Shown here: positions 1 through 64,000 of the stretch, one piece after another
How the letters are laid out: each line of letters begins with the position of its first letter
How positions within the stretch are numbered: the stretch's first letter is position 1
Origin: Leptotrichia shahii
GTDB lineage: Bacteria > Fusobacteriota > Fusobacteriia > Fusobacteriales > Leptotrichiaceae
Length of the DNA stretch: 64,000 bases
Direction: 5' to 3'
Assembly (NCBI RefSeq): GCF_008327825.1
Contig: NZ_AP019827.1
Span: 310,001 to 374,000 of the forward strand
Made by a program: the position numbers and the translations under genes
The notes under the pieces: model-generated
Told to the model about the DNA's origin: nothing
The model's input: only the letters and a program-made list of their open reading frames with translations
Databases searched by the model: none

Positions 1-321
1 CTGGAAATGTTATTTGATGAGGCTGAGCCTGAAGAATTAATGGAAAATACACAAATATTTGAAAAAGCGGATAAAATCACACAAATGTATATTTTAGAAA
101 ATATTCCGAAAAAATTAAATTATTTGGATGAGCAAATTTTGGTTATGACTTATGGGCTTGATGATAAAGTTTATACAGAAAAGGAAATTGCAAAGTCATT
201 AAATATTGCAAGACATAACGTGAAAATTTTAAAGGAGAAGGCACTTAATAAACTTTCCATTGATATGATGAGGAATGATTTTGTCGAAAATAGCGAAGAG
301 GCAAATTATACAGTAAATTAA
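1..321 (+). CDS. rpoD: RNA polymerase sigma-70 family factor, C-terminal end (partial)
   Basis: The open frame enters from the left edge, so only the last 106 or so codons are seen. The tail holds a region 4-like segment: DEQILVMTYGLDD followed by the helix-turn-helix EKEIAKSLNIARHNV and KEKALNKLS, the part of a sigma factor that reads the -35 box. The match to a housekeeping RpoD is looser than usual in the helix-turn-helix (a typical RpoD has a TRER-type recognition helix), so another sigma-70 paralogue is possible. A Nif3-family gene follows directly; dnaG-rpoD-nif3 neighbourhoods are common in low-GC bacteria, which supports the housekeeping reading. I infer RpoD mainly from that context. 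Confidence 0.7.
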   Translation: MEMLFDEAEPEELMENTQIFEKADKITQMYILENIPKKLNYLDEQILVMTYGLDDKVYTEKEIAKSLNIARHNVKILKEKALNKLSIDMMRNDFVENSEEANYTVN

Positions 322-393
322 TAGAATTTTTAGAAATTGGGATTCTGAAGCAAGGAGATTTGGTTTCTCGTAAAAATATAGCAAAACTCATCT

Positions 394-464
394 AAAACCG
401 AACTCAAAAGCTATGATTATTTACTTAAGCCCTAAGTTTATATGATTTTTAATAGTTCGATTTT
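394..464 (-). repeat. MITE-like 71-bp repeat, copy A
   Basis: Ends are an 11-bp inverted repeat (AAAACCGAACT at 394-404, AGTTCGATTTT at 454-464, one mismatch). The whole unit matches, in opposite orientation, a unit at 52,931-53,002. It lies in the spacer between the sigma factor and nif3 genes. Confidence 0.65.
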
Positions 465-559
465 GGATGGGTTAGAGTATAAAATGAAAATACTTGACGC
501 AAAAAGGTTGAGAAGATAGGAAAATTATAAAATAAAAAACAATGAAAGGAAATAAAATT

Positions 560-1372
560 ATGAAGTTATGGCAAATAATGGGAGAACTGCAGACAATTTT
601 CAGTCCGAAAATAGCGGAAGATTGGGATAATGTTGGGTTTCTTGTGGGAGATAACACCAGAGAAATAAACAAGGTCTTATTTTGTTTGGATGTGACGGAG
701 AAGGCTGTGCAAAAGGCTGTGGATAACAATGTGGATTTGATAATTTCACATCATCCAGTTATTTTTTCAGGATTGAAGAAAATTACAAACGAAACTGTGC
801 ATGGGAGAAAAATTTTAAAATTAATAGAAAATAAAATAGCAGTTTATTCAATTCATACAAATTCAGATTTTGCAATAAATGGACTAAATGATTTTATAAT
901 GGATAAATTGAATTTAGATGGTGAAAAAATAATTTTTAATGAACATGAATTTGAAGATTATAATCCAATAAAAAATAAAATGGAGCATGTTCGTGGCGGA
1001 CTTGCCAGAATTAAAATATTAAATGAAAAAATGAAACTTGGGGATTTAATAGAAAGAATAAAGGATTCACTTGGGATAAGCTATGTGAGATATGTTGGGA
1101 ATAAAAATTCTTATGTGAGAAAAATTGGTCTTGTTACAGGTGGTGGAAGTTCATTTATGTATGAAGTCGCTAATAGAATAGATGTGTTTCTTACTGGGGA
1201 TTTGAGATACCATGAAGCTTTGGATGCTTTGGAGGAAGGGCGTATTTTAGTTGATATTGGGCATTTTGAAAGTGAGTATTTATTTGTGGATATGATGGAA
1301 CAGGAAATGGGAAAATTCTTTAGAGGGGAAATGATACGGCATTTTGAAGATGAAGTATTTAAGTTGGGATAA
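560..1372 (+). CDS. Nif3-like dinuclear metal-centre protein (YqfO/YbgI family)
   Basis: A 270-residue protein of the Nif3/DUF34 family, widely conserved proteins that bind two metal ions; the cellular role is still unsettled (GTP cyclohydrolase I type 2 is a common but poorly supported label). Visible family signatures are the N-terminal EDWDNVGFLVGD segment, HHP at residues 64-66, the internal IHTNSD, and the C-terminal GHFESE, which together supply the metal ligands. I chose ATG 560 rather than the upstream ATG 542 because the AAAGGA Shine-Dalgarno lies inside the upstream stretch and is correctly spaced for 560. The long PII-like insert found in some relatives appears absent or short here. 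It follows the sigma factor gene by about 240 bp. Confidence 0.9.
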   Translation: MKLWQIMGELQTIFSPKIAEDWDNVGFLVGDNTREINKVLFCLDVTEKAVQKAVDNNVDLIISHHPVIFSGLKKITNETVHGRKILKLIENKIAVYSIHTNSDFAINGLNDFIMDKLNLDGEKIIFNEHEFEDYNPIKNKMEHVRGGLARIKILNEKMKLGDLIERIKDSLGISYVRYVGNKNSYVRKIGLVTGGGSSFMYEVANRIDVFLTGDLRYHEALDALEEGRILVDIGHFESEYLFVDMMEQEMGKFFRGEMIRHFEDEVFKLG

Positions 1373-1432
1373 AATTATTTTAAAAAAAATAAAAAGAAGT
1401 CTAAAAATATACTAAAATTAGTTAAAAAAATT

Positions 1433-1460
1433 TTGAATATTTAAGACAAAGTGCTATAAT
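1433..1460 (+). promoter_or_regulatory. Predicted sigma-70 promoter of the NRAMP-like gene
   Basis: TTGAAT (1433-1438), a 16-bp spacer and TATAAT (1455-1460). Transcription from here would leave a leader of about 220 nt before the gene at 1687, with two small hairpins (1510-1526; 1542-1558, arms AGAAGTC/GACTTCT). I could not match the leader to a known riboswitch. Confidence 0.6.
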
Positions 1461-1686
1461 ACCTATATAATTTCAAAAATTTGGTAATCAAAATATACTT
1501 AAACTTGGGAAAATTTAGAAAATTTTCATTTAATTTAATAGAGAAGTCTAGGACTTCTATAAGTGAGATTAGTTGGATTAATAAGAATTATACGAATTTA
1601 AAGTTTAAAGAGTATGATTAACCTTTAAGTCTTAGAGGAATTTACTGTAGTTTTTGAAACAAATAATAGAGAAGGAAGGTATTTTT

Positions 1687-2970
1687 ATGACAAATATAGC
1701 AAAGACTAAAGCAGGCTGGTATAGCAAATTTAAAGCCTTTGGGCCTGGTATTCTTATGGCTTCGGCGGCTATTGGGGGTTCTCATATTGTGGCATCTACA
1801 CAAGCGGGTGCATTATACGGATGGCAATTGGCAATTATTGTAATTTTAGTAAATATTTTTAAATATCCGTTTTTCCGTTTTGGAACTCAATATACCTTGG
1901 AAAGAAAAAAAACATTAATTGAAGGTTATGGGGAAAAAGGAAAGATTTATTTATGGGTATTTTTCATTATGAATATATTTTCAGCAATTATTAACATTGC
2001 AGCAGTAGGTATTTTGACAGCTGCAATTTTAGCAAATATCTTAAAATTGACAGTTTTACCTAGCCTTACACCTGCAGCAATGGCCTCAATGATCAATATG
2101 CTTACTACAATTGTTCTCGTGGGCTCACTTGCAATGATGATATTTGGAGGTTATAAACTTTTAGACAGTTCATCGAAATTTATTGTTGTTTCATTAACAG
2201 TAGCGACAGTTATTGCGGTTGTTATAGCAATGTTTAAACATCATCCTATGGCACCAAATTTTGTAGCTCCATCTCCATGGAAATTAAAGGCATTGCCATT
2301 TATTATATCATTGATGGGATGGATGCCTGCACCAATTGAAATTTCAGCAATTAATTCGATGTGGACTGTTGAAAAGCAGCAAGAAATGAAAGTGCCTCGT
2401 AAAATCGCGATGCTTGACTTTAATGTAGGTTATTATGTTACAACAATATTAGCCTTTGTGTTTTTAGCACTTGGGGCATTGATTCAATATGGTACAGGAA
2501 CTGCGATTAAAGGAGCAAGTGCAGCTTATATTACTCAATTTATAAAAATGTATTCAAGTGTAATTGGAAACTGGTCGGGACTTCTTATTGCCTTTATTGC
2601 CTTTATGTGTATTTTTGGTACGACAATTACAGTTGTGGATGGTTATTCACGTGCAAATGCTGAATGTTTACGTTTAATTCGTAAGCAAAAGGAAGTAACA
2701 ACTGCAGATTTCAATATATGGATGATCGTAACTGTAATTTTAGCAATGATTATAGTATTTTTCTTTGCTGGAAATGTAGCTGCAATGATGAATTTTGCAA
2801 TGATATTTTCATTTGTTTCAGCCCCTGTTTATTCTTACCTTAATTTTTCACTTGTTAAGGATAACAGCAAATTGCCAGTTTGGCTATGGTTTTTGTCAGT
2901 TGCGGGAATCGTATATTTATCAGGATTTACAATATTTTTCCTTGTTTATTTATCAGGAATTTTAAAATAA
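1687..2970 (+). CDS. NRAMP (SLC11)-related membrane transporter lacking the canonical DPGN motif
   Basis: A 427-residue, about 11-helix membrane protein with the NRAMP fold signature: FGPGIL leads into TM1, and AGALYG follows the TM1 break. In canonical NRAMP transporters the break is DPGN and TM6 carries MPH; those Asp, Asn and Met residues bind Mn or Fe. Here the aligned TM1 residues are GGSH (30-33) and TM6 reads MPAP (212-215). The metal-binding Asp and Asn are therefore both gone while TM6 Met-Pro is kept, and the usual Mn/Fe annotation should be doubted. Start: ATG 1687 is preceded by AAGGAAGG; the longer TTG start at 1654 lies upstream of that site. A strong terminator follows, so it is probably a single-gene unit. 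Confidence 0.8.
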   Translation: MTNIAKTKAGWYSKFKAFGPGILMASAAIGGSHIVASTQAGALYGWQLAIIVILVNIFKYPFFRFGTQYTLERKKTLIEGYGEKGKIYLWVFFIMNIFSAIINIAAVGILTAAILANILKLTVLPSLTPAAMASMINMLTTIVLVGSLAMMIFGGYKLLDSSSKFIVVSLTVATVIAVVIAMFKHHPMAPNFVAPSPWKLKALPFIISLMGWMPAPIEISAINSMWTVEKQQEMKVPRKIAMLDFNVGYYVTTILAFVFLALGALIQYGTGTAIKGASAAYITQFIKMYSSVIGNWSGLLIAFIAFMCIFGTTITVVDGYSRANAECLRLIRKQKEVTTADFNIWMIVTVILAMIIVFFFAGNVAAMMNFAMIFSFVSAPVYSYLNFSLVKDNSKLPVWLWFLSVAGIVYLSGFTIFFLVYLSGILK

Positions 2971-2986
2971 AAATATTATAATTTTT

Positions 2987-3011
2987 AAATCGGGAAAATC
3001 CCGATTTTTTT
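2987..3011 (+). terminator. Rho-independent terminator of the NRAMP-like gene
   Basis: Perfect 8-bp stem AAATCGGG / CCCGATTT with a 5-nt loop, running into a T tract. Confidence 0.9.
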
Positions 3012-3515
3012 ATTATTGACTTTAGTCAGTTAAGTATGCAAAGCGTGCAAAACACAAAACCACCCGCTATGCAGATGCAGAAACGTAAATTTTCAAAAAA
3101 ATAGTTCAAGGTACCATTAATTAAAGAAACCCAATTTATTTGCATCTGGCAATTTATTCAGAAGAGTTTATATGGAGCTATGAGTTCGATAGTATATAAT
3201 AATAAAGAAGAAAAGGGCAACGTTTAAAATTAATTGAGAGAGGAAAAAGCTCTTCTTAAAGCACAAATTTTAAAAATTCAGATAGCACAAGAACTTGGGA
3301 TAAGTTACTGGAGAAAATGAAAAAGAAAGGACAGGATATGACAGGAATAACAGAAAAGAAAGTAAATAGAAAAGTGGATAAATAATTATCCTAGAAAACT
3401 TTTTAATGGAAAAGATTCAAATGCAATATATGAAATTCAATTAAAATAATATATTTCATAAAAAGTAATATTTACACTTGCAATTTCCTTTCTTGAAAAA
3501 ATTTTAAAAAAAGTG
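3012..3515. other. Gene-free stretch with a possible transposase relic
   Basis: No intact gene. Around 3,230-3,320 a short plus-strand stretch reads as a helix-turn-helix-like peptide (AQILKIQIAQELGIS) that stops after YWRK, with neighbouring frames that look shifted. This could be the wreck of a transposase or phage gene; I cannot place it in a family. Confidence 0.3.
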
Positions 3516-3544
3516 TTGACAATATTACTTAAATATGATATACT
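3516..3544 (+). promoter_or_regulatory. Strong promoter of the tRNA cluster
   Basis: Consensus TTGACA (3516-3521), 17-bp spacer, TATACT (3539-3544), about 43 bp ahead of the first tRNA. Confidence 0.85.
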
Positions 3545-3586
3545 AAACAGGTGCTTGTGAGTAGGTAAAAAATACAAGTTACTAAT

Positions 3587-3674
3587 GCCTTGGTGGCGAA
3601 ATCGGTAGACGCACAGGACTTAAAATCCTGTGGGAATTTATCCCGTGCCGGTTCAAGTCCGGCCCGAGGCACCA
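3587..3674 (+). tRNA. tRNA-Leu (anticodon TAA)
   Basis: Acceptor GCCTTGG pairs with CCGAGGC (one G-U pair). Long variable arm, anticodon loop with TAA, encoded CCA end. First gene of a six-tRNA block. Confidence 0.95.
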
Positions 3675-3689
3675 TAAAAATCATATTAT

Positions 3690-3765
3690 GCGGGAGTAGC
3701 TCAGTTGGTAGAGCGTCAGCCTTCCAAGCTGAATGTCGCGAGTTCGACCCTCGTCTCCCGCTCCA
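3690..3765 (+). tRNA. tRNA-Gly (anticodon TCC)
   Basis: Acceptor GCGGGAG/CTCCCGC, loop CTTCCAA, TTCGA T loop, encoded CCA. Confidence 0.95.
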
Positions 3766-3771
3766 AAATAT

Positions 3772-3847
3772 GAGCCATTAGCTCAGTCGGTAGAGCACTT
3801 GACTTTTAATCAAGGTGTCACTGGTTCGATCCCAGTATGGCTCACCA
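3772..3847 (+). tRNA. tRNA-Lys (anticodon TTT)
   Basis: Acceptor GAGCCAT/ATGGCTC, anticodon stem CTTGA/TCAAG with TTT in the loop, encoded CCA. Confidence 0.95.
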
Positions 3848-3862
3848 TTTAAATAACCATAT

Positions 3863-3939
3863 GTGCCTGTAGCTCAGTTGGATAGAGCAACGGCCTTCTA
3901 AGCCGTGGGCCAGGAGTTCGAATCTCTTCAGGCACGCCA
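3863..3939 (+). tRNA. tRNA-Arg (anticodon TCT)
   Basis: Acceptor GTGCCTG/CAGGCAC, loop CTTCTAA, discriminator G, encoded CCA. Confidence 0.95.
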
Positions 3940-3942
3940 TAT

Positions 3943-4019
3943 GGATCCATAGCTCAGCTGGTTAGAGCACTCGGCTCATAACCGAGCGGTCGCTGGTTCA
4001 AGTCCAGCTGGATCCACCA
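3943..4019 (+). tRNA. tRNA with CAT anticodon (elongator Met or lysidine-type Ile2)
   Basis: Acceptor GGATCCA pairs with TGGATCC. Paired first base (G-C) and lack of three G-C pairs in the anticodon stem exclude initiator tRNA. The anticodon arm (GGCTCATAACC) and GGTCG variable region look more like tRNA-Ile2, whose CAT is modified by TilS to read ATA, than like Bacillus elongator Met. I lean to Ile2 but cannot settle it by eye. Confidence 0.85.
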
Positions 4020-4030
4020 TTTAAATTTAT

Positions 4031-4105
4031 GCGGCCTTCGTCTAGTGGTTAGGACTCCAGGTTTTCATCCTGGCAACAGGGGTTCGATCCCCCTAGGCCG
4101 TACCA
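4031..4105 (+). tRNA. tRNA-Glu (anticodon TTC)
   Basis: Acceptor GCGGCCT/AGGCCGT with a G-U first pair, loop TTTTCAT, encoded CCA. Last gene before an internal terminator. Confidence 0.93.
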
Positions 4106-4119
4106 TTTATTCTTTTAGA

Positions 4120-4149
4120 ACCATAATTTGAAATTGTGGTATTTTTTTT
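4120..4149 (+). terminator. Terminator after the first tRNA block
   Basis: 9-bp stem ACCATAATT/AATTGTGGT (one T-G pair), 3-nt loop, then eight T residues. Confidence 0.85.
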
Positions 4150-4185
4150 AAAAAGTTTATGGTGTTAATGTTTTAATAGAGTTGT

Positions 4186-4272
4186 GGGTGGATGTCCGAA
4201 CGGCTAAGGGACCGGTCTTGAAAACCGGCGAAATCGCAAGATGTCTGGGTTCGAATCCCAGTTCACCCGCCA
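4186..4272 (+). tRNA. tRNA-Ser (anticodon TGA)
   Basis: Acceptor GGGTGGA/TTCACCC, loop CTTGAAA, long variable arm typical of serine tRNA, discriminator G, encoded CCA. I see no clear promoter between the preceding terminator and this gene. Confidence 0.95.
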
Positions 4273-4276
4273 TTAT

Positions 4277-4352
4277 GCCCAGATAGCTCAGTCGGTAGAG
4301 CAAGGGACTGAAAATCCCTGTGTCCGTGGTTCGATTCCGCGTCTGGGCACCA
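4277..4352 (+). tRNA. tRNA-Phe (anticodon GAA)
   Basis: Acceptor GCCCAGA/TCTGGGC, loop CTGAAAA, encoded CCA, 4 bp after tRNA-Ser. Confidence 0.95.
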
Positions 4353-4378
4353 TTAGAATAGTTAAAAATGTGATATAT

Positions 4379-4415
4379 AGTGCAAATCAGTGTTTATGCT
4401 GAATTGCACTTTTTT
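4379..4415 (+). terminator. Terminator after tRNA-Phe
   Basis: 12-bp stem from AGTGCAAATCAG to CTGAATTGCACT (one mismatch), 8-nt loop, then a T tract. Confidence 0.9.
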
Positions 4416-5165
4416 CTTTTATTTATGGTACTTTGCAGTTTTATCCTGTCTTAATCTGTTTCTATTTATTTCAATACATTAAAAATTTATTGGCAACTTA
4501 CTGGCAACTATTTTAATAGACTAATTTATTTATAACATTTCTTTGTTCTTTAGATAAATACTTATCATCATTCAAAAATTTTTTTATACTTCCTTTCTTC
4601 TGTTAAATAAGCGATTTCCTTTGCCTGAGAGTGCTCTTAATAATAAAGAAAATACTTTCGGGTTTTAACTTTTTATTTTTTCACACTTAAAAATAATAAA
4701 TAAAATTATTATTGTTTAATTTGGTTTCAAAAAAAGTCTTTTTTCATAATTTTGATTGCCATAATTTAGAATATGAAAATTAGGCCGTTTTAATTTTCTA
4801 GAATTTAAATAATAAGATAAATCTTTTGATTGGAAAAAATAATTCTAGCTTTTTTAGAAAAAGTTTTTAAGGACTTGCTTGAGGTAGATTTGATATTCAG
4901 GAAAGGAGAATATATTAGATACACTTGTAACTTACTTTAAATCTTTTTTATTTAGAAAAAACTTGCATTATTTTCTAAAAAGGTATAAAATTAGTTTGGT
5001 AATTAAAATATTCGATTTTCATAGTATTTGATACAATTTTGAAATTATTATAAAGTGCTTTAATATATAGGAAGTTTTTATATTAGTTTGTATATATAAA
5101 TGTTTTTTGAAAATCGAGAATAAATAATATCACATAAGATATAAAACGAGAGGAGATGATCTGAC
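4416..5165. other. Gene-free stretch with a relic of an integrated element
   Basis: No intact gene. A period-11 direct repeat sits at 4,491-4,509. On the minus strand at about 4,520-4,640 two frames joined by one shift read like the tail of a small protein (AKEIAYLTEERKYKK, then FLNDDKYLSKEQRNVINKL and a stop). This looks like the leftover end of an element that once sat beside tRNA-Phe. The rest (4,700-5,100) is AT-rich and shows nothing I recognise apart from the feo promoter area. Confidence 0.4.
4491..4509 (+). repeat. Period-11 direct repeat pair (TGGCAACT)
   Basis: TGGCAACT at 4491-4498 and again at 4502-4509, 11 bp apart. It has the same architecture as the pairs near the integrase genes at 8,158, 17,649 and 17,896, suggesting an old integrase arm-binding site. 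Confidence 0.5.
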
Positions 5166-5384
5166 ATGACATTAATAGAGGGAAAAGTCGGAGAAAAATT
5201 TTTATTAAAGGACATTGATGAAAGAAAATTGGACACACGATTATTGAGTTTAGGAGTCTGTAGAGGAGATGCATGTACAATTGAAAATATTGCAAATGGA
5301 AATGTTCTTATAAAGACAGTTGAAACTAAAATTGTGATTAGTACAAATTTAGCAAATCATATTAAAATTGAGGTGGTAAAATGA
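5166..5384 (+). CDS. feoA: Ferrous iron transport protein FeoA
   Basis: A 72-residue SH3-like cytoplasmic protein that works with FeoB in Fe(II) uptake. The fold is visible in the LLSLGVCRGDACTIEN stretch (the family's glycine-rich turn after the LG motif) and in the closing strand with IVISTNLANHIKIE. ATG 5166 follows GAGAGGAGATG with normal spacing. It overlaps feoB by four bases (ATGA), so the two are translationally coupled. I found no obvious Fur box upstream. Confidence 0.93.
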   Translation: MTLIEGKVGEKFLLKDIDERKLDTRLLSLGVCRGDACTIENIANGNVLIKTVETKIVISTNLANHIKIEVVK

Positions 5385-7576
5385 TAAATGTGGCATTTGT
5401 CGGGAATCCTAATGTAGGAAAGACCGCCTTAATTAATCAAATTTCACATGCGAGTCTAAAAATGGGAAACTGGCCAGGGGTAACAATTGAAAAAAAAGAA
5501 GTCTTTTTTAAAGTTGAGGATGAAGATGTAAAATTAATTGATTTGCCAGGAATTTATAATTTATCAATAAGTACAGCTGAAGAAAGAGTTTCAAGAGATT
5601 TTTTGCTAGACGAAAAAGTTGATGTGATAATTAATGTTCTAGATTCCACATCACTTGAAAAAAATATTTATTTAACAGCTTTGTTAAAGGAACTTGATAT
5701 TCCAGTTGTGATGGCACTCAACTTTGAAGATGAATTTAAAAGAATTGGTTATGAATTAGATGTGGAAAAATTTGAAAAGCAATTGGGAGTTCCTGTTGTT
5801 TTCACAAGTGGAAGATCTGGAGCTGGAGTAGACAAACTTATGGAAAAAGCTGTAGAACTTTACAAAAAAAATTCTTCAGATAAAAAAATACAACATAGAT
5901 TGCCATTTGAAAAAGAAATCGAAGATAATATTAAAAGTTTAAAGGATAAATTGGAAAATGATAAATCTTATGAAAAAGTTTTGAAAAAATATCCAGTAGA
6001 ATGGCTTGCAATTAAAATTTTAGAAGATGATTCTAATGTAGAAGCAAGAGTAAAATCTGAATTTGGAGTAAGTCTTTCAAGTATGGGAGAATCTGAAAAG
6101 AGAAATATTGAGAATCGTTATGGAATTGAACCTCAAGATGCCTTGGCAAGGGAAAGATATGGAATAGTGCGTGGTATTATTTCAATGAATCTAAAAAGAG
6201 GTACAGGAGATAAATTTGCCTTAACCGATAAAATTGATAAGATTCTTTTAAATAAATTTTTTGGTGGAATAGCATTTCTTGCTATAATTTATGCCGTTTT
6301 TGTAATCGTGTTTGATGGAAGTTCGCCGTTTATCGACTGGATTGATGGTTTTTTTAGTGATTTTGTCATAAAATATGTGGGTCACGCTATTGAAGGAGTG
6401 CCAGATTGGCTAAGCAGCTTTATACTTGATGGAATTTTGGCTGGTGTAGGTTCAGTATTGACATTCGTTCCACTTATGTTCTTTATTTACTTCTTTATGG
6501 CAATACTTGAAGAAAGTGGATATATGGCTCGTGTTGCATTTATTTTAAACAAAATGATGACAAAAGTTGGACTTTCAGGAAAAGCATTTATTCCGATGCT
6601 GATCGGATTTGGATGTACAGTTCCTGCAATTTATTCAACAAGAACATTGGAAGATGAGAAAACAAGAAGATTGACAGGAGTTATCGCAACATTTATGTCG
6701 TGTGGAGCAAGACTGCCAGTTTATTCATTACTCGCAGCAGCATTTTTTAGTAAACATGCAGCTATAGTTGTAGTATCAATTTATGTTTTTGGTGTTTTTA
6801 TGGCTCTTTTAGTAGCTTTTGTCTTAAAAAGATTTAAATATTTTAAGGGAAACAATACAGAGTTACTTATAGAATTACCGCCATATAGACTTCCAGGTGC
6901 AAAAGCCGTTTGGCATAATATGAAATCAAGAACTTTTTCTTATATAAAAAAAGCAACTACAATAGTTTTAGGAATATTGTTAATTATTTGGTTCTTCCAA
7001 TATTTCCCAAATAAAGGAGATGCTCAAAATTCATACATAGGTCAAGCAGCAAAAGTTGTTCAGCCTGTATTCAAACCAACTGGTTTTGGTGACAGATGGG
7101 AACCTGTGGCTTCTATTGTGCCAAGTATCATCGCAAAAGAAACAGTAGTTGGATTTTTAGGACAAATCTTGTTATCTCAAGGAGATGATGAGAAAAAAGA
7201 ATATAATTTTATGTCAGATTTGAAGGATCAAGTAGTTGGATTGGGAGGAGCTGCAGTAGATTCAATAAAATCATTAGGGCATATTGCAACATTTAAAATT
7301 TCAACATTAGAAATGAAAAGTCAGGAGGAGCTTGACCAGGATGCAGGCGGAAATATCATTCCAGCAATTAGAAGTTTGTGGAATGACAAATATGGTCAAC
7401 TGAGAGCATATTCATTTATGTTGTATGTCCTTCTAGTAGTGCCATGTGCCGTAGCAATGGGAGCTTTAAAACAAGAATTTGGATGGAAATTATTAGTATT
7501 TCAAGTGTCAATGCTATTAATCCTGCCTTATGTAGTATCAACCTTATTCTTCAATATTGCAAGGCTATTTATATAA
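5381..7576 (+). CDS. feoB: Ferrous iron transporter FeoB
   Basis: A 731-residue inner-membrane Fe(II) permease with an N-terminal G domain. G1 is GNPNVGKT (8-15), G3 is DLPG (54-57), and G4 is the less usual NFED (114-117; many FeoBs have N-x-x-D with a Met-rich filling). The GDI-like helical spacer follows, then two Gate-type membrane halves; Cys residues in IGFGCTVPA and SCGARLPVY are typical of the permease core. A third permease-like segment with VVPCAVAMG ends the protein. The length is normal. Start ATG overlaps the feoA stop. A small Cys-rich membrane protein follows 34 bp later, completing a three-gene operon. Confidence 0.97.
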   Translation: MINVAFVGNPNVGKTALINQISHASLKMGNWPGVTIEKKEVFFKVEDEDVKLIDLPGIYNLSISTAEERVSRDFLLDEKVDVIINVLDSTSLEKNIYLTALLKELDIPVVMALNFEDEFKRIGYELDVEKFEKQLGVPVVFTSGRSGAGVDKLMEKAVELYKKNSSDKKIQHRLPFEKEIEDNIKSLKDKLENDKSYEKVLKKYPVEWLAIKILEDDSNVEARVKSEFGVSLSSMGESEKRNIENRYGIEPQDALARERYGIVRGIISMNLKRGTGDKFALTDKIDKILLNKFFGGIAFLAIIYAVFVIVFDGSSPFIDWIDGFFSDFVIKYVGHAIEGVPDWLSSFILDGILAGVGSVLTFVPLMFFIYFFMAILEESGYMARVAFILNKMMTKVGLSGKAFIPMLIGFGCTVPAIYSTRTLEDEKTRRLTGVIATFMSCGARLPVYSLLAAAFFSKHAAIVVVSIYVFGVFMALLVAFVLKRFKYFKGNNTELLIELPPYRLPGAKAVWHNMKSRTFSYIKKATTIVLGILLIIWFFQYFPNKGDAQNSYIGQAAKVVQPVFKPTGFGDRWEPVASIVPSIIAKETVVGFLGQILLSQGDDEKKEYNFMSDLKDQVVGLGGAAVDSIKSLGHIATFKISTLEMKSQEELDQDAGGNIIPAIRSLWNDKYGQLRAYSFMLYVLLVVPCAVAMGALKQEFGWKLLVFQVSMLLILPYVVSTLFFNIARLFI

Positions 7577-7610
7577 ATATAAAGTAAAATTTTGAAAGGA
7601 AGTGCAAAAA

Positions 7611-7787
7611 ATGATAATAAAAACAGTTATCATCGCTATAATTGCAGCTGCAATCGTATTTACAGTATTTAGAAAGATATACAAGGACTACAAAAAAAAT
7701 AAAAATTTTTGTGGAACAGACTGCTGCCATTGTTCAGGTGGTTCAACTTGCAGTTCACATAAAAAAGTAGAAAATCATGTTAAGTAG
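7611..7787 (+). CDS. FeoB-associated Cys-rich membrane protein
   Basis: A 58-residue protein with one N-terminal membrane helix (IKTVIIAIIAAAIVFTVF), a basic stretch and a cysteine cluster CGTDCCHCSGGSTC near the end. Small proteins of this kind follow feoB in many anaerobes; the cysteines may hand over or sense iron, but the role is not proven. I chose ATG 7611, which has GAAAGGA 10 bp upstream; the GTG at 7602 is too close to that site. It is the last gene before accessory DNA. Confidence 0.85.
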   Translation: MIIKTVIIAIIAAAIVFTVFRKIYKDYKKNKNFCGTDCCHCSGGSTCSSHKKVENHVK

Positions 7788-7980
7788 TAAAAATGATTCA
7801 AAAGTTATAAAATAAAAAAGTCCTAGTAATATTTAATCTTATGACTTATGATTTTATATACATAGGGCTTAATTACATTTTTATAATCTCTATTATACAA
7901 ACAAAAAACAAAGTAAATAAAAATTTTATTATAAGAATATTGCTGTATAATATTATTCGACCAATAGAAAAAGTGAAAAC

Positions 7981-8155
7981 TTTTTTCTTCAAAACTCCTT
8001 TTTAAATATGCTATCACAAGGGTAGCATATTTTTTTTGCCAATTTTTTACAAAGCAAGGTAATACAGTACCAAAAAGGTATTCAGTTACCTTTTTCATTT
8101 TTTAATATTTTTTATTTATTTGTGATTTTTCATAAAAAGGTACTCATTTACCTTG
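7981..8155 (+). repeat. 175-bp direct repeat, left copy (probable left attachment region of element 1)
   Basis: Matches 17,719-17,893, nearly perfectly over the first 60 bp and well beyond. It begins TTTTTTCTTCAAAACTCC in both places, and the bases just left of it differ. It carries several GGTA/TACC inverted motifs that could be integrase sites. Confidence 0.7.
8006..8037 (+). terminator. Terminator hairpin inside the left repeat
   Basis: Stem ATATGCTA (8006-8013)/TAGCATAT (8023-8030), then eight T residues. It can end feo transcripts. An identical hairpin is at 17,744. Confidence 0.8.
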
Positions 8156-8157
8156 TC

Positions 8158-8177
8158 GGTTAGACCACGGTTAGACC
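8158..8177 (+). repeat. Period-11 direct repeat pair (GGTTAGACC)
   Basis: GGTTAGACC at 8158-8166 and 8169-8177. The same pair recurs at the other end of element 1 (17,649-17,668), as expected for integrase arm sites. Confidence 0.6.
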
Positions 8178-8227
8178 AAAAAAATGACGACTTCAAAATA
8201 TCAATTTTATTGATTCAATTAATGGTT

Positions 8228-9292
8228 TTAATTTACATCATTCAAAAATTTGATATTGTCCATTGATACAGTCAACTCCTCAATGTCTGATTGAATATAA
8301 TATTCATTTGTAGTGTTTATGTCCTCGTGTCCTAGTATATCAGTAATTACAACGCTATTTATTTTCTGATTGTTCATAAAGGTTGCCAATGTTTTTCTAC
8401 AATCGTGTGGCTTATGGCTCATTTCTAAGGCTTCTAGTGTTTTATAAAACTTTTCCCTGAAATAATTTACACGTATAGGCTTATTTTCCTTTTTCTTTTT
8501 CTCAAATATCCATTTTTTATTATATAACAAATATTCCGTTGGACTGCTTTCGTATAGCCCTTTTACCAACTGAAATATATCTTTGTGTATAGGTATCTGC
8601 CTATGCTTTCCTTTTTCTGTCTTGTTTCCACCGTTTATTATTCTACGTAACAAGTCAATATTCTCTTTTTTTAGGTCTGCAAGTTCTCCTATTCTCATAC
8701 CTGTGTAAATCATAATTAGAATATAGTCCACCCACTGTATGCTGATGTTATTCCACAGTTTTTGAATCTCGTAGCCTGTAAACACGTTCTTTTGCCTTTT
8801 ACTGCTTTCCTTTGGCAATCTTATAAACTTTGCTCTGTTCACTGTCATTATCTCAAGTTCCATAGCATAATTGGATAATACTGTTAAAAAGTTCTTTGTG
8901 ATTTTCTTTGTTGCTACACTGCAAGTAAGATTATTTAGTGTATCTTGCATTTGTGGGCCTTTTATTTCCCTGAATACCAAAGTATGCAACGGCTCACATC
9001 TCTTAAAACTATTTTCATATCCCTTTATGGTGCTTTGGGCAACCAATCCTTTCTGATTTTCAATAAACAGCCTATACAAGCCTTTAAACGTCATCGTACT
9101 GTTTTCTAAATCATAGGGATTGTATAAATATTCATTCAGAACTTCCATTGCCTGTTTCCTTGTCTCATAATATCCCAGCGATTTCTGTTTTCCTGTTCTC
9201 CAGTCCGTTACTCTTACACGGTAGGGATTTTTCTTATTCGTTGTTACTTTTGATATGCTCCCCTGCCCATTTGCATTTTTTATTCTTTTCAT
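8228..9292 (-). CDS. Tyrosine recombinase / integrase of element 1
   Basis: A 354-residue phage-type integrase. The N-terminal ~60 residues form an arm-binding domain (YRVRVTDW, then a KSLGYYETRKQAMEVL strand-helix), followed by a core-binding SAM-like domain and the catalytic domain. Catalytic residues can be read: Arg200 in TGMRIGEL, Lys in GNKTEKGKH, His296-x-x-Arg299 in KPHDCRK, His322 in GHEDINTT, and Tyr331 or 332. ATG 9292 sits behind GGTGG; a TTG at 9304 is the alternative. It is the last gene of the minus-strand element operon and lies at the element's left edge, the normal place for an integrase. A broken relative lies at 17,966. Confidence 0.95.
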   Translation of the reverse strand: MKRIKNANGQGSISKVTTNKKNPYRVRVTDWRTGKQKSLGYYETRKQAMEVLNEYLYNPYDLENSTMTFKGLYRLFIENQKGLVAQSTIKGYENSFKRCEPLHTLVFREIKGPQMQDTLNNLTCSVATKKITKNFLTVLSNYAMELEIMTVNRAKFIRLPKESSKRQKNVFTGYEIQKLWNNISIQWVDYILIMIYTGMRIGELADLKKENIDLLRRIINGGNKTEKGKHRQIPIHKDIFQLVKGLYESSPTEYLLYNKKWIFEKKKKENKPIRVNYFREKFYKTLEALEMSHKPHDCRKTLATFMNNQKINSVVITDILGHEDINTTNEYYIQSDIEELTVSMDNIKFLNDVN

Positions 9293-9367
9293 TTCTTCCA
9301 CCAATCCAAAAATCTAGCTAATAGGCACTACTCTGCCCTATAATTTTAATACCGTTTTTTACAATAG

Positions 9368-9586
9368 TCAAAAAAATATTTCAATAAGTTCATTGTTAGA
9401 TAATTCCAATAACTCTTTTAACTGGTATATTTCCGACTGTGTAAAATAATTTTTTCCGTTTATTTTTTTATTAAGTCCGCTTTCCGATATTCTTAATTCC
9501 TTAGCTAATTTCTGGTAATTCAATTTTTTATCCTTTATCTTGAGCTTTAATACGTCGTATGCCATTCTCTTTGCTCTCAAGTTCAA
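9368..9586 (-). CDS. Small helix-turn-helix protein, possible excisionase or regulator
   Basis: A 72-residue protein with a helix-turn-helix like those of small phage regulators: KLAKELRISESGLNKKINGK, then ELLELSNNELIEIFF. The same layout (KKINGK followed by an acidic ...EIF end) is shared with the proteins at 13,224 and at the N-terminus of 18,589, so all three are paralogues or diverged relatives. The start is uncertain: TTG 9586 has GGGGTGAT upstream, while ATG 9565 has no good site. Its place directly upstream of the integrase suggests a role in excision control, which is inference. Confidence 0.7.
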   Translation of the reverse strand: MNLRAKRMAYDVLKLKIKDKKLNYQKLAKELRISESGLNKKINGKNYFTQSEIYQLKELLELSNNELIEIFF

Positions 9587-9604
9587 TTAAATCACCCCGT
9601 TTTG

Positions 9605-10357
9605 TTATTTGAATATCCCTGAAGTAGTAAACAGCCTTTTTCTGTCGTTTATCATTTCAAAAAAGGCCCGAATTTCCATATCATCAAGTTTCATTATTCT
9701 TTTTTTCCTTGCTACTGTGATGTATCTTAATACTTTTTCTATGTCCTCATCTGTATCTTTTATTATTTTTACATCAATAGCATTTGTGATTGCTTCTTTT
9801 TTCCATTTTTTCCAGGTCTTTTCCAATTTTTCTATTTCTTTTTTTCTAATCCAATATTTCTTAAAGTCCTCTCTAACTCCCAGCAACAAATGAATATGTG
9901 GCAAAAGCCTTTTAGAATACTTGTTATAGGATATTTCAACTATCTTTACATAGCCCAGCATTATTGCCTGTATGCTCCTTTTCCTTATGATTTTAGCCAC
10001 TATATCATTATTTTCTCCTACTTCCTTGCTTAATTTTGATAAATCGTTTATTTCTCTGCCGTTAAATGTCATTAGGATATATCGGATTCCATTTTGTTCA
10101 TTGATTTTTTCCTTTAATTTTAGATATGTCTTGTATTTTCTGTTCTCCCTGCATAAAGGACAAGTTTGACGCTTACACCTTGTAACATAGTTTATTTCTC
10201 CTGTTCCAAATAAAAGTTCATTGTTTATGCAATCAAGCGTTTCATTAATTTCACTCGCTTTCCTGTATTCCTCTATGATTTCCAATATCTCTATTATCCT
10301 ATCTGTTTCTTTTTCTGTGTATCTATATCGCTTAGGATAATTTCCCCTTTTCTCCAT
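9605..10357 (-). CDS. Rolling-circle replication initiator, Rep_1-like HUH protein
   Basis: A 250-residue protein. Motif order matches plasmid Rep proteins of the pUB110/pC194 type: zinc motif CKRQTCPLC (61-69), a strand RYILMTFNG (motif 1), VKIVEISYN, the HUH metal site PHIHLLLG (His154, His156), AIDVKIIKD, and a Tyr-containing KVLRYITVARK (Tyr212 the likely nicking residue). Such proteins nick one strand at the double-strand origin. Finding one inside an integrated element with a phage-type integrase is the unusual part. Start ATG 10357 has AAGGAAGTG upstream; TTG 10378 is the alternative. About 540 bp of gene-free DNA lies upstream. Confidence 0.8.
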   Translation of the reverse strand: MEKRGNYPKRYRYTEKETDRIIEILEIIEEYRKASEINETLDCINNELLFGTGEINYVTRCKRQTCPLCRENRKYKTYLKLKEKINEQNGIRYILMTFNGREINDLSKLSKEVGENNDIVAKIIRKRSIQAIMLGYVKIVEISYNKYSKRLLPHIHLLLGVREDFKKYWIRKKEIEKLEKTWKKWKKEAITNAIDVKIIKDTDEDIEKVLRYITVARKKRIMKLDDMEIRAFFEMINDRKRLFTTSGIFK

Positions 10358-10895
10358 TAATTTCACTTCCTTACCCAAATGTTAAATTCGGCGTGCATTA
10401 TCCCTCTCTTTTTTCTATAATTATTTTCCCTTGTGTATGTCTGTATATAATCAATAAATTATCATTGCTTTTCTTTGAAATATATAGATTATTTTGTATT
10501 CTAAGCCTTTATTTATGCTATCTAGATTATATCTTTGAATGAAAAATGATTAAAAATGTAAAATTCAATCCCACATTACTATATAAAGAAAAGAAAATAA
10601 TTTTTTGTTCATTCAAAATCACGTAATTTTTTTAACCTTGTATTAATCTTACATTTTTGGTTGTTATGGTATCTAACTTTACATTTCTATTTCCTGTTTT
10701 TTACTTCAAAAATGTATAATTTGTTATGGTATTTAATATTACATTTTTATTCTTTTATCATTTAAAGATTAGGGCCTAAAATTTTGATTGTCTTAACTGC
10801 TGTGATATGGTATAATTGATATATAAAAATACACCAAAATAATTATGATTGCTTGTTATAACACTCCCCCTTTTGTGAAATAACAGGCATTTTTT
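10358..10895. other. Gene-free stretch upstream of rep with repeated TTACATTT motifs
   Basis: No gene seen. TTACATTT or its complement occurs several times (about 10,551, 10,639, 10,680, 10,710, 10,740), two of them in a repeated block TTGTTATGGTATyTAA near 10,655 and 10,716. A rep promoter, operator or replication origin would fit this position, but I cannot tell which. Confidence 0.45.
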
Positions 10896-11048
10896 TTATT
10901 TCTTATTCTTTTTATTTGGCTTAAAAACTTGGGTAGTGTTCCCATAGTTCACTTTGCCACATTTCTTGCATTTTGTAACATAATATACACAACTGTTTTC
11001 TATTCCAAATAAGAATGTTCCGCAATGCTTACAATATACTGATTTCAT
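10896..11048 (-). CDS. Com-like zinc-ribbon protein
   Basis: A 50-residue protein with two CxxC knuckles (CKHCG near the start, CKKCGK in the middle) spaced as in Com, the Mu phage zinc-ribbon translational regulator, and in many phage Com-family proteins. ATG 11048 has a textbook AAAGGAG 6 bp upstream; a longer 68-codon version from 11102 also has a weak site (AAGGGA). Likely role is RNA or DNA binding within the element's control circuit; this is inferred from family likeness only. Confidence 0.65.
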   Translation of the reverse strand: MKSVYCKHCGTFLFGIENSCVYYVTKCKKCGKVNYGNTTQVFKPNKKNKK

Positions 11049-11110
11049 ATTTTCTCCTTTTGCTGTTATTAAGACTTTTCTTAATATATCTATTTTATCC
11101 ATTCTATCCC

Positions 11111-11317
11111 TTAATTGTATGCTAACGCTGTTATCTTTATACCAAGATTCATTAATTCATATATTGATGTTAAATGTCGTTCATATAGCTTATAATCGTC
11201 TATTTCCTTATCTAATTTCTTTATCACGCTTTCTATATCCTCGTTATAATTTTTATGTTTCTGTATCTTTTGAATATTTTTTCTAACATTAGGCATTTTC
11301 TTTTCGTATTTTCCCAT
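11111..11317 (-). CDS. Small hypothetical protein of element 1
   Basis: 68 residues, strongly charged and mostly helical (KKLDKEIDDYKLYERHL), with no family I recognise. ATG 11317 is preceded by GAGGAG with good spacing, so it is probably translated. It lies between the 49-residue gene and the Com-like gene in the same direction, within the element's minus-strand operon. Confidence 0.6.
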   Translation of the reverse strand: MGKYEKKMPNVRKNIQKIQKHKNYNEDIESVIKKLDKEIDDYKLYERHLTSIYELMNLGIKITALAYN

Positions 11318-11356
11318 TACTTTTCTCCTCTAACTTTTATAGTTTTGTAATTTTTT

Positions 11357-11506
11357 TCATTTTTTTACACAACTTTTTATGGTTTTGTAATTTTTGTTTG
11401 TTGGTATTCCTAACTTAATTAATAATTTTTCCATTTCTTCCAAGCTTAATTGTTTAAATGCTTTGATTATCGCCTTTGCTCTTTCGCCACTGTTTGCTTT
11501 CTCCAT
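11357..11506 (-). CDS. Small hypothetical protein of element 1 (49 residues)
   Basis: A short open frame that opens with MEKANSGERAKAIIKAF and continues with an LSLEEMEKLLIKLGI helix. ATG 11506 is preceded by GGAGAAATTTAAAA (GGAG at 13-bp distance, slightly long). Two near-identical segments (AGTTTTGTAATTTTT type, about 11,340 and 11,382) lie at or just past its 3' end. No family recognised; the amphipathic helices suggest a small protein-binding factor. Confidence 0.5.
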   Translation of the reverse strand: MEKANSGERAKAIIKAFKQLSLEEMEKLLIKLGIPTNKNYKTIKSCVKK

Positions 11507-11584
11507 TTTTAAATTTCTCCTATTTTTTCAAATTTAAAGCCTAAAATTACAATTATCTTGAAAAATTAGGCTATTTTTTTATAA

Positions 11585-12454
11585 TTAATATCCTATTTTC
11601 CACACAGGCCCATTATCTACGTTTTCAATTCTCTGCAATGCTTTTAACAGCACCTTAGCCTTGATTTCCGTTCTGTCCTTTACTTCCTGATACATAAGTA
11701 CAAAAGGTATATTTTCTGCCATACATTCGTTTATAACAGCCGCCATAATCAATTCTACCTGCTGTAATATTCCTAATTGTCCTTGCGTCAATTCGTCTCT
11801 TTTGATTCCTTTAGGTATTCCAGCAATGTTCCGTGCCAAGTTTGAATAATGAATATAATATATTCTCTGCTTCTCTTTTCTTACTTTCCCATACTCCAGC
11901 AATGCCTTTAGATTCAATGTTTCAATGTTCCTTGTTACTTTGCTTAATTCCCTTGCCTGTAGCCTTGCAAGCTCCTCTAATTGCCTGTTTTGATTTTCTA
12001 AATAGTCTATATACTCAATCACGGCTTTTCTTACAAATTTACTTTCCCTCATTAAAACTTGTTTGGCTTGTGGCAATCCAAGTATGTACATCAGTTGCTT
12101 TCTATTCCATTGGTCAATATATTCACTTTCTATAATCGAGGTCGAGGAAATTTTTCCTTTACCTATTTTTTCATTTAACAGTAATAATTTTTGCTGTGAG
12201 GTCTCCAAAATATTTTGGACACCTAAGTTTTCACTAAGGTAATTTTTAAGCCCTGTTATTTCTTCAGAAAATTCATTTTTTATGATACTGATTAATGTAT
12301 CGTGTCTTAATTCAATAAATTTCCCTCTTTTAATTTCTGATTCCGTTAATGTCCCAGCCTTTGCCTTTTCTTCATATTCCTTTTCTCTAAGTTCATTGAT
12401 TTTCTTTAATAAATCCCTACTTGTTATCATTTCTTTATTTTCCATTAATTCCAT
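11585..12454 (-). CDS. Rha-like phage regulatory protein
   Basis: A 289-residue protein. Its N-terminal half has the pattern of Rha-family phage proteins: MITSRDLLKKINELRE, an ELRHDTLISII segment, SEYIDQWNRKQLMYILGL, then VRKAVIEYIDYLE. The C-terminal half is helical (coiled-coil around RQLEELARLQARELSK) and ends in an unassigned domain. Rha-type proteins act as antirepressors or interfere with host IHF-deficient growth in lambdoid phages; here the function is inferred. ATG 12454 follows GGAGG. It overlaps the preceding 82-codon gene by 20 bp, indicating one operon. Confidence 0.65.
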   Translation of the reverse strand: MELMENKEMITSRDLLKKINELREKEYEEKAKAGTLTESEIKRGKFIELRHDTLISIIKNEFSEEITGLKNYLSENLGVQNILETSQQKLLLLNEKIGKGKISSTSIIESEYIDQWNRKQLMYILGLPQAKQVLMRESKFVRKAVIEYIDYLENQNRQLEELARLQARELSKVTRNIETLNLKALLEYGKVRKEKQRIYYIHYSNLARNIAGIPKGIKRDELTQGQLGILQQVELIMAAVINECMAENIPFVLMYQEVKDRTEIKAKVLLKALQRIENVDNGPVWKIGY

Positions 12455-12683
12455 TTCCTATCTCCTCCATTTCCATTCTTGCCACTTGCTTTCCTAATTT
12501 AAAAAAAGTTTTTTGTGTTTCTACAAGTAAATCAGCAAAAAAATTACTCGCCTCTCTACTGCTTTTAAGTTCTTTCATTACAATATCCATTTTTCTTTTA
12601 CAACGTATCTCAAGTTCTATATCTGCCCATTCAAGTATTGCTTCTTCCATACTTTTTTTCGCTTTCTCTTTCATTTCTTCCAT
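12435..12683 (-). CDS. Small charged hypothetical protein of element 1
   Basis: 82 residues, Lys/Glu-rich and almost entirely helical (MEEMKEKAKKSMEEAILEW). AAGGAGTG precedes ATG 12683 at a usable distance. It overlaps the start of the Rha-like gene by 20 bp and follows the 107-residue gene by 14 bp. Possibly a small structural or partner protein; nothing more can be said. Confidence 0.6.
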   Translation of the reverse strand: MEEMKEKAKKSMEEAILEWADIELEIRCKRKMDIVMKELKSSREASNFFADLLVETQKTFFKLGKQVARMEMEEIGNGINGK

Positions 12684-12697
12684 TTAATCCACACTCC

Positions 12698-13021
12698 TTA
12701 ATTTGATTTATTCAATATTTCTTTTATCGTTTTTTCTTCCTCTGTAAATACATCAATTACAACTATGCTTTCACGTATAACATTTTCAATATCCATATTA
12801 CTGATGTTTTCCTTGTATGTTTTTTGTATATCTTCATTGATTGTTATTTCTTCCCTTGCTACCTGTATAACTGTAAACAGTTCAATTAATTTTTCTTTTA
12901 CTTTTTCATTCTTAACAAGTTTTAGGCTTTCACGTTCTGCATACCTTTCTTTTTGCCATATTTCTTCCCTTATTTCGTCTGCCTTGTCGCCTAATATTTC
13001 TTCTCTTATTTTCTTTTCCAT
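12698..13021 (-). CDS. Hypothetical coiled-coil protein of element 1
   Basis: 107 residues from ATG 13021 (GTG 13030 and GTG 13027 are alternatives; GAAGAG lies upstream). Highly charged, predicted helical, with KKIREEILGDKADEIREEIW near the start and an acidic C-terminal part. No family recognised. It sits in the tightly packed minus-strand operon of element 1. Confidence 0.6.
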   Translation of the reverse strand: MEKKIREEILGDKADEIREEIWQKERYAERESLKLVKNEKVKEKLIELFTVIQVAREEITINEDIQKTYKENISNMDIENVIRESIVVIDVFTEEEKTIKEILNKSN

Positions 13022-13034
13022 TTGCACCACTCTT

Positions 13035-13142
13035 CTATTTAAATATTTTCTTGATTCTGTTAATGATTTTATTTTGTTCCTTTTCCCTTGCCTTGTCGCT
13101 GTTTTTGTTTACCATTCCTATGGCTTCAAATTTGTGTTTCAT
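13035..13142 (-). CDS. Very small basic protein of element 1 (35 residues)
   Basis: Short frame starting MKHKFEAIGMVNKNSDKARE with a basic C-terminal helix (IINRIKKIFK). The start at 13142 is preceded by GGAGAGG 6 bp away, a strong site, which is the main reason to call it. It ends 13 bp before the next gene start. Function unknown. Confidence 0.45.
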   Translation of the reverse strand: MKHKFEAIGMVNKNSDKAREKEQNKIINRIKKIFK

Positions 13143-13223
13143 TTCTTACCTCTCCTATCCTTTTTTTTTAATATTACTCGGCTAAAATTTCAGCCCATCT
13201 CAACTCAAATTTGAATTGAGTAC

Positions 13224-13427
13224 CTACTTGTTTATAAAGATTTCTACTACTTCATCATTGGTTAAATTTAAGATTTTTTTGATTTTGGCTATTTCCCTTG
13301 AATTAAATGGAATTTTCCCATTAATTTTATTGTTAAAGCTAGAAACATTTGATTTTATTTTTTTGGAAAAATCCCTATAATTAAAATCATATTCCCTTAA
13401 TTTAGCTTTCAATTTGTTTGATTTCAT
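13224..13427 (-). CDS. Small helix-turn-helix protein, first gene of the element operon
   Basis: 67 residues: a helix-turn-helix around DFSKKIKSNVSSFNNKINGK, then IAKIKKILNLTNDEVVEIF. Same architecture as the proteins at 9,368 and the N-terminus of 18,589. AGGAGGG lies ahead of ATG 13427. It is the first gene after the leftward promoter and stands back-to-back with the repressor gene at 13,605, the position of a Cro-like regulator. The Cro-like role is inferred from position. Confidence 0.7.
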   Translation of the reverse strand: MKSNKLKAKLREYDFNYRDFSKKIKSNVSSFNNKINGKIPFNSREIAKIKKILNLTNDEVVEIFINK

Positions 13428-13484
13428 TATTTATCCCTCCTATAATTTATTACCTATCACTTATATCGGTAATGTTATAGGTTA

Positions 13485-13513
13485 TTTATATCACATAGTT
13501 TTATAAAAGTCAA
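13485..13513 (-). promoter_or_regulatory. Leftward promoter of the element 1 operon
   Basis: On the minus strand: TTGACT (13513-13508), exactly 17 bp, TATAAA (13490-13485), 58 bp before the HTH gene at 13,427. Confidence 0.7.
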
Positions 13514-13521
13514 ACAAAATT

Positions 13522-13549
13522 TTGCTTTTTTAAAAAATTATGATATATT
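13522..13549 (+). promoter_or_regulatory. Rightward promoter of the repressor gene
   Basis: TTGCTT (13522-13527), 16-bp spacer, TATATT (13544-13549), about 55 bp ahead of ATG 13605. Confidence 0.6.
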
Positions 13550-13604
13550 ACTTATGTAATACATAGGTTACTTTTGTATAAAATTATTGGATTGGAGTAG
13601 AAAA

Positions 13605-14336
13605 ATGAATAATATAGCAAGGATAATTAAGGCATTAATGGAAATTCATAATTTAACACAAGTTGATTTTGCTGTAAAAAGTGATGTCCCACTGCCAACA
13701 GTTAGAAAATATTTACGTTCTGAATTTAACCCAACTAAAAAGAATATTGAAAAAATAGAAAAACATTTTGAACTAGAATTAAAAAAAATACTTGAAATTA
13801 ATTTTGATAATCTTGACGAAATAGAAGAAGTAGAATTTTTTTATAAAAAACGCTTAGAAAAAGAAAATGCTATTTATCAAGAATTATATCAACTTGAAAA
13901 TTTAATGATAGATAATTATAATGGAATAAATTCGCAGTACGAAAAAGATAATGGAACAAATTTTTTTGAAGATTTACTAATAGCTGGCGACGAAGTGGAA
14001 AAATTAAAAAATACGCTCGAACTTTTAAAAAAACTTTCTAGCGACAACAAAAATTTTTTAAAAAAAGATAATCAATCACTTGAAAAGCCTAACAAAAAAA
14101 ACTTTGACGATTTTAAAACAAGTGATAAAATTTTAATAGATTTATTGAAATGTTTAGATTTTGATATACAAGTTATCGAAAAAACACGAAAATTTATAAT
14201 AAAAAAAGAAAAATCAACTTATAAAATGGATTCTATGCTTTTTGAAAATATATTAATGTTACTAAAAAAAGATGTATCGGATAATTTTTTGAAATACTTA
14301 AAAATTTTAGATATTGAAATTAAAGACACCGATTAA
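13605..14336 (+). CDS. Phage-type repressor with N-terminal helix-turn-helix
   Basis: A 243-residue protein. Residues ~1-60 form a helix-turn-helix (IKALMEIHNLTQVDFAVKSD, then VPLPTVRKYLRSEFNP). The rest is a long, charged, helical region with no sign of the S24 autoproteolysis domain, so induction by LexA-type self-cleavage is unlikely. It is the only element 1 gene on the plus strand before the gene-poor region, and it stands opposite the leftward operon, the classic place for a CI-like repressor. ATG 13605 has GGAG 7 bp upstream; the TTG at 13587 overlaps that site. Confidence 0.75.
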   Translation: MNNIARIIKALMEIHNLTQVDFAVKSDVPLPTVRKYLRSEFNPTKKNIEKIEKHFELELKKILEINFDNLDEIEEVEFFYKKRLEKENAIYQELYQLENLMIDNYNGINSQYEKDNGTNFFEDLLIAGDEVEKLKNTLELLKKLSSDNKNFLKKDNQSLEKPNKKNFDDFKTSDKILIDLLKCLDFDIQVIEKTRKFIIKKEKSTYKMDSMLFENILMLLKKDVSDNFLKYLKILDIEIKDTD

Positions 14337-16039
14337 TCAAACAGCAAAACTTCTGCCATCTCAAAACGACTGAACGAATTGTGCACCCATAATTAAATGA
14401 CTGGGTAAATCGCCTACCCATAGTTAAAGGACTAGGCGAATTGTCTACCCCTATTGAACGGATTATTAAGGGAGTCCGTTAAAATGACCCCCTTTGAAGT
14501 GCATAGATAAAATCTACTGTGTTATCTTGTTAGCCAGTATATAAAATTTATATATCAGATAACGGGCTATGTTAAACTTAGGTCGTGAATAATCATTGAA
14601 TACAGCCAATAGGGATAAACTCCCCTTTGGTTGTTTTTATTTCTCCGTTTGTGGGGAAAAGTCAATAAACAATATATTTTGCTGTTTGCCCTCGCCCTTA
14701 TGGCGAACGTGATTTTATTCCAGTTATTTTTTGAATCACTGTCTGTGATTCAGAATTATACCGTCAATTTCCCTTATAACTTTTTCTAGTATAAATAAGT
14801 GATAACCCTGATATGGAAATTTTTTGTACCGTGAATTGATTACTTGTGAAATACAACCTTGTATAAGCGAAATACAAGCCTATACACGCTCTTTATTTCA
14901 TTTCTTGATATTTCCAAGTACAACTTATCTATACACAAGTTATGATTGTAAACTTACCGATATTTAAATTTACATTTGGGCCTATTCCTTAAATCCGGAT
15001 AAGCACGTTAAGATTAAAAAATAAAACATTTTTTTAATGTTAATAGAAATTAAATTGTTGGCTTTTGTTAAGTTTTTATATCCGTACTGCATAAATCTAA
15101 CTTAGGGAGTTTTTTTATACCCTAATTCAAATTTAGTGTTTCCTAAAATTATTTTTACAATGAATCAGCAAGTTAAGATTATTTCAAATTTTAGTATTTT
15201 TTAGTAATTTATATTTTCTATTTCTCAATTTATTCATAAGACGTTCACAGACGAACGTAGAGTGGGTATCACGTTCGATAAATTAAATTTTGGTATTAAT
15301 CTATGGATAGAGCATAAATCTCTCTTAAATCGCTTAATTTCCATTAAAAAACTATTTTTATTTTTTAATTATAACGTGCTATTTGCGTTTTTATAGGCTG
15401 TTCTAACAATAGGCCCATTTGTTATTAGCTGTTACTTAAATTTAAGTAGTAGCTTCAGCGTTATTCTTTGTGAAGTATGTAGGTAAAATATTTTACTCAC
15501 ATCATTTTTGAATAGGTCTGCGGAAATTTCAGCCAACCCCAATACGATAACTTAAATTTAAGGTTTCATAAAAATTACTACAAATTACTACACAAAAATA
15601 CCCCTCCTGAAATATTAGGGGAGCTTTTACCTGATATGGAAATTTTTCGCATCAGCTTTTATAATTTGATTCCGTAATTTTTTGGAGTGAAATTTTTATA
15701 ATTTATATTTCAACACTTATTCTTAAAATCAATTTTAAGGTGGCTAGCGTTTCGCTCACGTTCGTTTACAAACAACTATGTCTTGGTATATTTTGGCTCT
15801 TAAATCGCTTTATATTTATTGCTGATTAGTAATATTTTGTGTTATTTCCGTTTTTATGTCCGTTTTAGTAAATAGAAAAAATGTTTGTAAGTACCTAAAT
15901 ATAGGGTATTTATAGATTTCCTAGATAAAAAAAGCGGAACGGACATTAATTTAAAAAATAATAGTGTGCGTAAATTAATTGGGACTCGCTAGACCCACAG
16001 GGCAAAAAAATCTCTCCAAAGTACCTTTTCATTTTTGCA
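14337..16039. other. 1.7-kb gene-free region of element 1
   Basis: No convincing gene in six frames. It begins with three 31-bp tandem repeats and three stem-loops (14,368-14,480). A hairpin CCAATAGGGA/TCCCCTTTGG lies near 14,604-14,632. Two diverged copies of a module run at about 15,240-15,420 and 15,735-15,885 (shared CTTAAATCGCTT, then a GTTTTTAT-type end). ACCTGATATGGAAATTTTT occurs near 14,806 and 15,630. An inverted repeat ACGTTC/GAACGT sits at about 15,242. It could be structured RNA, origin DNA or decayed genes. Confidence 0.5.
14368..14460 (+). repeat. Three 31-bp imperfect tandem repeats
   Basis: Units at 14368-14398, 14399-14429 and 14430-14460, each starting GACT and each with ACCC in the middle. 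Overlapping stem-loops cross the unit junctions: ACCCA/TGGGT (14385-14406), CGCCTA/TAGGCG (14411-14438), AACGGA/TCCGTT (14457-14480). The arms differ in each stem but stay complementary. Confidence 0.7.
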
Positions 16040-16073
16040 TAAAAAAATCACAGCTAAATTAATAACTGTGATT
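16040..16073 (-). terminator. Terminator of the DinJ-YafQ operon
   Basis: Stem AATCACAG/CTGTGATT (16046-16053, 16066-16073), with a T run on the minus strand. A close copy follows the decayed locus at 20,116-20,143. Confidence 0.8.
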
Positions 16074-16081
16074 CGTTTATC

Positions 16082-16378
16082 TTATCCAAATAGGTCGCTG
16101 TGAGTTCCTGTATCTGTTAATAACAGTATCAAGCCCTTTTCTGTTATCTTGTATATCAATAGCCAATCAGGTGCTATATGGCACTCACGATGTCCTACAT
16201 AGTCTCCTATCAAAGAATGGTCTTTATTCTTTTCAGGTAACTTCTCCCCTTTTGCCAGCATTTCTATAACTTCATTTAATAAACTTGTATTATATCCACG
16301 TCTTTCTACACGTTTCAAACTTTTGCGAAATTGTTTAGTTGTATGTATCGAGTATATCATTTTATCATTATTCTTCAT
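16082..16378 (-). CDS. yafQ: YafQ-family toxin (RelE superfamily mRNA interferase)
   Basis: A 98-residue type II toxin that would cut mRNA on the ribosome. The active-site pattern of YafQ is complete: DHSLIGDYVGHRECHIAPDW, then YKI, and the C-terminal GTHSDLFG, so His and Asp residues equivalent to the catalytic set are all present. The start overlaps the end of the antitoxin gene by 11 bp, the usual coupling. A near-identical locus at 20,152 has lost almost all of this gene, so the pair appears to have been duplicated with the two tandem elements. Confidence 0.93.
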   Translation of the reverse strand: MKNNDKMIYSIHTTKQFRKSLKRVERRGYNTSLLNEVIEMLAKGEKLPEKNKDHSLIGDYVGHRECHIAPDWLLIYKITEKGLILLLTDTGTHSDLFG

Positions 16379-16646
16379 TTTCCAGTATGTCCTCTATCAT
16401 TTCTTTTGCTGACGAATAACCTTTACCCATATTGCCAGTTCTTTCCATTTCTTCCGCCTCTTTAATAGCAGCCAATAACTCTTGTCTTGGGCGTGGATTC
16501 CTAATTTCAAAAGGTATCTTCTGTTCTTTTATTGCCTGTTTTAAGAATATGTTTATCGCTGTAGTTAAGTTCATTCCTAAGTCCTTAAATAACTCCTGTG
16601 CTTCTTTTTTAGTAGTATCATCTATATTTATAGTTGTTGCACTCAT
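16368..16646 (-). CDS. dinJ: DinJ/RelB-family antitoxin
   Basis: A 92-residue antitoxin: an N-terminal ribbon-helix-helix DNA-binding part (ATTINIDDTTKKEAQELFKD, then LGMNLTTAINIFLKQ) and a C-terminal toxin-wrapping tail. ATG 16646 is chosen because AAGGAG lies 8 bp upstream; a GTG three codons earlier overlaps that site. A near-palindromic AT-rich sequence at 16,668-16,687 lies just upstream and is the likely self-operator. It pairs with the YafQ toxin directly downstream. Confidence 0.93.
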   Translation of the reverse strand: MSATTINIDDTTKKEAQELFKDLGMNLTTAINIFLKQAIKEQKIPFEIRNPRPRQELLAAIKEAEEMERTGNMGKGYSSAKEMIEDILENEE

Positions 16647-16667
16647 TTTTATCACTCCTTAAATATT

Positions 16668-16687
16668 TATATTATATATATATTATA
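16668..16687. promoter_or_regulatory. Likely DinJ operator palindrome
   Basis: A 20-bp imperfect palindrome of TATATTATAT/ATATATTATA type, 22 bp before the antitoxin start. The matching site at the second locus (20,499-20,518) is a closer palindrome. Confidence 0.45.
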
Positions 16688-17648
16688 CACTTAAAATATA
16701 TAAAAAGCAATAAAAAAGTCTGAAATTTTACATCAGGCCCATTTATTTAAGTTCAATAATTTTATTTCCAACGTTCGTTCGCTTTTGGCTGTATTTACTG
16801 AAAATTTTTGCAATCTCTCGTGTTTCCTTGTTATCTATTCAACCACTTATCATTATTGCTCTCGTCTACTGTCTGCACCATTTATATTTTTGGTGCATTT
16901 TTTTAGAATTTGGTGCAAATTTTTCCGTGATTTTCCATTTTTTTGTAAGACCTTTTTATCTATTCAATCGTTTATAATTTCTAGCTTCGTTTGTCTATTG
17001 CACCATTTATATTTTTGGTGCAAAATTTATTAATTTGGTGCAGTGTGTATATACCGTTATTTATATATTCCTGTATAATTTGCAACCTTTTTAAGTGGGT
17101 GCATTTTGGTTACTTTTTGGTTTTTACTGCCACTTTTTGCCATTATTATTTGGTTTTGGTTACCGTTTCAATATACCATAATTACAGGCTTATTTGATGT
17201 TTTGCACTCTTTTATAAAGGGGTGCATTTTGAAAAAAAGTGGGTGCATTTACTGAAATTTTTTGCAAATATTTTCATTTTTGGTTGTTACCTTTAATCCT
17301 TATTATTACTGTGTTCTTTAGCATTTTGCAACCATTAAAATTGGTTGTGTTTTTGGTTACTTTTTGGTTGTATTTCCAATTCTAATTGGTTGCATTATTA
17401 AATTTTTATGGAGTAGTACCATTATGAAATACACTACTAGCCTTTGGATTGGTAACATAATTATACCATATTTTGCATAGAATTTGAATCAGCTGGAAAA
17501 TAATTTATATCAAAAAAGGACTACTCAAATTTGAATAATCCTTTTTTTTATTAGCTAGATTTTTCGTTTTAAAATTGCAAAAGTAGTGATATTTTTATTG
17601 GTACTCGCAAACCCCCATAAATAGCGACTTCGTTTTTTTACTTTTTGA
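16688..17648. other. Gene-free right part of element 1
   Basis: No gene seen. The main content is the hairpin and repeat array at 16,826-17,400. Near 17,510-17,550 an inverted repeat GGACTACTCAAATTTGAATAATCC is followed by T residues, which looks like a terminator. Confidence 0.5.
16826..17400. repeat. Array of six related hairpins built on GGTGCA / GGTTGCA
   Basis: Hairpins: TGCACCA/TGGTGCA (16874-16897), TTGCACCA/TGGTGCAA (16998-17023), TGCAACC/GGGTGCA (17081-17103), TGCACTC/GGGTGCA (17203-17226), CAACCA/TGGTTG (17329-17347), CCAATT/AATTGG (17376-17389). Extra half-sites occur between them. The first two hairpins belong to a longer direct repeat that starts at TATCTATTCAA (16,832 and 16,958). 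Confidence 0.65.
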
Positions 17649-17668
17649 GGTTAGACCACGGTTAGACC
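17649..17668 (+). repeat. Period-11 direct repeat pair (GGTTAGACC), right end of element 1
   Basis: GGTTAGACC at 17649-17657 and 17660-17668, matching the left-end pair at 8158-8177 in sequence, spacing and orientation. Confidence 0.6.
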
Positions 17669-17718
17669 AAAATGAAAATTTTACCCCCATTTTTAATGGC
17701 TTTCTCTTAAAAAAGTAG

Positions 17719-17893
17719 TTTTTTCTTCAAAACTCCTTTTTAAATATGCTATCACAAGGGTAGCATATTTTTTTTGCCATTTTTTTACAAAGTAAGGTAA
17801 TACAGTACCAAAAAGGTATTCTATTACCTTTTTCATTTTTTATGATTTTCTATTTTTTTGTAATTTTTTATAAAAAGGTACTCATTTACCTTA
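17719..17893 (+). repeat. 175-bp direct repeat, right copy (element 1 / element 2 junction)
   Basis: Second copy of 7,981-8,155. It marks the right edge of element 1 and at the same time the left edge of the decayed second element. Confidence 0.7.
17744..17775 (+). terminator. Terminator hairpin inside the right repeat
   Basis: Same stem ATATGCTA/TAGCATAT and T run as at 8,006. Confidence 0.75.
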
Positions 17894-17895
17894 TC

Positions 17896-17915
17896 CGTTG
17901 GACTAGCGTTGGACT
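17896..17915 (+). repeat. Period-11 direct repeat pair (CGTTGGACT), element 2
   Basis: CGTTGGACT at 17896-17904 and 17907-17915, in the place equivalent to the GGTTAGACC pair of element 1 but with a different sequence. No partner pair was found to the right, in line with a lost right end. Confidence 0.55.
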
Positions 17916-17965
17916 CCAAATTCAATGCCTGCAAATTATCAGTTTTGTTGGATCAACTTATAGTT

Positions 17966-18545
17966 TTAATTTACATCATTTAAAAATTTGATGTTGTCCA
18001 TTGATACAGTCAATTCCTCGATGTCTGATTGAATATAGTATTCGTTCTTAGTGCTGATGTCCTCGTGTCCTAGTATATCGGTTATATTAAACGCTATTTA
18101 TTTTTTGATTGTTCATAAAGGTTGCCAATGTCTTTCGGCAATCGTGTGGCTTATGGTTCATTTCTAACTCTTCCAGTGTTTTATAAAATTTTTCCCTGAA
18201 ATAATTTGTACATATCGGCTTGTTTTCCTTTTTCTTTTTCTCAAATACCCATTTTTTGTTATATAGCAAATATTCAGTTGGACTGCTCTCATATAGTCCT
18301 TTCACTAGCTGAAATATATCCTTGTGTATAGGTATTTGTCTATGTTTCCCTTTTTCCGTCTTATTTCCACCAAATATGATTCCATTTATCAAGTCAACAT
18401 TCTCTTTTTTTAAATTAACAGCTTCCCCAATCCGCATTCCTGTATAAATCATAATTAAAATGTATTCTACCCAATCAATTTTAATATTATCCCACAGTTT
18501 TTTAATATCATAACCAGTAAATATATTTATTTCTTTTTCATTTCT
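17966..18545 (-). pseudogene. Truncated and frameshifted integrase of element 2
   Basis: The C-terminal half of a tyrosine integrase close to the one at 8,228: TGMRIGEAVNLKKENVDL, GNKTEKGKH, and KPHDCRK can be read. The reading frame breaks after NNQKINSV by one extra base near 18,085, so the GH...Y part with the catalytic tyrosine is out of frame. The N-terminal arm-binding and core-binding domains are missing; homology stops at about 18,545, next to the unrelated gene at 18,589. It cannot make an active recombinase, so element 2 would depend on another integrase. Confidence 0.85.
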
Positions 18546-18588
18546 CTCTCTCCTATCTATTTTATTAAATTTTCATTTAATACATATT

Positions 18589-19443
18589 TTAAAAATTGGA
18601 AACATAATTGTAAAAATATCTAAGTGTTTTACTATTTTCAGATCCAATTGCATTATATCTAACACAATTTGCTGTGTACCAATTCATTACATTATCTTCA
18701 TCCGAAAGATTAGAATTATTAACAAAACTTGAATCTGATTTTTTTATAAATCTCAAAAGAGCAGCTGATAAATCAGGTCTGTTACCACTATAAATTGCAG
18801 GAAAATTAACGTGATTTCTCCCTATGTTATGACATACTTCATTTGAACCAAAAAAAGTATTGAAATTAACTCTTATATAAACACCTTCTTCTTTAGTTAT
18901 GTTTATTCCATTGGATGTAATTGTTTGAGATTGTTGTGAACGTGTTCCTGTTTCCTCTTTTCTATTAATATTAGACTGTTGTTGTGTTTGTGCTGATTGC
19001 ATAGTTTGAACAGAAGCCATATTTTGACTTTCCATTTGCCTTTTTAATCGTTCTTCCTGTTCTGTTTCCAATTTTGCTATTTTACCCTGCATATTTAAGA
19101 TATAGAATATTCCACTAAAAAGTATAATTGCAGATAATCCAATTATTACTCCAATTAAAATTTTAATTGTCTTATTGTTATTTCCTTCCATTACTTCCAT
19201 TTTCTCCTTAACTTTAAAAATGATTTTTCCAAATAGCAAATTAATTATCAAAAAAATATCCAAAAACTCAACATCACTCAACTCATATTCTTTCCTAATA
19301 AATTTCATTTCTTCAATAGTAAAATTACTAGTTCCATTTATTTTTCTTGAAAATGCTGAAAGAGTTATTTTTAATTTATGTGCAAGTGTTTTATTGTTGT
19401 CTTCGTGTAAACTCATTTTCGATTTTAAAAGATTTTTTCTCAT
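18589..19443 (-). CDS. Membrane protein with N-terminal helix-turn-helix-like domain
   Basis: 284 residues. Residues 1-65 match the small element HTH proteins (LAHKLKITLSAFSRKINGT, then ELSDVEFLDIF), but instead of ending there the frame runs on through a hydrophobic linker into one clear membrane helix (about 96-117, LIGVIIGLSAIILFSGIFYI). A coiled-coil and Gln/Ser-rich linker and a ~100-residue outside domain with two Cys follow. An internal ATG at 19,200 has AAGGAG just upstream, so a 203-residue membrane protein may be made alone. Either this is a true fusion or the HTH gene lost its stop. It is transcribed away from the XRE gene. Function unknown; superinfection exclusion is one guess. 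Confidence 0.65.
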   Translation of the reverse strand: MRKNLLKSKMSLHEDNNKTLAHKLKITLSAFSRKINGTSNFTIEEMKFIRKEYELSDVEFLDIFLIINLLFGKIIFKVKEKMEVMEGNNNKTIKILIGVIIGLSAIILFSGIFYILNMQGKIAKLETEQEERLKRQMESQNMASVQTMQSAQTQQQSNINRKEETGTRSQQSQTITSNGINITKEEGVYIRVNFNTFFGSNEVCHNIGRNHVNFPAIYSGNRPDLSAALLRFIKKSDSSFVNNSNLSDEDNVMNWYTANCVRYNAIGSENSKTLRYFYNYVSNF

Positions 19444-19478
19444 TTTAAATCTCTTATCCTTTGCTAATTAGTAAAATG

Positions 19479-19531
19479 ATTATATCATAAATTAAAATTT
19501 TATCAAGATTAATTCAATTAAATTGATAAAA
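19479..19531. promoter_or_regulatory. Leftward promoter and operator between the element 2 regulators
   Basis: Minus-strand promoter: TTGATA (19506-19501), 16 bp, TATAAT (19484-19479). A perfect 9-bp inverted repeat TTTTATCAA (19498-19506) / TTGATAAAA (19523-19531) covers that -35 box, a likely binding site for the XRE protein. Confidence 0.65.
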
Positions 19532-19557
19532 TATATTGATTTTAAAGGAGAATTACT

Positions 19558-19893
19558 ATGGAAAATGTAGGAAAAAGATTAAAGAATTTAAGGGAAAAGT
19601 ATAAATTTTCTTTGGAAGAAGTGGCTAGAAAGATAAAATCATCTGTTGGAACTATTTCACGATATGAAAATAACGAAAGAAAAATAAATAGTGAGAGTTT
19701 AATTAAGTTATCTAATTTATATAATTTATATAATGTTTCACCTGAATACATATTGTATGGTACTGAAAAAGATTATAATGATTTAGAATCAAATATCGTA
19801 TCATTTTTTAAGAATGAAAATATAAATATTGAAGAAAAAGAGGAATTGTTTAATAAAATTCAAAATGCTTTTTTTAAGGAAAAATTCAAATAA
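19558..19893 (+). CDS. XRE-family transcriptional repressor
   Basis: 111 residues. A standard Cro/CI-type helix-turn-helix fills residues 3-62 (GKRLKNLREKYKFSLEEVA, VGTISRYENNERKI), followed by the LSNLYNLYNVSPEYILYGT end of the domain and a short helical tail. AAAGGAG precedes ATG 19558. It faces the gene at 18,589 across a 114-bp region with a 9-bp inverted repeat, so it probably controls that gene and itself. This mirrors the repressor/HTH layout of element 1. Confidence 0.88.
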   Translation: MENVGKRLKNLREKYKFSLEEVARKIKSSVGTISRYENNERKINSESLIKLSNLYNLYNVSPEYILYGTEKDYNDLESNIVSFFKNENINIEEKEELFNKIQNAFFKEKFK

Positions 19894-19942
19894 AATCAAG
19901 AAAATGATAACGTGTGTTTTAAGAATGAATTATTAAATTTAT

Positions 19943-19973
19943 GGGACTGCTTTTTGGAGTAAGTCCCTTTTAT
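19943..19973 (+). terminator. Terminator of the XRE repressor gene
   Basis: Stem GGGACT (19943-19948)/AGTCCC (19962-19967), then TTTTATT. Confidence 0.75.
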
Positions 19974-20109
19974 TATTCGCTCGTATATCCGTGTAATAGC
20001 CTTGTAGCATTCGTTAAAAAATTTTTTGGATAAATAACCTTTCCTTGAAATGAAAAAGTCTACCAGAACGATACTAATTGATTTTTTTAATTTATATAAA
20101 ATAATTTCA

Positions 20110-20143
20110 AGAAAAAATCACGGCTAAATTAATAACTGTGATT
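20110..20143 (-). terminator. Terminator after the decayed antitoxin locus
   Basis: Stem AATCACGG/CTGTGATT (20116-20123, 20136-20143), a copy of the one at 16,040. Confidence 0.7.
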
Positions 20144-20151
20144 CAATCAGT

Positions 20152-20478
20152 TTATCCAAATAAATCGCTGTGAGTTCCTATATCTGTCAAATATAACAAA
20201 AGTTCATCATTTTCCAGTATGTCCTTTATCATTTCTTTTGAAGAAGAATATCTTTTTCCCGTATTGGGATTTTTCTTCATTTCCTCTACTTCCCTTAATG
20301 CTTCTAATAATTCTTGACTTGGACGTGGATTTCCAATCTCAAAAGGTATTCTTTGCTCCTTTACTAATTGTTTTAAAAATACATTTACTGCTGTACTCAA
20401 ATTCATTCCCATATCTTTTAACAATTCTTGGGCTTCTTTTTTAGTATTCTCATCTATATTTATAGTTGTTGCACTCAT
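20152..20478 (-). CDS. DinJ/RelB antitoxin fused to the last residues of a deleted YafQ toxin
   Basis: 108 residues from ATG 20478 (AGGGAG-type site upstream; the GTG three codons earlier overlaps it). Residues 1-90 match the antitoxin at 16,368 closely (ATTINIDENTKKEAQELLKD, LSTAVNVFLKQ). At the point where that antitoxin ends (DILENEE, stop) this one reads DILENDE and runs straight into LLLYLTDIGTHSDLFG, the C-terminus of YafQ. So about 270 bp, nearly the whole toxin gene, has been cut out in frame. The product could still repress its operator or neutralise the intact YafQ of element 1. The same tail contains the toxin's THSDLFG but not the rest of its active site. Confidence 0.85.
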   Translation of the reverse strand: MSATTINIDENTKKEAQELLKDMGMNLSTAVNVFLKQLVKEQRIPFEIGNPRPSQELLEALREVEEMKKNPNTGKRYSSSKEMIKDILENDELLLYLTDIGTHSDLFG

Positions 20479-20498
20479 TTCTATCACTCCCTAAAATT

Positions 20499-20518
20499 TA
20501 TAATATATGTATATTATA
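20499..20518. promoter_or_regulatory. Operator palindrome of the antitoxin fusion gene
   Basis: TATAATATATGTATATTATA, an almost perfect 20-bp palindrome 20 bp upstream of the start. Confidence 0.5.
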
Positions 20519-20798
20519 CATCCAAAATATTTAAAAATCAATTATTATTTAATAAAAAATACCACTCAAATAGTGACTCTGTGGCTGACGTTCTTACATA
20601 ACACTTAAACTTTCATTCAGTTATCACAGATATACAGCATAAATATTCTTATCTACAATATAGTTATAAAAAAAATGCAGAGGTCAAGATTTTTCATTTC
20701 ATAATTTTTTTATAACAATTTATAAACAAATTAAATTAACGGTTGCTAATTTTCTTACCTAAATTACAATATTAATTGCAACATTTTACCAAATTTTT

Positions 20799-21160
20799 TT
20801 AAAAACTAATTTCATGTAAAAATTTTTCAAATGGTGTTGCATAGTTTAAACATTTTCTTGGTCTTGAATTTATTAGTATCAAGGTTCTTATCAAGTCTTC
20901 TGTATCTACTTTTGATATATTAGTATTCTTTGGGTAAAATTCTCTTAGAAGACTGTTGCTGTTTTCATTACACCCTCTCTGCCACGAGCAATAAGGATCT
21001 GCAAAATAGAAATCTATTCCCAGCTTCTCCACTTCTTCCTAGCATGAAAATTACTTGCCCTTGTCTGATAAAAGTCTTAAATGCTTCTTTGGGAATATTG
21101 GTTGTCAGATATTTTATTGTTTCCAGTATTGAATTTTTACTTCTATTTGCCATCTTTATT
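20799..21160 (-). pseudogene. IS30-family transposase fragment
   Basis: C-terminal third of an IS30 transposase in two frames. The 5' part reads RSKNSILETIKYLTTNIPKE; after a shift the frame continues FYFADPYCSWQRGCNENSN and ends SRPRKCLNYATPFEKF, the conserved IS30 catalytic C-terminus with its W-x-R-G-x-N-E-N signature. The N-terminal helix-turn-helix and first catalytic Asp are missing. A hairpin near 20,741-20,783 (GTTGC...GCAAC) may be the remains of an inverted repeat end. It marks the right side of the accessory region. Confidence 0.85.
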
Positions 21161-21173
21161 GCTACACAAAATT

Positions 21174-21228
21174 ATAAAAAAGGAGTAAAATTTTCAAATA
21201 TTTTAATCTTTTGAAAAATTTTTGCTCC
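21174..21228 (-). terminator. Terminator of the ABC ATPase gene
   Basis: Long hairpin on the minus strand: GGAG and AAAATTTTTCAAA pair with TTTGAAAATTTT and CTCC, followed by a run of T. It starts 11 bp after the stop. Confidence 0.85.
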
Positions 21229-21238
21229 ATAATTTTTA

Positions 21239-22024
21239 TTATTTCACAATCAACCAAGGCCTCTCATTTTCCCAAACAATTTTTATTGGCATTTCGAACA
21301 TCTCCGACAAAATTTTATCTGTCAAAATATCTTTTTTTCTTCCTTTTGCAAAAACTTTTCCATCTTTCAAAAGAGTTATATGAGTTATTGCTGGAATCAC
21401 TTCCTCAATTTGGTGTGTAACATAGATAAATGGAATAGCATTTTCATTTTTAGAATTTTTTTCTAAGACTGACAATAAATATTCTCTTGATTTTACATCC
21501 AATCCTGAACATGGCTCATCCAAAATCAGCAAATCTGGTTCATTCATAAATGCCCTTGCAAGTAATGTCCGTCTTTGCTCACCTTGCGACAATGTTGCAA
21601 AATATTTGTCCTTGATGTATGTTATTCCAAAATCTTCGATTATTTTTTCAGCTTTTATTCTGTCTTTCTCTGTTACTTCCTGATAAATTCCAATCGAATT
21701 GAATTTCCCAGAAATTACAACATCTTCTAGTTTTTCGGAATTCAATGTACTCAAAAAATTATTTAAAGTAGAACTTACAAAACCTACTCTATCTCGAATT
21801 TTTGTCCAAGCATAATTTCCAAATTTATGACCAAAAACTCGCATTTCTCCTGAAGTTGGAAAATTATAAGCCGGAATCATTCCCAAAAGAGTGGATTTAC
21901 CGGAACCATTCAGCCCCAGTAAAGCCCAGTTTTCTCCTTTATTTATGTGCCAGTTTATCCCTTTTAAAATTTCTCTGCCTTCCCTCTTGAAAGTTATGTT
22001 TTCGTAATGTAAAATTTCTTCCAT
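21239..22024 (-). CDS. ABC transporter ATP-binding protein (YlmA/ModF-like)
   Basis: A 261-residue single ATPase: Walker A GLNGSGKST, Q-loop region, signature LSQGEQRR, Walker B LLILDEP and the H-loop THQIEE. WHINKGENWALLGLNGSGKS near the N-terminus (NW and LLG) is typical of the YlmA/ModF group, ATPases often found without a permease gene nearby. No permease or binding protein is adjacent here, and the substrate is unknown. ATG 22024 follows GAAAGGAAAG. It has its own strong terminator and is separate from leuB by about 90 bp. Confidence 0.85.
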   Translation of the reverse strand: MEEILHYENITFKREGREILKGINWHINKGENWALLGLNGSGKSTLLGMIPAYNFPTSGEMRVFGHKFGNYAWTKIRDRVGFVSSTLNNFLSTLNSEKLEDVVISGKFNSIGIYQEVTEKDRIKAEKIIEDFGITYIKDKYFATLSQGEQRRTLLARAFMNEPDLLILDEPCSGLDVKSREYLLSVLEKNSKNENAIPFIYVTHQIEEVIPAITHITLLKDGKVFAKGRKKDILTDKILSEMFEMPIKIVWENERPWLIVK

Positions 22025-22116
22025 AAAACTTTCCTTTCTTTTTTGCTATTATTTATAAAAATTATTTTTTCAATCATTTACATGAAATTAATTTTGAGGA
22101 AATTTAAAAAATAAAA

Positions 22117-23175
22117 TTATATTCTATTAGCAATTTCAGTTCCCATTTCAGCCGTTCCAACTTTTTTCATTCCATCAGTATAAATATCCACTGTTCTGAA
22201 TCCATCTTGCAACACTTCTTCGATTGCTTTTTCAATTGCATCTGCTTCTTTTGTCAAGTTAAATGCGTATCTTAACATCATTGCTGCTGATAAAATTGTT
22301 GCGATCGGGTTTGCTATGTTTTGTCCTGCGATATCTGGTGCTGAACCGTGGCTTGGTTCATAAAGTCCAACTTTTCCATCTCCTAAACTTGCTGATGGCA
22401 ACATTCCAAGTGATCCTGTAAGCATTGAAGCCTCATCTGACAAAATATCTCCAAACATATTATCTGTCAAAATTACATCAAATTGTCTTGGATTTGCAAT
22501 CAATTGCATTGCAGCGTTGTCCACATACATGTGAGAAACTTCCACTTCTGGATAATCTTTTGCAAGTTCATTTACTGTTTTTCTCCACAATTTTGAAGTA
22601 TCTAAAACATTGTGTTTATCCACACTTGTAATTTTTTTTCCTCTTAATTTTGCAATTTCAAATGCTTTTTTTGTGATTCTTTCAATTTCCCCTTTTGTAT
22701 ATGGCAATGTGTCGACAGCTTTTTCATCAGAATATTCTCTAGGACCAAAATAGATTCCTCCTGTAAGCTCTCTAACTATCATTACATCTAGCCCTTCTCC
22801 AATTATTTCATCTTTCAATGGACTAGCACTTTTTAATTGTTTAAACAGAACCGCTGGTCTTAAATTTGTGTAAACTCCCAATTCTTTTCTTATCGCAAGA
22901 AGTCCTTTTTCAGGTCTTTTATCAGGCTCAACATTATCCCATTTAGGCCCTCCAACTGATCCTAACAAAATCGAGTCACTCTCTTTACAAATTTTCGCAG
23001 TTTCTTCAGAATAAGGAATCCCATATTTATCAATAGATTCTCCTCCCAAATATCCTTGCGTATACTCAAATTTATGCCCAAATTTTTCTCCAATTCTATC
23101 CAAAACTTTTACCGCTTCATCAACGATTTCTGGACCAATTCCATCTCCATTTAATACTGCAATTTTATAGTTCAT
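22117..23175 (-). CDS. leuB: 3-isopropylmalate dehydrogenase LeuB
   Basis: 352 residues, full length. NAD-dependent oxidation and decarboxylation of 3-isopropylmalate to the leucine oxo-acid. Visible signatures are the N-terminal [21 protein letters not shown], the substrate-binding [10 protein letters not shown], the Tyr/Lys pair region [16 protein letters not shown], the metal-binding [13 protein letters not shown] and the NAD loop [16 protein letters not shown] 23175 has GAAAGGAAG ahead. In transcription order it is the last leu gene, separated from leuD by about 6 kb of accessory genes. Confidence 0.97.
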
Positions 23176-23196
23176 TTTTGCACTTCCTTTCTTTTA

Positions 23197-23724
23197 TTAA
23201 CAAATATTTATTTCTTTTATTTTTTTATTTAAAGAATCCCAAACAACAGTAAATAACTCATGTATAAAAAATTTACCTTCGTACATATTGACTATTATTT
23301 CCTCATATTCCACATCAATATCAATTTTTTCAGATTCCAACAACTTTTTTAACATTTTTTTTGTAACAATTTTTTTCTGCAAGATTTTTTCTGTATCATT
23401 TTTTCCAATTATTTTCAATAATTTCTTTTTTACATTTTCTATTCCATAAAATTCTATATGTTTCAAAATTATTTTTGGCATATCTTCTGAAGGTTCAGAA
23501 TTATTCATAAGGCATTCTATAATTGTATCTTTAGTTTTTTCCAAATAATAATCTATCTCATTTTCCAATAAATTATTTGCTTTCGATATTATAATTTTTT
23601 TTGTAAATTTTGACTCATTGTCCCAAAATACAAAAACTTTTACTTTGTGATTTCTCCATATAATTTCTTTAAATTCTCCATCTTCAAATATTTCTGTTGA
23701 TTTCCAATCTACATAATTTTCCAT
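23197..23724 (-). CDS. DUF2262-like hypothetical protein
   Basis: 175 residues, cytoplasmic, acidic and Lys/Ile-rich. The core (KKLLKIIGKNDTEKILQK, then LKKLLESEKIDIDVEYEE) matches the protein at 28,674 (KELLKIIGKEDTEKIMKN, KKLLDNDEIEIVIDYGE), and the opening IIWRNHKVKVFV matches VIWKGEEIRVSL at 27,833. All three belong to one family that I place, with moderate trust, near DUF2262. Such families are often multi-copy in oral anaerobes. Function unknown; an immunity or signalling role is speculative. AGAGGTG precedes ATG 23724. Confidence 0.65.
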   Translation of the reverse strand: MENYVDWKSTEIFEDGEFKEIIWRNHKVKVFVFWDNESKFTKKIIISKANNLLENEIDYYLEKTKDTIIECLMNNSEPSEDMPKIILKHIEFYGIENVKKKLLKIIGKNDTEKILQKKIVTKKMLKKLLESEKIDIDVEYEEIIVNMYEGKFFIHELFTVVWDSLNKKIKEINIC

Positions 23725-23830
23725 TTACACCTCTTTTGACTAACTTTATTCTGCTATACCCTCTTCCCACTAAAAATATCTTGAGATTTCCTACATTGTC
23801 TCAAGTGTTTCTTTAATTGAAATTTTCTCA

Positions 23831-24085
23831 TCATTTTTGTAAGTCTTCTATTAGCTCATCTACACTATCAAAAGTTTTGCTTAATCCGATACCTTTTTCA
23901 ACTTCATCCAAAACCTTTAAAGTTTCTTCATTTGGAACTTTCAACTCAAACGGAATTCCCTGCTCCAAAATACACTTCTTCAAAAATAGATTCATAGCAG
24001 TACTCATATTAAGCCCCATTTTCTTAAACAGAGTTTCTGCTTCCTTTTTCACATTTTCATCAACTCTTGCTGTTACTGTAGCCAT
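23831..24085 (-). CDS. Orphan DinJ/RelB-family antitoxin
   Basis: 84 residues with the ribbon-helix-helix opening (VTARVDENVKKEAETLFKK, LNMSTAMNLFLKK) and a short C-terminal tail. AAAGGAG supports ATG 24085. Its stop overlaps an ATGATG where a toxin would start, but the frame there closes after 26 codons and contains no YafQ signature. The toxin gene has therefore been lost. A TAATAC/GTAATTATATTAC palindrome-like stretch lies upstream (about 24,098-24,135). This is the third antitoxin of this family in the window and the second without a toxin. Confidence 0.88.
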   Translation of the reverse strand: MATVTARVDENVKKEAETLFKKMGLNMSTAMNLFLKKCILEQGIPFELKVPNEETLKVLDEVEKGIGLSKTFDSVDELIEDLQK

Positions 24086-24190
24086 TTTTACCACTCCTTT
24101 GTAATACTTTTATTACACAATGTAATTATATTACTAAATGGTGTAAAAATCAATATTTTAATTAACTTTTTCAAAAAAAATTTACTTTTT

Positions 24191-24649
24191 TCATTTTTTT
24201 AAATCTATTAATCTATTTTCTATCAAATAATTTATATTTTCAACTACCCAGTTTTTATTAAATCTAAAAAAAATATCAATTCTAAAAGCTTTACTTTCAT
24301 TATCTAATTTAAAATATAATTTATATCTCATTATTTTTTTTACTAATTTTAAAACCTTTACTTTTTCCCGAGGGATTATTTTCCTCATTTTACCTATATT
24401 CGAAAGTTGTATTCCTGAAGGTATTTTTAATGTTATATCACACGAAAATATTTCTATGTTATCTTTCTTAAATAAAACTATAATACTTTCTCTTAAATCC
24501 TTGTTAAAATCATAAATAAGATTTTTATCAAAAAACAATTTTATAAAATTGTTTTCAGGAAAAAAACATAAATAATTTCTGTCATACTCAATATTATTTT
24601 CGTTAAAATAATTTTCTATTATTTTATTCCATTCTTTGATAGTTCGCAT
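24191..24649 (-). CDS. Hypothetical protein, paralogue of the fragment at 27,700
   Basis: 152 residues, AT-biased codons, no membrane segment. The opening IENYFNENNIEYDRNYLCFF matches the 31-codon remnant at 27,700-27,795 (EEYFKQNGIEYDKNFVY). It continues with alternating strand-type segments (LYFKLDNESKAFRIDIFFRF), suggesting a compact alpha/beta fold. I do not recognise the family. AGGAG precedes ATG 24649. Confidence 0.55.
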   Translation of the reverse strand: MRTIKEWNKIIENYFNENNIEYDRNYLCFFPENNFIKLFFDKNLIYDFNKDLRESIIVLFKKDNIEIFSCDITLKIPSGIQLSNIGKMRKIIPREKVKVLKLVKKIMRYKLYFKLDNESKAFRIDIFFRFNKNWVVENINYLIENRLIDLKK

Positions 24650-24683
24650 AATTTTTATCTCCTAGTCATATGAAAATTTTTTG

Positions 24684-24941
24684 CTAGATCCAAGCATACT
24701 TCAACTCATAGCACTTTCTGTAATAATTCCCTTTAACTGAAGTTTCAAGATTTTTATTTCTTCTAAAATTTCGTTTGCAATTTTTTTTGTAAAACTGATA
24801 AGCTCTCTTACACCAGCCACTTCTTCTCCAGCTGACTAATTCTCCATTTTTTACAAACACATCAAATGGTAAATCTTTTGAACTTATTTTAGAAAGTTTT
24901 TCTTTTTCTCGCTTTCTATACTCAATTCCTTTTGACCACAT
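24684..24941 (-). CDS. Small basic hypothetical protein
   Basis: 85 residues from ATG 24941 (AAGGAG 6 bp upstream; the ATG two codons earlier touches that site). Extremely rich in Lys, Arg, Tyr and Cys, with a distinct WRRSGWCKRAYQFYKKN block. It could bind nucleic acid, but I know no family for it. It lies in a cluster of unrelated small minus-strand genes. Confidence 0.5.
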   Translation of the reverse strand: MWSKGIEYRKREKEKLSKISSKDLPFDVFVKNGELVSWRRSGWCKRAYQFYKKNCKRNFRRNKNLETSVKGNYYRKCYELKYAWI

Positions 24942-25061
24942 AGACATCTCCTTTTTTTCAGATTATATCTGAAACTTGAAATTTATTTTCTAACTCGTAT
25001 TTTCTACTTTTACATCGATAATTTTTCATTTTCAATCAAATTTCTAAAATTAAATTATCTG

Positions 25062-26235
25062 CTATTTAACAATATTTTTTGAAATTTTTTCCAAATCCTC
25101 TGCTGTAAACTGAATATTCGTTTTTGCCCCTGTATCAGCCAATATTTTTTGTGCGATCATTGTTGTTTTTTCTGTTGCCCAAAAGAAATCTGGCAAGGAC
25201 CCACTGCAAAAACTGCTCTAAATCCTTTTGAATATTCACTTAATAAGACTGCTTTTGTCCCGCCTGTACTATGCCCAAGAGATAAATTCTGTTTGGATCA
25301 ACATAAGGAAGTGATGCCACATATTTTCTGGCTTCTTCCAAGTCTTCAATTTCCCCATAAAACATTTCATATTTTCCAGGATTTGCATTTTCTCCTCTAG
25401 CACTTGGTATTGCAAGTACAAAATCATCTCTTTTAAATGCATCTGTTCCTTGATAATTATTTTTAGGTGATTCTTCATCCCAGCCAAACTCACTATCTCC
25501 AATTCCACCAAATCCAGCGTTTAAATATATAATTGCAGGATATTTTTTCCCATTATTTTCTTTTGCTGTAATATACATTGGCATTTCTCCTAATTTTGAT
25601 GGATAATTTACCAATGAAAACTTGCTGTTTTTAGGCGGAATCCCTGGTTTCCCATATGGCACAAATTCCGTTTTTTGCCCATCGACAATCTTTGTCTTAA
25701 AATTTTTATGAGCCTCTTCCAATGTTTCTCCATATGTTTCAAAATCAAAACTATTGTCAATTTCATTTGCTATTCTACTTTTTCTTAATTTTCTCTGTAT
25801 TATGTATTTTAATAAAACGACAGGATTAAGGCTATACGATAATTGTAATTTATAGTAATTTACCCACTCTATCACAGCAAATATCCAAATAGCAAAAGAG
25901 ATAATCATTGTAAAAAACGTACTGTAATTTAATATTATCACTAGGACTCCCATGCATAGCAAAATTACATTTAATATCTTTAGTTTATTGTAAATCTTGC
26001 CTGTATATTTTGCAGCAAATCCTGATTTTGAAATTCTTTTTATCAAAATACACCAAAAAATAGAGCCTTGTACAAGAATAAAACTTAGTATAAATAAGGA
26101 GAAAGAAATAGAAATTAGAGATTTTGTAGTAGTAATTAATTTTTTGAACAGAAAAAAATTTATCCAGAATACTACTACCGCCACTAATTCTCCAACAGCT
26201 AAATTAGTCAATTTTTGTTTCAGAGTTTTTTTCAA
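25062..26235 (-). pseudogene. Alpha/beta hydrolase with N-terminal membrane region, frameshifted
   Basis: The first ~325 codons are open: four hydrophobic helices (about 20-150), then a hydrolase domain with YPAIIYLNAGFGG and YVDPNRIYLLG. At that point, exactly before the expected nucleophile elbow, the frame is lost; the next frame supplies the expected GHSTGGTKAVLLSEYSKG. A second shift near 25,165 is needed to read the C-terminal end (KILADTGAKTNIQF ... KISKNIVK, stop at 25,062). Two frameshifts make a functional product unlikely. TTG 26235 with GGAGGTG upstream is the start. Confidence 0.8.
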
Positions 26236-26374
26236 ATTAACAATACACCTCCAGCTTTATTGTAGATATTTTCTCAGAAATCTATTTTTTCTTTTCTTTG
26301 TAAACTGGGATTTTTAGATTTTAACCCTTAAGGAAAATAAAATGGGCTATTCTCGTGAAGTATGTTCTATAACA

Positions 26375-27139
26375 TTATAGTTTAATGCAGAGTGTAGCTA
26401 TATAGTCATTTCCATAACGTGATAATCTATGTCTTTTATCACATGATTCATAAAAATCTATCATTGCGAGACCATTTTTAAGTTGTCCTCTAATCTGAGT
26501 TTCTAAGGTATGGCTAAATTCATATCCATATTCTGGATTTATGGTTATCTTACCTTCCTCTTCAAGCTCTTTTGAATTAAAAGGTATTGAAAACTTTAAA
26601 AGTAATTCCTCATCGGGTTTGTCCCATACAATGTCAGCATCATACATGTATATCCAAGGATTCATAAATCCGACCATCAACAATCCACCCTTTTTCAATA
26701 CTCGAGAGGCTTCTTTATACATGTTTTCTAAATCTTCTATATATACATTTGAAACCGGATTAAAAATAATATCAAAAGTTTCATTTTCAAATGGAAATGG
26801 TTTTGTCATATCACCTTGAACTGTGTTGATTTTTAAGCCTTCTCTTTTAGCAACCATATCATCTCTTTGTAATTGTGATTTAGAAAAATCCATTATGGTT
26901 ACATCATAACCTTTTATAGCAAAAACTGGTCCCTGCTGTCCACCACCACAAGCTAAACCTAATATCTTTTTTCCGTTTGCTTTTTCAAACCATTCTTTTG
27001 GAACTTTTTTCCCAACAGTTAATGCAACAGAAATTGGATTATTTCTAACTTCTTCTAATTCTTCATGTGTCAATGGCTCAGTATAGTCATTTGTTACATT
27101 ATTCCATCTATCTTCATTTAATTTTATATAATTATTCAT
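26375..27139 (-). CDS. Class I SAM-dependent methyltransferase
   Basis: 254 residues with a Rossmann-type methyltransferase domain: motif I ILGLACGGGQQG, then VTIMDFSKSQL, the acidic QGDMTKPFPF and the post-motif FDIIFNPVSNVYIED, followed by EASRVLKKGGLL. The GxGGG variant of motif I is seen in a group of small-molecule methyltransferases of anaerobes and bacilli. The substrate cannot be guessed. CGAGGAGAT precedes ATG 27139. It stands alone between short spacers. Confidence 0.85.
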   Translation of the reverse strand: MNNYIKLNEDRWNNVTNDYTEPLTHEELEEVRNNPISVALTVGKKVPKEWFEKANGKKILGLACGGGQQGPVFAIKGYDVTIMDFSKSQLQRDDMVAKREGLKINTVQGDMTKPFPFENETFDIIFNPVSNVYIEDLENMYKEASRVLKKGGLLMVGFMNPWIYMYDADIVWDKPDEELLLKFSIPFNSKELEEEGKITINPEYGYEFSHTLETQIRGQLKNGLAMIDFYESCDKRHRLSRYGNDYIATLCIKL

Positions 27140-27258
27140 CTTATAATCTCCTCGTAATTTTATACTATTTCAATTTAAGTTGGATGTGTTGCCATTATAT
27201 TTTTCTCACCTCTACAAATTCCAATTTGACACACTGTAGATGATCCTCATTTTATATA

Positions 27259-27633
27259 CTACATTTGAAATGCCGTTATCCAAAAACATATTCCGGCTAT
27301 AAGTGAAAGAGGAGTCATAACATATTTTTCTTTCCTACTTTTTGAAATCATGTTCATAACAGTATTCAAAAATAGATAAGCGGCAAAGAAGAAACAAATA
27401 TATTTAGTAACCTTAAAAGACAGCCACAAGGAAATAAAACCTCCGGCTTGCAAAATAATTATCATTGCAAAAATTTGGATAGCCACTGAAATGACTGCCA
27501 TAACTCTAAATTTCTTAGGTAAGATTTTATGTTGTCCACCCATTGTAAATTCGCCCAGAGGTAAACCGCAAACAACAAGAACTGTCATAATTGCTATAAC
27601 GCCAAATAATACTGCACCTAATATTGAAAACAT
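27259..27633 (-). CDS. Four-helix hypothetical membrane protein
   Basis: 124 residues with four predicted membrane helices and very short loops. The first loop carries CGLPLGEFTMGGQHKILPKK, which I recall from small uncharacterised membrane proteins of low-GC bacteria. No catalytic motif is visible. GAAGGGAG precedes ATG 27633. Position between the methyltransferase and DUF2262-like genes says nothing definite about function. Confidence 0.65.
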   Translation of the reverse strand: MFSILGAVLFGVIAIMTVLVVCGLPLGEFTMGGQHKILPKKFRVMAVISVAIQIFAMIIILQAGGFISLWLSFKVTKYICFFFAAYLFLNTVMNMISKSRKEKYVMTPLSLIAGICFWITAFQM

Positions 27634-27699
27634 AAATCAATATTCTCCCTTCGCAAAATACAAAAAATTTCAGTTACAAATTCAAAATTTCTTTCTTTT

Positions 27700-27795
27700 T
27701 TAATTAATACCATAAACAAAATTTTTATCATACTCTATCCCATTTTGTTTAAAATATTCTTCCACTTTTAATTGTCTTTTTGACTTTTCTGCCAT
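27700..27795 (-). pseudogene. 31-codon fragment related to the protein at 24,191
   Basis: Reads as a start, then QLKVEEYFKQNGIEYDKNFV, then stops after five more codons. The middle part matches residues about 8-30 of the 152-residue protein at 24,191, which implies a truncated second copy. No clear ribosome site. Confidence 0.5.
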
Positions 27796-27832
27796 CTTTT
27801 AAATTTTTCTTTCTAATTTTTATTCTATTATT

Positions 27833-28639
27833 TCAATAAATAACTTCTTCCTCAGCAATATCATTAACATAATTAACCTTTTTAGTCAATTTCCCATCCT
27901 CATCATAGAATTTCCAAATTCCCTCTTTTTTTCCAGATTTATAATTTCCAATTGCCGCTAATTTGTGATTCTTCTTATAATAAAGTTTTGTCAATCCTTC
28001 TCTTCTTGATACAAAAAAACTACTAGCATCTGCATAACCTATTTTAAATTTTTCACGAAGAATTGAAGAAAACTCGTCATTTAATTCTAAGTCAGTGACA
28101 AATTCAAAAAGATCATCAAAACTTGCAGCAAAAAATCCCTTATCAATATTCCCTTTTAACCAAATCCAGTTATCCCCCACAACTGTATAATCATCAGCTA
28201 CTTCAAAATAAAAATTTCCTTCACTTGTTATCTGAATATTATCAACAAAAATATAATTTCTATACTTATCCAATGGAAATACTTTTGTTTTCCATATTCT
28301 TTCTGCTTCTTCTTTTGTAAAATCGTCTTTTAAAATTTCAAATAACATATCATAGCAAGTTGGATACTCTGGAAATACTCCATCATTAAAAAAATCATCA
28401 TTCAGCACATCATAAAAATACTTAACCATCGTATCTTTCACTTTTTTATTCCATTCATCCTGATTAAGATACAATTCTTCCAAAATTTTAAACATTTTTT
28501 CTTTTTCAAGTTCAACATTATCACATTTTTTGGAAATTGTTAGACTTACTCGTATTTCTTCACCTTTCCAAATAACTTTCCCATACCATTCTTTAAAATA
28601 ACTGCTATGTGAACTTTCTCGAAAATCCTGAATTTCCAT
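27833..28639 (-). CDS. DUF2262-like protein with C-terminal MORN-type repeat
   Basis: 268 residues. The N-terminal ~115 residues are DUF2262-like (VIWKGEEIRVSLTISKKCDN, NQDEWNKKVKDTMVKYFYD) and relate to the genes at 23,197 and 28,674. A middle domain follows (residues ~120-210, with GDNWIWLKGNIDKGFFAASF, a DUF2262-type core). The end has a single MORN/YwqK-like repeat: AIGNYKSGKKEGIWKFYDED then GKLTKKVNY. GAAAGGAAAA precedes ATG 28639. Unknown function; the YwqK-like repeat is often seen in antitoxin or immunity-type proteins. Confidence 0.65.
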   Translation of the reverse strand: MEIQDFRESSHSSYFKEWYGKVIWKGEEIRVSLTISKKCDNVELEKEKMFKILEELYLNQDEWNKKVKDTMVKYFYDVLNDDFFNDGVFPEYPTCYDMLFEILKDDFTKEEAERIWKTKVFPLDKYRNYIFVDNIQITSEGNFYFEVADDYTVVGDNWIWLKGNIDKGFFAASFDDLFEFVTDLELNDEFSSILREKFKIGYADASSFFVSRREGLTKLYYKKNHKLAAIGNYKSGKKEGIWKFYDEDGKLTKKVNYVNDIAEEEVIY

Positions 28640-28673
28640 ATCTGATTTTCCTTTCTAAAAAAATTTAAGAAAG

Positions 28674-29213
28674 TTAGCCCATATAATACTCGTCTATTTC
28701 ACCATTAAAATTACAACAAGCATAAAACATTTTATCAACAAAAAATAATTTTTCATGCATAGCTATTGTAAAATTAGAATTTTCTTCTACCTCACCATAA
28801 TCAATTACTATTTCTATTTCATCATTATCAAGCAACTTTTTAAACGCTTCTTTCTTTAAAAAATAATTTTTCATAATTTTTTCTGTATCTTCTTTTCCAA
28901 TAATTTTAAGTAATTCTTTTTCCACTTCTTCAATACTATTTGTTTCATAATAAATTTCAGCATATTCTGGTTTTACCCATTTTTCTTCATTAAACCAGTC
29001 AACAAATTCATCAGCAAACAAATTTTTACACTTTTTATCCCAGTATTCTTTCTTTTCTAAAATTTTTTCAACCATTTCTTCGATTTTTATTTCATCAATT
29101 TCCTCTTTATCAATGTCATCTTCACCATTACAGTACAATTTCATTTCTATTTCATGATTTATCCACATCACTTTACGAGTATGCTATCCATCTATGACTT
29201 CCCAATTTTTCAT
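28674..29213 (-). pseudogene. DUF2262-like paralogue with an early in-frame stop
   Basis: The strong ribosome site AAAAGGAG with ATG 29213 opens a frame reading MKNWEVIDG and then an amber stop (29,184-29,186), after which the same frame continues unbroken as VMWINHEIEMKLY to 28,674. The paralogue at 23,197 has 20 residues in the corresponding N-terminal place, so the original start was almost surely 29213. If translation restarts at ATG 29171, a 165-residue protein lacking ~14 residues is possible, but no ribosome site precedes it. I call it a recently broken gene with moderate trust. Confidence 0.6.
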
Positions 29214-29230
29214 TTTTACTCCTTTTTTAA

Positions 29231-29806
29231 CTACTTATGACTTTCCTCATATTTTCTAATCTCATCTTCATGCTGCAAAGTCAACCCAATCGAGTCAAGC
29301 CCTTTAAGCAATCTTTGTTTCCAGCTTTCTTCCAGCTCAAAAACATATTCTTTTCCATTCGCAATCAATTTATTATTTTCCAAGTCAACTGTAACCTTCG
29401 TATCTCCAGGCAATTTTGATAATTCGATTCTATCTGCTTCTGGCAATGTTATTGGCAAATGTCCGTTATTTAACCAATTCATGTAAAAAATTCCCGAATA
29501 TCCTCCCGCCACGATTACATGAATTCCATAGTCTTGCAATGCCCAAGCAGCATGTTCTCTACTTGATCCACAACCAAAATTTTCTCCAGTAATCAAAATT
29601 GTTCCATTTTTGTATTCTGGCTTATTCAAATTAAAATCCATATTGTCAGATCCGTCTTCGTTGTATCTCCATTCATCGAAAACATGTTTTCCAAATCCTG
29701 TTTTTTCAATACTTTTCAAGTATTGTTTTGGAATTAATTGATCTGTATCTATATTGTTATTCATTATTGGAACGATTGTTCCTTCATATTTTGTAAATGG
29801 TTTCAT
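29231..29806 (-). CDS. leuD: 3-isopropylmalate dehydratase small subunit LeuD
   Basis: 191 residues. With LeuC it isomerises 2-isopropylmalate to 3-isopropylmalate. Signatures: NNNIDTDQLIPKQYL, the GENFGCGSSREHAAW motif (aconitase swivel-domain substrate loop) and FYMNWLNNGHLPI. The frame is open further upstream, but ATG 29806 has AAAGGAG at the right distance and matches the normal LeuD N-terminus (MKPFTKYEGTIVPI). leuC lies about 200 bp upstream, with a palindromic repeat (29,908-29,927) in between. Confidence 0.96.
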   Translation of the reverse strand: MKPFTKYEGTIVPIMNNNIDTDQLIPKQYLKSIEKTGFGKHVFDEWRYNEDGSDNMDFNLNKPEYKNGTILITGENFGCGSSREHAAWALQDYGIHVIVAGGYSGIFYMNWLNNGHLPITLPEADRIELSKLPGDTKVTVDLENNKLIANGKEYVFELEESWKQRLLKGLDSIGLTLQHEDEIRKYEESHK

Positions 29807-29907
29807 ATTTTTCTCCTTTATTTTTATAGTTATTTCTAAAACTCTAAGAACTGCAATAAATATTGTATTTTTTATGTTTAATTTTCTTGTTTTTCTCAAC
29901 TTTCTGA

Positions 29908-29993
29908 CAAGGGGTCTTGACCCCTTGCCTTAGAACATTTGTTTTATCAAATCTTAAATATGTATAGTTTTCAAACATGTCTAATATATCGTT
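29908..29993. repeat. Dispersed palindrome-bearing repeat (copy 2)
   Basis: Starts with the palindrome CAAGGGGTCTTGACCCCTTG (29908-29927). The following ~65 bp up to GTATAGTTTTCAAACATGTC resembles 48,780-48,838. It lies between leuC and leuD. Confidence 0.6.
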
Positions 29994-30011
29994 TCCTTTA
30001 TACTAAAATTT

Positions 30012-31430
30012 CTATTTCACTTCATCCAATTTTCTAACATCCACAAATTTTCCATAAATTGCCGCTGCTGCTGCCATTGCTGGACTTACTAAGTGAGTTC
30101 TTGCCCCTTTTCCTTGTCTTCCTTCAAAGTTTCTGTTGGAAGTTGAGGCACAGTGTTCTCCACTTGGGATTAAGTCTGGGTTCATTCCTAAGCAAGTTGA
30201 GCATCCTGCTTCTCTCCACTCAAATCCTGCGTCTTTGAATATTTGTGCAATCCCGTTTTCTTCAGCTGCTTTTTTAACAACTTGTGATCCTGGAACAACT
30301 ACTGCTGTGATATTTGGAGCAACTTTTTTCCCTTTTACAATTTTTGCTGCAATTTCTAAGTCTGCTAATCTTCCATTTGTGCAAGATCCGATAAATACAT
30401 GTTTTAATGGAATGTCGTAAGGAGATGCTCCTGGTGTAAGTCCCATGTAGCTGTATGCTCTTTCATAGTTTACATCTTTAATTTCAGGGAATCTTTCACT
30501 TATTCCAATTCCCATTTCAGGATTTGTTCCCCAAGTTACTTGTGGTTCAAGATTTGAAACATCAACTTTTATGTATTTGTCAAATGCATCTACAGAATCT
30601 GTGTACAATTCTTTCCATTCAGCCACTTTTTTATTAAATTCTTCGCCTTTTGGTGCAAATCTTCTTCCTTTTACATACTCAAAAGTAATTTCGTCAGGTG
30701 CGATAATTCCTGATTTTCCTCCTCCTTCAATTGCCATGTTACAAATTGTCATTCTTCCTTCCATTGACATATTTCTTATTGTATCTCCAAAAAACTCAAA
30801 TGCATATCCATTTCCAAGCCCAATTCCGTAAGTTCTAATAATATGCAAAATTATATCTTTCGCATAAACACCTTTTTGTAATTCACCAGTTATTTCAATT
30901 CCCATTGTTTTTGGTTTCTTTTGCCAAATTGTCTGTGTCGCCAAAACATGTTCCACTTCACTTGTTCCAATTCCAAATGCCAAAGCTCCAAAAGCTCCAT
31001 GAGTCGCAGTATGGCTATCTCCACAAACTACAGTTTTTCCAGGCTGTGTCAACCCTTGTTCAGGTCCAACCATATGCACAATTCCATTATTTTCATTAAA
31101 CATGTCAACCAATTCAATCCCAAATTCTTTACAGTTAGCTGACAACGCATCCAACTGTGCCTTTGAAACTTTATCTTTAATATTCATTCTGTCAGCCATA
31201 ATTGTTGGCGTATTGTGATCCATTGTTCCAAATGTCAAGTCAGGTCTTCTAACCTTTCTCCCTGCAATTCTCAATCCTGAAAATGCCTGTGGCGAAGTAA
31301 CCTCATGAATCAAATGCAAATCAATATACAAAAGTTGTGCTTCCCCAGGTTCTCCCGTAATCACATGTTTTTCCCAAACTTTATCAAACAATGTTTTTGG
31401 TTTTTTCGCTTCATTTTTAATTTCTGACAT
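30012..31430 (-). CDS. leuC: 3-isopropylmalate dehydratase large subunit LeuC
   Basis: 472 residues, aconitase family, carrying the [4Fe-4S] cluster of isopropylmalate isomerase. Cluster cysteines are visible in [10 protein letters not shown] and in [12 protein letters not shown]; the substrate-side [15 protein letters not shown] and [13 protein letters not shown] are also complete. ATG 31430 follows GGAGGAG. It precedes leuD on the same strand. Its upstream neighbour (Fic) is unrelated, which shows that the leu genes are split into separate transcription units here. Confidence 0.97.
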
Positions 31431-31496
31431 TTTTTCTCCTCCGATTTTCTCTCCAAATTTTTTATTTATATTTTTTTAATTAATTTATTAATCTAT

Positions 31497-32171
31497 TTAA
31501 AATTGTTCCATTCGTTTCTTTTCAAATTCTTGCAATTCCTTCACTTTATCTAAAATAATATCTGCATTTTGTTCCCTTAAATAGTTCATATACAATGCTC
31601 TATCATTTTTTTCAATCACAAACGGACTTATATTTTCCTGAAAACACAAATACAGCATAATCAGCCTTCCTGTTCGCCCATTTCCATCGCTAAAAAGATG
31701 AATTCTCTCAAATTCTATATGAGAATTTAATATTTCTGACAACTTTTCATCATCATTTTTACACAATTTCAACCGATAATTCAAGTTTTCAATCCAATTT
31801 TTTGTAAGAACTGGCGCTTGACTTGGTGTAGAAGTTTGAAAATCTGCACCAATTATTGCATTACTGCTATTTTTAAAATTTCCAGCATTATCATTTAACC
31901 TATCTAAAATTTCCTTATTTATATTTTTTATCATATAAATATCCAAATTTTGATCATTCGCAAGTTTATTCAACATATAGTCAATCGCCCTTTTATGATT
32001 CAAAACTTCAAAAACTTCACGAACACTCTTACTTCCAGGTATTGTACTATCTAAAATAATCGTAGCAGTTTCATTTAGTGTCAATGTATTTCCTTCGATA
32101 GCATTCGAGTGATGCGTCATTCTTACTGATAAATCTAAAAAATACTCATAATTTATTGTTTTTATATCCAT
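31497..32171 (-). CDS. Fic-domain protein (class II, N-terminal inhibitory helix)
   Basis: 224 residues. Fic enzymes usually transfer AMP from ATP to target proteins. The active-site loop reads HLFSDGNGRTGR (about 158-169), complete except for Leu in place of the usual Pro after His. An inhibitory motif SNAIEGN (22-28) fits the S-x-x-x-E-G/N class II pattern, so activity would be held off by its own N-terminus. No separate antitoxin gene is adjacent. ATG 32171 has AGAAAG upstream; TTG 32180 is the alternative. The target protein is unknown. Confidence 0.92.
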   Translation of the reverse strand: MDIKTINYEYFLDLSVRMTHHSNAIEGNTLTLNETATIILDSTIPGSKSVREVFEVLNHKRAIDYMLNKLANDQNLDIYMIKNINKEILDRLNDNAGNFKNSSNAIIGADFQTSTPSQAPVLTKNWIENLNYRLKLCKNDDEKLSEILNSHIEFERIHLFSDGNGRTGRLIMLYLCFQENISPFVIEKNDRALYMNYLREQNADIILDKVKELQEFEKKRMEQF

Positions 32172-32198
32172 CTTTTTCAACTTTCTATTCTTATAAAA

Positions 32199-33038
32199 TT
32201 AATAACAATCCCAGTTGTAAAAAATATCTGAAAAATCTTTATTTTTCAACTTTTCACGATTAATAAAGAAATTCATCACTCCACAATCTCCAATCATAAT
32301 TTCCCCTCCACTGTCAATTTGAAATAGCAAAGTATCGTATTCTTTCAATTGTTCTTCATCTCTTGGCTCAAATTGTGTAAAAAATGGAAATCCATTACAT
32401 TTCGTTCCGCCATTTTCCCCATTAGAATTACTTATGAATATTCCCTCAACTTTTTGATACAATTTTTCTTTTTCACCTACATCAATATTTTTTTCTTTTA
32501 ACACTTCTTCAAATAACTTTTCCAAAAGCGTATAATCGAAAGTTTCTTTTTCACTACTTTCCAAAGAAAAATTCATTTCACAAGGCTTATTTGCTATTTC
32601 TAAGTTTCCTGAATTTTCTCTATAAGGATTGTACATTTTCTTAAACTCAACTTCCGAATGATAATCTTCAATTTTTTCATAATAAATCACATCAAAACCA
32701 TCTCGATTTGTATAATCGTCAAAATCCAATCCCAGCAAATCTTCTCCCAGAATCCAAAACTGCAAAATCCCCTCTTTTGGAAAATCTTCTAGACCTTTTA
32801 AGTCAGCACAATTTATCTGTGCAAGAAACATAAACTGTTTCCCTTCTGAATTTGTTGGAATTTTACTCCCTTTTGGAATATATGGAATTCCTTCAATTTT
32901 ACTGTCTGTTATTTTTATTTCCTTTGAAGCATTAACTGAAGCAGATGCAACTTTCATTTCTTTTGCTGTTTCTTGATATTTTTTTTCTATTTTTTCAAAA
33001 ATATCTTTTGCTAAAATCTTTAATTTTTTCTCTTCCAT
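32199..33038 (-). CDS. DUF1963 (YwqG-like) protein
   Basis: 279 residues. The family signature is readable: MFLAQINCADLKGLEDFPKE, then GILQFWILGED and, near the C-terminus, TLLFQIDSGG and MIGDCGVMNFFI. YwqG-type proteins are cytoplasmic beta-rich proteins of unknown role, often multi-copy near secretion or toxin-immunity genes. AGAGGTG precedes ATG 33038. It lies between Fic and a phosphoesterase gene, with 18-27 bp gaps, perhaps one transcription unit. Confidence 0.85.
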   Translation of the reverse strand: MEEKKLKILAKDIFEKIEKKYQETAKEMKVASASVNASKEIKITDSKIEGIPYIPKGSKIPTNSEGKQFMFLAQINCADLKGLEDFPKEGILQFWILGEDLLGLDFDDYTNRDGFDVIYYEKIEDYHSEVEFKKMYNPYRENSGNLEIANKPCEMNFSLESSEKETFDYTLLEKLFEEVLKEKNIDVGEKEKLYQKVEGIFISNSNGENGGTKCNGFPFFTQFEPRDEEQLKEYDTLLFQIDSGGEIMIGDCGVMNFFINREKLKNKDFSDIFYNWDCY

Positions 33039-33057
33039 TCTACACCTCTTCCAAGTT

Positions 33058-33903
33058 TTATTTAACTTTCTTCAATTTCAGCACCACAATTTCAGGTTGT
33101 GCAAAAAATCGAATAAACATCTCAAAAGCTCCACCACCAACACCTGAAGTAGTATAAATCTTATGTCCATTATATTCTTTTAATCCATATCCATATTTCC
33201 AAGGATGCTTAATTTCTGCCCACAATATCAATCCAAACAATGTTATCTGTCCACCATGAGTATGCCCTGCCAAAGTTATATCTGACCTTTCCTTCTGTTC
33301 ATTTGTCATTTCTTCAAAATAATCAGGATTATGTGTGATGAAGATATTAAAATCATCTTTTTTTATACCATTAAGTGCCTTCTGTGCATCAGGTTTGCCT
33401 TTTAGTAAATCGTCAACTGCTGAAATGTAGATACTCTGGTTATTTACTGTTATTTTGTCATTTTTATTTACCAACACTTTGTACCCAAGGCTTTTCAGTC
33501 CAGCCATATTTTTTTCCACAGAATTATAATCATGATTCCCCAAAATTGCATAAATTCCATATTTAGGCTTTTCTAACTTTTCCATTCCTTTGTAAAATCG
33601 TGGAATTTTACCAGTCCAGTTAGTATAGTCACCACCCAGAATTATAATATCCTTTTCCTGCTTATTTATCAAATCAATAATCCTGTCAAGTTGCTTCTGA
33701 TTAAATCTCGCATAAGTATCCAGCTGAAAATCTGCCGCAAACACAATTTTCTTTCCATCAAATTCTTTTGGAATATCTTTTGAGGCAATTTCTATTGTTC
33801 TAACCTTAAGTTGTGTATATTCATAATGTGCATAAATTAGGCAGATTATAAAAAATATTGCTAAAATTCCTAAAACTGAAAATACTGTTTTTTTAGTTAT
33901 CAT
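33058..33903 (-). CDS. YkuE-type metallophosphoesterase, copy 1
   Basis: 281 residues: an N-terminal membrane anchor (VLGILAIFFIICLIYAHYEY) and a calcineurin-like phosphoesterase domain with AADFQLD, ILGGDYTNW, AILGNHDYNS, THNPDYF and LAGHTHGGQ, which supply the two-metal site. Membrane-anchored relatives such as YkuE act on lipid or wall substrates at the cell surface, so an envelope role is likely. A close paralogue lies at 34,453, with a RidA gene between them, so this is a local duplication. Confidence 0.9.
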   Translation of the reverse strand: MITKKTVFSVLGILAIFFIICLIYAHYEYTQLKVRTIEIASKDIPKEFDGKKIVFAADFQLDTYARFNQKQLDRIIDLINKQEKDIIILGGDYTNWTGKIPRFYKGMEKLEKPKYGIYAILGNHDYNSVEKNMAGLKSLGYKVLVNKNDKITVNNQSIYISAVDDLLKGKPDAQKALNGIKKDDFNIFITHNPDYFEEMTNEQKERSDITLAGHTHGGQITLFGLILWAEIKHPWKYGYGLKEYNGHKIYTTSGVGGGAFEMFIRFFAQPEIVVLKLKKVK

Positions 33904-33969
33904 AAAATTTTCCTTTTTATTTGTTTTTTTTCTCTCTGATTTTAGAATTTATAATTTTTCATTTATTTC

Positions 33970-34350
33970 CTAATCAAAAACTGCACTTACTTCTATTTCT
34001 ATCATCAATTCCTTATCAATTAATGAAGACACCTCTACCATTGTTGCAGCTGGTTTAATATCCCTAAAAAATTCTCCATGTGCTTTTCCATATTCTTCCC
34101 ATTTTGAAATATCTGTAACAAACATTCTTGTTCTAATAACATTTTCTAACGCCAATCCTTCCTTTTTAAGAACCTTTTTTATATTTTCAAGAATATATTT
34201 TGTCTGTTCATAGGCATTTCCTGCTGCATAAGGCTTTCCATCCTTGACAGCTGTTGTTCCTGCTATTTCAAAAATATTTCCTATCCTTACTGCTCTCGAA
34301 TATCCTACAATGTCCTCCCATGGAGAATTTCCGCTTATATTTTTTCTCAT
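33970..34350 (-). CDS. RidA/YjgF-family protein
   Basis: 126 residues, the full length of a RidA subunit. RidA hydrolyses reactive enamines such as 2-aminoacrylate released by PLP enzymes like threonine dehydratase. Signatures: FEIAGTTAV, YEQTKYILENI, VIRTRMFVTD (the key Arg) and the closing MIEIEVSAVF. ATG 34350 has AAAGGA upstream; an ATG 18 bp earlier overlaps that site. The link with IlvA (46,445) in the same region makes metabolic sense, though the two are 12 kb apart. Confidence 0.9.
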   Translation of the reverse strand: MRKNISGNSPWEDIVGYSRAVRIGNIFEIAGTTAVKDGKPYAAGNAYEQTKYILENIKKVLKKEGLALENVIRTRMFVTDISKWEEYGKAHGEFFRDIKPAATMVEVSSLIDKELMIEIEVSAVFD

Positions 34351-34452
34351 TAATTTAATTCCTTTCAAATTCTCATACTTCTCTTATTTTTTCAATAATA
34401 ATATTCATATTCTGGCTTATCAAAAAGATTATAATAAAATTTTATTATTTTT

Positions 34453-35295
34453 TTATCCTCTTTTAAGTTCAAAAATCACAATCTCAGGTTGTGCAAAAAA
34501 TCGAATAAACATTTCAAGAAAGGCCCCTCCTAGCCCTGAGGTAATATAAATTTTATGTCCGCCATACTCTTTCATTCCATAGCCATATTTTTTCTTATCT
34601 TTTACTGCCGACATAATAATTTTTCCAAAGAAAGTAACCTGTCCGCCATGAGTATGCCCCGCAAGCGTCATATCTGCCTTTTCCTTCTCATTCTCTGTCA
34701 TTTCCTCAAAATATTCTGGATTGTGAGTCAAAAACAATACAAAATCTTCTTTTTTTGTACCTTCAAGAGCTTTTTTCGCATCAGGCTTTCCATGCCACAA
34801 ATCAGCCACTCCTGCAATATATATTTTTTCATTATTTATTGTTATTTTTCTGTTTTCATTTGTAAGAAGATTAAATCCAAGTTTTTTCATATTTTCAGCA
34901 GTTTCCTTTTCACCTGGATACTCATGATTTCCGTAAATCGCATATACTCCAAGCTCGGGAATTTTAATATTTTTAGCATCCTCATAAAACTTAGGAATAT
35001 TTTTCTCCCAAGTCGCATAATCTCCCCCCAGCAATATTATATCCTTTTTCTGTGCATTTATCAGCTCAATCGCCTTTTTTTCCTGAACTCGATTAAACCG
35101 TGTCATCGTATCATACTGAAAATCCGCTACAAACAGTACTCTCTTACCATCAAATTCTTTTGGAATATCTTTCGACTTTATCTCAATCGCCTTAATTTTA
35201 ATATGCCTATACTCATAATGAGCATCAATTAAAAATATCACAATTAATACTACAAAAACCAACAAAAATTTAATAATCCAACTTTTTGCCTTCAT
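34453..35295 (-). CDS. YkuE-type metallophosphoesterase, copy 2
   Basis: 280 residues, same layout as copy 1 at 33,058: membrane anchor (LLVFVVLIVIFLIDAHYEY), then VADFQYD, LLGGDYATW, AIYGNHEYPG, THNPEYF and LAGHTHGGQ. All metal ligands appear intact. The two differ throughout, so the duplication is old. GAAGGAG precedes ATG 35295, and the gene overlaps the end of the membrane gene at 35,270 by 26 bp. Confidence 0.9.
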   Translation of the reverse strand: MKAKSWIIKFLLVFVVLIVIFLIDAHYEYRHIKIKAIEIKSKDIPKEFDGKRVLFVADFQYDTMTRFNRVQEKKAIELINAQKKDIILLGGDYATWEKNIPKFYEDAKNIKIPELGVYAIYGNHEYPGEKETAENMKKLGFNLLTNENRKITINNEKIYIAGVADLWHGKPDAKKALEGTKKEDFVLFLTHNPEYFEEMTENEKEKADMTLAGHTHGGQVTFFGKIIMSAVKDKKKYGYGMKEYGGHKIYITSGLGGAFLEMFIRFFAQPEIVIFELKRG

Positions 35296-35725
35296 TTTTT
35301 CTCCTTCTAAATAAATTAAACAATAACCCCAAATAAAAGTATAAATTTTTCATTCCCATATAAGCTCCAAATCCTGCTATCATGAAAAATGTAAAAAATA
35401 TACTTTCTCCCGTTTTATCAAGGGATGTTATGTATTTTAATACAAAAAAAAGTATCACCGCTTTTATTGTTACTATAATTAATGGAGGGATTAACAAACT
35501 TTTTTTATCTACTTTTATTTTTGAAATTAAATAAGTAAAAATCAAACTAATGATGATAAAAATAATTTCTTCTAGTGAAAATAATCTTTCTAAAATCCAC
35601 TCATTTTTTATATTCAAACTTGTTAAAAAATCATAAATGCTATTATTAAACCTTATAATCACCAAAACAATATCAAAAAATATTAAAAATAGCAAGTAGA
35701 ATAACCAAAAAAATACTTTTTTCAT
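35270..35725 (-). CDS. Hypothetical membrane protein
   Basis: 151 residues with four predicted membrane helices and a basic C-terminal end (RRRKNEGKK). No family recognised. AGGTGGAG precedes ATG 35725. Its 3' end overlaps the start of phosphoesterase copy 2, so the two are probably co-expressed and may act together at the membrane. Confidence 0.65.
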   Translation of the reverse strand: MKKVFFWLFYLLFLIFFDIVLVIIRFNNSIYDFLTSLNIKNEWILERLFSLEEIIFIIISLIFTYLISKIKVDKKSLLIPPLIIVTIKAVILFFVLKYITSLDKTGESIFFTFFMIAGFGAYMGMKNLYFYLGLLFNLFRRRKNEGKKLDY

Positions 35726-35799
35726 TTTTATTCTCCACCTAATTTTTTATTTAGATATTTAAGAATTTCAAAAATCAAATTCTTTTTTTCAAAAATATT

Positions 35800-35991
35800 T
35801 TACTCATTAGTATTATCATCAAGAACTATCGCACAAATAATATAAGCCAGTAGACCCGTTCCTGCACAAAAAATCAAAACAAGCCATACTATTCTTACAA
35901 TACTTGAATCAATATCAAAATATTCTGCAATTCCTCGGCATACGCCTGTAAGTTTTCTATCTTTTACTGATTTGTACAATTTCTTTTTCAT
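35800..35991 (-). CDS. PspC-domain membrane protein
   Basis: 63 residues: the PspC signature KDRKLTGVCRGIAEYFDID followed by one membrane helix (IVWLVLIFCAGTGLLAYI). Stand-alone PspC proteins are small envelope-stress or toxin-like membrane proteins; no other psp gene is nearby. Start ATG 35991 has no strong ribosome site, but the protein begins exactly where the family does. Confidence 0.88.
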   Translation of the reverse strand: MKKKLYKSVKDRKLTGVCRGIAEYFDIDSSIVRIVWLVLIFCAGTGLLAYIICAIVLDDNTNE

Positions 35992-36017
35992 AATATAAAA
36001 CTCGTTATTTTATGTAA

Positions 36018-36380
36018 TTACGACCTTAAAAAAATATAAATCAATGTCATAAAAATTGAAACTATAAAAAAGCCAAATACTTTCCAATATCTATAATATA
36101 AAGTTTCACACAAAGCATACAAATTAAAGAAAATTAATGATAAAAATAATAAATATTCTTTTTCTTTAAAGAAAGATGCTATTCCTGTTATAAGAAACAG
36201 ACATCCACTTAAAAACATCAACATTACTTTTAATTTAAGTTGCAAAATTGTGATTTCTTCAGGTAATTCTCTATGCTGTAATTTAGCCTTCATTATTTTA
36301 TCTTTCCCAAAAAGGTAATAACCATTTGTCATAATTTCTATTAAACCGAAAATTACAATTATAATTTTAAATATAAACAT
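36018..36380 (-). CDS. Hypothetical membrane protein
   Basis: 120 residues with three or four membrane helices. ATG 36380 is chosen because AAAGGAGGAG lies directly upstream; the ATG at 36398 overlaps the end of the preceding gene and has no site. It follows the quinone reductase-like gene by about 14 bp, so the two are likely one operon. No family recognised. Confidence 0.6.
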   Translation of the reverse strand: MFIFKIIIVIFGLIEIMTNGYYLFGKDKIMKAKLQHRELPEEITILQLKLKVMLMFLSGCLFLITGIASFFKEKEYLLFLSLIFFNLYALCETLYYRYWKVFGFFIVSIFMTLIYIFLRS

Positions 36381-36394
36381 TTCTCCTCCTTTTC

Positions 36395-36961
36395 TCATTT
36401 ACTCACAAATTTTCCAACTTTTTCAAGAAATTCCTTCCTATCTTCATCTTTACCTTTTGCTTTAAAACTATAATGAATCCATTTCGTTTTCTTTATCCCA
36501 ATTCCACCAAAATTAGCCTTTTTCATAGTAATTCCAAATCCTGTAATATTCAGCAAAAATTTTGGTGCTGTAGCAGTTGTAATCATTTTTGCCATTTTTA
36601 TGTTAGTTAGAACACCCTTTATTCCAGTTTGTGTACTTTCATAAGCAAATCCTTTAGTCATAACTTTGTCAAAAAATCCTTTTAATATTGCAGGCATTGA
36701 CATCCACCAAATTGGAAATACAAGTATCAGTTCATCAGTATTTTTCAATATTTCCTGATATTTTTCCACCAAAGGATCAATACTTTTCCCTTGTGAATAC
36801 AAAGACAATTCTTCTTCTGTCATTACAGGATTAAATTTATCCTTATTCAAATCTATAACTGTATATTTTTCTTTTGTTTCATCAAGTTTTTCCATTACTT
36901 TATCTAAAATTGCCTTGTTAAAACTTCCTTTCCATGGATGTGCAAAAACTATTATTTTCAT
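36395..36961 (-). CDS. Flavodoxin-fold NAD(P)H quinone reductase (MdaB/YwrO-like)
   Basis: 188 residues of the NQO/MdaB flavodoxin-like family, which uses FMN or FAD to reduce quinones or nitro-compounds by two electrons. Seen: IIVFAHPWKGSFNKAI at the N-terminus (phosphate loop), ELILVFPIWWMSMPAILKGF (flavin-binding segment) and the following FFDKVMTKGFAYE. GAAGAAAGGAAA precedes ATG 36961. A small membrane gene follows. Confidence 0.88.
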   Translation of the reverse strand: MKIIVFAHPWKGSFNKAILDKVMEKLDETKEKYTVIDLNKDKFNPVMTEEELSLYSQGKSIDPLVEKYQEILKNTDELILVFPIWWMSMPAILKGFFDKVMTKGFAYESTQTGIKGVLTNIKMAKMITTATAPKFLLNITGFGITMKKANFGGIGIKKTKWIHYSFKAKGKDEDRKEFLEKVGKFVSK

Positions 36962-37647
36962 TTTTATTTCCTTTCTTCCTTTTTTGTTTTTTTATATCTC
37001 ATACTTTATTTTTGATTTCTCATTAGTCAATTTTTCTTCATTTTTCTTTTTCTGTAGTATATTTATAACTAGTTGTATTAAAAATACATACCTAAAGAAC
37101 ATATTTATTTTACTGTAACTTCTAGAAATAACTAGAAATAAGAAGATGAATATTCCTCCTTACTCCCATATTATTGCGTGTTAAATCTAATAAAATGATA
37201 GTTGTTCATCCATATAATAATATTTATTGTCAGGATTATTATTAAGATTACAAAGCTTTTGATTTTTATGTTCATTTTTGAGAAGAAAAATGTAAAAATT
37301 AAATTATGTGTAATACATATATTTACTCAAAACTAAACCCATTAATTAATTAGATTTATAAGATCAAACTCTAGTCATTTCTCCCTCACTATCAAATAAA
37401 ATAAAAATATTTTTACTTTTTTATTATAAACTTATTTCTGTTTAAAATCTTTATATACAAAAAAGTCAATTAGACTTTGTCTGAAAACTCGAAATTTATG
37501 TTATTTTTAATGTTTCTTATTTTAAAAATTACATTAAAATTAACATTTATTATTTTGGGTTTTGAAAAAATTTATTAAAAATTTGTCATTTTGAAAGTTT
37601 TCAAACACACCCTAAATTTGTTTTTTTTGTTTTTAATCCATATTTAT
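36962..37647. other. Gene-free stretch (about 690 bp)
   Basis: Very AT-rich, no open frame with a ribosome site, no tRNA. It separates the quinone reductase gene (upstream end) from the end of the methyltransferase gene. I see nothing specific in it apart from short poly-A/T runs. Confidence 0.5.
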
Positions 37648-38943
37648 TTATTTTAAAACTTTATATATTTCAAATGCAATAGCTTTTGCCAATAATGGTG
37701 GAACTGCATTTCCAACTTGTGTATATTGAGGAACTTCATTTTTTCTTGCTTTTCCACCAGTAGTTCTTTTTCCATAAAACACAAAACTATCATCAAATGA
37801 TTGAAGTCTTGCAAATTCTCTAACTGAACATATTCTATTACAAATAGGTAAAATTAAGTCATCAGGCAAAGTTAAGATTGTATTACTTGGTTTATCTAAA
37901 TATAATTTTATTCTTGAATTTTTTTTAGTAACTATCAAATCCAATAATTTCTTCTCCTTTGAAATATTTTTACACTTTTTTACTATTTCCGACTTTGAAG
38001 TAGTTAATCTATTTGATAAATATTCCAATAAATTAGGATATTTAATAATTTCCAATCCATCTTTTATTAGTCTTTTCCTTAACTGTGAATTACTTTCTCC
38101 TTCATTTAAAAGAGAAAATCTTTCTTCTATATAGTTATAATGTTTTGAAAGTTCATTATTATACTTCTTTTTTTCTGAAATTGTTTTATTAGTTACTATA
38201 TTTTTTGTTCTTCCTTTTTGAGAAGATTTTTGATATTTCTTATTATCTAATTCATAATTTGTTAAATCTGATATTGCTTCTCTTAAAGTAATTTTTTGTT
38301 GAATTTCTTTTGGATATTTAGGTTTTTTCATATCATTTCTAAAACCAATTAATATTAATCTATGTCTATTTTGAGGAACCCCATAATTTGAGGCATTTAA
38401 TATTCTTGGTTCTAATAAATTATATTCTACTTTTTTTAATTCATTTTCAATTATATCTATAGCATTTTTATTTTTATAAATTTCATTATCAAAATCAGAT
38501 ACAAAACTTTTAAATTTTATATCAATTATTCCTGGAACATTTTCAAAAACTAAATATTTTGGTTTTATTTCATTTATAACCCTTAAATATTCTTTAAACA
38601 ATAAATTCCTATTATCATTTTCTTCTTGCTTTCCTGCTCTACTAAATCCTTGACAAGGTGGTCCACCAAAAACAGCATCAATCTCTATATTTTTATTCTC
38701 TTCAAAGTCTTTTAATTCCGAAATTATTCTCTTTATATACGTTCCTGTTATATTCTTTATATCCCCAACTTCAAGCCAAGTATTCTCACCTTGGACTAAT
38801 CCCAATTGTTCATGTCTTTTTCTATATGTTTCAGAAGCATCTTTACTTATTTCATTTGAAAAAATAATATGAAATCCTGCTTGTAAAATCCCTTCACTCA
38901 TCCCTCCTGCTCCACAAAATAAATCAATTACTATTGGTTTCAT
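37648..38943 (-). CDS. DNA cytosine-C5 methyltransferase
   Basis: 431 residues, complete. Motif I DLFCGAGG (7-14), motif IV GGPPCQGFS with the catalytic Cys97, motif VI FENV (133-136), motif VIII QNRHRL, a target-recognition region of ~150 residues, then motif IX (REFARLQSF) and motif X (QVGNAVPP). It should methylate a specific DNA sequence that cannot be deduced here. There is no standard restriction endonuclease next to it; instead a DUF262 protein and a nucleotidyltransferase-like gene lie directly upstream on the same strand (56-bp gap). ATG 38943 follows GGAGG. Confidence 0.95.
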   Translation of the reverse strand: MKPIVIDLFCGAGGMSEGILQAGFHIIFSNEISKDASETYRKRHEQLGLVQGENTWLEVGDIKNITGTYIKRIISELKDFEENKNIEIDAVFGGPPCQGFSRAGKQEENDNRNLLFKEYLRVINEIKPKYLVFENVPGIIDIKFKSFVSDFDNEIYKNKNAIDIIENELKKVEYNLLEPRILNASNYGVPQNRHRLILIGFRNDMKKPKYPKEIQQKITLREAISDLTNYELDNKKYQKSSQKGRTKNIVTNKTISEKKKYNNELSKHYNYIEERFSLLNEGESNSQLRKRLIKDGLEIIKYPNLLEYLSNRLTTSKSEIVKKCKNISKEKKLLDLIVTKKNSRIKLYLDKPSNTILTLPDDLILPICNRICSVREFARLQSFDDSFVFYGKRTTGGKARKNEVPQYTQVGNAVPPLLAKAIAFEIYKVLK

Positions 38944-38998
38944 ATATCCTCCATTCTCTTTATTTAGGATAACATTTTTTATTTATTTTGTCCAGGAT

Positions 38999-40126
38999 TT
39001 AATTTAAAGATTTTGATAAAATTTCTGATATATATTTATGTCTTAATTCTCTTTGCTTTTTGTCCATAACACTATTTTTAGCAGCTTGTACATATTCATC
39101 AGGAATCGTTTTTAAAAATATATCTAAATTTTTCTCAAATAATTTTATATCTATATTTTCAATAAATTCTTCATTAAGCATTAAAGCTAAAACTAAACTA
39201 AAAAAATTTCCTCTTATCATAAAATAATTTTTCTTTCGTGAATAATTATAAGTTGGAAATTTAGTTTCACGAAAAATATCTATTATTTTAGAAAAAAGAT
39301 TAAATATTTTTGTTTTCTTTTTATCAACCTTATCTGTTAATTCAACAATTTCATCTTCATCTAAAATTCTTGAAAAAAAACTTCCTTTAATATAAGTACC
39401 AATAATATCAATAATATCTTTTGTTGCATAATTTTGTTTTATTTGATTCGGAGTGTAAACTCTTTCTTCAATATATTCTACTATTTTTTTAAAATCTTTA
39501 TCTGAAGCCCATTTTTTAAATTCTAAAGTAATAAAAGGATTTTCTATAAATAATTTCTCCTCATTTTCTTCTAAATCCTCATCTTGTTTTATTATTAAGT
39601 CTCCAGATAAAAGTCTGGCAAATAACATAAAATTATTATTTGAAAGAAGCGAAACTCTTTTTTCAGTCTCATTCAATGTATGTTTATTTTTATTTAACCT
39701 TCTAAATATTTCTTCTATTTCTGAAATATCTTGCTCTGGATTTAACTTTAATGTAACCGTACCTATTTCATAATCAAGAAATTTTGTTTTTTCTTCATCT
39801 GAAAGTTCTTTATAAAATTTTTCTTTAACTGAAAACTCATTATTTATGAATCTTTTTATTGTTGTTAATCTCTGTTGTCCATCTATTACATGAATATATT
39901 TGATATTTTTTTCTAAATCTCTTTTACCTTCAGCTATAAAAATTTCAGGACAAGGATATCCTAATAAAATCGTTTCAATAAATTCTATTTGATCTTTCAT
40001 ATCCCATACAAAATTTCTTTGATAATATGGTGCATAGATTAATTCTCCCTTTTTCATCATACTTTCTAAATTTCCTATATCTTCTGAATTTAATTTATAT
40101 TTCCCACCTAAAATTTCACTTCCCAT
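38999..40126 (-). CDS. DUF262 (GmrSD/ParB-like) protein, candidate defence effector
   Basis: 375 residues. The DUF262 pattern is complete: YQRNFVW (35-41), GYPCPEIFI, DGQQRLTT (82-89) and FRRLNKNKHTLN (141-152). In GmrSD, SspE and BrxU, this domain with its DGQQR motif binds or hydrolyses nucleotides and controls an attached nuclease. Here there is no visible C-terminal HNH/DUF1524 nuclease motif; the last 200 residues are helical and unassigned, ending KKQRELRHKYISEI. It overlaps the upstream gene by 11 bp and precedes the methyltransferase by 55 bp. GGAGGT precedes ATG 40126. Confidence 0.85.
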   Translation of the reverse strand: MGSEILGGKYKLNSEDIGNLESMMKKGELIYAPYYQRNFVWDMKDQIEFIETILLGYPCPEIFIAEGKRDLEKNIKYIHVIDGQQRLTTIKRFINNEFSVKEKFYKELSDEEKTKFLDYEIGTVTLKLNPEQDISEIEEIFRRLNKNKHTLNETEKRVSLLSNNNFMLFARLLSGDLIIKQDEDLEENEEKLFIENPFITLEFKKWASDKDFKKIVEYIEERVYTPNQIKQNYATKDIIDIIGTYIKGSFFSRILDEDEIVELTDKVDKKKTKIFNLFSKIIDIFRETKFPTYNYSRKKNYFMIRGNFFSLVLALMLNEEFIENIDIKLFEKNLDIFLKTIPDEYVQAAKNSVMDKKQRELRHKYISEILSKSLN

Positions 40127-40706
40127 TATATACCTCCAATTTTTCTTTATATATTTCTAAACTTTCCTTTAATTTATTATGAAATGTTTCTTCATCTAAA
40201 TATATCGCAGCACTTATTTTTTGGTTATATTCTTTACTTAACTCATAAAAAAAATTTCTCCAATTTCTTTTAAATTTCTTGTCTCCTATAGTATCAGGTC
40301 TTATATAACCTTTAAGATAATTTTCTTTAAACAATTGTTCATGTTCAGGTTTACTAAAAAAAGTATTATTTTTAAAATATTCTGTTATTTTCAAAGTATT
40401 TTTATATAAATAATAAAAAAAATCTTTGTTTATTATTGCAATATCTAAATCTGAATCATTTGAAAAAAATTTAATTTCTTTCGATTTTTTAGGTTTTACA
40501 AAACTAAAACCAGTATGAGTTGAACCAATGATTTTAAAATCTTTAAAGGGAATGTTATACTCTTTAGATATTTTATCAAAAATATCATAAACTTTTTTAG
40601 AAGTTATTTTTAAGCTTGGTTTCAAAAGAAATATATGTTTTACTAATTTTTCTGTATTTGAATTTTTTAAGTACTCATCAATAATTCCTTTATAACTATC
40701 GTTCAT
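40116..40706 (-). CDS. Nucleotidyltransferase-fold protein
   Basis: 196 residues. A polymerase-beta-type nucleotidyltransferase signature is visible: GSTHTG (61-66) followed by SNDSDLDIAII (Asp86 and Asp88 as metal ligands), with helical flanks. This resembles minimal NTases, Cas4-free CD-NTases and MNT-type proteins, but the rest of the fold is too diverged to name. A third acidic ligand is not obvious. Its start (ATG 40706) has a weak ribosome site, and it is first in the three-gene operon with the DUF262 and methyltransferase genes. Confidence 0.6.
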   Translation of the reverse strand: MNDSYKGIIDEYLKNSNTEKLVKHIFLLKPSLKITSKKVYDIFDKISKEYNIPFKDFKIIGSTHTGFSFVKPKKSKEIKFFSNDSDLDIAIINKDFFYYLYKNTLKITEYFKNNTFFSKPEHEQLFKENYLKGYIRPDTIGDKKFKRNWRNFFYELSKEYNQKISAAIYLDEETFHNKLKESLEIYKEKLEVYNGK

Positions 40707-41170
40707 CTTTTTATTATATAATTTTATATTATAACTCCTTATATAAAATTATACTCTCCTTTCTGTTTTTATATTTTTTGTCATTTGTCAGAATCAAAAA
40801 CTAGAAAAATAGAGAATAAATTCTCTTTTTAACTTTAAACTCAAAGAAACCAAAAATTTTTAAAATAACCCTAATTTCAATGTACAGGAAGTAATTTCCT
40901 CCTCTTTCCGAATATTCTTCTAATAACTCTAATATCAATTAATTTGAATTTTTTTTCAGTATCTTTTTATTTTAATTTTTCATTTCTATTTTATATTTTT
41001 TTATATTTTTACAAATGTCTATTATAAAAACTATTTATTATAAAGCCTATTTATTCCATTAATATAAGCCTTTATACTTGCTTCCACAGCATCCGTACTT
41101 TATCTATTTCCATTTTTATCTTTCCAAAATCAATTTTGATTACGGTAAAATCTATTACTCTCATCTTAAT
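40707..41170. other. Gene-free stretch with a duplicated leuA end
   Basis: AT-rich, no gene. Its left part should hold the promoter of the NTase operon. From about 41,047 to 41,117 it contains a decayed copy of the last ~75 bp of leuA. Confidence 0.6.
41047..41117 (-). repeat. Duplicated 3' end of leuA
   Basis: Matches the true end of leuA (41,720-41,808) almost base for base over the first 50 bp, then with an 18-bp deletion. It lies on the far side of the DUF4865-like gene, so that gene is bracketed by two leuA ends in direct orientation. Confidence 0.75.
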
Positions 41171-41677
41171 TTATTGAGAAATATGTAAAACTTCGTACAC
41201 TTTTGAATTTTCTGTTTCTTTAGGGGCATCTTCAAAAAAATAATACTCTGTATGTTTCCAATTTTCAGGGTTATATACTAATGCTTTTCCAACAATTTTA
41301 TCATCTGATATAGAAAATTCCATTCGTTTCATTTTTTCCATCGGTTTTGTTTCATTCTCTATTTCCAATAAATATTTTGCTTTAGAAAAGTTTTCATTAA
41401 ATTCTTGCGACAATGGTATTCCAATATTTATAGTCTGCCAGCCAAAAGAATTTAAGATATTGTCATAAAATCCATCAAATATGAATTTATTCATTCCTTT
41501 GTTATCTTTCCAAAAGTATAATGGCGAATATTCTTTATTTTTCTCAGATATTAAATAGGCTTTAAAAAATAAATCTTCAAATCCATCTGTTTTAAATCCA
41601 TTTTCTTGCACTCTTTTTCTAATATTGTTCATATCAAAATCATTTGGAAGTTTTACTTTATACTGCATCATTATCAT
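41171..41677 (-). CDS. DUF4865-family protein
   Basis: 168 residues. The N-terminus MIMMQYKVKLPNDFDMNNIR has the exact shape of DUF4865 proteins (M-x-M-Q-Y-x-x-x-L-P-x-D-x-D-M). Those are predicted YdhR-like ferredoxin-fold proteins, sometimes annotated as monooxygenase-like, of unknown function. SPLYFWKDNKGMNKFIFDGF in the middle also fits. GGAG precedes ATG 41677. It is inserted immediately downstream of leuA and flanked by a duplicated leuA end, a sign of recent acquisition. Confidence 0.8.
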   Translation of the reverse strand: MIMMQYKVKLPNDFDMNNIRKRVQENGFKTDGFEDLFFKAYLISEKNKEYSPLYFWKDNKGMNKFIFDGFYDNILNSFGWQTINIGIPLSQEFNENFSKAKYLLEIENETKPMEKMKRMEFSISDDKIVGKALVYNPENWKHTEYYFFEDAPKETENSKVYEVLHISQ

Positions 41678-41703
41678 GTTTTTTTATTCTCCTATATTTT
41701 CAC

Positions 41704-43215
41704 TTAATTACTATATAATCTATTTATTCCGTTAATATAAGCCTTTATACTTGCTTCCACAACATCTGTACTTTGTCCTCTACCAATAAATCTGTTTCCA
41801 TTTTTCTCAATTATAACAACAACCTGTGCCTGTGCATCCGTATCTCCTGTAATTGCTTCCAATTTATATTCTTCTAAGACAAAAGTGTCGCTCACTGCCA
41901 AATTAACTGCATTATAAGCCGCATCAACTGGTCCGTCTCCAAGAGCTTCTTTAACCATTTTTTCTCCATCTAAATCAATTGTTACTGTAGCTTTTGGCTT
42001 TTTTCCTTCCTGTCTTGAAATTTCAAAGTGAGTCAATTTGATTCTTCCTTCGATTTTTGCTGCATCTCCAGCAACTAATGCGATAATATCTTCATCTAAA
42101 ACATATTTTTTCTTATCTGCCAATTTTTTAAATTGTGCAAATAATTTTTCCACTCTGTCACTTCCAACATGGTCAAATCCTAAAGATTCCAACTTTTGTA
42201 TAAAAGCGTGTTTTCCTGAATGTTTTCCAAGTACCAAGCTGTCTGGATTTCTTCCTACAGATTCTGGACTCATAATTTCGTAAGTTTCAGGATTTGCTAA
42301 AACTCCGTGCTGATGGATTCCTGATTCGTGAGCAAATGCGTTCGCTCCAACGATTGCTTTATTTGGCTGCGTAGTAACCCCTGTCAAAAGACTTACTAAT
42401 TTACTTGTTGGATAAATTTGCTTTGAGTCAATGTTTGTGTAATATTCTTCAAATAAGTCTTTTCTTGTTTTCAAAATCATCGCAATTTCCTCAAGTGAAG
42501 TATTTCCAGCTCTTTCGCCAAGTCCATTTATCGTACATTCAATCTGTGTCGCTCCAGCTTGAATCGCTGCAACCGAATTTGCAACCGAAAGTCCCAAGTC
42601 ATCGTGACAATGCACAGAAATATCCACATTTTCAATTCCTTTTACATTTTTTTTCAAATAACTTATCAATTCAAACATTTCATTTGGAGTTCTGTAACCC
42701 ACAGTATCAGGCACATTTAATGTAGTAGCTCCAGCTTTTATAGCTGTTTCGTATACTTCCGCCAAAAATTCTTTCTCTGTTCTAGTCGCATCTTCTGAAG
42801 AAAATTCAACATCATCAACAAATGATTTTGCAAGTTCCACCATTTCTCTTGTTCTTTCCACAATTTGCTCTTTTGTCATTTTCAGCTTAAACTCCCTGTG
42901 AATAGGCGAAGTCGCAATAAATGTATGAATTCTAGGCTTTGCCGCACCTTTTAGAGCCTTCCCTGCTGCTTCAATGTCTTTCTTCACAGCTCTTGACAAG
43001 CTGCAGACTGTAGAATTTTTGACATTTTCCGCAATCATTTTAACTGCTTCAAAATCTCCAGGCGATGCCACAGCAAACCCAGCTTCAATTATATCCACTC
43101 CCAGACTTTCCAATTGTTTTGCAATTCTCAATTTTTCTTCAGCATTAAGATTAACTCTTGGTGTTTGTTCTCCATCTCTTAGGGTCGTATCGAATATTTT
43201 AATATGCGTTTTCAT
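41704..43215 (-). CDS. leuA: 2-isopropylmalate synthase LeuA
   Basis: 503 residues. Condenses acetyl-CoA with 3-methyl-2-oxobutanoate, the entry step of leucine synthesis. Signatures: FDTTLRDGEQTPRVN, HCHDDLGLSVANS and the HESGIHQHG metal site in the TIM-barrel part, then a C-terminal regulatory domain (about 370-500) where leucine binds in feedback-controlled enzymes. ATG 43215 has AAGGAG upstream; the frame is open 18 codons further but without a better site. It follows the methyltransferase gene at 43,330 by about 115 bp. Confidence 0.96.
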   Translation of the reverse strand: MKTHIKIFDTTLRDGEQTPRVNLNAEEKLRIAKQLESLGVDIIEAGFAVASPGDFEAVKMIAENVKNSTVCSLSRAVKKDIEAAGKALKGAAKPRIHTFIATSPIHREFKLKMTKEQIVERTREMVELAKSFVDDVEFSSEDATRTEKEFLAEVYETAIKAGATTLNVPDTVGYRTPNEMFELISYLKKNVKGIENVDISVHCHDDLGLSVANSVAAIQAGATQIECTINGLGERAGNTSLEEIAMILKTRKDLFEEYYTNIDSKQIYPTSKLVSLLTGVTTQPNKAIVGANAFAHESGIHQHGVLANPETYEIMSPESVGRNPDSLVLGKHSGKHAFIQKLESLGFDHVGSDRVEKLFAQFKKLADKKKYVLDEDIIALVAGDAAKIEGRIKLTHFEISRQEGKKPKATVTIDLDGEKMVKEALGDGPVDAAYNAVNLAVSDTFVLEEYKLEAITGDTDAQAQVVVIIEKNGNRFIGRGQSTDVVEASIKAYINGINRLYSN

Positions 43216-43329
43216 TGTCTTATTCTCCTTGTTAATAATTTTTTTGTTTCGCTCTTCTATTTTCTCCATCTCAATTTATTAAATTCAAAAATTTGTTTCA
43301 AAAATATTCACTTTAAAAACAAAAATTTA

Positions 43330-44079
43330 CTATTCTTTCACAGCTTCAAATCTCAATCTCACATAATCTGCCAAAATTTGTCCATTTTCATTTTTTTCAA
43401 GATCTTTTTCTAATTTTTCAGCTATTTCATCAATCAATTTTTCTTGCATTTCTTTTGGAATGTTTATAAAAGCAGGTGCAGAAAAGGTTTGCAGCCATCC
43501 TTTTATCCCTGTAGGAAGTAAAGTTGGACGAGAAAAAGTTATCATTCTTTTCACTTTCAAGCCGTATTTATTAAGTAATTCTGTTTTTTCTTTTTCTGTT
43601 GGAAAAAACCAGCATTTTACAGCTTTAAAATTATGTTTTTCTGCAACTTCAAACATTGCATTTTCTATTTTTTCCACATTTCCTTTACAGCCCGTTTCGG
43701 CTACAAAGCGTCCGCCTTTTTTCAAGGCTCGAGATACTCCTTCCATTACTTTCTCTGGATTAGTCATCCAATGTAGCGCCGCATTGGAAAAAATCGCATC
43801 AAACTCATTTTCAAATTTCATATTCTGTGCATCTCCCTGTACTGCCTCAACCCCAATTTTTCTTGCCGCCTCAACAAATTTCTGGCTTCCATCAAGTCCT
43901 AAAACTTTGCACCCATATTCAGTAATTTTCTTAGTCAATACTCCATCTCCACAGCCTAAATCCAAGATATACTCATCTTTTTGTGGATTCAACCATTCAA
44001 TCAGTTCCTTCCCATAATCTGAAACAAACCGTGCATTTTTCTCATATTTTTCCTTTTCCCAATGTTGACTTACCCTCAT
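43330..44079 (-). CDS. SAM-dependent methyltransferase (trans-aconitate methyltransferase-like)
   Basis: 249 residues. Methyltransferase signatures: ILDLGCGDGVLT (motif I), VLGLDGSQKFVEAA, VQGDAQNMKF and AIFSNAALHWM, then GVSRALKKGGRFVAETG. The HWM after motif IV and overall length fit trans-aconitate 2-methyltransferase-like enzymes. GAAAGAAGG precedes ATG 44079. It sits between ilvN and leuA; a link to the pathway (for example repair of side products) is only a guess. Confidence 0.85.
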   Translation of the reverse strand: MRVSQHWEKEKYEKNARFVSDYGKELIEWLNPQKDEYILDLGCGDGVLTKKITEYGCKVLGLDGSQKFVEAARKIGVEAVQGDAQNMKFENEFDAIFSNAALHWMTNPEKVMEGVSRALKKGGRFVAETGCKGNVEKIENAMFEVAEKHNFKAVKCWFFPTEKEKTELLNKYGLKVKRMITFSRPTLLPTGIKGWLQTFSAPAFINIPKEMQEKLIDEIAEKLEKDLEKNENGQILADYVRLRFEAVKE

Positions 44080-44201
44080 TTTTTTGAACCTTCTTTCTGT
44101 ACTATTTCTGTTTATATTTTCAACAAGAATTTTTATTTTAACAAAACATCTCTATTTTTCTAATATTTAATCTCAAAATTTATTTCAAAATTTCTAAAAT
44201 T

Positions 44202-44690
44202 CTATAATTTTTCTCCACGGCTCATTGCTACAACTCCAGTTTTAGCAATTTCCAGAACTCCGTAATTATGCATAATTTCTACAAATCCACGTAATTTTTT
44301 TACACTTCCAGTCAATTCAACTACTAGGGAAGTTGGCGACACATCCAGAACTTTTCCCCTGTAAATATCTGCCACTTGAACGATTTGGGCTCTAGTTTCA
44401 GCATCAGCTTTTACCTTTATTAACATTAATTCCCTTCTGATAACGTTTTCAACTGGGAACACTTTCACTTTTACGACATCGACAATTTTATAAACTTGTT
44501 TTTGAATCTGATTTAATGTTTTGTCATCTCCTTCAACTGACAAAGTCAATCTTGCATAGCCTGGTTTATTAGTAACTCCTGCTGTCATTTTTAAAACGGA
44601 ATATCCTCTTCTATTGAATAAAGACATTATTCTCGATACAATTCCATCAGTATTTTTTGCAATTATTAAAATTTCATGCTCTCTATTCAT
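44202..44690 (-). CDS. ilvN: Acetolactate synthase small subunit IlvN/IlvH
   Basis: 162 residues: an N-terminal ACT domain (HEILIIAKNTDGIVSRIMSL, SVLKMTAGVTN) that binds valine, and a C-terminal domain (LDVSPTSLVVELTGSVKKLR). It activates IlvB and gives valine feedback. The start overlaps the end of ilvB by 8 bp, so synthesis is coupled. Length is normal. Confidence 0.95.
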   Translation of the reverse strand: MNREHEILIIAKNTDGIVSRIMSLFNRRGYSVLKMTAGVTNKPGYARLTLSVEGDDKTLNQIQKQVYKIVDVVKVKVFPVENVIRRELMLIKVKADAETRAQIVQVADIYRGKVLDVSPTSLVVELTGSVKKLRGFVEIMHNYGVLEIAKTGVVAMSRGEKL

Positions 44691-46404
44691 TTTCTAACAC
44701 ACCTTTCTTTCCGATCATTTGACTTACAGTTTTTCCTGCTGGAATCATCGGGAATACATTTTCTTCTTTTTCAACAACACACTCGATTAACACACCTTCA
44801 TCAGACAATATTAAATTTTTCAATTTTGTTTTCAAATCTTCCTTGTTTGTAAGTTTTGCATTTTTAATTCCATATGCTTCAGCAATTTTGATAAAGTCTG
44901 GATTTATTTCTAGATCAACGAATGAATATCTTCTGTCTTTAAATAGTTCTTGCCATTGCCTAACCATTCCTAGGTATGAATTATTAAGGATAACAACTTT
45001 TACTGGCAGATTGTACTGTTTTATCATCATTAGTTCCTGCAACGTCATTTGAAATCCTCCATCTCCAACAATTAGCACAACTTTTTTATCAGGTGCTCCA
45101 ATTTGCGCTCCAATTGCCGCAGGAAGTCCAAATCCCATTGTTCCCGCTCCACCTGAAGTTACAATAGAGTTGGGATTTTGATAAGTGAAGTATTGTGCAG
45201 CCCACATTTGATGCTGACCAACATCAGTTACAATAATTGTGTCTCCTTTCAGAATATCATCAATCGCTCTTAAAACTTCTTGTGGAAGCAATCTGTCTTC
45301 TCCAACTTCCCTATGTCCCAATGGATATTCCTTCTTCCAATCATTAACTTTTTTAACCCATTCCGTATGAGTTTGTGGTTTAACTTCCGAATTAATAACA
45401 GTCAGAACATGTTTCAGATCACCGACAATAGGCACATCCGCTTTTTTATTCTTGTCAATTTCAGCTGGATCAATGTCAATATGAATTATCTTTGCTTTTT
45501 CAATAAATTTGTTAGGATTTCCAGCAATTCTATCGTCAAATCTAATTCCAGCGGCAATTACTAAATCGGCTTCGTCTGTTGCATAATTCGCTGGTACAGT
45601 TCCATGCATTCCTAACATTCCAAGAGACAATTCATGCGATTCAGGAAACGCTCCCAATCCAAGCAATGTCGTAGCCACAGGCGTCTGCATTTTTTCAGCA
45701 TATTCAAACAATTCTTTAGAGGCTTTCGATTTCAAAACTCCCGCTCCTGCAATTATCAAGGGTTTTTTCGCTTCTTTTATCAATTTAATTGCTCTTTTAA
45801 TTTGACCTTGATGCCCTTCATAAGTTGGCGAATATCCTTCCAATTCAATTTCTTCATTAAATAATCTTTCAAATTCTTCATACGGAATTTGATGAAGTTG
45901 AATATCATTTGGAATATCAATAAGAACTGGTCCTGGTCTACCTGTTGTTGCAATATAGTAAGCCTCTTTTACAACTCTAGGTATCTCTTTTATATTTTGA
46001 ATCAAATAATTACATTTCGTAATTGGCATTGTAATTCCAACTGTATCAGTTTCCTGAAAAGCGTCTCTTCCCAATAAATTTGATCTAACTTGTCCAGTTA
46101 TCGCAATCATTGGCACAGAATCCATGTGTGCAGTCATTATTCCTGTAACCATGTTTGTTGCGCCAGGTCCTGAAGTCGCAAGACAAACTCCCACTTTTCC
46201 AGAAACCCTCGCATAACCATCTGCCGCATGTGACAATCCTTGCTCATGTCTTGCAAAATAGTAATTTATTTTGTCATAGCTATAAATTTCATCAAATATT
46301 GGTATTACCGCTCCTCCCGGATACCCAAAAATATCTGTTATTCCTAATCTATGTAGCGATTCCAGCAAAATTCTGCCACCGTTTATCATCTTAGTTTCAC
46401 CCAT
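44683..46404 (-). CDS. ilvB: Acetolactate synthase large subunit IlvB
   Basis: 573 residues, TPP-dependent. Visible: GYPGGAVIPIFDEI, the catalytic Glu region RHEQGLSHAADGYAR, GATNMVTGI, RFDDRIAGNPNKF and the TPP-Mg motif GDGGFQMTLQEL followed by LNNSYLGMVRQW. It makes acetolactate (valine, leucine) and acetohydroxybutyrate (isoleucine). ATG 46404 has AAAGGTGG 8 bp upstream and is preferred to GTG 46416. It follows ilvA by 40 bp and is coupled to ilvN. Confidence 0.97.
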   Translation of the reverse strand: MGETKMINGGRILLESLHRLGITDIFGYPGGAVIPIFDEIYSYDKINYYFARHEQGLSHAADGYARVSGKVGVCLATSGPGATNMVTGIMTAHMDSVPMIAITGQVRSNLLGRDAFQETDTVGITMPITKCNYLIQNIKEIPRVVKEAYYIATTGRPGPVLIDIPNDIQLHQIPYEEFERLFNEEIELEGYSPTYEGHQGQIKRAIKLIKEAKKPLIIAGAGVLKSKASKELFEYAEKMQTPVATTLLGLGAFPESHELSLGMLGMHGTVPANYATDEADLVIAAGIRFDDRIAGNPNKFIEKAKIIHIDIDPAEIDKNKKADVPIVGDLKHVLTVINSEVKPQTHTEWVKKVNDWKKEYPLGHREVGEDRLLPQEVLRAIDDILKGDTIIVTDVGQHQMWAAQYFTYQNPNSIVTSGGAGTMGFGLPAAIGAQIGAPDKKVVLIVGDGGFQMTLQELMMIKQYNLPVKVVILNNSYLGMVRQWQELFKDRRYSFVDLEINPDFIKIAEAYGIKNAKLTNKEDLKTKLKNLILSDEGVLIECVVEKEENVFPMIPAGKTVSQMIGKKGVLENE

Positions 46405-46444
46405 TGTTTCAACCACCTTTTCTAAATTTTTTATTTTCTATTTT

Positions 46445-47668
46445 TTAATCATTAATCATAGCTTGAGAATTTAATCTTTTTATTATATACCCTTTTTTCT
46501 TAAATTCTTCTGTTATTTTATTTATATGTTCTTCCCCATTTGTTTCAACTGTTACTTGCAGTTCAACTTCGTGGAACCTGTCCAGATTTTTAAACTGATT
46601 ATGCTCCAGCCTAATTACATTCGCATTCTGTTTTGAAAGAATTTGCGATACAGCCACCAGTTGACCAGGCTTGTCTGGCAAATCAACCGCAAATGTAAAA
46701 ATTCTTCCTCTAGCTACCAGCCCTTTATTAATCATAGATGAAATAGTTAATACATCTATATTACCGCCACTTATTATTGAAATTATTTTTTTCCCTTTAA
46801 CATTCAATTTTTTCAATCCTGCTACAGCTAAAATTCCTGAGTTTTCCGCAACAATCTTATGTTTTTCAACCAAGACTAAAAATGCCGCCATTAGCTCATA
46901 ATCAGATACAGTAACTATGTCATCTACATATTTTTCAATATAGTCAAATGTAATTTCACCAATTTTTTTCACAGCCGTTCCATCTGCGATTGTATTCGCT
47001 TCATCAAGTTCAACAACATGATGGCTTTTTCTAGCCTCCAATGCACTTGCCGCACCTTCTGGCTCAACACCAATTATTTTTATCAATGGATTTTTTAATT
47101 TCGCAGCCGAAGCAATTCCCGAAATAAGTCCACCGCCACCAATTGGCACCAAAATTATATCTGCATCAGGCAATTCCTCCAGTACTTCCAAAGCAATTGT
47201 TCCTTGCCCTTCAATCACATCTTCGTCATTAAACGGATGCACGAAAGTATATCCTTCTTTTTCCTGCAATTTTTTTGCATACTCATAAGCCTCGTCATAA
47301 ACTTCTCCAGTCAAAATAACTTCTGCACCATATCTTCTAGTCGCTTCAACTTTAATAAGCGGGGTATGTTTAGGCATAACAATTACAGCCTTAATTCCCA
47401 ATTTTTGAGCAGCTAGTGCCACTCCTTGTGCATGATTTCCAGCTGATGCTGCAATTACTCCTCTTTTTTTCTCTTCTTCCGTCAATTTCGCAATTTTATT
47501 ATAAGCACCTCTTATTTTAAATGCACCTGTTCTTTGTAAATTTTCTGGTTTAATATAGACATCATTTCCTGATTCATCAGAAAAAATATTGCTATGAATC
47601 AATTTCGTCTTTTCAATAACTGTCCCCAATCGTTCTCTAGCTTCCATAAAATCATATAATTTATGCAA
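46445..47668 (-). CDS. ilvA: Threonine dehydratase IlvA
   Basis: About 407 residues. PLP enzyme making 2-oxobutanoate from threonine. Seen: PLP lysine in NLQRTGAFKIRGA, SAGNHAQGVALAA, the phosphate-binding GGGGLISGIA, and a single C-terminal ACT domain (from DLPDKPGQLVAVSQILSK). One ACT domain of this type is found in the shorter IlvA/TdcB group, which may be regulated differently from the two-ACT E. coli enzyme. The start is probably TTG 47668, as GGAGAAGGTG lies just ahead and the protein begins HKLYDFMEAR; ATG 47647 is possible. It leads into ilvB. Confidence 0.93.
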   Translation of the reverse strand: MHKLYDFMEARERLGTVIEKTKLIHSNIFSDESGNDVYIKPENLQRTGAFKIRGAYNKIAKLTEEEKKRGVIAASAGNHAQGVALAAQKLGIKAVIVMPKHTPLIKVEATRRYGAEVILTGEVYDEAYEYAKKLQEKEGYTFVHPFNDEDVIEGQGTIALEVLEELPDADIILVPIGGGGLISGIASAAKLKNPLIKIIGVEPEGAASALEARKSHHVVELDEANTIADGTAVKKIGEITFDYIEKYVDDIVTVSDYELMAAFLVLVEKHKIVAENSGILAVAGLKKLNVKGKKIISIISGGNIDVLTISSMINKGLVARGRIFTFAVDLPDKPGQLVAVSQILSKQNANVIRLEHNQFKNLDRFHEVELQVTVETNGEEHINKITEEFKKKGYIIKRLNSQAMIND

Positions 47669-47721
47669 TTTTTTCACCTTCTCCAATTTTTTTATTTCCC
47701 TAATTTTCTTTCAGTTTTTTT

Positions 47722-47781
47722 ACAAGGAGCTACCTCATAAATCAAATAAAAATAATTTATGATTTATTAGGCACTCCCTGT
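47722..47781. repeat. 60-bp palindromic element
   Basis: ACAAGGAG (47722-47729) pairs with CTCCCTGT (47774-47781) apart from one base. Inner arms ATAAATCA/TGATTTAT extend the hairpin. It lies between the hydrolase gene and ilvA. The T run is on the wrong side for a normal minus-strand terminator. Confidence 0.5.
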
Positions 47782-47787
47782 CTTACT

Positions 47788-48657
47788 TTAAATATTTTTT
47801 ATTTTTTTGTTCAAGAAATCTATTATCAATTCTGTAACTTCTGGCTGAAACCAATATTCATCTGAATGTCCCGCTCCCGGAACTATGTATCTTTTTGAGT
47901 CCACACCATTTTCAATCAACGCCTTATGAAGTATTTCTGTCTGATTCGGAAGAACCAATGTATCTGCATCTCCATGCATTAATAGGAATGGAGGCGTTTT
48001 TTGTGAAATATAAGATATAGGATTTGTAGATTCAATATTATTCCTTACATCATTTAGCCAGAACTTTACTGACATAAGTATCGCCCTATAGCCTTCTTCT
48101 GCATCTTCTGGAATATCAAAATCAACTTCTCCAAAATCCGTTACGCCATAAATATCTATAACTGCTTGCACATCACTATTTTCGGATAAATTCTCGCCCC
48201 TGTCAAAATTGGTAGTTCCGCTTGTAACTCCTGCCATTGCTACCAGATAACCTCCAGCAGATTCACCCATCAATGCTATTTTCCCCTTATCAACTCCATA
48301 CTCATCAGCATTTGCCTTCAAAAATCTGATTGCTGCTTTTACATCTTCCACGCTTTGTGGAAACACTCCATCAGGAATAGTTCTATATTCTATACTTGCA
48401 ACCACATAACCCGCCTTTGCAATTTCCAATCTTTGCTGCAAATAGTTTTCCTTGTAGCTGTGTGCAAAAGACCCTCCTGGCACAAATAATACTGTCGGAT
48501 ATTTCCCCTCTCTATTAGGCTTTAAAATATCCATTTCCAATTTTATATTTTTCCTAAAATAGCTGACTGGCTGAGAATAAGTAACATTTACTATTGATTT
48601 TATTTTTTCCTGTGTCAATTTAACATTTAGAATTTTACTTTCATTATCATTTACCAT
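47788..48657 (-). CDS. Alpha/beta hydrolase (esterase, BD-FAE/lipase-like)
   Basis: 289 residues. Domain: LFVPGGSFAHSY (oxyanion GG in place of the HGG motif), GKIALMGESAGGYLVAMAG with nucleophile Ser in G-x-S-x-G, GDADTLV (Asp) and PGAGHSDEYWF (His): the triad is complete. No signal peptide in the chosen form. Start: the frame is open to 48,714, but GAGGAG is placed for ATG 48657 (MVNDNESK). Likely a cytoplasmic carbohydrate-ester or small lipid esterase; its substrate is unknown. It lies between ilvD and ilvA. Confidence 0.85.
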   Translation of the reverse strand: MVNDNESKILNVKLTQEKIKSIVNVTYSQPVSYFRKNIKLEMDILKPNREGKYPTVLFVPGGSFAHSYKENYLQQRLEIAKAGYVVASIEYRTIPDGVFPQSVEDVKAAIRFLKANADEYGVDKGKIALMGESAGGYLVAMAGVTSGTTNFDRGENLSENSDVQAVIDIYGVTDFGEVDFDIPEDAEEGYRAILMSVKFWLNDVRNNIESTNPISYISQKTPPFLLMHGDADTLVLPNQTEILHKALIENGVDSKRYIVPGAGHSDEYWFQPEVTELIIDFLNKKIKNI

Positions 48658-48718
48658 TTCATTTTTCTCCTCTGAAATTTTCCTATAATTACAATTTAAA
48701 GTTAACAATATCAAATTC

Positions 48719-48840
48719 CATCTAATAGATGTTCGATAACCTAAGTTTTTTTATCTATACAAGGGGTCAAGACCCCTTGCTTCAAGATATTTATTTTATT
48801 AAATTCTAAGTTTGTATAGTTATCGAACAGGTCTAATGTT
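48719..48840. repeat. MITE-like element with inverted ends and central palindrome
   Basis: Ends share TGTTCGATAAC (about 48,730-48,740) and its complement GTTATCGAACA (about 48,821-48,831). The centre holds the palindrome CAAGGGGTCAAGACCCCTTG (48760-48779). The right two-thirds match 29,908-29,993. Confidence 0.6.
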
Positions 48841-48899
48841 TATTTGCTAAAAATCAGTCATGTGCCTTTTACTAGAATTAATTCCAATATTATTTTTTA

Positions 48900-50573
48900 T
48901 TAATCTAAAATTTCTATGGCTCCTCTATCTGCTGAAGACACATGCATCGCATATTTTTTCAAATATCCTTTTACTTCAAGTTTAAACGGTTCCAATTTAG
49001 CTTTTCTAGCTTCAATCTCTTTATCTGAAACTTTAATATTAATTGTTCTGTTTGGAATATCAATTTCAACAATGTCCCCGTCTTGAACTATTGCAATATT
49101 TCCTCCTGAAGCAGCTTCTGGCGAAACATGCCCAATTGAAGCACCTCTTGTAGCTCCTGAGAATCTTCCGTCAGTAATCAGTGCAACATCCTTATCCAGT
49201 CCCATTCCTGCAATCATCGCTGTTGGTGATAGCATTTCTCTCATTCCCGGTCCACCTTTCGGCCCTTCATATCTAATAACCACAACATCTCCTGCTACAA
49301 TTTTTCCACCTGTAATCGCTTCGACAGCTTCTTCTTCACTGTTAAATACTTTTGCAGGTCCTGTATGCTGCAACATTTCTGGATCTACTGCACCTTCTTT
49401 AACAACACAGCCATCCGGTGCCAAATTTCCTTTCAGTACAGCAATTCCCCCAGTTTTGTAAGCTGGTTTATCCCAAGGTTTGATCACATCATCATCATTA
49501 ATAAACGCATTTTTTGCTAATTCTCCTTGTGTTTGCAATGCTACAGTTTTCGTATCTCCATGCAATCTTCCGTTTTCAAGCATTCTCTTCATAACACCAG
49601 TAACCCCACCAGCTCTATACAAGTCTTCAATAAAGTACTCTCCAGATGGCGATAATTTACAGATTTGACAAGTTTTTTGAGCAATTTCATTAAAGTCATC
49701 TAAAGTCAGATCTATTCCAGCTTCATGAGCAATCGCAGGTAAGTGCAATGCTGTATTAGAAGATCCTCCAAGTGCCATATCCACTGCAACCGCATTTTCA
49801 AACGCTTCTCTTGTTAAAATGTCGCTTGGTCTTAAATCTGCTTTTAAAACTTCCATAATTTGCATTCCCGCTTTTTTAGCAAGTCTTGCTCTTTCTGAAA
49901 ATACAGCTGGAACAGTTCCATTTCCAGGAAGTCCCATTCCAAGAGCTTCTGTCAGACAGTTCATAGTATTTGCAGTATACATTCCTGAACAAGAACCACA
50001 AGTAGGACAAGCCATTTCTTCAACTGAATTTAATTCTCTTTTAGTAATTTGTCCAGTGTTATAAGCTCCAACCGCTTCAAACACATTACTTAATCCAATT
50101 TTTTTACCTTTATAAACTCCAGCAAGCATTGCTCCTCCACTTACAAATATTGAAGGTATATTCAATCTTGCCGCAGCAATCAGCATTCCAGGCACTACTT
50201 TATCACAGCTTGGCATAAACACAATCGCATCAAACGGAGTCGCCATAGCAACCGCTTCAATAGAATCTGCAATTATATTTCTTGTAACCAGCGAATATTT
50301 CATCCCAATGTGATTCATTGCAAGTCCATCACAAATCCCAATTGTATTAAATTCCATTGGAACTCCTCCAGCCATTCTAATCCCATCTTTTACCGATTGA
50401 ACCAAGTTTTTCAAATGAACATGCCCTGGTATTATTTCATTAAAGGAATTCGCAATTCCGATTATTGGTTTTTCCATTTCTTCACTTGTGAATCCTAATC
50501 CCTTTAGCAATGATCTGTGCGGCGCTCTAGCTGCACCTTTTGTCAAATTATTACTTCTTCCTTTTCCATTCAT
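48900..50573 (-). CDS. ilvD: Dihydroxy-acid dehydratase IlvD
   Basis: 557 residues, Fe-S dehydratase of the IlvD/Edd family acting in valine and isoleucine synthesis. Cluster and active-site motifs: [29 protein letters not shown], and [12 protein letters not shown], plus [15 protein letters not shown] near the C-terminus. ATG 50573 is preceded by AGGAGAG. It is the first BCAA gene in transcription order. I found no T-box core in the ~120 bp upstream; regulation is not visible. Confidence 0.97.
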
Positions 50574-50700
50574 TGATTTTCACTCTCCTAAATTTTTTTA
50601 TATAAATATCAATAACCTTTAAAAATTAACAATATAATCATTTAAAGTTATTTGAATATATTTTATCACATATTTTGTAAAATTTTTACCTATTTTTTTT

Positions 50701-50736
50701 AATAAAAAATAAAAGACGATTTAAATATAAATCGCC
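50701..50736 (-). terminator. Terminator after the 53-residue gene
   Basis: Minus-strand hairpin GGCGATTT/AAATCGTC followed by TTTTATTTTTT. Confidence 0.75.
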
Positions 50737-50789
50737 TCAAAGTTATAAAAACAAAAATAGTTTTTTAATATTATTATGATTCTATATAA

Positions 50790-50951
50790 TTATTTTTCAG
50801 TAAAATTAGTCATTACTTTTTTATCATTTACCAATGTAACAAAATCATTATCAGAAACTTTTAAGGCAACATATTTTCTATTTTGCACAGTTTTAATTTC
50901 TAAAATTTCAATAATCAGTAATAATGATAAGACTAAAATTAATAATGACAT
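50790..50951 (-). CDS. Small membrane protein (53 residues)
   Basis: Begins with a membrane helix (MSLLILVLSLLLIIEILEI) and ends in a short soluble tail with VALKVSDNDFVTLVNDKK. ATG 50951 is preceded by GGAGGAAATT, a strong site, and a terminator follows 54 bp after the stop, so it looks like a real one-gene unit missed by length filters. No family recognised. Confidence 0.6.
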   Translation of the reverse strand: MSLLILVLSLLLIIEILEIKTVQNRKYVALKVSDNDFVTLVNDKKVMTNFTEK

Positions 50952-51104
50952 AATTTCCTCCAATTTTTCTCTAGCTCATTTTTATGCAATTATTATAGCA
51001 AAAATCATTAATTTTGTAAAATATATATTATATATATAATCTATCTATTTTATTAATCTTTAAAAAATTAAATGCTGAAAAAGAAACCATTTGATTAAAT
51101 AGCA

Positions 51105-51845
51105 TTATCTTTTTTTACGAATAACGTCGAGTGTTTCTCTAAATTCCTTTTTCAAATCTTCGTCATCTGAATTCTTAGATAATTCCAATCCTTTTTTTAC
51201 TAATTTTTCTGCATTATCATAATCTCCCAAATCAATATACAAAACTGCCAAATTATCGTAAGCCCACAAATTTCCCTTTTGTATTGATGCCAAATACCAT
51301 TTTATTGCTTCTTTTTGATTTCCTTCATTTTCAGCAATTAATCCTAATCTATTTTCAGAAGATCCATCCTTTTCAAATTTCGTAACTTTCAAAAACCATT
51401 CCTTAGCATTTTTGTAATCTTCCAATTCTTCATAAGATGCCCCGATCCAAAAATAATTATCAGTATTATCTGCTATTTTTTGATATTCCTTATAATATTT
51501 TATAGCTTTCTCGTATTCTTCTTTTTCATAATAGACATAAGCCAAATTTGAAATTGCGTTATAATTTCCTCTTTCTATAGCCTTTAAATAGTATTTTTCA
51601 GCTTCTGAATAATTATCCAAATTATCATATAAAACTCCCAGTTTGTTTAAATAATCCGCATTATTTGGAAACTCGTTTACATATTTAGTAACCAGAGGCA
51701 ATAATTTCTTTTGATCATCTTTATCATAAGCTTCGCTTATCTGTTTTTCCAAATTTTCTCTTTCCTGTCTTGTCATTGCTGAAAAACTTTGAATCCCCAA
51801 TCCTAAGTTCGCAACTAATACTAATAAAATTAAATATTTTCTCAT
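51105..51845 (-). CDS. Secreted TPR/Sel1-type repeat protein
   Basis: 246 residues from ATG 51845 (AGGAAAG upstream): a signal peptide (YLILLVLVANLGLGIQSFSA) followed by about five tetratricopeptide units (NADYLNKLGVLYDNLDNYSE, AEKYYLKAIERGNYNAISNL, EAIKWYLASIQKGNLWAYDN). Such repeats bind other proteins; in diderm anaerobes they act in the periplasm. The gene at 52,015 is a clear paralogue with the same EAIKW repeat. The frame is open 23 codons further up but without a signal-like start. Confidence 0.85.
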   Translation of the reverse strand: MRKYLILLVLVANLGLGIQSFSAMTRQERENLEKQISEAYDKDDQKKLLPLVTKYVNEFPNNADYLNKLGVLYDNLDNYSEAEKYYLKAIERGNYNAISNLAYVYYEKEEYEKAIKYYKEYQKIADNTDNYFWIGASYEELEDYKNAKEWFLKVTKFEKDGSSENRLGLIAENEGNQKEAIKWYLASIQKGNLWAYDNLAVLYIDLGDYDNAEKLVKKGLELSKNSDDEDLKKEFRETLDVIRKKR

Positions 51846-51928
51846 ATTAAAACTTTCCTTTCCTAAGATAAAAATATAGCTATTTGTAAAAGTACAAGAA
51901 TCCAATAAGTACAATATTTGACTTTCCT

Positions 51929-51960
51929 GTTTTTCTCCACTTTCTTACAAGGAGTCTTGC
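51929..51960. repeat. Partial copy of the ACAAGG-type repeat
   Basis: The segment TTTTTCTCCACTTTCTTACA followed by AGGAGTCTTGCC resembles the left flank of the repeat at 29,908 (TTTTTCTCAACTTTCTGACA). It lacks the second half of the palindrome. Confidence 0.45.
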
Positions 51961-52014
51961 CTTTAAATACTATTTTTAATTCATTCGCTTTTACAATCAT
52001 CTAAAATAAAAATA

Positions 52015-52812
52015 TTATTTTTGACTATTTTTAACTTCTTTAATAGATTCTTGCATTTCTTTCATCAGATCATTATCTTTAGTCTTTTTCGCTGTTTCAA
52101 AGGCTCTTTGTAACCATTCTAACGCTGACTTTTTATCTCCTAGTTGATAATAAAGATAACCTAAATTACCTTGACCTCCGGGATTTCCTTTATTTGCTGA
52201 AGCTAAAAACCATTTTATTGCTTCCTTCTGATTTCCTTCAGCAAAATAAATTTGTCCTAAAACATTTTCTGAAAGCCCCTCTTTATCATGAATGTATGAC
52301 TTTAATAGATATTTTTTAGCTTCTTCAATATTATTTGCCAAATAACTGATATAACCTAAAAAATAATCCTTTGGCATCCCCTGATCTTCAATTAATTCAT
52401 TAAAATCCTTATCATCGGCTTGTTTTAGCCATTTTAAGGAATTTTCATAATCATCCATTGATAAATATATTATCCCAATGGCTAATTTTATATCTCTTTT
52501 TTTCCCATCTTCATCATAAAAAGGATACTTTTTCTGTAATTCTATAGCCTCGTTTAGCTCTTTTTCAGATTCCTTTTTTCTTCCGTTATCTTCATAAAGC
52601 ATTGCTAACATTACTTTTAGTGAAACTGATTCTGAAGGATTTTCTGCTATTTTCTTTTTCAATGTTGATATAGCCTTTTGAGTATTTCCTCTGTCAACAT
52701 CTTTTGACACTTGCTCAATTATACTATCCAATGTTCTTGAATTTATAGGATTTTTTTGCTCTCCAAAAGCTAAATTAGATAAAATTATTAAAAAAACTAA
52801 TATTTTTTTCAT
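52015..52812 (-). CDS. Secreted TPR/Sel1-type repeat protein (paralogue)
   Basis: 265 residues with a signal peptide (KKILVFLIILSNLAFG) and five or so TPR/Sel1 repeats (SVSLKVMLAMLYEDNGRKKE, EAIKWFLASANKGNPGGQGN, SALEWLQRAFETAKKTKD). Same build and ending as the protein at 51,105, so the two arose by tandem duplication. AGAGGTG precedes ATG 52812. Likely periplasmic scaffold; partner unknown. Confidence 0.85.
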   Translation of the reverse strand: MKKILVFLIILSNLAFGEQKNPINSRTLDSIIEQVSKDVDRGNTQKAISTLKKKIAENPSESVSLKVMLAMLYEDNGRKKESEKELNEAIELQKKYPFYDEDGKKRDIKLAIGIIYLSMDDYENSLKWLKQADDKDFNELIEDQGMPKDYFLGYISYLANNIEEAKKYLLKSYIHDKEGLSENVLGQIYFAEGNQKEAIKWFLASANKGNPGGQGNLGYLYYQLGDKKSALEWLQRAFETAKKTKDNDLMKEMQESIKEVKNSQK

Positions 52813-52930
52813 TCTTTATGTTCACCTCTTTTATTTTTTTATGAAATTTGTATGTGAAACTTATAATTATAGTAACATTTTTAATTTTATATGTCAATTC
52901 TCTATTTTAAATGTATGCTCGAATTTGTTT

Positions 52931-53002
52931 AAAATTGAACTATTAAAAATCATATAAACTTAGGGTCTGAACAAAATAGTCATAGCTTTTTAGTTCGATT
53001 TT
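52931..53002 (+). repeat. MITE-like 72-bp repeat, copy B
   Basis: Inverted ends AAAATTGAACT (52931-52941) and AGTTCGATTTT (52992-53002). The inside matches the complement of 394-464, including CTATTAAAAATCATATAAAC followed by TTAGGG. Confidence 0.65.
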
Positions 53003-53086
53003 AAATAAGTTTTACTATAAATTAAATACTGCTAAAATATTCTCTTTGAGTTAAGAAAAATGATATTTTTTTTATTTATAAAAAAT

Positions 53087-53115
53087 TTGAAAAAAGTCTT
53101 TAATTATAGTATAAT
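53087..53115 (+). promoter_or_regulatory. Promoter of argS
   Basis: TTGAAA (53087-53092), 17 bp, TATAAT (53110-53115), giving a leader of about 80 nt. Confidence 0.75.
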
Positions 53116-53200
53116 GTTTTTGGAAAAAAGGATTATGCGTTATCCTGATAATTAACGTAAATTTTTGAAATTTTGAAAGGAAGGGAAAAAATTTAAAATA

Positions 53201-54925
53201 ATGGAATTGCTAACGATAAAATTAAAAAAGTTATTTTCAGAAAATATAAATAACATTTTTAGTGCAGATTATACAGAAAAGATTGATATTCAAAATTCTA
53301 CTAAAAAAGAATTTGGAGATTTTCAGACAAATTTTGCAATGGTTAGTTCAAAATTAATTGGGAAAAGTCCACGTGAAATTGCAAATATTCTTGTGGAAAA
53401 TTTTTCAGAAAATGACATTATTCAAAAGCTGGAAATTGCAGGACCAGGATTTATCAATATTTATCTAAAAAATAATTTCTTAAATGAGGAAATAAAAAAA
53501 GTAGAAAATGAAAAATATGATTTTTCGTTTTTAAATATTGATAAAACTGTAATTATCGACTACTCTTCTCCAAATATTGCCAAAAGAATGCACATTGGGC
53601 ATTTGAGAAGTACAATTATTGGAGATTCTATTAAAAGAATCTTACAGTTTTTAGGATTTCATACACTTGCTGATAACCATATTGGTGACTGGGGAACACA
53701 ATTTGGAAAACTTATTGTGGCTTATAAGAACTGGCTGGATAAAAAGGCTTACGAAGAAGATCCCATTGGAGAACTGGAAAAAATCTATGTAAAATTTTCA
53801 GATGAAGCTAAAATAAATCCTGCTTTGGAAGATGAAGCACGGGAAGAATTGAAGAAATTACAGCTTGGAGATGAAAATAATCAAAAATTATGGAAAGAAT
53901 TTATTGATATTTCACTAAAAGAATATAATAAAATTTATGATAGACTTGGCGTAAACTTCGATTATTATTTTGGTGAGTCATTTTACAACAATATGATGCC
54001 ATCGGTTCTTGAAGAATTAAAGCAAAAAGGTATCGCAAAAGAAGATCAAGGTGCACTAGTAGTATTTTTTGAAAATAATAGATTGCCGCCTGCGATTGTT
54101 CAAAAAAAAGATGGAAGTTTTTTATATACGACTTCAGATCTTGCTACAATGAAGTTTAGAAAAGATGAATTAAAAGTCGACGAAGCAGTTTATTTAACAG
54201 ATGATAGACAGCAAAATCACTTTAAGCAGGTTTTTGAAATTGGAAGAATGCTAGGTGAGCCTTACAATTATAAAAAGACTCACATTGTATTTGGAATTAT
54301 GAGATTTGGCAATGGGATAATTTTCTCATCTAGAAGTGGAAATACAATAAGGCTTGTAAATTTGCTAGATGAAGCAAAAGCTCAAGTAAAAAAAGTAATT
54401 GATGAAAAAAATCCAGATATTCCAGAAGATGAAAAGGAAAAAATTGCTGAAATTGTAGGAAGTGGAGCTATAAAATATTTTGATTTAAGTCAAAATAGAA
54501 CTTCTGATATAACGTTTACCTGGGATAAAGTGCTTAGTTTTGAGGGAAATACAGGACCTTACCTGCAATATACCTATGTTCGGATTATGTCAATTTTTAG
54601 AAAATTGAAGGAAGAAAATATTGAACCTAAGAATAACGATATTATCTTGGATAATATGAATGGAATTGAACGTGAACTTGCAGTTGAACTGTTAAAATTT
54701 CCACAAGCTGTGGTAAAATCTTATGAGAATTATCGTCCAAATATAATTGCAGATTATTTATTTGATATGGCAAAATTATTTAATAACTTTTATAATTCAA
54801 GCTCTATTTTAAAGGAAGAAGATAAAAAAGTAATGGATGCAAGAATTTTACTGGCAAGAAAAACTGCTTTTATACTGAAAGAAGGGCTTAGTTTACTCGG
54901 AATAAGCACAGTAAATAGAATGTAA
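53201..54925 (+). CDS. argS: Arginyl-tRNA synthetase
   Basis: 574 residues, class I synthetase charging tRNA-Arg. N-terminal Add-1 domain (to about residue 100), then the HIGH motif in SPNIAKRMHIGHLRSTIIGD, the DNHIGDWGTQFGKL stretch unique to ArgRS, and the C-terminal helical anticodon-binding domain ending LLGISTVNRM. ArgRS lacks a canonical KMSKS, and none is seen. ATG 53201 lies 15 bp after AAGGAAGGG, a rather long spacing; no alternative start fits better. A single tRNA-Arg(TCT) is in the window. Confidence 0.96.
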   Translation: MELLTIKLKKLFSENINNIFSADYTEKIDIQNSTKKEFGDFQTNFAMVSSKLIGKSPREIANILVENFSENDIIQKLEIAGPGFINIYLKNNFLNEEIKKVENEKYDFSFLNIDKTVIIDYSSPNIAKRMHIGHLRSTIIGDSIKRILQFLGFHTLADNHIGDWGTQFGKLIVAYKNWLDKKAYEEDPIGELEKIYVKFSDEAKINPALEDEAREELKKLQLGDENNQKLWKEFIDISLKEYNKIYDRLGVNFDYYFGESFYNNMMPSVLEELKQKGIAKEDQGALVVFFENNRLPPAIVQKKDGSFLYTTSDLATMKFRKDELKVDEAVYLTDDRQQNHFKQVFEIGRMLGEPYNYKKTHIVFGIMRFGNGIIFSSRSGNTIRLVNLLDEAKAQVKKVIDEKNPDIPEDEKEKIAEIVGSGAIKYFDLSQNRTSDITFTWDKVLSFEGNTGPYLQYTYVRIMSIFRKLKEENIEPKNNDIILDNMNGIERELAVELLKFPQAVVKSYENYRPNIIADYLFDMAKLFNNFYNSSSILKEEDKKVMDARILLARKTAFILKEGLSLLGISTVNRM

Positions 54926-55049
54926 ATTTAAAATTTATAATTTTAAACTTATAAAAATCAATCATAAATACATTATCAATTAAAAAAGAGATAAAATTAA
55001 TCAAAAAACAATTTTGGTTTAATGTTAATTTAATGGTTATAGTGTATAC

Positions 55050-55129
55050 TATAATTAGATCGATTAAAAGATCTGAAACCTCAATTAACCCCCCCTTTTA
55101 TGAGACCTCTTTTTTAAGAGGTCTTTTTT
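55050..55129 (+). ncRNA. Candidate small RNA with a C7 tract
   Basis: A TATAAT box (55050-55055) is followed by about 70 nt with a run of seven C and a strong terminator at 55,103-55,129. There is no reading frame. A C-rich single-stranded tract can pair with Shine-Dalgarno sequences. The -35 region is weak, so it could be only the argS trailer. Confidence 0.35.
55103..55129 (+). terminator. Rho-independent terminator after argS
   Basis: Perfect 9-bp stem AGACCTCTT/AAGAGGTCT, 4-nt loop, then six T. Confidence 0.9.
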
Positions 55130-55172
55130 ATAAATTGATAATAAAAAACAAAAAATAGAAATGAGGAGAAAA

Positions 55173-55460
55173 ATGGCAAAGCGACAACAATTTATTTATG
55201 ACTATAGAGATGATCATAATGATGAAAATAATAAAAAATTAGCAAAAAAGGCATTTATTTTGTTTATTATTTCTGTATTACTATTTCTTTTTTCACATTT
55301 TGTCCTAATCAAACAAGGTGAAAAATTTAAAAAAGAAATTCCAACATTGAAGGAAAATAAACAAAAATTAGAAAAAGAAGTTGAAATTCTTGACGGAAAT
55401 ATCAAGCACGGCAACGACAGTTACAAAAAAGTTGAAGCATTAATTAACAAATACAAATAA
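55173..55460 (+). CDS. DivIC/FtsB-like septum formation initiator
   Basis: 95 residues from ATG 55173 (AGGAG 5 bp upstream lies within the longer frame that starts at 55161). One membrane helix (AFILFIISVLLFLFSHFVLI) is followed by a coiled coil (LKENKQKLEKEVEILDGNIK), the layout of DivIC/FtsB/FtsL cell-division proteins. Sequence alone cannot separate these from other single-pass coiled-coil proteins, so the name is tentative. It opens an envelope gene cluster and is 20 bp ahead of a polysaccharide deacetylase gene. Confidence 0.7.
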   Translation: MAKRQQFIYDYRDDHNDENNKKLAKKAFILFIISVLLFLFSHFVLIKQGEKFKKEIPTLKENKQKLEKEVEILDGNIKHGNDSYKKVEALINKYK

Positions 55461-55480
55461 GAAATGAGAGGTAATTAAAA

Positions 55481-56335
55481 ATGAAAAAAACATTTTCAGT
55501 CATTGGAATAACATTGGCTATAATAGGATTTTTGTATTCAGGAGTGCATATTTTTGGTACAACTGCAAAATTTATAGAACATCATAGTTTAGAATCAAGT
55601 GTAAAAAAATTAACTAACGAAAAAGATAAAAAAACTGCAGAACTGGCTGCCGTTACTAAAAAAAATGCTGATGTGAAAGCACAATATCAAAAGTTAAAAG
55701 CTGACAAGAAAATTAAAACAGTCTATTTGACATTTGATGATGGACCTTCAGGACATACTGATCAAATTCTTGAAATTTTGAAAAAAAATAATATAAAAGC
55801 TACGTTTTTTGTAATCGGAATCGGAAAAAACTTTAAAGACTACAAGAAAATAACTGATCAGGGACATGCTATTGGACTGCACAGCTTTACACATGAATAT
55901 AAAAAAGTTTATGCAAATGAAGATAGTTTCTTTAAAGAATTTTATCAAATACGTGACGCTATAAAATCTACAACTGGGCAAGATGTAAAAATTATAAGAT
56001 TTCCTGGAGGTTCTAGCAACGCTATTGCTTCAAAGGCTTTAAAAACTGCTATCATTAATAGATTGACAAGAGAAGGATTTGTTTATTTTGACTGGAACTG
56101 TGACAGCACAGATGCTTCAGGAAATAATGTACCTGTGGCAAAATTAGTAAAATACGGTATTTGTACAACTCATTCTGACATTAATGTACTAATGCACGAT
56201 ACAAATGCTAAGAAAACTACTGTTCAGGCTTTACAGCAAATTATAGATGGATATAAAAAAGCAGGATACACATTTGAAACACTTAATGTAAATAGCCCTA
56301 AAATTCAACATGTTAAACAACCTGAAATGAATTAA
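55481..56335 (+). CDS. Polysaccharide deacetylase (NodB family)
   Basis: 284 residues: an N-terminal membrane anchor, a coiled-coil linker (about 35-75) and a NodB domain. Catalytic motifs are intact: TFDDGPSGHT, IGLHSFTHEY (H-S-x-x-H metal site), RFPGGSSN, DWNCDSTDASG and VLMHDT. It removes N-acetyl groups from peptidoglycan or a surface glycan, which can give lysozyme resistance. GAGAGG precedes the start. It lies in the same direction as its DivIC-like and RlpA neighbours. Confidence 0.92.
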   Translation: MKKTFSVIGITLAIIGFLYSGVHIFGTTAKFIEHHSLESSVKKLTNEKDKKTAELAAVTKKNADVKAQYQKLKADKKIKTVYLTFDDGPSGHTDQILEILKKNNIKATFFVIGIGKNFKDYKKITDQGHAIGLHSFTHEYKKVYANEDSFFKEFYQIRDAIKSTTGQDVKIIRFPGGSSNAIASKALKTAIINRLTREGFVYFDWNCDSTDASGNNVPVAKLVKYGICTTHSDINVLMHDTNAKKTTVQALQQIIDGYKKAGYTFETLNVNSPKIQHVKQPEMN

Positions 56336-56487
56336 TCCTAAAATAACTAAGATAAAAAAAAGTGAATTAACTTTAATAGTATGATATAATTAAGTCATAT
56401 ATTCTCAAATAAGGAATAAAAGGAGAGCCTACTAATAAATATTTAGAGAGAATATATTTTAATATATTTTTAGTAGCGAGATATTAA

Positions 56488-56982
56488 ATGAGAAAAATAA
56501 TTACTATGTTTGCAGGTCTGGTAGTTTCACTATCATTAGTTTCAGAAACAAAAACAGATGAAACAAATATAATTTACATAAAAAAAGAAATGATGAAAGC
56601 GGCTGAAAGCGGACCAGATTTAATCGTTTCAAAAAAATCCGAAATTTCTTCTGAAGCAAAAAAATTTGAAACAAAAAGTAAATCTTCACAAAGTGGAGTT
56701 GCTTCATATTATGGGAAAAGATTGCACGGAAGCAGAACGGCAAGTGGAGAAAGACATAATTCAAACGAAATGGTAGCTGCACATAAAAGTCTGCCATTTG
56801 GAACAAAAGTTAAAGTTACAAATTTAAGCAATGGGAAGGAAGTTGTTGTAAAGATAAATGATAGAGGACCTTTTGCAAAAGGACGTGTAATAGATTTAAG
56901 TTATGGAGCTTTTTCAAAAATTGAAAGTCCAGGAAAAGGATTAACAAAAGTAAAATTGGAAGTTCTGAGTAATTTAAATTAA
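56488..56982 (+). CDS. RlpA-like septal ring / lytic transglycosylase-like protein
   Basis: 164 residues with a signal-like N-terminus ([15 protein letters not shown]) and a double-psi beta-barrel: [20 protein letters not shown], then [16 protein letters not shown], and [19 protein letters not shown], which holds the conserved Asp of RlpA. No C-terminal SPOR domain is present. It probably acts on peptidoglycan in the periplasm; whether it is catalytic cannot be told. The ribosome site before ATG 56488 is weak. Confidence 0.88.
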
Positions 56983-57037
56983 TTAAATTATAAAAGAAAT
57001 AAAATAAAAAAAATAAGAATAGAAAGGTGGAAATATA

Positions 57038-57748
57038 GTGTTAAATGGTAAAATTGCATTAGTTACAGGCGGTTCAAGAGGAATTGGAAAGGAAATTGCA
57101 TTAAAATTTGCAGAAAATGGAGCTACAGTTATTTCTGGAGATTTAATTGATCCTGATTACAGCCACGAAAATGTGTCACATATAAAATTAAATGTTACAG
57201 ATAGGGAAAATATTAAGGAAGTTGCAAAGGAAATCAAGGAAAAATATGGAAGACTGGATATTCTTGTAAATAATGCAGGAATTACAAGAGATTCTTTGCT
57301 TCAAAGAATGAAGGAAGCTGACTGGGATTTAGTAATTGATATTAACTTAAAAGGTGTTTACAACGTAATGCAAGGATTTGTTTCATTATTGTTAAAAAGT
57401 AAAGCCTCAAGTGTAATTAATATGGCTTCTGTTGTTGGAGTTGATGGAAATGCAGGACAAACTAACTATGCAGCTACCAAAGGTGGAGTAATTGCTATGG
57501 CAAAAACTTGGGCAAAGGAATTTGGTAGAAAAAATCTTAGAGCAAATGCAATTGCACCAGGGTTCATCGAAACAAATATGACTCACGTGTTACCCGAAAA
57601 AATTGTAGAAAATGTACTTGCAAATACTCCTCTTAGAAAAATGGGAGATGCTGAAGATGTAGCAAATGCAGCATTATATCTAGCAAGTGATATGTCTAAA
57701 TTCGTTACAGGACAAGTATTAAGAGTTGACGGAGGATTGAACTTATAA
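57038..57748 (+). CDS. fabG: 3-oxoacyl-ACP reductase FabG-like
   Basis: 236 residues, short-chain dehydrogenase. NAD(P) motif TGGSRGIG, NNAG, the catalytic Ser in NMASVVG, and YAATKGG (Tyr-x-x-x-Lys), followed by PGFIETNMT and the C-terminal GQVLRVDGGLNL typical of FabG. It reduces 3-oxoacyl-ACP in fatty-acid elongation, although stand-alone FabGs can have other substrates. GTG 57038 with AAAGGTGG 7 bp upstream is the start. No other fab gene is next to it. Confidence 0.9.
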   Translation: MLNGKIALVTGGSRGIGKEIALKFAENGATVISGDLIDPDYSHENVSHIKLNVTDRENIKEVAKEIKEKYGRLDILVNNAGITRDSLLQRMKEADWDLVIDINLKGVYNVMQGFVSLLLKSKASSVINMASVVGVDGNAGQTNYAATKGGVIAMAKTWAKEFGRKNLRANAIAPGFIETNMTHVLPEKIVENVLANTPLRKMGDAEDVANAALYLASDMSKFVTGQVLRVDGGLNL

Positions 57749-57755
57749 TCTAAAA

Positions 57756-58388
57756 ATGTCAAAAAATCAAAAATTTTATGCTTATTTCATTATAGGTACA
57801 AATGAAAATGGAATACTTGAAAGTTGGGCAGATTGTCAAAAAAAAGTAAGCGGTGAAAAAGCTCGTTATAAATCATTTAAAAGCCTTTTGGAAGCACAAG
57901 AATGGCTAAATTCTGGAGCAAATTATGAAAAAAAAGAAAAAAAGAATTTAATAGAATTGCATTCTGAACTGGAACGTGAAGCAATTTATTTTGATGCGGG
58001 AACAGGGCGAGGCAATGGCGTGGAAGTCAGATTAACTGATTTTGAGGGCAATTCACTGCTTTACAAGATTATGAATAAAAAAAATATCAATGAATTTGGA
58101 AACTATTATGTCGCCAGCACTAGAACAAACAATTTTGGTGAATTAGTTGGTATTTATATAGCTTTTGTCTATGCAAAAAAATATGGCACAAAAATAATTT
58201 TTGGAGATAGTTCATTAGTTATCGAATACTGGACTAAAGGGCGATATAACAGTTCCAACCTTGAAAAGGATACAGTTGAACTTATAAAAAAAACCACTTT
58301 AATGAGAAATGAGTTTGAGAAAAAAGGAGGAGCTGTAAAAAAAATCTCTGGAGATGTCAATCCAGCTGATTTAGGTTTCCATAAATAA
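57756..58388 (+). CDS. RNase H with N-terminal viroplasmin domain
   Basis: 210 residues. Residues ~5-52 form a caulimovirus-viroplasmin (hybrid-binding) domain (YAYFIIGTNENGILESWADC, KSFKSLLEAQEWL), and the rest is an RNase H1 fold with its four acidic residues: YFDAGTGRGN, NNFGELVGI, FGDSSLVI and NPADLGFHK. It should cut RNA in RNA-DNA hybrids. It follows fabG by only 7 bp, so it is co-transcribed, although no own ribosome site is obvious. Confidence 0.88.
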   Translation: MSKNQKFYAYFIIGTNENGILESWADCQKKVSGEKARYKSFKSLLEAQEWLNSGANYEKKEKKNLIELHSELEREAIYFDAGTGRGNGVEVRLTDFEGNSLLYKIMNKKNINEFGNYYVASTRTNNFGELVGIYIAFVYAKKYGTKIIFGDSSLVIEYWTKGRYNSSNLEKDTVELIKKTTLMRNEFEKKGGAVKKISGDVNPADLGFHK

Positions 58389-58407
58389 TATTAATCAAGG
58401 AGATTTT

Positions 58408-58866
58408 ATGAAAAAATTACTACTACTAATAATGATGCTTGTAATGTCTGTTATTGGAACAGCTGCAAAAAAAACTGTAAATAAATCTTTTGAAGGAGAA
58501 TATGTAAAAGCAACAAATACTTTCACTTATGTAAAAGATAATTTAATATTCCCAAATAAGACAATTAATTATACAGTAAAAGATGATTCTGGATTACTGG
58601 ATCAGATTTATAATTTTATTGGTCAAAAATATGGAGTTACAGATACTGATATTGTCGTTTTAGATGTTGTCGGTACTATTTCCAATAAAAATGGAATCAT
58701 AACTATTAAAAAAATAAATAATTATCAAATACCTGAGGATAGATTACATCCATTTGAATTTAAATCATCAACTACTAATAATACATCAAATGATGAAACT
58801 GAAACACCAAGTACACCAAATCTAAATAATACTGGTTCATTCTTTAATCAGGAAAATCAAAATTAG
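58408..58866 (+). CDS. Hypothetical exported protein
   Basis: 152 residues with a clear signal peptide (KKLLLLIMMLVMSVIGTAA). The mature part is a single small domain, about 100 residues (YNFIGQKYGVTDTDIVVLD), with a low-complexity Asn/Thr/Ser tail. No family recognised. CAAGGAG precedes ATG 58408. It ends the envelope cluster, and a strong terminator follows. Confidence 0.7.
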   Translation: MKKLLLLIMMLVMSVIGTAAKKTVNKSFEGEYVKATNTFTYVKDNLIFPNKTINYTVKDDSGLLDQIYNFIGQKYGVTDTDIVVLDVVGTISNKNGIITIKKINNYQIPEDRLHPFEFKSSTTNNTSNDETETPSTPNLNNTGSFFNQENQN

Positions 58867-58919
58867 TATTTATTAAATACTATTCCCATTAAATAGTAAA
58901 TTTGCTATAAATTATTTTT

Positions 58920-58950
58920 GACAAGGGATTAAGTCCCTTGTCATTATTTT
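58920..58950 (+). terminator. Terminator of the envelope gene cluster
   Basis: 9-bp stem GACAAGGGA/TCCCTTGTC (58920-58928, 58934-58942) followed by ATTATTTTTT. Confidence 0.85.
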
Positions 58951-58997
58951 TTATAAGTTATTAATTTATTGAATTATATTTTTCATAAAAGTTATAT

Positions 58998-59135
58998 TCA
59001 ATATTTAAAATAATTTATAATAACTATAAAAATTACAATTATGAAAAATAAAAAAATGATTTTTTTTGTAATGTATATAAATATTTTGAATAATAATATG
59101 AATAAAATTAATGTAATTAAAAATTTTAAATCCAT
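58998..59135 (-). CDS. Small hydrophobic protein downstream of rel (45 residues)
   Basis: Almost entirely hydrophobic with basic residues inside (FLITLILFILLFKIFIYITK, FFIIVIFIVIINYF), i.e. two membrane helices. ATG 59135 is preceded by AAAAGGGGG, an excellent site, 27 bp after the rel stop. Toxin-like or regulatory small membrane proteins look like this, but there is no direct evidence for any function. Confidence 0.5.
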   Translation of the reverse strand: MDLKFLITLILFILLFKIFIYITKKIIFLFFIIVIFIVIINYFKY

Positions 59136-59162
59136 ATAAATTCCCCCTTTTAAAAATACTCT

Positions 59163-61424
59163 TTATTTTTTTATTATATCTATTATTTCCGACATTGATT
59201 TTAAATTGTTTGACAATCTTTCAAAATCTTCACGACTTTTTATTGTTATTCTTAAATGTATGAGCATTCGTTTGTTCCCATTTTCTTTAAAGGTATTTGT
59301 ATTTACATTTAGAAGGTTCATTTTATATTCGTTTAAAATTCGGATTATATCTAGAAGTAATCCGTTTCGGTCTGAAGCCTTTATTGTAAAATTAAATTCG
59401 TATGTTGTATTGGCAGATATTGCAGATTCATCCCAGTAAACGTCAACCTCTCTTTCAGGTTCCTTTTCCATAAGGGAAATAAAATTTTCACAATCTGAAC
59501 GATGTATTGCAATTCCACGACCTCTCGTTACATAACCACCTATTTCATCACCTGGAAGCGGACTGCAGCATTTTGCAAAACGGTACATTGTGTTTTCAGT
59601 TCCAGATATTTTAATACCGCCGTTTTTTTCCTTTTGTCTATTTGCCTTTTCTGTTTCTTCCTCAAGCACCTTTTCCAGAGCCTTTTCTTCCTTTTTCTCA
59701 AATTTATTCAAAAATCCGTCAAGTGACAAATCTCCAATGGCGAATCTATAAAATAATGTTTTATTATCAGGAATATTGAATTTTTTCATATAAAGGAAAA
59801 CACGTTCATCTTCAAGCATATCCTTTAACTTTAAACCAAGCCTTTCAAATTCTTTTTCTAAAATTTGTTCCCCTTCTTTAGACTTTTCTTCAAATTCCCT
59901 ATCTTTGAACCATTTTCTAATTTTTACACGTGAACTATGGTTATTTACCATTTCAATCCAGTCTTTTCCAGGTCCCTTATTAATATTTTTAGAAGTCATA
60001 ATTTCGACTTTATCCCCGTTTTTAAGCACTTGATTAAGCTGTGTAATTCTTCCGTTTACCTTTACTCCGATTGTTCTGTACCCAATTTGTGTATGAACTT
60101 GAAATGCAAAGTCGAGTGCAGTTGAATTTCTAGGCATTTCCACAACATCATCTTTAGGCGTAAATACGAATATTGTCTGTTTAAGCACATCTCCAGTAAC
60201 TTCTTGGGCAAATCCCTTTTGTTCCTTCTCATCTATTTTTCTTTGAACAGAATCTGTTAATTTTTTTGCATCTGCATAAAATTTTTCATTTTTAGATTTT
60301 GATTTTTTGTCTTTGTATTTCCAATGTGCAGCAACTCCTTCTTCTGCAATTTCGTGCATTTTTCTTGTTCTAATTTGAATCTCTACATTTTGGTCATTTA
60401 CTCCTTTTACTGTTGTATGGATGGATTGGTAACCATTTGGTTTTGACTGTGAGATATAATCCTTGAAACGTTTAAATACAGGGATAAATAAATCGTGAAT
60501 TATTCCAAGCACATTATAGCATTCATTTTTCTTCTCAACGATAATTCTTATTGCGATTAAATCATGCAAATCCACAAATCTTTTTTCCTTTTCGTGCATT
60601 TTTCGGTAAATGCTGTATAAATGTTTTGGACGCCCAGTAACTTCTCCATTTATATTATTTTTTTTAAGCTCTTCCTTTATTTTTTCGATGAATTTTGCCG
60701 TGTATTCTTCACGTTCTTTTCTTTTGGAATTAACAAGTTCTTTAATTTCATAATAGTCATCTGGATACAAAAATCTAAAACTTATATCTTCTAGTTCCCA
60801 TTTTATTCTAGCCATTCCGATTCTATGGGCAATTGGTGCATAAATTTCAAGAGTTTCTTTAGATTTTTCCAGCTGTTTTTGAGGTTTCATATATTTTAAC
60901 GTTCTCATATTATGAAGCCTGTCTGCCAATTTTATAATTACAACCCGAATATCCTCAGACATTGCAACAACCATTTTTCGTATATTTTCTAATTTTTTAC
61001 TATTTGTTCTTGGCAAATTTCTAAGTTTTGTAACACCATCTACGAGTTTTTTCACATTTACTCCAAAGCTATATTCTATATCTGAAAGGGATATAAGCGT
61101 ATCTTCAACCACATCATGCAACAGTCCAGCCACAATCGTATCTGTATCCATTTGCATATCAGCAAGTATTTCTGCGACTTCCACAGGATGTAGAATATAA
61201 TCTTCTCCACTTTTTCTCTTCTGTCCGATATGTGACTCATAAGCGAGTGTAAAAGCCTCTGAAATCTTGTCCATATCTACATCTAGACCATTTTTTTTAA
61301 TTGTATCCGTCAACTGTTGCAGCAGTTCATCATAGCTTTTATTTATTATTACAGGAACGTTTGTATTTCCCATTTCATCATCTGTCATTTTCCAGTCATT
61401 TTTTACCTTGCTTTTTTCATCCAT
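59163..61424 (-). CDS. rel: Bifunctional (p)ppGpp synthetase/hydrolase Rel
   Basis: 753 residues, long-type RSH enzyme. HD hydrolase domain: HPVEVAEIL, GLLHDVVEDT. Synthetase domain: GRPKHLYSIYRKM and GYQSIHTTVKG. TGS domain: VVEMPRNSTALDFAFQVHT. Zinc-finger/RIS domain: RFAKCCSPLPGDEIGGY and HRSDC. C-terminal ACT domain: FTIKASDRNGLLLDI. Hydrolase residues appear intact, so it should both make and degrade the alarmone. The frame begins at ATG 61436, directly behind AAGGAGG, so ATG 61424 (MDEKSK) has the better spacing. Confidence 0.96.
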   Translation of the reverse strand: MDEKSKVKNDWKMTDDEMGNTNVPVIINKSYDELLQQLTDTIKKNGLDVDMDKISEAFTLAYESHIGQKRKSGEDYILHPVEVAEILADMQMDTDTIVAGLLHDVVEDTLISLSDIEYSFGVNVKKLVDGVTKLRNLPRTNSKKLENIRKMVVAMSEDIRVVIIKLADRLHNMRTLKYMKPQKQLEKSKETLEIYAPIAHRIGMARIKWELEDISFRFLYPDDYYEIKELVNSKRKEREEYTAKFIEKIKEELKKNNINGEVTGRPKHLYSIYRKMHEKEKRFVDLHDLIAIRIIVEKKNECYNVLGIIHDLFIPVFKRFKDYISQSKPNGYQSIHTTVKGVNDQNVEIQIRTRKMHEIAEEGVAAHWKYKDKKSKSKNEKFYADAKKLTDSVQRKIDEKEQKGFAQEVTGDVLKQTIFVFTPKDDVVEMPRNSTALDFAFQVHTQIGYRTIGVKVNGRITQLNQVLKNGDKVEIMTSKNINKGPGKDWIEMVNNHSSRVKIRKWFKDREFEEKSKEGEQILEKEFERLGLKLKDMLEDERVFLYMKKFNIPDNKTLFYRFAIGDLSLDGFLNKFEKKEEKALEKVLEEETEKANRQKEKNGGIKISGTENTMYRFAKCCSPLPGDEIGGYVTRGRGIAIHRSDCENFISLMEKEPEREVDVYWDESAISANTTYEFNFTIKASDRNGLLLDIIRILNEYKMNLLNVNTNTFKENGNKRMLIHLRITIKSREDFERLSNNLKSMSEIIDIIKK

Positions 61425-61436
61425 TTCCTTATTCAT

Positions 61437-61871
61437 CCTCCTTGTGTCAAAGAAAATTCATTTTATACTGAATTACATAAAAAATAGAATAATATTTTAG
61501 CAAAGATTAAGCTAGTTTGCTAAAAATAACTTATAAAAAATTCGCTATTTAAATAGGGAATGATATTATGTAATTTTATTGAAATAATAGATTTATTATA
61601 TTCTTCTTAAAATTATTTTACTATATATTTAAAAAAATCTATTATAAAGTTTTACATTGTTAATTATTTTTGTTTTGAAAGTCTAAATTATTGAAAAATG
61701 TAAAAATTAATATTTGTAAAGATATTTAATTTGATAAACAAATAAATTTATGATAAAATTAGTTTAAGAACAAAATGTAAAAATTAAATATGTTCTGGTT
61801 AATATATCTTATTTTTTTCAGTTTATAAAATTTGGATATATTTATAAAATTTTTTTGGAGGTAAAATTAAC
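61437..61871. other. Spacer between rel and suf
   Basis: 435 bp of AT-rich DNA between divergent genes. It holds the suf promoter (61,731-61,759) and presumably the rel promoter. No gene or repeat was seen. Confidence 0.6.
61731..61759 (+). promoter_or_regulatory. Promoter of the suf operon
   Basis: TTGATA (61731-61736), 17 bp, TAAAAT (61754-61759), about 105 nt before sufC. Confidence 0.7.
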
Positions 61872-62618
61872 ATGAGTTTGTTAGAATTAAAAAATGTAAG
61901 ATCGGAAGTAGAAGGAAAAGAAATCCTAAAGGGATTAAATTTAACTATAAATAAAGGGGAAGTTCACGTAATTATGGGACCTAATGGGGCTGGAAAATCA
62001 ACGCTTGCAAGTATTCTTGTGGGACATCCAAAGCATGAACTGGTTTCTGGGGATATTATTCTGGATGGAGAAAATATTAATGATGCTGCTGTAGATGAAA
62101 GGGCTAAAAAGGGGATTTTCCTATCATTCCAATATCCAGAGGAAATACCAGGGCTTACTGTGGAGGATTTCTTGAGAACGGCAAAGGAAGCTGTTACTGG
62201 GGAAAAACAATATTTGATGCAATTTCACAATGAGTTGGTGGAAAAAATGGAAAAACTTCATATAAATCCTGAATATGCAGATAGACATCTGAATGTTGGA
62301 TTCTCTGGTGGAGAAAAGAAAAAGAATGAAATTTTGCAAATGGCAGTTTTAGAACCGAAATTGGCTATTCTGGATGAAACTGATTCTGGGCTTGACATTG
62401 ATGCGACAAAGATTGTATTTGAAGGAGTTCAAAAGTTAAAGACTAAGGATACAGCTTTGCTTATAATTACTCACTATGATAAAGTTCTTGACTATTTGAA
62501 GCCTGATTTTGTTCATATTTTAATGAATGGAAAGATTGTAAAGACAGGCGGACAAGAATTAGTGGAAAGAATTGAAAAAGAAGGTTATGCTAAAATAAAA
62601 GAAGAATTAGGATTATAA
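61872..62618 (+). CDS. sufC: Fe-S cluster assembly ATPase SufC
   Basis: 248 residues. ABC-type ATPase of the SufBCD scaffold: Walker A GPNGAGKST, SufC-specific FLSFQYPEEIPG, signature FSGGEKKKNEI, Walker B AILDETDSGLDIDA and THYDKVLDYL. It is soluble and works with SufB, which follows 32 bp downstream. GGAGG precedes the start ATG at 10 bp. The suf route supplies Fe-S clusters used by LeuCD and IlvD in this window. Confidence 0.96.
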   Translation: MSLLELKNVRSEVEGKEILKGLNLTINKGEVHVIMGPNGAGKSTLASILVGHPKHELVSGDIILDGENINDAAVDERAKKGIFLSFQYPEEIPGLTVEDFLRTAKEAVTGEKQYLMQFHNELVEKMEKLHINPEYADRHLNVGFSGGEKKKNEILQMAVLEPKLAILDETDSGLDIDATKIVFEGVQKLKTKDTALLIITHYDKVLDYLKPDFVHILMNGKIVKTGGQELVERIEKEGYAKIKEELGL

Positions 62619-62650
62619 AATTTGATTACAGAATGGAAAGTGTGGGAATA

Positions 62651-64000
62651 ATGGAAAATAGAAAAAAAACATATATTGCGGATATTGAGCGTGGTGTTTA
62701 TGATATAAAGGATGAAGAGCATTATAGATATAAAGTTGAAAAAGGGCTTACTCCAGAAATTATTAAAAAAATTTCAGAAAGAAAAAATGAGCCTGAATGG
62801 ATGAGGGAATTTAGATTAAAGGCATTGGAAGTTTATAATTCAAAGCCAATGACTGATTGGGGTCCAGATTTATCAGACCTTGACATGAATGACATTGTAC
62901 ATTATTTAGAGCCTGATTCGGCACCAATGAATGAAAATTGGGATGATGTGCCAAGCTATATAAGGGATACATTTGACAGGCTTGGTATTCCAGAAGCTGA
63001 AAAGCAGTCACTTGCGGGAGTAGGAGCACAGTATGACTCTGAAGTGGTTTATCACAGCGTTCATAAGGAACTGGAAGAACAAGGAGTGATTTATACAGAT
63101 ATTGAAACAGCAATTGTAAAATATGGAGATATGCTAAAGGAATATTTTATGACATTAATTACAGTCAATGACCATAAATTCGCAGCATTGCACGGAGCAG
63201 TATGGTCTGGAGGATCATTTATTTATGTTCCAAAAGGAGTAAAGGTAAAAATGCCATTGCAGTCATATTTTAGGCTAAATGCACCAGAAGCTGGACAATT
63301 TGAACATACCCTTATAATTGTTGATGAAGGAGCAGATTTACATTTTATCGAAGGATGTTCAGCACCTAAATATCAAAAAAATGCATTACATGCAGGAGCA
63401 GTAGAACTTTTTGTTAGAAAAGGGGCAAGATTAAGATATTCTACGATTGAAAACTGGTCAAGAAATATGTATAACTTAAATACAAAAAGAGCATTGGTGG
63501 AAGAAGACGGAGTAATAGAATGGGTGTCAGGATCATTTGGATCAAGAGTTTCTATGCTTTATCCAATGAGTATTTTAAAGGGAGATCGTTCAAGATGTGA
63601 ATTTACAGGAGTTACATTTGCTGCAGCTGGGCAATATTTAGACACAGGATGTAAAATTATTCATCAGGGGAAAAATACAAGCTCGACAGTTCATTCAAAA
63701 TCTATTTCAAAAAATGGAGGAACAGCTTTTTACAGAGGACTTTTAAAAGTTCTGCCAGAAGCAACGGGAACAAGATCAACTGTAGAATGTGAATCATTAA
63801 TGCTGGATAATGAATCAACTTCAGATACAATACCAATAATTGATATAAATAACGACAGTGTGGATATTGGACATGAAGCAAAAATTGGAAGAATAAGTGA
63901 TGAAGCAATATTTTATTTGATGTCAAGAGGTATTAGCGAAGATGAGGCAAAGGCGATGATTGTAAGAGGATTCGTTGAGCCAATTTCAAAAGAATTACCG
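62651..64000 (+). CDS. sufB: Fe-S cluster scaffold SufB (partial, runs off the right edge)
   Basis: 450 codons are present and the frame is still open at the window edge. SufB signatures: MTDWGPDLSDLDM, SVHKELEEQGVIY, the LHGAVWSGGSFIYVPKGV block, HFIEGCSAPKY with the conserved Cys, and SSTVHSKSISK and VECESLMLDN further on. The last residues visible (AMIVRGFVEPI) are about 20 short of the usual C-terminus, so nearly the full protein is here. ATG 62651 lies after GGAAAG. sufD/sufS/sufU probably follow outside the window. Confidence 0.95.
   Translation, partial: MENRKKTYIADIERGVYDIKDEEHYRYKVEKGLTPEIIKKISERKNEPEWMREFRLKALEVYNSKPMTDWGPDLSDLDMNDIVHYLEPDSAPMNENWDDVPSYIRDTFDRLGIPEAEKQSLAGVGAQYDSEVVYHSVHKELEEQGVIYTDIETAIVKYGDMLKEYFMTLITVNDHKFAALHGAVWSGGSFIYVPKGVKVKMPLQSYFRLNAPEAGQFEHTLIIVDEGADLHFIEGCSAPKYQKNALHAGAVELFVRKGARLRYSTIENWSRNMYNLNTKRALVEEDGVIEWVSGSFGSRVSMLYPMSILKGDRSRCEFTGVTFAAAGQYLDTGCKIIHQGKNTSSTVHSKSISKNGGTAFYRGLLKVLPEATGTRSTVECESLMLDNESTSDTIPIIDINNDSVDIGHEAKIGRISDEAIFYLMSRGISEDEAKAMIVRGFVEPISKELP

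Follow-up and report, generated by a model that had tools for sequence, protein, structure and literature searches.

The DUF262 (GmrSD_N) domain with a DGQQR motif is shared by GmrSD, BrxU and SspE (excerpt of PMC10952713), and DUF262 also occurs in operons of the MAE_28990 kind, in which a C5 methyltransferase (MTase) stands with a ParB/DUF262 protein and a HEPN gene. An excerpt of PMC3710099 tabulates MAE_28990 as an operon with ParB nuclease and DNA methylase genes. A three-gene operon from Leptotrichia shahii, lying within 64,000 nucleotides of contig NZ_AP019827.1 (the whole stretch analysed, hereafter the window), encodes a small nucleotidyltransferase-like protein (NTase, P0001), a DUF262 protein (P0002) and a C5 MTase (P0003). 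As in the MAE_28990 operons, a C5 MTase accompanies DUF262 and one small gene, but those operons carry a HEPN-like protein where the window has the NTase, and their DUF262 proteins are more distantly related and read, where seen, DGAQR or a variant of it. Unlike GmrSD, BrxU and SspE, P0002 is without DUF1524/HNH and has an NTase partner and, sometimes, an MTase.

Four further described systems bear comparison. P0002 matches the NsnA profile of Menshen (NsnABC), beside which an MTase occurs in one Vibrio phage, but no NsnB or NsnC is among the PADLOC matches listed for P0001 and P0003, and an NTase is present instead. The likeness to PD-T4-2, a partial one, is known from component A only. The NTase model is nearest to the antitoxins of HEPN-MNT toxin-antitoxin modules, though the partner here is DUF262 rather than HEPN, the NTase is longer and its third acidic residue is often missing. 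Finally, a homologue of P0003 is the modification enzyme of a Type II restriction-modification (R-M) locus of the MvaI/BcnI type, whereas the operon has no recognisable endonuclease gene and holds the NTase-DUF262 pair in its place. The balance of evidence tips slightly towards the operon being a compact R-M-style defence cassette with this pair as its restriction part.

Operon layout and genomic setting

All three genes are on the minus strand, the NTase-like gene (40116..40706, 196 aa, from the ORF list) overlapping the DUF262 gene (38999..40126, 375 aa) by 11 bp, with a gap of 55 bp (38944..38998) before the MTase gene (37648..38943, 431 aa). These ORF coordinates agree with the original prediction, and the motifs it quoted were found in the translations of P0001–P0003. 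Located on the same strand were GSTHTGFS (40503..40526, P0001 residues 61–68) and DLD (40443..40451, residues 86–88), both from translation and alignment, and, from translation, DGQQR (39869..39883, P0002 residues 82–86) and PCQ (38650..38658, P0003 residues 96–98). The 55-bp gap contains a promoter-like match, no better than chance, and promoter-like sites around the operon are likewise at chance level (34, compared to 33.0 in shuffles); no terminator-like site was found around the operon.

P0002 belongs to GmrSD_N (PF03235, 82.9 bits against a curated cut-off of 33.2, E 4.4e-23), and DGQQR is invariant in the seven DUF262 relatives aligned. Its PADLOC matches include NsnA (E 1.3e-26, residues 16–374), a partial match to PD-T4-2_A (E 5.4e-12, residues 20–97) and a weak partial match to the DUF262-type REase_II profile (E 1.2e-6, residues 31–123), while a search of PDB sequences with P0002 returned nothing. 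Neither Pfam nor NCBIfam gave a nuclease family for P0001 or P0002, P0001–P0003 had no DUF1524/HNH match in Pfam at E ≤ 1, and neither these proteins nor the ORF at 41171–41677 had a HEPN match in Pfam. The original description of an operon with no ordinary restriction enzyme therefore holds for the Pfam nuclease domains of the three proteins.

P0003 (DNA_methylase, PF00145, E 3.2e-61) is, by its sequence, an MTase of R-M lineage, which supports this part of the original interpretation. The 25 of its 63 PADLOC matches that were listed are methyltransferase profiles throughout, and a homologue in locus L111 lies 69 bp behind a gene for an MvaI_BcnI restriction enzyme (E 1e-45). That homology would also suit an orphan MTase, left by an MvaI/BcnI-like R-M system minus its restriction enzyme beside an unrelated mobile pair. 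Such an origin is very improbable, as no trace of a lost restriction enzyme was noticed in the surrounding ORFs of at least 80 aa, the same three-gene order is kept in L. hongkongensis, and linkage of an MTase recurs in other loci. All three genes of the L. hongkongensis operon carry interruptions, so the cassette is either decaying there or affected by assembly errors.

Seven other Leptotrichia genomes lack the operon and have different DNA between the same flanking genes (four further genomes of the genus, without the anchor flanking gene, were left out of this comparison). The G+C content of the operon is 22.9%, compared to 29.6% for the window, with equally low values in 4 of 42 other window genes. 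The different DNA at the same site and the low G+C are better signs of insertion than the duplicated leuA end (41032–41104, compared to leuA at 41704–41808) on which the original argument for insertion relied. This duplication also occurs in five of the seven operon-free genomes and is therefore no marker of operon insertion; it is unrelated to the operon, and the argument fails.

Recurrence of the NTase-DUF262 pair

A DUF262 gene is the next gene in 17 of the 18 distinct NTase-family loci found; the distance between the two genes, measured in 14 loci, ranges from −14 to +12 bp. The single exception is L011 from Aliarcobacter, whose NTase is only remotely related (HMM E 2.1e-21) and is followed by a gene for a DUF4365 protein. 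Carriers of the pair include phages or prophages, plasmids and chromosomes, bearing out the recurrence in unrelated hosts that had been anticipated. The NTase and DUF262 trees, which left out L011 (no DUF262) and L004 and L014 (interrupted genes), co-diverge (r 0.85, 15 pairs, 0/20,000 permutations), as they also do with 14 pairs (r 0.82, 0/20,000 permutations). The arrangement is not due to chance, and what is conserved is the combination of NTase and DUF262, with the MTase an optional addition. Of the three-gene conservation originally envisaged, the pair stands, while the MTase is present in 5 of 17 loci only and in two gene orders.

One pair (L009, 3286–4880) lies in a P2-like prophage of Escherichia coli 1500, at the gpA-gpQ spot between replication and portal genes, a site of P2-like prophages that is a published antiphage hotspot (excerpt of PMC9122126), and further pairs occur near phage integrases or repressors. 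These positions on mobile elements support the proposed mobile, defence-like module. Pairs are seldom found in E. coli (1/5,426 genomes), and among 98 Fusobacteriota genomes the NTase profile matches three, including the window's own. One scan of genome contigs returned L. hongkongensis alone; the evidence for breadth beyond Fusobacteriota therefore comes from the viral, plasmid and E. coli collections. Searches of phage sequences with P0001 and P0007, of plasmids with the NTase of L062, and of viral contigs with P0002 alone and with alignment A1 returned nothing. No description of the pair was recognised in the literature by word searches, in which PMC8565348 and PMC12409362 contain both words.

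Fold and possible role of the NTase family

P0001 has no Pfam, NCBIfam or PADLOC match over threshold (the best Pfam match, E 0.0054 to a poxvirus family, falls short of the curated cut-off and was ignored), so that the NTase label was originally a guess from motifs only. The label is now supported by relatives, in which the GS and DxD columns are invariant (14 aligned), and by the predicted fold of a homologue. Structure prediction gave a good model for this homologue (L058, pLDDT 94.1) and a poor one for P0001 itself (pLDDT 69, 7-row alignment). The best structural rows (VIA) for the L058 model are the MNT antitoxins 8xeo (Z 5.0, 91 aligned) and 7bxo (Z 4.7, 85 aligned); scores do not exceed Z 5.0, other NTases are also at the top, and unrelated folds are present. 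Foldseek gave no match to this model at E ≤ 0.001 (best E 1.8) and nothing significant for the poor P0001 model, for which ribosomal proteins headed the VIA rows, with alarmone synthetases, an MNT complex and CdnD lower. Compared profile to profile with 25 Fusobacteriota NTP_transf_2 proteins, the NTase family matched only over 12 columns around DxD (71% probability), and a profile search of PDB sequences gave a single irrelevant match (E 0.58). Taken with the confident L058 model, the low-Z MNT matches suggest that the family probably has a polymerase-β/MNT-like fold, in line with the kind of NTase first proposed.

Sequence alignment places an acidic residue (D or E) where the third predicted strand begins in 5 of 15 relatives and another residue in 10, with lysine in P0001. 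The window NTase may be catalytically degenerate. The earlier suggestion of a signal maker or tRNA modifier found no direct support, and with lysine for the third acidic residue the protein could equally well be regulatory or structural. Were the DUF262 protein a toxin that the MNT-like NTase, as antitoxin, neutralises through nucleotidylation, the MNT antitoxins nearest to the L058 model, the NTase gene standing first and overlapping its partner, and the HEPN genes (the classical MNT partner) of related DUF262 operons would all fit. We consider this quite improbable, since the partner here is not HEPN (Pfam) and the predicted third-strand acidic residue is missing in most relatives, window included; if the toxin acts on DNA, this reading overlaps with the R-M-style cassette.

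Signalling of the CBASS type, with a nucleotide from the NTase activating DUF262, would draw on the NTP-binding motif in DUF262, on CdnD among the lower structural rows for L058 (Z 3.6) and on a weak oligonucleotide-cyclase match of the remote relative L011 (PADLOC, E 0.0054). It is nonetheless highly improbable, P0001 having no PADLOC match at E ≤ 1, being much shorter than CdnD (196 compared to 300 residues) and possibly having lost the third acidic residue. A match of P0001 on an Alteromonas plasmid (E 1e-3) was rejected by eye as chance, as it falls inside a 478-aa protein with the motifs absent and no DUF262 listed nearby. The family has no name in any of the libraries scanned (Pfam, NCBIfam, PADLOC and PHROGs); three of the four NTases scanned against PHROGs, P0001 not among the three, fall in the unnamed phrog_32008 only.

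Methyltransferases beside the pair and the proposed mechanism

Five of 17 loci (the window, L004, L062, L066 and L072) have a C5 MTase next to the pair; it is absent from the examined flanks of the other 12, so methylation is no general requirement. This absence would be expected if the pair defended on its own, in a Type IV-like or abortive manner, and the MTase were a separately acquired passenger with no functional tie, as would the lack of an MTase in the 6.2-kb contig of L075, the sister of the window pair in both trees, and the position of the window MTase, which has its own 55-bp leader and comes last, at the opposite end from L062, L066 and L072, where it is first. However, four independent loci besides L. 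hongkongensis have a C5 MTase beside the pair, the pair-linked MTases belong to at least two lineages in the tree, and NTase-less DUF262 genes also adjoin a C5 MTase in 5 of 19 viral loci. As the linkage is recurrent, chance passengers are unlikely, and we regard a purely passenger MTase as an unlikely, though not negligible, explanation. A C5 MTase also occurs with DUF262 and a HEPN gene, the NTase being absent, in L017, L024, L026, L029 and L030.

In the favoured R-M-style cassette, the C5 MTase would mark self DNA, its methylation conferring protection, and the restriction part would be a two-protein unit of a DUF262 effector and a small MNT-like NTase. The DUF262 protein (ParB/Srx-like, GmrSD_N) would serve as an NTP-dependent effector, presumably acting on DNA, and the NTase would bind it as a complex, regulating or licensing the effector through nucleotide binding or nucleotidylation rather than through a diffusible signal. 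Restriction of unmodified DNA by DUF262 is plausible only for loci with an MTase; in MTase-free loci the pair would probably be Type IV-like or abortive, or dependent on a host methylase. More tentatively, and with some doubt, a complex of an MNT-like NTase with DUF262 may stand in for the endonuclease of an R-M architecture, as an NTP-dependent effector with its activity set by the NTase-like subunit. The effector core would be interchangeable between R-M forms, protected by an MTase, and phage-borne defence forms that have no MTase, and MTase-linked DUF262 operons would carry as their third gene HEPN or else MNT, the fold that is its classical partner.

If true, DUF262 proteins, often annotated merely as 'DUF262 domain-containing protein', would gain a defined two-protein defence form, and R-M systems would be linked to the HEPN/MNT toxin-antitoxin world; the constructs are small and portable and would be testable in laboratory E. 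coli. Two of the MTase-linked loci carry additional genes: L062 has an HNH gene (E 6.8e-10; PADLOC mREase_IV, E 1.3e-21) and a SAD_SRA match below its cut-off (E 4.6e-5), and L066 has Vsr (E 2.1e-26).

The recurrent NTase–DUF262 gene pair

The window is part of a 2.16-Mb Leptotrichia-like genome from the phylum Fusobacteriota (98 genomes of the phylum in the comparison set), and its ORFs confirmed the original prediction of three adjoining minus-strand genes, in position as well as in strand, encoding a nucleotidyltransferase (NTase)-like protein (P0001), a DUF262 protein (P0002), and a C5 cytosine methyltransferase (MTase; P0003). P0002 and P0003 both exceeded the Pfam cut-offs for the DUF262 and C5 MTase families; P0001 matched no family above threshold in either Pfam or NCBIfam and nothing in PADLOC, with the Leptotrichia hongkongensis NTase as the closest named record in the searches (98% identity). 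HNH and DUF1524 were sought in P0002 by Pfam scan and neither matched. The operon has a G+C content of 22.9% compared to 29.6% for the window, a value equally low in 4 of 42 other window genes. A promoter-like site with TG ahead of the second hexamer (window 38966-38994) lies inside the 55-bp gap preceding the MTase gene, though such sites, this one included, are no commoner here than chance.

Searches recovered 18 distinct NTase-family loci (the window, L004, L007, L009, L011, L012, L014, L015, L056/L071, L058, L059, L062/L067, L066, L069, L072, L075, L076, and L112). Recurrence extended well beyond the window, with DUF262 as the next gene in 17 of the 18 loci, on a prophage, plasmids, viral contigs, and chromosomes, a count subject to sampling bias in that L012, L014, and L015 were first retrieved by DUF262 queries and L009 by a DNA query across both genes; for the other 13 loci besides the window, retrieved by NTase queries, the figure was 12. 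The sole exception was an Aliarcobacter plasmid (L011:5932-8591), where a remote NTase relative is followed by a DUF4365 protein. The DUF262 gene is interrupted in L004 and the NTase gene in L014, and the L056/L071 DUF262 gene is partial, extending past the contig end. Spacing between the two genes ranged from -14 to +12 bp (14 loci measured). Conversely, an NTase was present at 3 of 22 DUF262 loci from one viral scan.

NTase and DUF262 trees, which omit L004, L011, and L014 and include the L056 DUF262 as a partial sequence, were correlated (r = 0.82, 14 pairs; r = 0.85 in a larger set of 15 pairs; 0 of 20,000 permutations as high in either case). Groups common to both trees were the window with L075, L066 with L072, L056/L058/L059/L069, and L007/L009/L012/L015. 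The pair occurs on a 6.2-kb Cronobacter plasmid (L007), a Pseudoalteromonas plasmid (L112), and IMG/VR loci with a nearby phage integrase (L014, L015) or S24-type repressor gene (L012, L058). In E. coli it sits in a P2-like prophage (L009), with the replication endonuclease gene on one side and the portal gene on the other, a position that is the gpA-gpQ interval described as an antiviral hotspot in PMC9122126. Of the 5,426 complete genomes of E. coli, one was found to carry this pair at the search sensitivity applied, and the pair is therefore rare in the species. NTase–DUF262 is a real, recurrent, and mobile gene pair. It is outside the named families of the libraries scanned, and no description of it was recognised in the literature searched.

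Predicted fold of the NTase-like protein

Nine columns were invariant in an alignment of 14 NTase relatives, including the GS pair and the two aspartates of the DxD motif. An AlphaFold2 model of the L058 homologue (pLDDT 94.1, pTM 0.88; 11-row alignment) placed MNT antitoxins at the top in VIA-align (8xeo, Z = 5.0, rmsd 4.0, 91 aligned; 7bxo, Z = 4.7), then the putative nucleotidyltransferase 1ylq and GrpB 2nrk, and in lower rows CCA-adding enzymes, CdnD, poly(A) polymerases, and Pol X, with Z values that were low and unrelated folds (MIF, a secretion-ring protein) interspersed. Foldseek alone gave no significant match with this model, and the structure model of P0001 itself was poor. Given this motif and the succession of NTases among the top structural rows, a polymerase-beta-like fold is favoured for the family, though unproven. 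In the sequence alignment, the last predicted strand begins with D or E in 5 of 15 relatives (L062, L066, L072, L075, L112) and with neither in the other 10, including the window, such that P0001 may serve as a regulator that binds nucleotides rather than as an active transferase.

Methyltransferase linkage and the chromosomal site

Five of the 17 pairs have a C5 MTase as a direct neighbour, after DUF262 in the window and L004, and before the NTase in L062, L066, and L072. For the other 12 pairs there was no C5 MTase within the available flanking DNA, which is short in several. A further gene at L062 encodes an HNH protein with a sub-threshold SRA match, and at L066 Vsr, a mismatch endonuclease accompanying 5-methylcytosine systems. 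P0003 is 50% to 55% identical to an MTase of another Fusobacteriota genome that follows an MvaI/BcnI-family restriction enzyme at a distance of 69 bp and, because of the position of this homologue, is judged to come from a true restriction-modification (R-M) lineage. Enzymes of the MvaI/BcnI family cleave CC(W or S)GG.

Seven other Leptotrichia genomes retain both genes that flank the operon, with different DNA between them; the operon site is a variable chromosomal spot. Four genomes (L048, L049, L051, L053) have a YhcG-like gene of one kind there and L054 a remnant of it, while L050 and L052 have a gene for a 137-aa protein; the L048 copy (5411-6439), the one scanned for domains, consists of DUF1016_N and a YhcG PDDEXK nuclease domain. 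Duplication of the leuA end had been taken as a sign of insertion, but the repeat is present in 5 of the 7 genomes, with different DNA at the site, and is therefore unrelated to the operon. In L. hongkongensis the operon occupies this site too (L004:6001-9055), with all three genes interrupted, through either decay or assembly error, and a divergent stretch within the DUF262 gene. Directly ahead of leuA, the same genome has three ORFs missing from the window (L004:1350-3444), one of them carrying the NPPW motif typical of N-methylases; the three are possibly a broken R-M system. Close to the window operon are two mutually similar phosphoesterase-like genes (window 33058-33903 and 34453-35295), with more related copies in several relatives.

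Proposed mode of action and sister architectures

An R-M-like cassette is favoured, in which the MTase would protect and the NTase–DUF262 unit would attack, partly in keeping with the defence module originally predicted. DUF262 would supply an NTP-dependent action, as described for GmrSD, BrxU, and SspE in PMC10952713. DUF262 itself could nick, since ParB-like domains have DNase and nucleotidase activity according to PMC5512222. Loci without an MTase would have to act in a Type IV-like or an abortive manner, or depend on host methylation. In the window genome the pair is joined to an MTase of R-M lineage, and its biochemical role is putative.

Among 19 NTase-less viral DUF262 loci, five (L017, L024, L026, L029, L030) have the order C5 MTase, DUF262, and a small third gene, which was HEPN_MAE_28990 in all four scanned and appeared alike by eye in L030. 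PMC3710099 lists HEPN_MAE_28990 as ‘in operon with a ParB nuclease and DNA methylase genes’. These loci form a sister architecture to the window operon in which the NTase is absent. The window genome has another DUF262 frame, longer than P0002 (587 aa, E = 9e-37), ~19 kb ahead of the window (L001, G000:C1:290336-291025), and in a Vibrio phage (L036:2020-7164) a C5 MTase lies immediately ahead of Menshen NsnABC according to the depositor's annotation.
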